Of a DNA stretch of 6,575 bases, positions 1-6,575 are shown in pieces (positions within the stretch are counted from its first letter, which is position 1; each line of letters starts with the position of its first letter). The position numbers and the translations under genes are program-made. This DNA comes from Mailhella sp. (lineage in GTDB: Bacteria; Desulfobacterota; Desulfovibrionia; Desulfovibrionales; Desulfovibrionaceae). Below the pieces are notes generated by a model. That model saw only the letters and a program-made list of their open reading frames with translations, searched no databases and was not told the origin of the DNA. The stretch spans positions 1 to 6,575 of the forward strand of contig JAKSQA010000058.1 of the NCBI GenBank assembly GCA_024404335.1. The letters are read 5' to 3'.

Positions 1-367
1 GCGCGATGGCGGAGTTGAGCTTGTGGGAGCCGCTGGTGTTGTTGCCCTCGAACTTGTAGTAGATCTTCGCCGGGGTCTGCAGCTTCTTCTCAAGCCAGTA
101 GGCGCGGATGAGCGGAGAGGGGCGGTACATCTTGTAGAAGTCCAGGATCTCCTGGGGGATCGGCACATAGGCGGTGTCGTTGTCGAGCTCCTGCTTCACG
201 AGCTCGTCGCAGAAGACGTGGCCGAGCTCCTCGGCGGTCATGGGCTCGCCGGTGCCGGGGTTGACCAGGGGGGCGGGCTTGTTGGGCATATCGGCGCGCA
301 GGTTGTACCACGCCTTGGGCATCTCATCTTCGTTAAGATAGGTCTTGTAGGGGATTTCCATGCTCAT
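1..367 (-). CDS. trpB2: TrpB2-type tryptophan synthase beta chain, N-terminal part (cut by window edge)
   Basis: Only the first 122 residues are in the window; the rest lies beyond the left edge. The start MSMEIPYKTYLNEDEMPKAW, the NPGTGEP segment (residues 36-42), the RPSPLIRAYWLEKKL stretch (82-96) and the KIYYKFEGNNTSGSHKLN block (101-118) are typical of the TrpB2 branch, which is longer at the N-terminus than ordinary TrpB1. Lys116 in GSHK is the expected pyridoxal-phosphate Schiff-base lysine. The family joins indole to L-serine to give tryptophan; TrpB2 often works without a cognate TrpA, and no trpA is visible here. ATG at 367 is preferred because AGGA (378-375) sits seven bases upstream; a second in-frame ATG at 361 is possible. 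It follows ubiD on the same strand after an 83-base gap containing a hairpin, so it may be the distal gene of the ubiX-ubiD group or be transcribed separately. Confidence 0.9.
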   Translation of the reverse strand, partial: MSMEIPYKTYLNEDEMPKAWYNLRADMPNKPAPLVNPGTGEPMTAEELGHVFCDELVKQELDNDTAYVPIPQEILDFYKMYRPSPLIRAYWLEKKLQTPAKIYYKFEGNNTSGSHKLNSAIA

Positions 368-412
368 TATCCATTCCTTTTTTGCCCGGGAGGGCGGTTT
401 GCTTTCGGGGTG

Positions 413-433
413 CGGCGCCCGGATGGGGCGCCG
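413..433 (-). other. GC-rich hairpin between ubiD and trpB2
   Basis: CGGCGCCC (413-420) and GGGCGCCG (426-433) form a perfect 8-base-pair stem with a five-base loop, just after the ubiD stop codon on the transcribed strand. No U-run follows in the direction of transcription, so it does not fit a classical intrinsic terminator. It could be an mRNA-stabilising or attenuating element between the two genes. The structure is seen directly; its role is inferred. Confidence 0.5.
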
Positions 434-450
434 ATGTCATCCATGAGCCG

Positions 451-1788
451 CTACACGATCTCGTAGTCGGCGAGGTCGACCTTGCGGTAGCCGATCTTCT
501 CGTAGCGCTCGGGCTTGGGCACGGGGTAGGTGCAGTCGAAGCCGATCTTGGCGCCGATGTTGTCCGTGACGGTCGGGTTCAGCTCATGGCAGAAGGCGTT
601 CTTGATGATGATGACGTCGGTCGCGGGGTCGCAGCGCGTCACCATGGCGCGCTCCACATCCTCGGGGTCGTAGATGTCGACGTCGCTGTTCACAACGCGC
701 ACCATCTGCAGCGGAGGGAAGGCGGCGAAGGCGGCGAGGATGGCGTTCTTGGCCATGCCGTTCTTCGGCGGGTCCATCTGGAGGGTCAGGCCGTAGTGGC
801 TGCCGCCGTGCGGGAGGTAGACCTTCTTCAGGCCGGGCAGCTGGCGGGAAATGGTGCGGAAGAGGTTCGATTCCACGCCGAGGCCCACGGAGTTCCATAC
901 CTCGCGGCCGGGCAGCAGGTCGTGGATGATGGGATCCCTGCGGAGGGTGACGGCCTTGACGTTGACCACCCAGCGGTCCTCGCGGGTGGCGTAGTAGCCG
1001 CTCACCTCGCCGAAGGGGCCTTCGGGCTCGCGCACGCCGGGCAGGATCTCGGCCTCGAGGATCATCTGGGCGTCGGCGATGCCCTCCACGTCGACGGTGC
1101 GGCTCTTGCAGAGGCGGGCCGGCTCGCCGAGGAGGTACGAGGCCACGGCCAGCTCGTCCACGTCGATGGGGGCGGCGGCGCTGGGCGTGATGGCCGCGAC
1201 GTAGAAGGCCGGGTGGGGGCCGTTGTTGATGGTGATCTCAAGCGGCCGGCCCATGGCTTCGGCGCGCTCGTAGTAGTCGCGCAGGTGGCGGCCGACGTCC
1301 ATGAGGAGGCCGAGGCGGTTCTTGCCCGTCACCATGAGGCGGTGGACAGACGTGTTGCGCACGCCCGTCTCCGGATCCTTGGCGATGACCACGCAGTTGG
1401 AGAAGTAGGGGCCGCCGTCCTTAAGGCAGTGGGTGGGCACGGGGATGCGCGAAAGGTCGGGCTCGTCCATGACCACGGCCTGCGCGGGGGCGTCCTCCAC
1501 CACAACGGGGGCCGCGGGGTTCGTAGGGCGGGAGGCCACGGCGTCGGCGGAGAGGAAGGAGAGCTTCTCCGTCTCGCACCCGGACACGCTGGCGAGGTTG
1601 TCGCGGTTCCACCACAGGCCGGTGACGACGGGGTATTCGGAACCCTTCACCCTGTCGAACTGCACGACCTTGCCGCCCTCGAAGCGGGAGGCGATGCCTG
1701 AAAGTTCGAGAACAGGGTCGACCTCGGTCTTCACATGGGCAAGACGCCCCTCAGCCTCAAGTTTCCTCAAGCAGTCCTTAAGATCCAT
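451..1788 (-). CDS. UbiD-family prenyl-FMN-dependent (de)carboxylase
   Basis: This 445-residue protein is a cytosolic UbiD-family enzyme, which reversibly decarboxylates aromatic or alpha,beta-unsaturated acids using prenylated FMN. By comparison with the fungal homologue Fdc1, Asn145 and Arg150 (in RNTSVHRLMV) match the metal/cofactor asparagine and catalytic arginine, and His168 (in GRHLRDYY) matches a metal-binding histidine. Glu256 and Glu261 in EGPFGEVSGYY match the paired catalytic glutamates. Glu212 (DELAVASYLLGEP) is a candidate third metal ligand. The length is slightly below E. coli UbiD (about 497 residues). ATG at 1788 has AAGGA (1801-1797) eight bases upstream, inside the end of the preceding gene, which ends only four bases away, so translation is probably coupled. 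The substrate cannot be read from the sequence. Options include a quinone precursor (UbiD or MqnL-like role), hydroxybenzoates, or an indole carboxylate given the trpB2 neighbour. Family assignment is secure; the specific function is open. Confidence 0.93.
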   Translation of the reverse strand: MDLKDCLRKLEAEGRLAHVKTEVDPVLELSGIASRFEGGKVVQFDRVKGSEYPVVTGLWWNRDNLASVSGCETEKLSFLSADAVASRPTNPAAPVVVEDAPAQAVVMDEPDLSRIPVPTHCLKDGGPYFSNCVVIAKDPETGVRNTSVHRLMVTGKNRLGLLMDVGRHLRDYYERAEAMGRPLEITINNGPHPAFYVAAITPSAAAPIDVDELAVASYLLGEPARLCKSRTVDVEGIADAQMILEAEILPGVREPEGPFGEVSGYYATREDRWVVNVKAVTLRRDPIIHDLLPGREVWNSVGLGVESNLFRTISRQLPGLKKVYLPHGGSHYGLTLQMDPPKNGMAKNAILAAFAAFPPLQMVRVVNSDVDIYDPEDVERAMVTRCDPATDVIIIKNAFCHELNPTVTDNIGAKIGFDCTYPVPKPERYEKIGYRKVDLADYEIV

Positions 1789-1792
1789 ATCA

Positions 1793-2167
1793 TCAGTCCT
1801 TCAAGGCCTTTTCCAGGCCTTCCACGGCGGATTCGGCATGCCGCAGGAGTGCGCGTATGTCGTCTGCCGATGCGTTGTCGAGATGTATTCCCACGGTCAT
1901 GCTCACCGTGCACCGCAGCGCTTTGCAGAGACGCATGGCGAGCTGCCTCGCCGGAATGTCGTCGCGGTGGCCGGGTGCGCAGAGCACGGATGCGGAGCAG
2001 TCCGTGCCCTCGGGCGTGGGTGCGCAGGGAACCGCCAGCGCGACGGCCCCCGCATGGGGGGATGTGCCGCCCGTGACAACGGCGACCAGGTCGCCGCCGA
2101 CGAATCCGGCCCTGGCCGTCACGGCAAGAGGGCCCGATCCGCATGTGACCGATGCGGGGGCGGACAT
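1793..2167 (-). CDS. Small protein resembling LpdD-like prenyl-FMN chaperones
   Basis: This is a 124-residue soluble protein with no signal peptide or membrane segment. Its features are a glycine-rich GGDLVAVVTGGTSPHAGAVA block (24-43), GHRDD (66-70) and GIHLDNASADDIRALL (93-108). I recognise this pattern as similar to small UbiD-associated proteins grouped with Lactobacillus LpdD, proposed to be prenyl-FMN chaperones or UbiD maturation factors; this rests on remembered motifs. Context supports it strongly: its ATG at 2167 directly follows the ubiX stop (TGA at 2170-2168), GGAGG (2180-2176) lies eight bases upstream within ubiX, and it ends four bases before ubiD. It thus sits between the enzyme that makes prenyl-FMN and the enzyme that uses it. 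The C-terminal stretch 100-124 looks helical. A structural subunit of the decarboxylase is an alternative. It is certainly a real gene; its function is inferred. Confidence 0.75.
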   Translation of the reverse strand: MSAPASVTCGSGPLAVTARAGFVGGDLVAVVTGGTSPHAGAVALAVPCAPTPEGTDCSASVLCAPGHRDDIPARQLAMRLCKALRCTVSMTVGIHLDNASADDIRALLRHAESAVEGLEKALKD

Positions 2168-2731
2168 TCAGCGCCCCTCCCACGGGCGGAAATTTCCGGG
2201 AATGATGCCGAAGGGCATGAGCGCCTTGGCAAGTATGTGGTCGACATGGTCCATGACCGACCGGGGCGCGTTGTAGAAGGTGAGCACCGGGGGCACGACG
2301 ACGCAGCCGAGCTCGCTCGCGGCAAGGAGGTTGCGCAGATGGATGCGCCCCAGCGGCATCTCGCGCGGAATGATAACTACGCGGCGGCCTTCCTTAAGAC
2401 ACACGTCGGCCGCGCGCTGGAGAAGATTGTCGGTATAGCCGCTGACAAGCGCGGCAAGCGACTTCATGCTGCACGGGGCTATGATCATGCCCTCCGTGAC
2501 GAAGGATCCGCTCGCGATGGACGCCGCAAGGTTGCCGATGCCGTGGCTTACGTCGGCAAGGGCGCGCACCTCGTCGGGGGTCTCGCCGCCCTCAAGCACG
2601 AAGTTGCGCTCGGCCGCCTCCGTCATCACCAGATGCGTCTCGATGCCTTCGATGCCGCGGAGAATGCGGAGCAGCCTGGCCCCCATGCAGACTCCGTCCG
2701 CTCCCGAGATGCCTACGATCAAACGCCTCAT
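2168..2731 (-). CDS. ubiX: UbiX-type flavin prenyltransferase
   Basis: At 187 residues this matches the length of E. coli UbiX (189) and resembles it closely from end to end. UbiX joins dimethylallyl monophosphate to reduced FMN, giving the prenyl-FMN cofactor needed by UbiD. Visible family blocks are the N-terminal GISGADG loop (7-13), IETHLVMTEAA (30-40), GSFVTEGMIIAPCSMKSLA (75-93), RAADVCLKEGRR (106-117), PREMPL (122-127) and PPVLTFYNAP (147-156). Candidate active-site residues are Arg106, Lys113, Arg123, Glu124 and Tyr153. One oddity is Asp12 in GADG, where family members I know have Ser or Thr (GASG, GATG). ATG at 2731 has GGAGG (2740-2736) four bases upstream, slightly short spacing. 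It is the first gene of the leftward group, and its stop abuts the start of the small chaperone-like gene. Cytosolic; normally a dodecamer. Confidence 0.95.
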   Translation of the reverse strand: MRRLIVGISGADGVCMGARLLRILRGIEGIETHLVMTEAAERNFVLEGGETPDEVRALADVSHGIGNLAASIASGSFVTEGMIIAPCSMKSLAALVSGYTDNLLQRAADVCLKEGRRVVIIPREMPLGRIHLRNLLAASELGCVVVPPVLTFYNAPRSVMDHVDHILAKALMPFGIIPGNFRPWEGR

Positions 2732-2861
2732 GCTCCCTCCGCCTGAAATACGAAGGCTTTCCCCCCGGAGCGCGCTGAAGACGGATGGATGCGCGGCGGA
2801 AGAAAAGCCGTACCGATAGATACAGGGCAGGAATGATCATCTGCGCCTGCGTACACGGTGC

Positions 2862-2890
2862 ACAATAGCAACCGGAGCGTTTTTTTGCAA
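2862..2890 (-). promoter_or_regulatory. Candidate sigma-70-type promoter for ubiX group
   Basis: On the minus strand TTGCAA (2890-2885) is followed by a 17-base spacer and TATTGT (2867-2862), each matching four of six consensus bases. Transcription would start near 2855, leaving a leader of about 125 bases before ubiX. The spacing is ideal but the hexamers are weak, so this is a candidate only. Confidence 0.3.
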
Positions 2891-2996
2891 TAGAAAGCCC
2901 CGCGGACTTTGTTCCAGTCCATTCCGTTATTCACTTGCCTGCATATCCATGACTTTTCCGAAAATCCGCCCCGAATCTGGGGCCGGCCGGCCACAA

Positions 2997-3014
2997 AGGT
3001 GACTGCCGTCACAA
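2997..3014. promoter_or_regulatory. GTGA-N6-TCAC palindrome, candidate CRP/FNR-family (HcpR-like) operator
   Basis: AGGTGA-CTGCCG-TCACAA matches the palindrome TTGTGA-N6-TCACAA at 10 of 12 defined positions, with the core GTGA-N6-TCAC perfect. CRP/FNR-family regulators, including HcpR of sulfate reducers, bind this geometry. Rex sites share the spacing but usually carry AA/TT inside the spacer, which is absent here. The site lies about 107 bases upstream of the candidate ubiX -35 box and about 330 bases upstream of the cytochrome gene, so which side it controls is unclear. Confidence 0.45.
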
Positions 3015-3135
3015 GCGCCACAGGGCAAAAACCTCTTCAACATACTGTATTCAATAGATATTTCACATTTGCCCCAAACGATGCCGTTCTCGGCGCATGA
3101 CTGAACGCTGATTGATTATACAAACAGTATCTTCT

Positions 3136-3155
3136 TGAAAAATCAGGATATTTCA
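3136..3155. promoter_or_regulatory. Palindrome with 9-base arms, candidate operator
   Basis: TGAAAAATC (3136-3144) and GATATTTCA (3147-3155) are inverted copies with one mismatch in nine and a two-base spacer, the form expected for a dimeric transcription factor site. A third overlapping half-site, TGAAA (3160-3164), follows as TTTCA-TTTG-TGAAA. It lies in the AT-rich part of the region, about 190 bases upstream of the cytochrome start. I do not recognise the regulator. Confidence 0.45.
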
Positions 3156-3286
3156 TTTGTGAAAAACTTACGTTTCCGGCACATGCAAAAAATTTATTCC
3201 ACGGCTTCGGAACACCTATCCCCACGGTATCTCAGGATTTCCGAATTGTGATTCCGATTTCTTTCGCCATTTCAAAATTCACATGA

Positions 3287-3314
3287 TTTACACGTTCCCC
3301 GCATCCTGTACAAC
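3287..3314 (+). promoter_or_regulatory. Candidate sigma-70-type promoter for the cytochrome-rnf operon
   Basis: TTTACA (3287-3292, five of six consensus bases), a 16-base spacer and TACAAC (3309-3314, four of six) would start transcription near 3320, giving a leader of only about 20 bases that includes the ribosome binding site. The position is plausible but the -10 is weak; a start further upstream in the AT-rich DNA is equally possible. Confidence 0.3.
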
Positions 3315-3329
3315 GGAGATAACCCTACC

Positions 3330-3335
3330 AAGGAG
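3330..3335 (+). promoter_or_regulatory. Ribosome binding site fixing the GTG start of the cytochrome
   Basis: AAGGAG lies six bases before GTG at 3342. This strong match is the reason for choosing GTG over the next in-frame ATG (codon 35), which would delete the N-terminal hydrophobic segment needed for export. Confidence 0.8.
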
Positions 3336-3341
3336 ACGACT

Positions 3342-4103
3342 GTGCGCAGATCCACCATTCTCATCCTGGTCTCACTGCTGCTCGTATCCGTCGTCGGCTA
3401 CCTTCTGCCGGAAAAGGATGCCGGCACGACCGACAGGATACTGATGCGGAACCTCGGCGGCCGCGTGGTCTTCGACCACAAGACGCATGCCGAATCGTAC
3501 GGACTCCAGTGCATCACCTGCCATCACGACGCCGCCGCCCACGACAAGGCCGGCCGGAACTGCAGGGACTGCCACGGAGCATCCATGGACGCCGGCTTCG
3601 TCCGCAGCCATCAGACGGCCTTTGCCGGAGCCTCCGAGTGCGCGGCATGCCACCATGTCGCCATGGAGCCGAAGAAGGGCTGGCACGAGTTCCACGCGGC
3701 ATCCGTGGACCCCGACTGCCGGAAGTGCCACCACGAGGACCGGAGCATAGAGCCCGAGCCGCGCAGGTGCGCCGACTGCCACCTTTCCGACAAGGCGCAG
3801 GGCCCCATCCTCGCCCTGAAGGACGCCGCCCATGCGCGCTGCTCCTCATGCCATGAATCGGTCTTCAAAGACGGCGAAGGCAGAAAATACTGCACCGTCT
3901 GCCACGAGCGCGCCGACAGCGGCAGGAAGGCCCTTGCCGGCGAAGGCATCGGCAGCGCCCTGACGAAGTGCTCCCTCTGCCATGAGAAGGAGCCCAAGAA
4001 GCTCGTGCGCGGCAGCATGGAGGCCTTCCACGGCCTGTGCATCGGCTGCCACACGAAGAAGGGCGGCCCTGTAGACAACTGCGCCCAGTGCCACACGAAA
4101 TAA
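3342..4103 (+). CDS. dhcA: Decaheme c-type cytochrome associated with Rnf (DhcA-like)
   Basis: The 253-residue protein has ten canonical CXXCH heme motifs, with cysteines starting at residues 57, 74, 100, 126, 143, 167, 184, 210, 233 and 247. Eleven further histidines (46, 49, 62, 67, 90, 105, 115, 118, 131, 164, 230) are enough for bis-histidine ligation of all ten. Residues 5-22 are a hydrophobic signal peptide or signal anchor after MRRS, so the hemes face the periplasm; there is no obvious lipobox. The part from VVFDHKTH (42-49) through the CITCHH motif resembles class III cytochrome c3 modules. In Desulfovibrio a decaheme cytochrome (dhcA) precedes the rnf genes, and in Methanosarcina a multiheme cytochrome does likewise; both are thought to exchange electrons with Rnf. 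Here it starts with GTG and ends 12 bases before rnfC, so it is almost certainly co-transcribed. Role inferred: redox link between Rnf and the periplasmic cytochrome c pool. Confidence 0.92.
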   Translation: MRRSTILILVSLLLVSVVGYLLPEKDAGTTDRILMRNLGGRVVFDHKTHAESYGLQCITCHHDAAAHDKAGRNCRDCHGASMDAGFVRSHQTAFAGASECAACHHVAMEPKKGWHEFHAASVDPDCRKCHHEDRSIEPEPRRCADCHLSDKAQGPILALKDAAHARCSSCHESVFKDGEGRKYCTVCHERADSGRKALAGEGIGSALTKCSLCHEKEPKKLVRGSMEAFHGLCIGCHTKKGGPVDNCAQCHTK

Positions 4104-4115
4104 CCGGGGTGGATA

Positions 4116-5366
4116 ATGAAACAGCGCCATCAGATACTGAACGACCCGCGGTTCCGCCTCGTCTATGACGAGCACCGCCCCTTCACCGAGGCCCCCGCGC
4201 CCAGGCACCTGCGCCTCAACCGCGAAGGGTTCACCCTTGCCCCCGGCGTGAAGAAGAAGACGCAGGTCTACCCGGGCATGCTGCTCGCCACCCACCCCTC
4301 CATGGAAAAGGGCGATCTCCATTCCTCGGTGTACGGCGTCATCTCCGACATCAACGTACGGAGCATATTCATCGACTCGGCCGACCCCGCCGACCTGGAC
4401 GGAAGCGTGCGCGACGCCGTCGTCGAGCCCTTCGACCTCCTTGCGAGCGGGCTTGAGGGCGACGCGCTCATCGAAGCCGTGAAGAAGCTCGGCGTCAACA
4501 CGAAGTCCATAGGCAAGAAGTGCGACGTGCTCGTCATCAACGGCCTCAACCCCGAGCCCGGCGTCGCCTGGGCCGAGCCCATGCTCGACGGCCACTGCCC
4601 CGAGATCGGCGCGGCCATAAAGCTCCTCTGCCGCATCGGCAGGGCCGGAAGGCTCATCCTCGCCGTGCCCGAGGGAACCGTCATCGATTCCAGGGAATTC
4701 GACGGCATAGAGATCGCCTATGTGGAGCCGGAATACCCCAACAGCATCGGCGAGCTCCTCATAAAGCGCATCACCGGCATAGAGCTGCCCGAAGGCTGGG
4801 ACTACGTGGGCATCCACAACGTATGGAGCCTCGGAAGGGTGGCCCTCAGGGGGCTCCCGCTCATGCGCACGGTCATCACCATCGGCCGCGGCGCGCAGCA
4901 TGAGAACTTCATCGTGCGCAACGGCACCATCGTGGGCGACCTTCTGGAAGACGCCGGCATCGAGGTCGAGAACGGCGACACCATATTCCGCGGCGGCCCC
5001 CGCCGCGGCGAAGGGCTCGACAGGCTCGACCGCAGCATCACCAAGGGCGCCATCGGCTTCTTCCTCATGAAGGCCGGCGAGGTGCCCCCCATGGACGGCG
5101 ACAGCCCCTGCATCAACTGCGGCGCATGCGTCCATATATGCCCCACCCGCATCGATCCGCGCATGCTGAGCCGCTATGCGGAGTTCGCCCGCTTCGACAT
5201 GTCGCGCAAGGCATACTTCGGCCTGTGCGTCGACTGCGGCCTGTGCGGATACGTATGCATCGCCCGCCGTCCCGTCCTCCAGTACATCCGCCTCGCCATC
5301 GCGAAACTCGAACAGGAAGACGCCATCAAGAGGCTCGTGCCCATCGAGCCGATCGGCAGGAACTGA
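4116..5366 (+). CDS. rnfC: RnfC subunit of Rnf complex, variant without FMN/NADH loop
   Basis: This 416-residue peripheral subunit ends with two 4Fe-4S motifs: C332-x2-C335-x2-C338-x3-C342-P and C371-x2-C374-x2-C377-x3-C381, followed by VLQYIRLAIAKLE, a typical RnfC signature. The second motif ends in Cys-Ile instead of the usual Cys-Pro. Usual RnfC proteins are flavoproteins with an N-terminal GGIHP segment and a glycine-rich G-x-G-G-A-x-F-P-T loop binding FMN and NADH. Neither is present: the loop position is occupied by KKLGVNTKSIG (123-133), and the following NGAECEPY-like block reads NGLNPEPGVAW (142-152), keeping only the EPG. The rest of the Rossmann-like fold (LVING, GRLILAVPEG) and SLBB-like region (IVRNGTIVGDLLEDAGIEVENGDTI, in 266-290) remain. 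ATG at 4116 follows GGGGTGGA (4106-4113). It lies between the cytochrome and rnfD in one operon. Identity is strong; loss of NADH reactivity is inferred. Confidence 0.9.
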   Translation: MKQRHQILNDPRFRLVYDEHRPFTEAPAPRHLRLNREGFTLAPGVKKKTQVYPGMLLATHPSMEKGDLHSSVYGVISDINVRSIFIDSADPADLDGSVRDAVVEPFDLLASGLEGDALIEAVKKLGVNTKSIGKKCDVLVINGLNPEPGVAWAEPMLDGHCPEIGAAIKLLCRIGRAGRLILAVPEGTVIDSREFDGIEIAYVEPEYPNSIGELLIKRITGIELPEGWDYVGIHNVWSLGRVALRGLPLMRTVITIGRGAQHENFIVRNGTIVGDLLEDAGIEVENGDTIFRGGPRRGEGLDRLDRSITKGAIGFFLMKAGEVPPMDGDSPCINCGACVHICPTRIDPRMLSRYAEFARFDMSRKAYFGLCVDCGLCGYVCIARRPVLQYIRLAIAKLEQEDAIKRLVPIEPIGRN

Positions 5367-5376
5367 AAGCCTCTTC

Positions 5377-5391
5377 CGGCCCGCCGGGCCG
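5377..5391 (+). other. Hairpin in the rnfC-rnfD gap
   Basis: CGGCCC (5377-5382) and GGGCCG (5386-5391) pair perfectly around a three-base loop in the 40-base gap, the only sizeable gap between genes of this operon. The rnfD ribosome binding site (CGGGA, 5396-5400, weak) starts five bases later. No U-run follows, so termination is unlikely; it may affect mRNA processing or rnfD translation. Confidence 0.45.
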
Positions 5392-5406
5392 TTACCGGGA
5401 TTGAAC

Positions 5407-6372
5407 ATGAGTGACAAGAAACAAGTCCTTCTGGCCGTAAGCGCCCCGCCGTTCTGGCATTGCGGCCGCACCATCCGGTCGTTCAGCCTGCACACCCTGC
5501 TGGCGCTCGCCCCCGCCGCGGTGCTCGCCGTCATGCAGTGGGGCATCCCCGCCGCGCGCGTCATGGCGCTCGCCATGCTCGCCGCCGTGCTCACCGAGAC
5601 CGCCTGCCGCCGCGCCATGGGCGCGAAGATGACCTGGGGCGAAGACGGCACCTCCGCCATCACGGGCCTCCTGCTCGCCTTCCTGCTGCCGGCCTCCGCC
5701 CCCTGGTGGATCGTCGTCCTGGGCGCCGCAGGCGCCGTGGGCATCGGCCGCATGGCCTTCGGCGGCTACGGGGCCAACCCTGTGTGCGCCACGCTCGTCG
5801 GCTGGGCCCTCATCTACGTGTCGTACCCCCTGCCCATGGACGCCTCGGCCACGCTCCTCTCCACCGACCTCATCGACCCCCTCGCGAAGCTCAGGGCCTT
5901 CGGTGCCGACGCCGTCGGCCTCTCAAGCCTCGATCTTCTCCTCGGCCGGCAGCTGGGCGGCCTCGGCGCGGCCCAGTCGGGCGCCATCCTCCTGGGCGGC
6001 ATCTACATCGCGGCGCGCGGCATCGTGCACTGGCAGATACCGGCCGCCTTCCTGCTCGGCACCGCGGCCACGGCCTCCGTATTCTGGATCGCCGACCCGG
6101 CAGCCCATGCGGGCCCCCTCTTCCACATCTTCGGCGGCTCCACCATGCTGGCGGCGTTCTTCCTCGCCACCGAAGGATCCTGCTCGCCCCACCGCGTAAT
6201 CCCCATGTGGATCTTCGGGCTGATCGGCGGCGCGCTCGTCGTCATCATCAGGACGTTCGGCTCCTACCCCGACGGCGCGCCCTTCGCCGTCATGCTCATC
6301 AACCTGCTGGCGCCCATGTGCTCCGTCATCCCGACGTTCCCCTTCGGCTACCGCAACGGAGGAAGAAGATGA
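5407..6372 (+). CDS. rnfD: RnfD membrane subunit of Rnf complex, lacking the usual flavin-attachment motif
   Basis: This 321-residue integral membrane protein has about nine or ten hydrophobic helices, and its length is usual for RnfD. Family signatures are DGTSAITGLLLAFLLP (80-95), FGGYGANPVCATLVGWA (118-134), LLGGIYIAARGIVHWQIP (195-212) and RTFGSYPDGAPFAVMLIN (282-299). RnfD normally carries FMN bound covalently to the threonine of an (S/T)GAT-type motif followed by PL, in the segment after the fifth helix. Here that segment reads STDLIDPLAKLR (152-163), with Asp157 where the threonine would be expected, so covalent flavinylation at that site looks lost. ATG at 5407 was chosen because the longer open frame upstream overlaps rnfC in another frame. 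The weak CGGGA site lies six bases upstream. The stop overlaps the rnfG start (ATGA at 6369-6372), indicating coupled translation. Identity is strong; the flavin loss is an alignment-by-eye inference. Confidence 0.92.
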   Translation: MSDKKQVLLAVSAPPFWHCGRTIRSFSLHTLLALAPAAVLAVMQWGIPAARVMALAMLAAVLTETACRRAMGAKMTWGEDGTSAITGLLLAFLLPASAPWWIVVLGAAGAVGIGRMAFGGYGANPVCATLVGWALIYVSYPLPMDASATLLSTDLIDPLAKLRAFGADAVGLSSLDLLLGRQLGGLGAAQSGAILLGGIYIAARGIVHWQIPAAFLLGTAATASVFWIADPAAHAGPLFHIFGGSTMLAAFFLATEGSCSPHRVIPMWIFGLIGGALVVIIRTFGSYPDGAPFAVMLINLLAPMCSVIPTFPFGYRNGGRR

Positions 6373-6575
6373 AAAGCATGATCCAGATGATCATCGTGCT
6401 CTCCCTGCTCTGCGGATCGGCAGGCTTCTGCCTCTCGTACCTCAAGATGAGCACGGCCGAGAAGATCGAAAGCCAGGTGCTCACCTTCGTGCAGGGCCCC
6501 GCCATCCTCGAGGTGTTCAGGGCTGCGGAGAACTCCCCCATAGCCGACCGTGCGGCATTCACGCTCAGCGACGGC
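6369..6575 (+). CDS. rnfG: RnfG subunit of Rnf complex, N-terminal part (cut by window edge)
   Basis: The first 69 residues are present and the frame is open to the right edge. The start MKSMIQMIIVLSLLCGSAGF gives one N-terminal membrane segment (about 4-25), then a charged periplasmic start with KMSTAEKIESQ (30-40), as in RnfG proteins. RnfG is a single-span periplasmic flavoprotein with FMN attached to threonine in an SGAT-type motif; that region lies beyond the window and cannot be checked. Identification rests on position directly after rnfD, the ATGA overlap with its stop, and topology, since the sequence seen is short. In cytochrome-linked Rnf systems RnfG is a likely electron donor or acceptor for the periplasmic cytochrome. 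Confidence 0.82.
   Translation, partial: MKSMIQMIIVLSLLCGSAGFCLSYLKMSTAEKIESQVLTFVQGPAILEVFRAAENSPIADRAAFTLSDG

Follow-up and report, generated by a model that had tools for sequence, protein, structure and literature searches.

An RnfC homologue without the FMN/NADH loop, encoded beside a ten-haem cytochrome in Mailhella sp.

Rnf in sulfate reducers of the Desulfovibrio type is drawn as a ferredoxin:NAD+ pump and has been built into energy models as such (PMC4215793). The rnf locus of a Mailhella sp. raises the question of whether NAD+ is indeed where the electrons go. The window, the whole stretch of DNA analysed here, is an entire contig of 6575 bases from a genome that is 69% complete. 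Mailhella is a gut bacterium, and the best named matches to the RnfC of the window, among those listed, came from Mailhella sp., a member of the Desulfovibrionaceae, Desulfovibrio and Bilophila.

The rnfC gene (4116..5366, forward strand) encodes a 416-aa RnfC homologue without the FMN/NADH loop. Its residues 123-149 are KKLGVNTKSIGKKCDVLVINGLNPEPG, in agreement with the residues given for this region in an earlier note on this DNA, and the claim made there that the G-x-G-G-A-x-F-P-T-x-x-K loop is missing was borne out by alignment against solved RnfC structures (7zc6, 8ahx and 9eri) and 20 canonical RnfC of the same phylum. The place of the canonical GxGGAxFPTxxK is taken in this alignment by G126-N142 (4491..4541, forward), where 15 residues lie between the anchors Gly126, at a helix end, and Asn142. 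Between the same anchors the canonical proteins have 28 residues in 19 of 20 cases and 27 in one, a net loss of 12-13 in the window protein, and the GxGGAxFP Gly-rich loop is absent. The N-terminal GGIHP-type motif is likewise missing, as had been noticed, GGxHP not occurring in the protein. The acidic ECEP block had also been read as changed, and here the claim holds in part: in alignments NGLNPEPG (4539..4562, forward) replaces N-G-x-E-C-E-P-x, with the first Glu changed to Asn and Cys to Pro, but the block is not gone, since the second Glu, E147, is kept. Finally, YPNSIGE (4734..4754, forward) replaces YPQG[AS]EK in alignments that include the solved RnfC. Thus, compared with the canonical NAD-type proteins of C. 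tetanomorphum (7zc6), A. woodii (9eri) and A. vinelandii (8ahx), the window RnfC is without the FMN/NADH loop, the ExE pair, YPQGxEK and GGxHP.

This state is widespread among relatives. A loose search with TIGR01945, the model of NAD-type RnfC, gave matches in all 119 genomes of the organism's family, only 4 of them above the curated cut-off of 245.95 bits (the window protein scores 140.1 bits), and all 4 also hold a divergent copy; in the phylum survey the cut-off was exceeded in 100 of 395 genomes. For comparison of loci, 80 neighbourhoods were picked by RnfC score and genome, blind to neighbour genes, and 79 named loci, among the matches listed, came from a search with motifs taken from the subfamily of the window, which favours that subfamily in the sample. 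With the window included and four exact duplicates dropped, 156 distinct loci were obtained, near-identical ones being kept in. The loop motif is present in 20 of these (18 from the phylum survey, some included because of a divergent copy in the same genome, and 2 from the family survey) and absent from 136, hereafter the loop and loopless loci. GGxHP is kept in 15/20 loop RnfC versus 0/136 loopless RnfC. Loop loss marks a whole set of Rnf systems and is not special to the window protein. In an alignment of 21 close kin N142 and P148 are invariant, and L144, N145 and P146 nearly so. Since the loop motif is missing from so many loci and the replacement is itself conserved in close kin, chance or a sequencing slip is unlikely; sequencing error or pseudogenization was ruled out by the identical deletion in kin and by the open frames. 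Misalignment of a loop sited elsewhere in the protein, which the earlier note had named as the outcome that would overturn its reading, was rejected, since a motif scan of the 136 loopless RnfC turned up nothing like GxGGAxFP at any position.

A structure model, a check that the earlier note had proposed, is confident (pLDDT block means of 96 and 92 across residues 121-140) and has the RnfC fold, including the C-terminal ferredoxin domain, with only a short loop at the place of the FMN/NADH loop. Given the deleted loop, the replaced acidic and YPQGxEK motifs and the short loop of the model, we regard it as well supported, on sequence grounds, that this RnfC would not use FMN or NAD(H). It seems to us very improbable that the protein still binds both through a rebuilt, unrecognised site. 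Such a site could draw on the kept E147, on LNPEP, which shows conservation and not decay among close kin, and on a weak Pfam match to Complex1_51K (E 0.0072, 16.7 bits versus a cut-off of 31.2), but it would have to do without the Gly loop and what follows it, a deletion of 12-13 residues in all, and with YPQGxEK and the first Glu replaced.

Both 4Fe-4S motifs are intact, as previously read: C332, C335, C338 and C342 and C371, C374, C377 and C381 make up the two CxxCxxCxxxC motifs required of RnfC. The first (C332-C342 with P343; 5109..5144, forward) and the second (C371-C381; 5226..5258, forward) match PF13187 and are invariant in the close-relative alignment. All eight cysteines are found in 135/136 loopless RnfC, the exception (L199) being a truncated reading frame, and their retention suggests that loopless RnfC may still carry electrons. 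The same cysteines rule out an identity as NqrA of Na+-NQR, which is cluster-free. A PduS-type, RnfC-like cobalamin reductase was ruled out by domain order, which in the window protein is normal and not permuted (sandwich domain after the clusters). The permuted, PduS-like order was seen in L006, L007 and L009. The last of these (G000:C23:411-1352) lies in the window genome and is an RnfC relative with a GAGGAGLP loop that hints at a bacterial microcompartment. It and the window rnfC are the two listed RnfC-family matches in this 69% complete genome, and no canonical RnfC was found elsewhere in it among the matches listed (best 2 of 6). An RnfC search of a plasmid collection gave 21 records, all under 60% identity, with the annotated ones being RsxC.

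The gene that ends 12 nt before rnfC (3342..4103, forward) holds ten CxxCH motifs, confirming the adjacent decaheme cytochrome of the earlier note. It encodes a ten-haem class III-type c cytochrome, in the position of DhcA and with a hydrophobic N-terminus, that matches PF02085 (Cytochrom_CIII, E 2e-17) and PF14522; its best NCBIfam match, a TmcA-like c3 (80.9 bits), is below cut-off. The window thus has a multihaem c cytochrome in its rnf operon, as in Methanosarcina. As c-type haem attachment is periplasmic, this and the hydrophobic N-terminus make a periplasmic location of the protein likely. PMC11434368 reports that in Desulfovibrionaceae rnf and a ten-haem CbcC-like cytochrome occur together, and draws the Rnf-linked cytochrome on the cytoplasmic side. 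Both a decahaem gene beside rnf and the idea of a ferredoxin:cytochrome c3 reaction are already in print (PMC4287179, PMC4841214, PMC10920352).

Scoring the cytochrome link as a same-strand ORF with at least 3 CxxCH adjoining rnfC, we found it at 0/20 loop loci versus 119/132 assessable loopless loci, four loopless loci being not assessable for the upstream gene. The score-chosen set by itself gives 0/20 versus 45/60 (2 of the 60 not assessable), and the named set with the window gives 74/76, the other 2 not assessable. None of a further 22 distinct loop loci, with flanks of at most about 1.5 kb, has a multihaem ORF, and of the 8 genomes in which one locus of each type was read, 7 carry the cytochrome at their loopless locus and none carries it at its loop locus. 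Thirteen assessable loopless loci are without an adjacent cytochrome. One genome has three loopless rnf loci (L062, L063 and L064) with 10-, 5- and 10-haem cytochromes, and a loopless, cytochrome-linked system with fused RnfB (L197) sits on a contig labelled Candidatus Eisenbacteria, outside the Desulfobacterota.

A further loss, beyond what the earlier note had seen, lies in RnfD (321 aa; 5407..6372, forward), which matches PF03116 (E 2.8e-77) and the solved chains 7zc6_D, 8ahx_D and 9eri_D. In canonical RnfD a conserved Thr is the point at which FMN is covalently attached (PMC11334425). In the window this Thr, within [ST]xATP in canonical RnfD, is replaced by D157 (codon 5875..5877, forward), a placement with which the pairwise alignment to 7zc6_D agrees, while in that to 9eri_D the site falls within a gap. 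The window RnfD thus has no covalent-FMN Thr, which, with the cytochrome in the operon, is another difference from the canonical NAD-type Rnf. Scored within the motif [ST]xAT[PM], the Thr is in register at 20/20 loop loci versus 0/117 cytochrome-linked loci; the pattern does match at three of the latter (L065, L068 and L194), always off-register and with Ala at the site. Among the 13 assessable loopless loci without cytochrome the motif is found in 4, and as it is wanting in the other 9, the losses are not strictly tied to the cytochrome.

Downstream, the window holds the start of RnfG (6369..6575, forward), recognised with an RnfG profile built from relatives, and the contig ends ahead of the flavin site; the 69-aa piece gave no Pfam match. 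The order rnfC, rnfD, rnfG of an Rnf operon is therefore present, with E, A and B seen only in relatives, as the window assembly is without RnfB, RnfA, RnfE and most of RnfG. A search for RnfB elsewhere in the 69% complete assembly gave only a weak ferredoxin match. In cytochrome-linked relatives the cysteines of RnfA, RnfE and RnfB are kept. The RnfG Thr (SGAT) is retained in 54/56 loci with fused RnfB and in 45/45 loci with short RnfB and cytochrome, but as the motif is found in only 15/20 loop loci, its retention does not set the loopless type apart.

The fusion just mentioned joins RnfB to a GltD-like NAD(P)H/FAD module. Leaving aside 32 loci with unreadable RnfB (3 loop, 29 loopless), it is found in 56/107 readable loopless loci versus 0/17 loop loci, for example at L062:1972-4074 (reverse) and L066:10837-12948 (forward) and at 54 further loci. 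The fused protein is 686-716 aa long in 55 of the 56, and the two that were scanned have an RnfB N-terminus followed by Fer4_20 and Pyr_redox_2 domains. For many Desulfovibrionaceae, PMC11434368 (2024) describes a 'loss' of rnfB and an FAD oxidoreductase that ends the operon; in the loci that we read, this 'loss' is fusion. NAD(P)H could thus enter through the window's own, unseen RnfB, were it to carry such a module; the outcome, an NAD(P)H:cytochrome complex, would be a parallel to NQR. The frequency of the fusion and the domains of the two scanned proteins speak for this, but all 44 readable RnfB of the window's clade are short (285-325 aa) and module-free, a 45th member having no readable RnfB, and we rate this reading as very improbable. 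For the same reason, no known NAD(P) site is seen in operons of the window's type. Separate same-strand GltD-like ORFs were seen a few kb from canonical rnf genes at L106 (12029-13468, forward), L108 and L109, of which only the one at L106 was scanned with Pfam.

In a FastTree analysis of RnfE, RnfA and RnfG (140 loci, 580 columns), which like all our trees is unrooted or display-rooted on the loop group, the loop loci and four loopless loci (L083, L086, L127 and L129, of which three have a flavodoxin gene) make up one side with support 1.0. The cytochrome-linked clade, with support 0.98, comprises 103 of 104 such loci and two loci cut off upstream; L124, with a 4-haem ORF and short RnfB, falls outside it. 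Within this clade the window type, with short RnfB, is a sub-clade of 44/45 loci and L189 (support 0.997) that adjoins 14 ten-haem systems with fused RnfB, and in a tree of RnfB N-termini the fused and short forms separate. The haem number of the cytochrome follows the Rnf tree. Given this shared ancestry the associations reflect a single event or a few; Fisher values of 1e-16 and 2e-5, which ignore kinship, overstate them and are not independent evidence.

Where, then, might the electrons leave? In characterised Rnf they pass from ferredoxin through RnfB, the RnfA/E cluster, the FMN of RnfG, the FMN of RnfD, riboflavin and the RnfC clusters to the RnfC FMN and NAD+ (PMC9588780, PMC12174285). 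With the RnfC loop and RnfD Thr lost, we lean slightly toward a window Rnf that runs one way, from cytoplasmic ferredoxin to the periplasmic ten-haem cytochrome and not to NAD+. The sequence part of this explanation (loop deletion, acidic and YPQG changes, the RnfD T-to-D replacement, intact clusters and adjacent cytochrome) is established by the alignments and motif readings. Ferredoxin would reduce RnfB, then the RnfA/E cluster and then the FMN of RnfG on the periplasmic side, and relatives retain the path this far, with RnfB short and free of the NAD(P)H module in the window's clade. As the covalent FMN of RnfD and the FMN of RnfC would both be gone, the return leg to NAD+ would be broken, and the FMN of RnfG would give its electrons to the cytochrome. 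Ion pumping would depend on the RnfA/E-RnfG steps. RnfC would hold RnfD and RnfB assembled, its two clusters being idle or forming a second, cytoplasmic port for single electrons. By analogy with the Methanosarcina model (PMC4023990), exit at RnfG is the simplest reading. The earlier note's interpretation as a whole thus receives partial support: RnfC probably makes no use of FMN or NAD(H), while its proposal of the cytochrome as redox partner is favoured, short of proof, by co-occurrence, near-monophyly and loss of the RnfD covalent-FMN site. As the note also suggested, RnfC may be kept as an iron-sulfur or structural subunit.

The kept RnfC clusters are the main puzzle, eight cysteines being odd in a subunit off the electron path, and a second one-electron port at RnfC is the main rival to exit at RnfG. 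The cytochrome might instead be a source, with electrons from periplasmic H2 or formate passing through it to RnfG, the riboflavin of RnfD and the RnfC clusters, and from there singly to ferredoxin or flavodoxin, with the ion gradient as driving force. The near-universal cysteines of loopless RnfC, in which the two-electron FMN/NAD site is gone, would be accounted for in this way. Another loopless type encodes a flavodoxin-domain ORF between rnfB and rnfC, D. vulgaris is said to need Rnf for N2 fixation (PMC4215793), and two-subunit Nqr/Rnf-like complexes without the RnfD-type flavin site are predicted to pass electrons anyway (PMC11334425). However, loss of the RnfD Thr in all 117 cytochrome-linked loci weakens the RnfG-RnfD-RnfC leg, the flavodoxin type retains that Thr and is cytochrome-free, and Price et al. 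thought reverse operation unlikely (PMC4215793); we consider this direction unlikely. The flavodoxin ORFs lie at L083:8323-8802 (reverse), L086:4764-5246 (reverse) and L129:6428-6904 (forward), and flavodoxin may be the partner of RnfC in that type.

Experimental work on Desulfovibrio bears on exit at RnfG to the ten-haem cytochrome. The DhcA-Rnf of D. vulgaris (DVU2791-2798) and D. alaskensis (Dde_0580-0587), usually described as an Fd:NAD+ oxidoreductase, has the same order of cytochrome, C, D, G and so on, the comparison being by order and size; the D. vulgaris sizes (RnfC 43.5, RnfB 30.9 and DhcA 27.8 kDa; PMC10920352) fit the window type. Published 20-nt primers for D. alaskensis matched 0/221 loci and 0/288 genomes, and data on strain G20 are thus transferred by description. 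Published statements in favour of such exit are that ferredoxin:NAD+ experiments with vesicles did not succeed in D. alaskensis (PMC4841214) and that, of two roles proposed for the Rnf of D. vulgaris, one is ferredoxin:cytochrome c3 (PMC10920352). In D. alaskensis, a species likened to the window type by description, loss of rnfA lowers the proton-motive force relative to the parent strain (PMC4841214). In G20 the rnf genes are needed on H2, formate, ethanol, malate and fumarate, and dhcA is described as without phenotype save in one experiment (PMC4215793), a point against exit through the cytochrome, although Tp1-c3 might substitute for DhcA in the dhcA mutant. The limited need for dhcA in G20 would also fit electrons leaving at RnfG to the general periplasmic cytochrome c3 pool, with the ten-haem cytochrome as accessory or regulator, but its gene adjoins rnfC in nearly all assessable loopless systems and its haem number tracks the tree; we find this improbable.

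The closest parallel to transfer to the operon's own cytochrome is Methanosarcina acetivorans, compared here by description, whose Rnf likewise has a multihaem cytochrome, MmcA, in its operon, does not use NAD and ends at cytochrome c in the published model; its RnfD has the SGTF motif, unlike that of the window (PMC4023990). For the Desulfobacterota subfamily as a whole we propose, tentatively and at slightly less than even confidence, that the U-shaped path from ferredoxin to NAD+ was interrupted at two flavins, those of RnfD and RnfC, and redirected to a multihaem cytochrome in the periplasm. In some branches a fusion would have shifted the NAD(P)H site to RnfB, and in the window's branch the site would be gone, in parallel with the origin of NQR from Rnf. 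If RnfC in these bacteria is without a flavin/NAD site, the energy models of many sulfate reducers need another electron acceptor, and the unsuccessful vesicle experiments would gain an explanation. These cytochrome-linked complexes would also be a natural test of the Rnf ion-pumping site, as RnfD in them is without its covalent-FMN site, to which a published model links the gate. In those portions of the literature that our search covered, no statement was found of an RnfC without the FMN/NADH loop, or of an RnfD without the flavin threonine, in these bacteria; we make no such claim for print at large.

A few observations concern other rnf types and flanking DNA. Among the 120 matches listed of 4945, a search for Methanosarcina RnfC by way of L122 returned none so named. 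L122 and L123 represent a loopless, cytochrome-free type with short RnfB, and their rnf clusters include an RseC/MucC-family gene (L122:2434-2853, reverse; L123:12404-12838, forward). A scan for Rex-like operators gave 4 matches at no more than 2 mismatches versus 1.23 expected, a number reached in 5 of 200 shuffles and thus too weak a signal to rely on, and promoter and terminator scans were at about chance level. On the reverse strand of the window, 451-2731 encodes a UbiD-family decarboxylase, a 124-aa PAC_bac protein and a UbiX-type flavin prenyltransferase, which resemble the VdcB/VdcC genes for non-oxidative hydroxyarylic acid decarboxylase.
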